Positions 1 through 5,891 of a stretch of DNA of 5,891 bases are shown in pieces (positions within the stretch are counted from its first letter, which is position 1; the number at the start of each line of letters is the position of its first letter). Location: positions 1-5,891 of the forward strand of contig CAMWIZ010000064.1 of NCBI GenBank assembly GCA_947174455.1, read 5' to 3'. The position numbers were made by a program, and so were the translations under genes. This DNA comes from an uncultured Clostridia bacterium. Lineage in GTDB: Bacteria; Bacillota; Clostridia; Oscillospirales; Acutalibacteraceae. The notes below the pieces were generated by a model, which worked only from the letters and a program-made list of their open reading frames with translations, had not been told where the DNA came from and searched no databases.

Positions 1-200
1 CGGAATCGTAGGTTGCATGGGCGTAATAGTTCAAAGTCATTGTGATATTGGCGTGCCCCATGATATACTGCAATGCCTTGGGATTCATGCCTGCGTTGGC
101 TAACCGAGTGCAGAAGGCGTGTCTGAGGATATGGGGCGTGATGTTCGGAAGCTGCTCTTTACTCTGCTTGTTGTACTTCTTCACACTCCCTTTCAGCATA
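1..200 (-). pseudogene. int: Tyrosine integrase, C-terminal catalytic fragment (Tn916-type)
   Basis: Reading the minus strand from about 200 to 1 gives an uninterrupted frame with the C-terminal signature of a phage-integrase-family tyrosine recombinase of the conjugative-transposon type. The motif TPHILRH carries the catalytic H-x-x-R. GMNPKALQYIMGHAN carries the second box histidine, and LNYYAH carries the tyrosine nucleophile, probably the second Y by alignment with Tn916 Int. The family enzyme excises and integrates mobile elements by strand exchange and is about 400 residues long. Only about 65 residues are visible, because the gene leaves the window at position 1. On its upstream side the homology stops near MLKGSVKKYNK, exactly where a 13-bp inverted repeat begins. 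No DNA-binding domain or first catalytic arginine is found beyond it, so the gene is 5'-truncated here and presumably dead. Its base composition (about 49% G+C over 1-180, hand count) is richer than the genes that follow, which fits a different origin. The family call is firm. The state of the 3' end is unknown. Confidence 0.85.
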
Positions 201-297
201 CTTGCACCCTTGAATTTAATAAAGCAAAGCGTGTTAAACTCTGTTGTAATCAACCTTCCGATATGTTTTATGTAGTATAAAAACTCAAGGGTGCAAG
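201..297. repeat. 97-bp segment with perfect 13-bp terminal inverted repeats (MITE-like or IS relic)
   Basis: CTTGCACCCTTGA at 201-213 is repeated exactly, in inverted orientation, as TCAAGGGTGCAAG at 285-297. The similarity continues inward for several bases (AATTT against AAACT on the same strand). The 71 bases between the arms carry no gene. The frame of the integrase stays open through the segment, but the translated residues do not resemble an integrase. The left arm coincides with the point where integrase homology stops. Such a short element with long matched ends resembles a MITE or an insertion sequence that lost its transposase. I see no convincing target duplication and cannot name the family. 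A stem with a 71-base loop could form but is not a normal terminator. Confidence 0.6.
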
Positions 298-314
298 AGT
301 GTATAAGATTTAGA

Positions 315-653
315 CTACTTTAAATTTTCTGATAATTCCATAAGCAGTCTTTTGCCGGTATCTGAAAGCTTTGAGAAGTTGTTGATTAGCGTATATTCAC
401 TTTTAGTTATAAATGAATTGCTTTCGCTTTTATAAAACAGCAGCCAAATCGGAATCTCAAATCCCTCGCAAATATTGTAAAGCGTTCTGATGTTCGGAAA
501 ACTTTTCTTTTTGTACAGATATTTGATTGTGTTAACGGAAAGTCCCGATCTGACAGCAAGCTCATAAATGGAATAATTGTGCTCTACTCGCAGTTTGTCA
601 ATTCTTTCAACCAATTCTTCAATTTGCTGAAGTTCGTATAAATCTTTAATCAA
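315..653 (-). CDS. XRE-family helix-turn-helix transcriptional regulator (putative element repressor)
   Basis: The protein contains a Cro/CI-type helix-turn-helix. With residues numbered from the upstream GTG, the helices run from about residue 31 (SIYELAVRSGLSVNTIKYL) to the GFEIPIWLLF segment near 67-76, a pattern typical of HTH_3 proteins. The tail SKLSDTGKRLLMELSENL is the helical end often seen in small XRE repressors. A GTG at 660-662 also opens the frame, but the strong site GGAGGT (positions 666 to 661 on the minus strand) overlaps it. A TTG at 651-653 lies 8 bases after GGAGG, so I take that start, giving 112 residues (115 from the GTG). The gene is transcribed away from the recombinase operon, and the shared 150-base gap holds dyad sites. 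This is the usual arrangement for a repressor that controls both directions, although the target itself is inferred. Its stop lies 17 bases from the inverted-repeat segment, with no terminator of its own visible. Confidence 0.85.
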   Translation of the reverse strand: MIKDLYELQQIEELVERIDKLRVEHNYSIYELAVRSGLSVNTIKYLYKKKSFPNIRTLYNICEGFEIPIWLLFYKSESNSFITKSEYTLINNFSKLSDTGKRLLMELSENLK

Positions 654-741
654 AATATGCACCTCCGGGAAGGCTGATTAACACAATAAATTTGGTTTAG
701 CATATTTCATCTTTATATATAAATCAGGGTGGCAGGCTTCA

Positions 742-769
742 TTACAAAGTTATGTAATTGTTGTAAAAT
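742..769 (+). promoter_or_regulatory. Putative sigma-A promoter of the recombinase operon
   Basis: TTACAA (742-747) and TAAAAT (764-769) are separated by 16 bases and resemble -35 and -10 boxes; the -10 has one mismatch to TATAAT and the -35 is poor. Transcription would start near 776, leaving a leader of about 24 bases that contains the ribosome site GGAG (786-789), 10 bases before the ATG at 800. An alternative -10 (TATACC, 775-780) has no -35 at a good distance. Confidence 0.4.
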
Positions 770-775
770 AACTTT
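742..775. promoter_or_regulatory. Nested dyads, candidate operator for the divergent regulator
   Basis: Two inverted repeats overlap here. TTACA (742-746) pairs with TGTAA (753-757) around 6 bases. AAAGTTAT (746-753) pairs with ATAACTTT (768-775), perfect over 8 bp, with the two arms centred 22 bases apart, about two helical turns. They overlap the best promoter candidate for the operon starting at 800. They also lie upstream of A+T-rich minus-strand sequence (TATATA and TATAAA, 712-721) that could serve the regulator gene. A repressor bound here could control both directions. The symmetry is seen directly; the binding protein is inferred. Confidence 0.5.
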
Positions 776-799
776 ATACCAATTCGGAGATGTAATGCT

Positions 800-1285
800 A
801 TGGCACTAGATTACGAACTTAAATATTTTAATGATATTGAAAGTAAAGAGATTGGTTGGCTGTGGTGTCCGTATATCCCTTACGGAAAGATTACGATTGT
901 TCAAGGTGATCTCGGCGAGGGAAAGACAACTATGTTGCTTAGTATTATATCTTTGTTATCCAAGGGCGATCCGTTTGCTTTCACAAATAAGAAAATGACG
1001 GCTGTTTCAATTTATCAGAATGCTGAGGACGATGTGGCTTATACCATTAAACCAAAGTTGGAAATACACAAGGCGAACTGCAATAATGTCTGTTATATAG
1101 AAAAGGAAAATGATTTGCTTTTTATGGATTATGACAGCATATTTGACAAGGCACAGAAACAAGGAATAAGTATCAGAACTTTGAAAACGGTTAAATCAAC
1201 TATGCCTGTTCAATCAATAAAGAAAAACGGAATTTGGTATTGGAAAATTAATAGTAAGGTGGTAGGCAGTAATGCAGAGCAGTGA
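800..1285 (+). CDS. RepA-like AAA ATPase with an apparent internal deletion
   Basis: The N-terminal half is that of an AAA_25/RepA-type RecA-fold ATPase of plasmids and conjugative elements. It has the lead-in WLWCPYIPYGKITIVQGD and a Walker A loop GDLGEGKTT (residues 36-44, with Lys42 and Thr43 for the nucleotide phosphates). It also has the following strand with YQNAEDD (72-78), a segment conserved in this family. From about residue 115 the sequence reads AQKQGISIRTLKTVKS and then KKNGIWYWKI (to residue 150), which matches the C-terminal winged-helix tail of the same family. Full-length relatives are around 300 residues or more and carry a Walker B aspartate and further RecA motifs between these parts. 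Here the protein has only 161 residues and those motifs are absent. The join lies near residues 105-113 (about nt 1112-1138) and is in frame. ATP hydrolysis is therefore unlikely, though nucleotide or DNA binding could remain. It is the first gene of the operon and overlaps the recombinase gene by 14 bp. Confidence 0.8.
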   Translation: MALDYELKYFNDIESKEIGWLWCPYIPYGKITIVQGDLGEGKTTMLLSIISLLSKGDPFAFTNKKMTAVSIYQNAEDDVAYTIKPKLEIHKANCNNVCYIEKENDLLFMDYDSIFDKAQKQGISIRTLKTVKSTMPVQSIKKNGIWYWKINSKVVGSNAEQ

Positions 1286-3107
1286 TTTTAACAGTTATAA
1301 TTCAAATATTGAAGTTGTGAAAAATAAGTCAGGAGCGGCGGCGTTTATTCCCGCAAAGGATAAAGCCGATCTGTTTGGCAATAACCATATATTTAAAACC
1401 TGTGCCTATTGCCGTGTTTCTACTGATCATGACGAACAATTATCTTCGTTTGAATTACAGCAGGAGCATTACAAACAGCTTGTAAGCAATCATCCGAACT
1501 GGGATTTGAAACATATATTTGCAGATGAAGGAATATCTGCAACATCATTAAAAAATCGTGATGAATTCAATAATATGATTTCTCGCTGTATGAACGGTGA
1601 GTTTGATTTGATTGTTACCAAGAGCGTATCAAGATTTGCAAGAAACCTTGTTGACTGTGTTTCGCTTGTCAGGAAGTTGAAAGGTTTAAATCATCCGGTA
1701 GGCGTCTTTTTTGAAACAGACAACTTGTTTACGCTTTCTGAAGATTCTGAACTCAAACTTTCAATACTTGCAACATTTGCTCAGGAGGAATCCGTAAAGA
1801 AAAGTGAAAGCATGAATTGGTCGCTGAAAGAGAGATTTAAAAACAAAAAGCTTTTAACGCCTGAATTATTCGGATATCGCAGACCTCGTGATGCAGTCGG
1901 AAACTATATTAAATACGGAAAACTTGAAATTGAAGAATCTGAAGCAGAGATTGTCAGATTTATTTTCAATGCTTTCCTATCAGGATTTTCTGTAGAAAGC
2001 ATCTGCAATATATTAGAAGATATTGGGTGTAAGACTAAGCTTGGCAACACAAAATGGAATGAGGGTTCTGTTTCATATATCCTTAGAAATGAAAGATATT
2101 GCGGAAATGTGCTTACATGGAAACAATTTACGGCGGATATTTTTGAACATAAAAAGAGAAAAAACAGACAGGACAGAGATCAGTATTTATACACCGATGT
2201 GCACGAAGCTATTATATCAGCAGAGCAGTTTGAAGCAGTTCAGGTATTATTTGAAAATAAAAAGTACGGCTATAAAGGCGGTGTTCCGATTATGCAGGTT
2301 GTTGATATGGGGGTGTTTCGAGGGTATATACCGATTAATCATCACTGGATCAGCGAAAATCCTGAAATCTATTATAAGGCATCCAATAGTGTTCCGGTTT
2401 ATAAAAAGAAACAAAACGTTAAGAAAAACTATTTCAGTAGGTTTGATTTATCGGGCTATCAGGTTGTAAGAGGTCAGTTCTTGACAGCTCGCTCCGAACT
2501 TCCCGTAATATCTTTCGGTAAAGATAAAATCACATTCAACTGTACCTGTACAAGAAAATTTGATTTTGCAGATTATGTTCAGCTGCTGCTTCACCCGACA
2601 GAACGAAAAATTGCAATCAGACCGTGTTCAAAAAATGATATGTACAGCATTCCGTGGCACCGAAATGCAGAACAGCCTATGATAGCGAAAACAATTATCT
2701 GCTCACATTTCTGTAATACATTATATCAGATTATGGACTGGTTTCCCGATTATATGTATAAAGTTTTCGGAACTTTAATTGAGAAAGGCAGCGAACAAAT
2801 TGTAATATTCAATTTATCCAGTGCAATGCCGAATATAACCGTAACGGAAGAACTTGAAAGTGCGAATAAAATTGTGCGTAGAAAAGTCGATATCTGTCCT
2901 GAAGAGTGGGGCAATTCCTTCGGTGAAGAATTTTATAATTTTAGCATGAATAATATGCTCTACTACATGCCCAAAGATACAAATTTAAAGGCGAATGAAA
3001 AAAGCCGTCCTGTTGAAGGACAGCTTCCATTTGAAGTTATGGACGGAACTGAAGTATTACAGTTTGCAGAAAATCTAAAGCAGAAGGCAGGTAAAGAAAA
3101 TGAATGA
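1272..3107 (+). CDS. Large serine recombinase with a C-terminal module shared by its neighbours
   Basis: This is a site-specific DNA recombinase that cuts with a serine and rejoins through a rotating tetramer, normally to excise or insert a mobile element. The resolvase domain (about residues 42-190) has AYCRVSTD with the nucleophile Ser50, the motif DEGISAT (85-91), and SVSRFARN with Arg121 and Arg124. The recombinase domain (about 200-300) follows, with YRRPRDAVGNY, EAEIVRFIFNAFLSG and ILRNERYCGNVL. The usual CxxC zinc ribbon and an obvious long coiled coil are missing. Instead, residues from about 390 carry LSGYQVV, HPTERKIAIRPC (441-452), an ICSHFCNTLYQIMDW segment and CPEEWGNSFG (P543 to G550). 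This module recurs in the next three genes. The start is supported by AGGTGG (1257-1262), 9 bases before the ATG. The 611-residue frame is uninterrupted and all catalytic residues I can check are present, so the enzyme may be active. Its attachment sites are not identifiable here. Confidence 0.93.
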   Translation: MQSSDFNSYNSNIEVVKNKSGAAAFIPAKDKADLFGNNHIFKTCAYCRVSTDHDEQLSSFELQQEHYKQLVSNHPNWDLKHIFADEGISATSLKNRDEFNNMISRCMNGEFDLIVTKSVSRFARNLVDCVSLVRKLKGLNHPVGVFFETDNLFTLSEDSELKLSILATFAQEESVKKSESMNWSLKERFKNKKLLTPELFGYRRPRDAVGNYIKYGKLEIEESEAEIVRFIFNAFLSGFSVESICNILEDIGCKTKLGNTKWNEGSVSYILRNERYCGNVLTWKQFTADIFEHKKRKNRQDRDQYLYTDVHEAIISAEQFEAVQVLFENKKYGYKGGVPIMQVVDMGVFRGYIPINHHWISENPEIYYKASNSVPVYKKKQNVKKNYFSRFDLSGYQVVRGQFLTARSELPVISFGKDKITFNCTCTRKFDFADYVQLLLHPTERKIAIRPCSKNDMYSIPWHRNAEQPMIAKTIICSHFCNTLYQIMDWFPDYMYKVFGTLIEKGSEQIVIFNLSSAMPNITVTEELESANKIVRRKVDICPEEWGNSFGEEFYNFSMNNMLYYMPKDTNLKANEKSRPVEGQLPFEVMDGTEVLQFAENLKQKAGKENE

Positions 3108-3711
3108 TGAAAACAAACAATCTTTTCAGAATATACGGGAGCAAATATCTGAATCGGAGGAAAAGGAAATTGTAAATTTGGCAGGATTTCAGGTAACGAA
3201 AGCTGAATTGTTTGCACACACAAGAGAACCTGCGGTTACCGTATGGGAGAATCGAATTAAGTTTAATATGGCTTGCCTCAGAAGATTTCCCGGCGTTACG
3301 CATATTCAGTTATTGATACATCCTGAACAGCAGAGATTAATAATCCGTCCCTGTGAAGCGGATGCTCCTGACTCTTTAAGATGGGCTACGGGCGGCGGAG
3401 AAAAAGAAATCCGCAATCGAGATATGATTTGTCAGATATTTGCTGCAAAGCTTTTCGAGCTTATGAACTGGGATAAACAGTACCGTTATAAGATGCTAGG
3501 CAAGCCTGCCATATCGGATAATGAAGCGTTATATCTGTTCAAACTCAATGATTTTGAGCTATTTGTAAATACAGGCAAAAAAAAGAGCCGTGCATATCTT
3601 CCCGAGGACTGGCGAGAATGCTTTGGTGTTCCTGTTGAAAAGCATGAAGAAGCATATAAAATAGATTTGGCAGAGGGCTATATTTCCACAGGAAAGGCAG
3701 GTGAAATGTAA
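3100..3711 (+). CDS. Stand-alone homologue of the recombinase C-terminal module (paralogue 1)
   Basis: The function is unknown, but homology to the recombinase tail is clear by eye. GFQVTKAELF (29-38) matches GYQVVRGQFL. The stretch KFNMACLRRF (54-63) matches TFNCTCTRKF. HPEQQRLIIRPC (74-85) matches HPTERKIAIRPC. ICQIFAAKLFELMNW (110-124) matches ICSHFCNTLYQIMDW, and YLPEDWRECFG (167-177 region) matches ICPEEWGNSFG. It thus covers the whole module, including its last part. No catalytic recombinase residues, signal peptide, membrane segment or zinc motif is visible, so the protein is presumably cytoplasmic. The ATG overlaps the recombinase stop by 8 bp, with a weak AGGT 7 bases upstream, which suggests translational coupling and fixed stoichiometry. 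I infer an accessory DNA-binding or recombinase-partner role, such as a directionality factor or a dimerisation subunit; nothing in the sequence proves it. Databases may label such proteins 'integrase' by neighbourhood alone. Confidence 0.82.
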   Translation: MNDENKQSFQNIREQISESEEKEIVNLAGFQVTKAELFAHTREPAVTVWENRIKFNMACLRRFPGVTHIQLLIHPEQQRLIIRPCEADAPDSLRWATGGGEKEIRNRDMICQIFAAKLFELMNWDKQYRYKMLGKPAISDNEALYLFKLNDFELFVNTGKKKSRAYLPEDWRECFGVPVEKHEEAYKIDLAEGYISTGKAGEM

Positions 3712-4157
3712 TGGCATTTGATATTGGTATTAAAACAGTTTCGTTAGATGGGTTTCAAGTCGTACAAAGAAAATACTTCAGTCGTCTGACGGAACCTGTG
3801 ATGACAATATGGGAATCAGCGGTTGCATTTAACACTGCTTCACACGATGCACTGAATAACTGCGAATGCATAGAGATTTATGTAAATGAAAAAGCAAAAA
3901 GTATAGCTATTATGCCTGTTCCGTCAAAGGATAAGGAAGCTGTGCAGTGGATCAGAGGCAGTAAAAAGTATAAATATAACAGGATTGAATGTACTATGTT
4001 TGCAAGACAGATATTTAAATCATGGGGACTTGATCCGCAGTATCATTACCGTACACCCGGTAAACTTGTACAGTGTGATAAGAAGTTAATGATACTTTTC
4101 GATTTTTCGCATTATGAAGTCTGGAGCGGAAGCAAGCTGGTGAAAGAAAATGGATAA
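3711..4157 (+). CDS. Stand-alone homologue of the recombinase C-terminal module (paralogue 2)
   Basis: This 148-residue protein of unknown function is the second free copy of the module. GFQVVQRKYFSRLTEPVMT (14-32) is close to the matching segments of both paralogue 1 (EPAVTVWE) and the recombinase (GYQVVRGQF). VNEKAKSIAIMPV (58-70) corresponds to the HP-x-x-x-R-x-IAIRPC segment but has lost the His-Pro, the Arg and the Cys. FARQIFKSWGLDPQYHYRTPGK (in 97-117) corresponds to the LYQIMDW / LFELMNW helix and the Y-x-Y-x-x-x-G turn that follows. The final PEEW..SFG part found in the recombinase and paralogue 1 is missing, so this copy is shorter at its C-terminus. The start codon overlaps the previous stop as TAATG, with AGGTG 7 bases upstream. 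The loss of the most conserved core residues suggests a specialised partner rather than a redundant duplicate; this is inference. Confidence 0.8.
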   Translation: MAFDIGIKTVSLDGFQVVQRKYFSRLTEPVMTIWESAVAFNTASHDALNNCECIEIYVNEKAKSIAIMPVPSKDKEAVQWIRGSKKYKYNRIECTMFARQIFKSWGLDPQYHYRTPGKLVQCDKKLMILFDFSHYEVWSGSKLVKENG

Positions 4158-4539
4158 AAATACTTTTATATCAGTTCGCCTTACAAGCGGAAGTATCAGA
4201 ATCTTTAAGGATGCTATAAGGCTGATGGATAATCCTAGATTTATAAGGTTTTCTGTTAATGAAGAAGGTACTTTGCTGGCGGTCGAACCTTATCACAGAA
4301 AAACTTTTACTTCTTTTGCCATTCCACGAAATCTATATTCGTATAGTAGCGCAATGGTAGTTTACAGCAAGTCTTTATGTGCTTTACTATACAATAGACT
4401 AAATTGGAACGAAGATAAATTATATCGCATACCGGGGATAATATTAAAAGAGCAGAAGGCTGCGGTTTTTGATTTGACGAATGCGGTTTGTTATGATGGT
4501 AATTCATCTAACAAAGAGCTTCAAGGAGAAACATTATGA
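4150..4539 (+). CDS. Most divergent stand-alone homologue of the recombinase C-terminal module (paralogue 3)
   Basis: This 129-residue protein is of unknown function. It lacks the GFQVV opening, but the rest follows the plan of its two upstream neighbours. FIRFSVNEEGTLLAVEPYH (31-49) occupies the place of the VQLLLHPTERKIAIRPC strand pair. After a short FAIPRN link, SKSLCALLYNRLNW (73-86) matches the LYQIMDW helix. YRIPG (92-96) matches the Y-x-x-x-G turn, and AAVFDLTNA (104-112) matches VIFNLSSA of the recombinase. Homology is therefore likely but weaker than for the other two, and I rate it on pattern order rather than identity. The gene overlaps its upstream neighbour by 8 bp and the next gene by 4 bp, with only a weak GGTG ahead of its ATG, so it probably depends on coupling. 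No membrane, export or enzymatic motif is visible. Confidence 0.75.
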   Translation: MDKNTFISVRLTSGSIRIFKDAIRLMDNPRFIRFSVNEEGTLLAVEPYHRKTFTSFAIPRNLYSYSSAMVVYSKSLCALLYNRLNWNEDKLYRIPGIILKEQKAAVFDLTNAVCYDGNSSNKELQGETL

Positions 4540-4736
4540 CATTTGCAGAGCAGGTTTTATTCGTTCGGAAGAAGCTGTACCTTTCACGTTCTGATATGGC
4601 AAAAGAAATTGGCGTAACCGAACAAACAATTTACAGATGGGAGCAAGGATTATCCAAACCGCATATTTCATCAAAAGGCAAGCTTATGTCATTATGCAAA
4701 AAACAAAAGATCAGGTTTGAAGATATAGATGCATAA
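4536..4736 (+). CDS. Small XRE/Cro-type helix-turn-helix protein
   Basis: The 66 residues are almost entirely one Cro/CI-like DNA-binding domain. AEQVLFVRKKLYLSRSD leads into MAKEIGVTEQTIYRWEQG, whose recognition helix includes TEQTIYRWE, and then a closing helix KGKLMSLCKKQ. There is no room for an effector domain, so it probably acts as a dimeric Cro-like regulator or an excisionase-like architectural factor. It is the last gene of the operon. The start overlaps the previous stop as ATGA and has the strongest ribosome site of the run, AAGGAG (4523-4528), 7 bases upstream, so it may be made in larger amounts than the genes before it. A plausible job is feedback on the operon promoter opposite the divergent repressor, or assisting the recombinase. 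Both are inferred from position and fold only. Confidence 0.85.
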   Translation: MTFAEQVLFVRKKLYLSRSDMAKEIGVTEQTIYRWEQGLSKPHISSKGKLMSLCKKQKIRFEDIDA

Positions 4737-4814
4737 ATAATTATAAAACATTTGTTAGTTCAAGTCCTCACGGTGAATTTACAAAAGCATCTCTTTTATA
4801 TCATCTTTACAAGA
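4737..4814. other. Short spacer between operon and terminator
   Basis: No gene is visible. The only pattern is a small palindrome TCACGGTGA (4768-4776) in otherwise A+T-rich sequence. It is too short to call an attachment site or operator. Confidence 0.4.
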
Positions 4815-4861
4815 AAAAACCGCATGAATACTGGATTTGTTCAGTGTTCATGCGGTTTTTC
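4815..4861 (+). terminator. Strong intrinsic terminator of the recombinase operon
   Basis: AAAAACCGCATGAA (4815-4828) pairs perfectly with TTCATGCGGTTTTT (4847-4860). The stem continues through a T-G wobble and four more pairs (ACTG with CAGT) to an 8-base loop at 4834-4841, giving about 19 pairs. Runs of A before the stem and T after it let it work on both strands. It lies 78 bases after the last operon gene. Confidence 0.9.
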
Positions 4862-4984
4862 TTTGGTTTGCAGTCATTTTTAGAACGGAGTTTGTCGAGT
4901 TATATTTAGTTACATCTAATTGCAGTTACTACAGATTATGCTTTAAAAAACACCTCGAAATATTGCGACCTTCTCACGTATTCT
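4862..4984. other. Sequence between two terminators, no gene supported
   Basis: This A+T-rich 123-base stretch lies between two hairpin terminators. A 63-codon plus-strand frame (4837-5028) crosses it, but that frame begins in the loop of the first terminator and ends in the second, and it has no ribosome site. I see no RNA gene or repeat. It could be a leftover end of an older gene or element. Confidence 0.5.
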
Positions 4985-5022
4985 CATACAACCGTCCTGT
5001 TTGGGCGGTTGTGTGTTATTTT
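4985..5022 (+). terminator. Second intrinsic terminator
   Basis: CATACAACCGTCC (4985-4997) pairs with GGGCGGTTGTGTG (5003-5015) over 13 positions, two of them T-G wobbles, around the 5-base loop TGTTT. TTATTTT (5016-5022) follows. It would stop any read-through from the operon before the secreted-protein gene, or end a transcript whose gene is now gone. Confidence 0.75.
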
Positions 5023-5065
5023 GGGTGATCTGAATAAATTCGTTGAACATATTTGTCATAAAGCG

Positions 5066-5094
5066 TTGACTTTTGTAATATTGTGATGTATATT
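5066..5094 (+). promoter_or_regulatory. Sigma-A promoter of the secreted-protein gene
   Basis: TTGACT (5066-5071) is a near-consensus -35 box. TATATT (5089-5094) is a good -10 box at the ideal 17-base distance; TATTAT (5091-5096) at 19 bases is an alternative. The expected start near 5101 gives a leader of about 47 bases. With terminators on both sides, the downstream gene looks like an independent single-gene transcript. Confidence 0.7.
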
Positions 5095-5104
5095 ATAGAT
5101 GTTA

Positions 5105-5112
5105 GAACGTTC
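5105..5112. promoter_or_regulatory. Palindrome just downstream of the promoter
   Basis: GAACGTTC is a perfect 8-bp palindrome placed about where the transcript begins. A repressor site there would block the promoter at 5066-5094, but a chance occurrence is possible. It is not a LexA box, which needs four bases between the GAAC and GTTC halves. Confidence 0.25.
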
Positions 5113-5147
5113 AAACAAAATAATTAATAAGAAAAGGTGGTAATCAA

Positions 5148-5615
5148 ATGAAAAAGACGACAAAAATTTTATTCTCTGTTCTACTGTGTGCCGTGATGCT
5201 TGTTATGTCTGTTCTTCCTGCATTTGCAGATACTGTACTAATAGAGGATCACTCTGTTGTTGATTGTACACATTACTATAAAGAGAACGGTAATTATTAT
5301 TTCCAAATAAAATGTCCTGAGGGTCAGTTGGATAAGGTAACTGTAGGACTTTCTGGCCCAAGAGGAGGGGCAGCTACTGTATCATTTAAGTATACGTCTT
5401 TTACAGGGATTTTTGGTAAGGAATACGCTTATTCCCATGACGGATATGAATATACATGGCTTATCGTAAAGTGTAGTGAATGGCCTGACGCTTATGAATC
5501 AAGATGGGGTGGTATGATTGCAAAAGTGTATTATTTTGATGGTGAAAATAGTAAAATGGCAACAAATACGTCTAACGGTTCTACTGTTGCAGGTCCTGGT
5601 TATAAGCTTAGTTAA
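5148..5615 (+). CDS. Secreted orphan protein with signal peptide
   Basis: The 155-residue product starts with a textbook Sec signal peptide: charged MKKTTK, a hydrophobic core (residues 7-22), and VLPAFA with a likely signal-peptidase I cut after Ala27. The mature chain has about 128 residues and no lipobox, LPXTG, SH3 or other anchor, so it should be released outside the cell or held by an unrecognised contact. It is rich in Tyr, Gly and Ser, with cysteines at 40, 56 and 109; the odd number allows one disulfide plus one free thiol. Alternating polar and aromatic stretches (YYFQIKC, ATVSFKYTSF, YTWLIVKC, IAKVYYFDG) suggest a small beta-sandwich or barrel. I do not recognise the family. The start is secure: AGGTGG (5135-5140) lies 7 bases before the ATG. 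It has its own promoter and terminator and no visible immunity, export or processing partner, so a toxin or bacteriocin role is only one guess among several. Confidence 0.85.
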   Translation: MKKTTKILFSVLLCAVMLVMSVLPAFADTVLIEDHSVVDCTHYYKENGNYYFQIKCPEGQLDKVTVGLSGPRGGAATVSFKYTSFTGIFGKEYAYSHDGYEYTWLIVKCSEWPDAYESRWGGMIAKVYYFDGENSKMATNTSNGSTVAGPGYKLS

Positions 5616-5637
5616 TGTAATTTCGTAATTATTTAAT

Positions 5638-5697
5638 AAAAAGGGCTGTGAAGAAATGGAGTTTTAAGACTTTCATCTTCGCGGTTCTTTGTTTTTT
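5638..5697 (+). terminator. Intrinsic terminator of the secreted-protein gene
   Basis: AAAGGGCTGTGAAG (5640-5653) pairs with CTTCGCGGTTCTTT (5677-5690) over 14 positions, four of them G-T. An inner extension pairs ATGGAG (5656-5661) with TTTCAT (5671-5676). The tail is G followed by six T. It begins about 23 bases after the stop at 5615. Confidence 0.8.
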
Positions 5698-5891
5698 GTG
5701 GAAAACTCTGCGGATTGCTGAAAATTGGGTATAGTTTTCTCACTCCAAAGATTTGCTTTATAAAAATCACTTTTGTAATAATGCAGCTTTTTGAAGTCTG
5801 TTTCGTTTATTATGAAATTTTTGTAGGCTAAAACAGATTGAAGCCAAAAATATTTTAAGTTTTACCTTTTTCCGGCCTCTTCAAACTATTC
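5698..5891. other. Right flank: hairpin and a start-less minus-strand open frame
   Basis: GTGGAAAACT (5698-5707) pairs with AGTTTTC, a bulged T and CAC (5733-5743), a 10-pair hairpin with a 25-base loop. On the minus strand a frame is open from 5861 to a stop at 5673-5675. It has a protein-like look (LHYYKSDFYKANLWSEK, then IPNFQQSAEF), but it has no ATG, GTG or TTG, begins right after a stop and ends inside the terminator. It may be a gene remnant or an interspersed repeat. I call no gene here. Confidence 0.4.

Follow-up and report, generated by a model that had tools for sequence, protein, structure and literature searches.

The window analyzed here, a stretch of 5,891 nucleotides from an uncultured Clostridia bacterium, encodes a large serine recombinase whose C-terminal tail and the three small proteins following it, termed P2, P3, and P4, are homologous copies of one domain. 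The recombinase lacks the zinc-ribbon cysteines, the genes are arranged as an operon and the recombinase and its free copies are conserved together as a unit, which reflects an old and tight linkage. Our assessment is that there is about an even chance that P2–P4 and the tailed recombinase represent a multi-subunit (heteromeric) large serine recombinase assembled on DNA.

Gene Organization of the Window

The following features were assigned:

315..662, minus strand: HTH regulator, CI-like by domain (Pfam HTH_26/HTH_3), divergent from the module
663..799, no strand: intergenic stretch between regulator and module, partly conserved in loci L001 and L008, likely a promoter/operator
800..1285, plus strand: AAA_25-type ATPase gene (Pfam AAA_25 26.0 bits, slightly below the cut-off of 27)
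1272..3107, plus strand: large serine recombinase of 611 aa with tail (Pfam hits above cut-off for Resolvase and Recombinase, catalytic residues, structure model)
1404..1847, plus strand: catalytic (Resolvase) domain, residues 45–192 (Pfam)
1938..2255, plus strand: Recombinase domain, residues 223–328 (Pfam)
2439..3104, plus strand: tail, residues 390–611, domain copy 1, at the position of the zinc ribbon (homology searches, profiles, CxxC count)
3100..3711, plus strand: P2, 203 aa, free copy 2 (ORF, homology to the tail, profiles, structure model)
3711..4157, plus strand: P3, 148 aa, free copy 3 (ORF, homology, profiles), restricted to window-type modules
4150..4539, plus strand: P4, 129 aa, free copy 4 and the most divergent of the copies (ORF, phmmer, profiles)
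4536..4736, plus strand: HTH protein, 66 aa (Pfam HTH_3), overlapping P4 by 4 bp

The original prediction, made from the sequence alone, stated that the small genes overlap one another and the recombinase by 1–8 bp, and the open reading frames indeed give overlaps of 8, 1, and 8 bp. Upstream, an alignment with six relatives revealed that the AAA_25-type gene misses approximately 170 residues internally and in frame, and in the window it is probably a remnant. No relative of the 66-aa HTH protein was found beside other modules in the loci searched. Likewise, inspection of the intergenic DNA by eye identified no att site of the module.

Homology of the Four Domain Copies

A single homologous domain common to the recombinase tail, P2, P3, and P4 had been proposed, together with a profile-profile comparison as the way to check it. 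This comparison confirmed the homology: all six pairs reached at least 97.9% probability, namely 100% for tail-P2, 99.9% for P2-P3, 99.8% for tail-P3, 99.3% for tail-P4, 98.4% for P2-P4, and 97.9% for P3-P4, whereas the controls, all 30 remaining pairs among the 9 profiles, stayed at or below 0.5%. On the level of single sequences, a search of its own genome with P2 retrieved the recombinase tail (E 2e-20, 30% identity) and P3 (E 1e-16, 26% identity). P4 matches the tail weakly (phmmer E ~1e-4); BLASTP gave no match between P3 and P4 and just a spurious match of 16 residues between P2 and P4.

The ordered set of motifs described initially is retained in its order, but the motifs fade in P3, where NEKAKSIAIMPV and FDF are found, and in P4, which displays NEEGTLLAVEPY and is devoid of the GYQVV strand. 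A second block, PExWxxxFG, is common to P2 and the tail and missing from P3 and P4. An internal repeat was looked for inside the domain and none was detected.

The domain matches no family above cut-off in Pfam, NCBIfam, or PHROGs; DUF6128 was considered and rejected, as its matches (E 0.0015 at best, 2 of 26 members) did not reach the cut-off. The domain is found in 2742 sequence clusters at E ≤ 0.001 among 5564 candidates.

Structure models of the recombinase tail and P2, which were compared for the order of their elements, display the same succession of strands and helices. Among the sequences aligned for the P2 model are seven from P3 and four pieces of the tail, and due to this overlap the independence of the two models is incomplete. 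Of the fold families compared, P2 matches the transcription regulator MraZ best, a weak structural lead that the domain may adopt an MraZ-like (tandem swapped-hairpin) fold. By sequence, MraZ (Pfam PF02381) was rejected as a relative, since profile similarity did not exceed 1.1% for the tail, P2, P3, P4, or all of them combined; the MraZ profile used was built from 10 of 25 MraZ loci, those with frames containing a D.K.R motif. Foldseek alone found no match in the PDB at E ≤ 0.001, and a sequence search of the PDB returned ribosomal L38 only (E 0.017 and worse).

Relationship Among the Copies

A tree was calculated from 95 of 109 domain copies, after near-copies, copies cut by contig ends, and broken copies (14 in total) had been dropped; its midpoint root is arbitrary and serves as a drawing aid. 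Here, the copies group mostly by class rather than by locus. The free copies had been described as becoming shorter and more divergent with distance from the recombinase. In the window this holds for the lengths and for the distances from the tail, but across the 95 copies the classes appear distinct and old and do not resemble a decay series. The shortest branches belong to P2, which as a single group is weakly supported (48/0), and the tail requires two changes.

A supported branch (99/95) separates P4 and the solitary copies, which occur without a tailed recombinase, from the tail, P2, and P3. One copy labeled solitary (L088) lies 82 bp from the contig end on the side where its recombinase would be expected and clusters with the P4 of a module. 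This copy probably belongs to a module itself, and its wrong label inflates the number of changes for the P4 and solitary classes. Since P4 groups with solitary copies in this midpoint-rooted tree, the idea that the free copies were duplicated outward from the recombinase finds no support. The capture of a free protein by a recombinase would fit the tree equally well.

The Tailed Recombinase

The window recombinase scores 82.9 bits for Resolvase and 85.3 bits for Recombinase, both above the Pfam cut-off, and the structure of residues ~39–333 matches solved integrases. Ser50, Arg48, Arg121, and Arg124, which we take to correspond to the catalytic positions in gamma-delta numbering, are present in this protein and its relatives. 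Among 30 tailed recombinases examined from other loci, 3 have a gap at the catalytic serine and all 27 others carry it, as do 111/111 database relatives (112 examined, 1 gap). A zinc ribbon following the Recombinase domain is usual, albeit not universal, in large serine recombinases, and the tailed recombinase has none: a CxxC after residue 330 is absent in 142 of 143 tailed recombinases, and among the ordinary recombinases encoded in these loci, 27 of 28 have one (counted after residue 230). Between the window and L001, the recombinase has a dN/dS of 0.095 and P3 one of 0.14, showing that both are under purifying selection.

The Module as a Conserved Unit

The module recurs across many phages and mobile elements. 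P2 is encoded right after the tailed recombinase in 29/31 loci and is separated from it by one unrelated gene in the other two; in a lineage with recombinases of 720–750 aa, the separating gene is unrelated to the domain (≤0.4%). P4 is present in 26 of the 28 loci where the contig continues. On viral contigs, the best 80 of 133 loci give the same picture, with P2 preceded by the tailed recombinase, whole or as a cut end, in 78/78 loci with readable upstream DNA and P4 downstream in 76, while 4 reach contig ends. Furthermore, when the recombinase, the tail, P2, and P4 are compared over 24 loci, their distance matrices correlate with r 0.64–0.80, values reached in 0 of 2000 permutations.

Two variants alter the connection between tail and recombinase. 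In a split form (L097 and L150), a recombinase without tail and without zinc ribbon is followed by the free domain, which in L097 is a protein of 158 aa; L151 also has the split form, with a broken recombinase frame. The opposite case, a natural tail-P2 fusion (P0245), comes from a single contig and is possibly an error.

Relation to Known Systems

The tailed recombinase shares the Resolvase and Recombinase domains and the catalytic residues with large serine recombinases and serine integrases of the A118, phiC31, Bxb1, and TnpX types. In contrast to these, it has no zinc-ribbon cysteines, carries a different tail and is encoded next to free paralogues of this tail.

A further likeness exists to CcrA, CcrB, and CcrC of the SCC cassettes, since the N-terminal 280–290 residues align with the Ccr models and in some loci an ATPase gene directly precedes the tailed recombinase; Ccr genes of SCC cassettes neighbor helicase genes. 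However, the alignment with CcrB ends at residue ~315–325 of the tailed recombinase, whereas ordinary recombinases from these loci match CcrB over most of its length. An identity as Ccr recombinase was rejected, as 84 bits are far below the CcrB cut-off of 900. Free tail paralogues are not known from Ccr systems.

In four records of Ca. Heliusvirales phages, an unnamed module consisting of a tailed recombinase, P2, and P4 is annotated as hypothetical proteins. It differs from that of the window in the absence of P3 and in two ParB-like genes that follow it, and in three of the four records a pair of ordinary recombinases lies on the opposite strand. The recombinase, P2, P3, P4, and five phage-type partners match no PADLOC defense model at E ≤ 0.01; for a tenth protein searched, the L004 AAA ATPase, a match of 30 residues was obtained. 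In the open-licence part of the PMC literature, no account of the module was found, and the main text of PMC9226167 does not contain the words recombinase, integrase, serine, or ParB.

Mechanistic Considerations

A multi-component serine recombinase, as suggested initially, is plausible given the intact catalytic residues, the missing zinc-ribbon cysteines, the split form, and a small resolvase-domain protein without catalytic serine in 8 loci, directly upstream in 7 of them. Here, the tail and the free subunits would form a hetero-oligomer via their shared domain, which would replace the zinc ribbon and coiled coil in outer half-site contact, synapsis, and direction. The separate subunits may thereby help to set the place or direction of action of the catalytic subunit. 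The module, which lies next to an HTH regulator, is probably the second recombination system of the element, with integration done by another recombinase. A more specific version is possible, albeit rather doubtful: MraZ-like ring-forming subunits would have replaced the zinc ribbon. One of them would form the tail of the catalytic protein, and the free paralogues (P2, P3, P4, and in some phages a dead resolvase domain) would dock onto that protein and supply separable site choice and direction.

Among the alternatives, a maintenance role, either multimer resolution or a replication helper of the circular form with ATPase or ParB-like partners, has a small but real chance and is compatible with a multi-subunit build. 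Two ParB-like genes (PHROGs matches) follow the module in 47 of the best 80 viral-contig loci, another recombinase lies within 6 kb in 57 of these 80, and 8 of the scanned loci carry an AAA_25 gene upstream. However, window-type modules have no ParB-like genes, and of the AAA gene the window has a shortened version and L008 and L001 a relic, yet the recombinase is still under selection.

It is unlikely that P2–P4 regulate transcription in the phage or element and have no share in recombination, with a recombinase that just has the same DNA-binding domain. The match of P2 to MraZ and the solitary copies would fit this, as would the HTH regulator gene adjoining the module, a relative of which directly precedes the module in L001, L003, L006, L008, and others. 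On the contrary, P2 lies within one gene of the tailed recombinase in 31/31 loci, the bare recombinase of the split form is paired with a free domain, and recombinase, tail, P2, and P4 have parallel histories.

Quite unlikely is a module that serves as the integrase of the element or that cooperates with the ordinary recombinase at a shared site, even though module and ordinary recombinase flank the same joint in the circularized G189 element and 23 of the best 80 viral-contig loci have no ordinary recombinase within the stretch covered. This reading becomes less likely because in two bounded elements, G189 and G029, the junction is abutted by the end of an ordinary recombinase of the zinc-ribbon type, and the module is located farther inside.

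No directionality factor is known to be a paralogue of the end of its own integrase, and P2 accompanies the recombinase wherever it was looked for, resembling an obligate part, which makes it very unlikely that P2–P4 are directionality or accessory factors switching a self-sufficient recombinase with the tail as docking domain. In favor of such factors, a title cited in PMC10083194 indicates that those of phiC31 bind the integrase near its zinc domain, the position occupied here by the tail.

Conclusion and Perspectives

If the multi-subunit reading is true, site recognition and direction can reside in separate parts, and this in a widespread module. The present picture of serine integrases, also where they serve as genome tools, is that of single proteins accompanied by no more than a small directionality factor. 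The split form represents a two-protein system suited to direct testing. Furthermore, the multi-subunit reading would give a name to proteins so far unnamed in thousands of sequence clusters, including those of the Ca. Heliusvirales gut phages.

Organization of the window

The window is the complete 5,891-base contig C64 of an incomplete source genome of 1.38 Mb and contains the following features:

2–253, minus strand: final part of a tyrosine integrase gene (Pfam Phage_integrase), cut by the contig end
315–662, minus strand: HTH regulator
800–1285: short AAA gene (AAA_25-type) with an internal deletion
1272–3107: serine recombinase, 611 aa, with the unnamed domain as its tail
3100–3711: P2 gene
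3711–4157: P3 gene
4150–4539: P4 gene
4536–4736: HTH gene, 66 aa
5148–5615: 155-aa protein, signal-peptide-like start by eye, no Pfam match

On the 3' side of the module, at about 4817–4865 and 4990–5015, lie two inverted repeats with T runs after them, which by eye resemble terminators.

One domain in four proteins

Neither the recombinase tail nor P2, P3 or P4 scored above cut-off against the Pfam, NCBIfam or PHROGs families, and literature searches among open-licence PMC papers turned up no account of the module. Single-sequence searches clearly linked the tail, P2 and P3, and weakly P4. Here, profile-profile comparison, using profiles made from the loci and database hits, gave probabilities of 97.9–100% for all six pairs among the four, while 30 control pairs reached at most 0.5%. 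These profiles settle the homology which the original prediction had read from shared motifs.

The AlphaFold models of the recombinase (tail 412–528) and P2 (45–156) have a common order of elements, namely two strands, helix, two strands, strand, helix and three strands. The two models are not fully independent, since the P2 alignment contains some tail and P3 sequences. In ten-residue blocks the core pLDDT is 76–93 (tail 411–520) and 68–91 (P2 41–150), with only 68.7 for the entire P2 model.

The module as a unit

Among the 40 stretches scanned, window included, 31 tailed recombinases are present. P2 is the directly following gene in 29 of these, and one unrelated gene intervenes in the other two. 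P4 was found in 26 of 28 loci, leaving out three whose contigs end before its position, and is absent from L001 and L002; P3 is restricted to window-type modules. A P2 profile found 133 viral-contig loci, of which the best 80, near-copies among them, were analyzed. In these 80, a tailed recombinase or its cut end lies upstream of P2 in all 78 with readable upstream DNA (one gene lying between in 8 of the 78), P4 lies downstream in 76, the remaining four reaching contig ends, and two ParB-like genes then follow in 47.

A conserved gene of about 224–260 aa between recombinase and P2 was observed in L053, L095, L188, L193, L194, L208 and L222, a lineage with recombinases of 720–750 aa; it is unrelated to the domain, and the one scanned had no NCBIfam match.

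Of 295 genomes of the order, 18 have a P2 match (E ≤ 1e-6), and of 391 genomes of the class, 10 match an all-copies profile (E ≤ 1e-4); both counts include the genome from which the window comes. One locus (L007) is from a Spirochaetales genome. Of 19 matching phage records 16 are named gut phages, and all four examined belong to Ca. Heliusvirales, the module genes being annotated as "hypothetical proteins". Three copies of 124–130 aa (L085, L086, L087) are clearly solitary, with no tailed recombinase within the 5–9 kb covered on either side, and L089 is a broken one. Their predicted fold recurs in phage proteins of about the same length.

The recombinase and its partners

The catalytic serine is present in 27 of 27 tailed recombinases covering the position (30 from other loci examined) and in 111 of 111 such database relatives (112 examined). 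Since the catalytic and Recombinase domains are kept, the protein is still counted as a large serine recombinase. No CxxC motif occurs after residue 330 in 142 of 143 tailed proteins, and 27 of 28 ordinary recombinases from the same loci, scored from beyond residue 230, carry one or more. The exception among these 28, the 400-aa recombinase of L097, has neither zinc ribbon nor tail, and a free domain copy of 158 aa starts 6 bp beyond it. This split pair was seen again in L150 and, with a broken recombinase frame, in L151; we read it as the domain probably working in trans. The metagenome protein P0245 (410 aa) holds recombinase tail and P2 in one frame, either a natural fusion or a sequence error.

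A small resolvase-domain protein is encoded in eight loci (L017, L048–L052, L093, L096), directly upstream of the tailed recombinase in seven, and lacks the catalytic serine in all eight. A catalytically dead domain beside a live one may be a further hint of a heteromer.

An AAA_25-type gene lies 5' of the recombinase in eight of the loci scanned. In this lineage the gene is decaying: the window copy is shortened, and those of L008 and L001 are relics by visual reading. For the window–L001 pair, the recombinase has a dN/dS of 0.095 and P3 one of 0.14, dS being saturated for P2 (dN 0.083) and most other pairs. The selected core of the module therefore does not need the AAA gene.

Position in mobile elements

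In genome G189, a 9.0 kb element (L046, about 6575–15600) interrupts the sporulation regulator gene spoIIID, whose uninterrupted form in G677 (L144:106–360) represents the empty site; the gene was called with the SpoIIID model at E 4e-31 and 107.3 bits, under the cut-off of 111.5. The module lies on the left, and the right junction is the end of an ordinary serine recombinase with CxxC. The element resembles the skin-type sporulation elements; G687 harbors a 96% identical copy. In G029 a phage endolysin gene precedes the module, and the stop codon of an ordinary recombinase, next to tRNA-Leu, marks where homology to the relative G048 begins. Of the 80 viral-contig loci analyzed (the best among 133), 57 also contain an ordinary recombinase within the stretch covered, and in the window the tyrosine integrase fragment is the module's neighbor. 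Because of these other recombinases, the module is probably a second recombination system.

History of the copies

Placing the five labels on a tree of 95 of the 109 domain copies takes 5 changes (minimum 4, shuffled mean 53). P3 forms a single well-supported group and P2 one with weak support (48/0). Two changes are required for the tail and two for P4, the latter partly because L088 is probably mislabelled. Sub-groups are repeated across classes, e.g., window, L001 and L002 (tail, P2, P3), L004 and L006, L017 and L090, as well as L053 and L095. Across the 24 loci that have every part, recombinase, tail, P2 and P4 give correlated distance matrices (r 0.64–0.80; 0 of 2000 permutations as high).

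The original prediction derived the free copies from the recombinase. P4 groups with the solitary copies, and therefore a shedding of the tail is not supported; capture of a free protein by the recombinase would fit as well.

Proposed mechanism

In single-protein integrases, a zinc ribbon and a coiled coil grip the DNA that lies beyond the Recombinase domain. Most likely, the tail and the free subunits would oligomerise via their shared domain, and this oligomer would do the same job. A maintenance role is a rival explanation and is compatible with such a multi-subunit build; as further rivals, the free copies could be directionality factors or regulators which merely have the domain in common. 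If the module is built as a multi-subunit recombinase, its unequal subunits would allow the complex to distinguish sites and set the direction.
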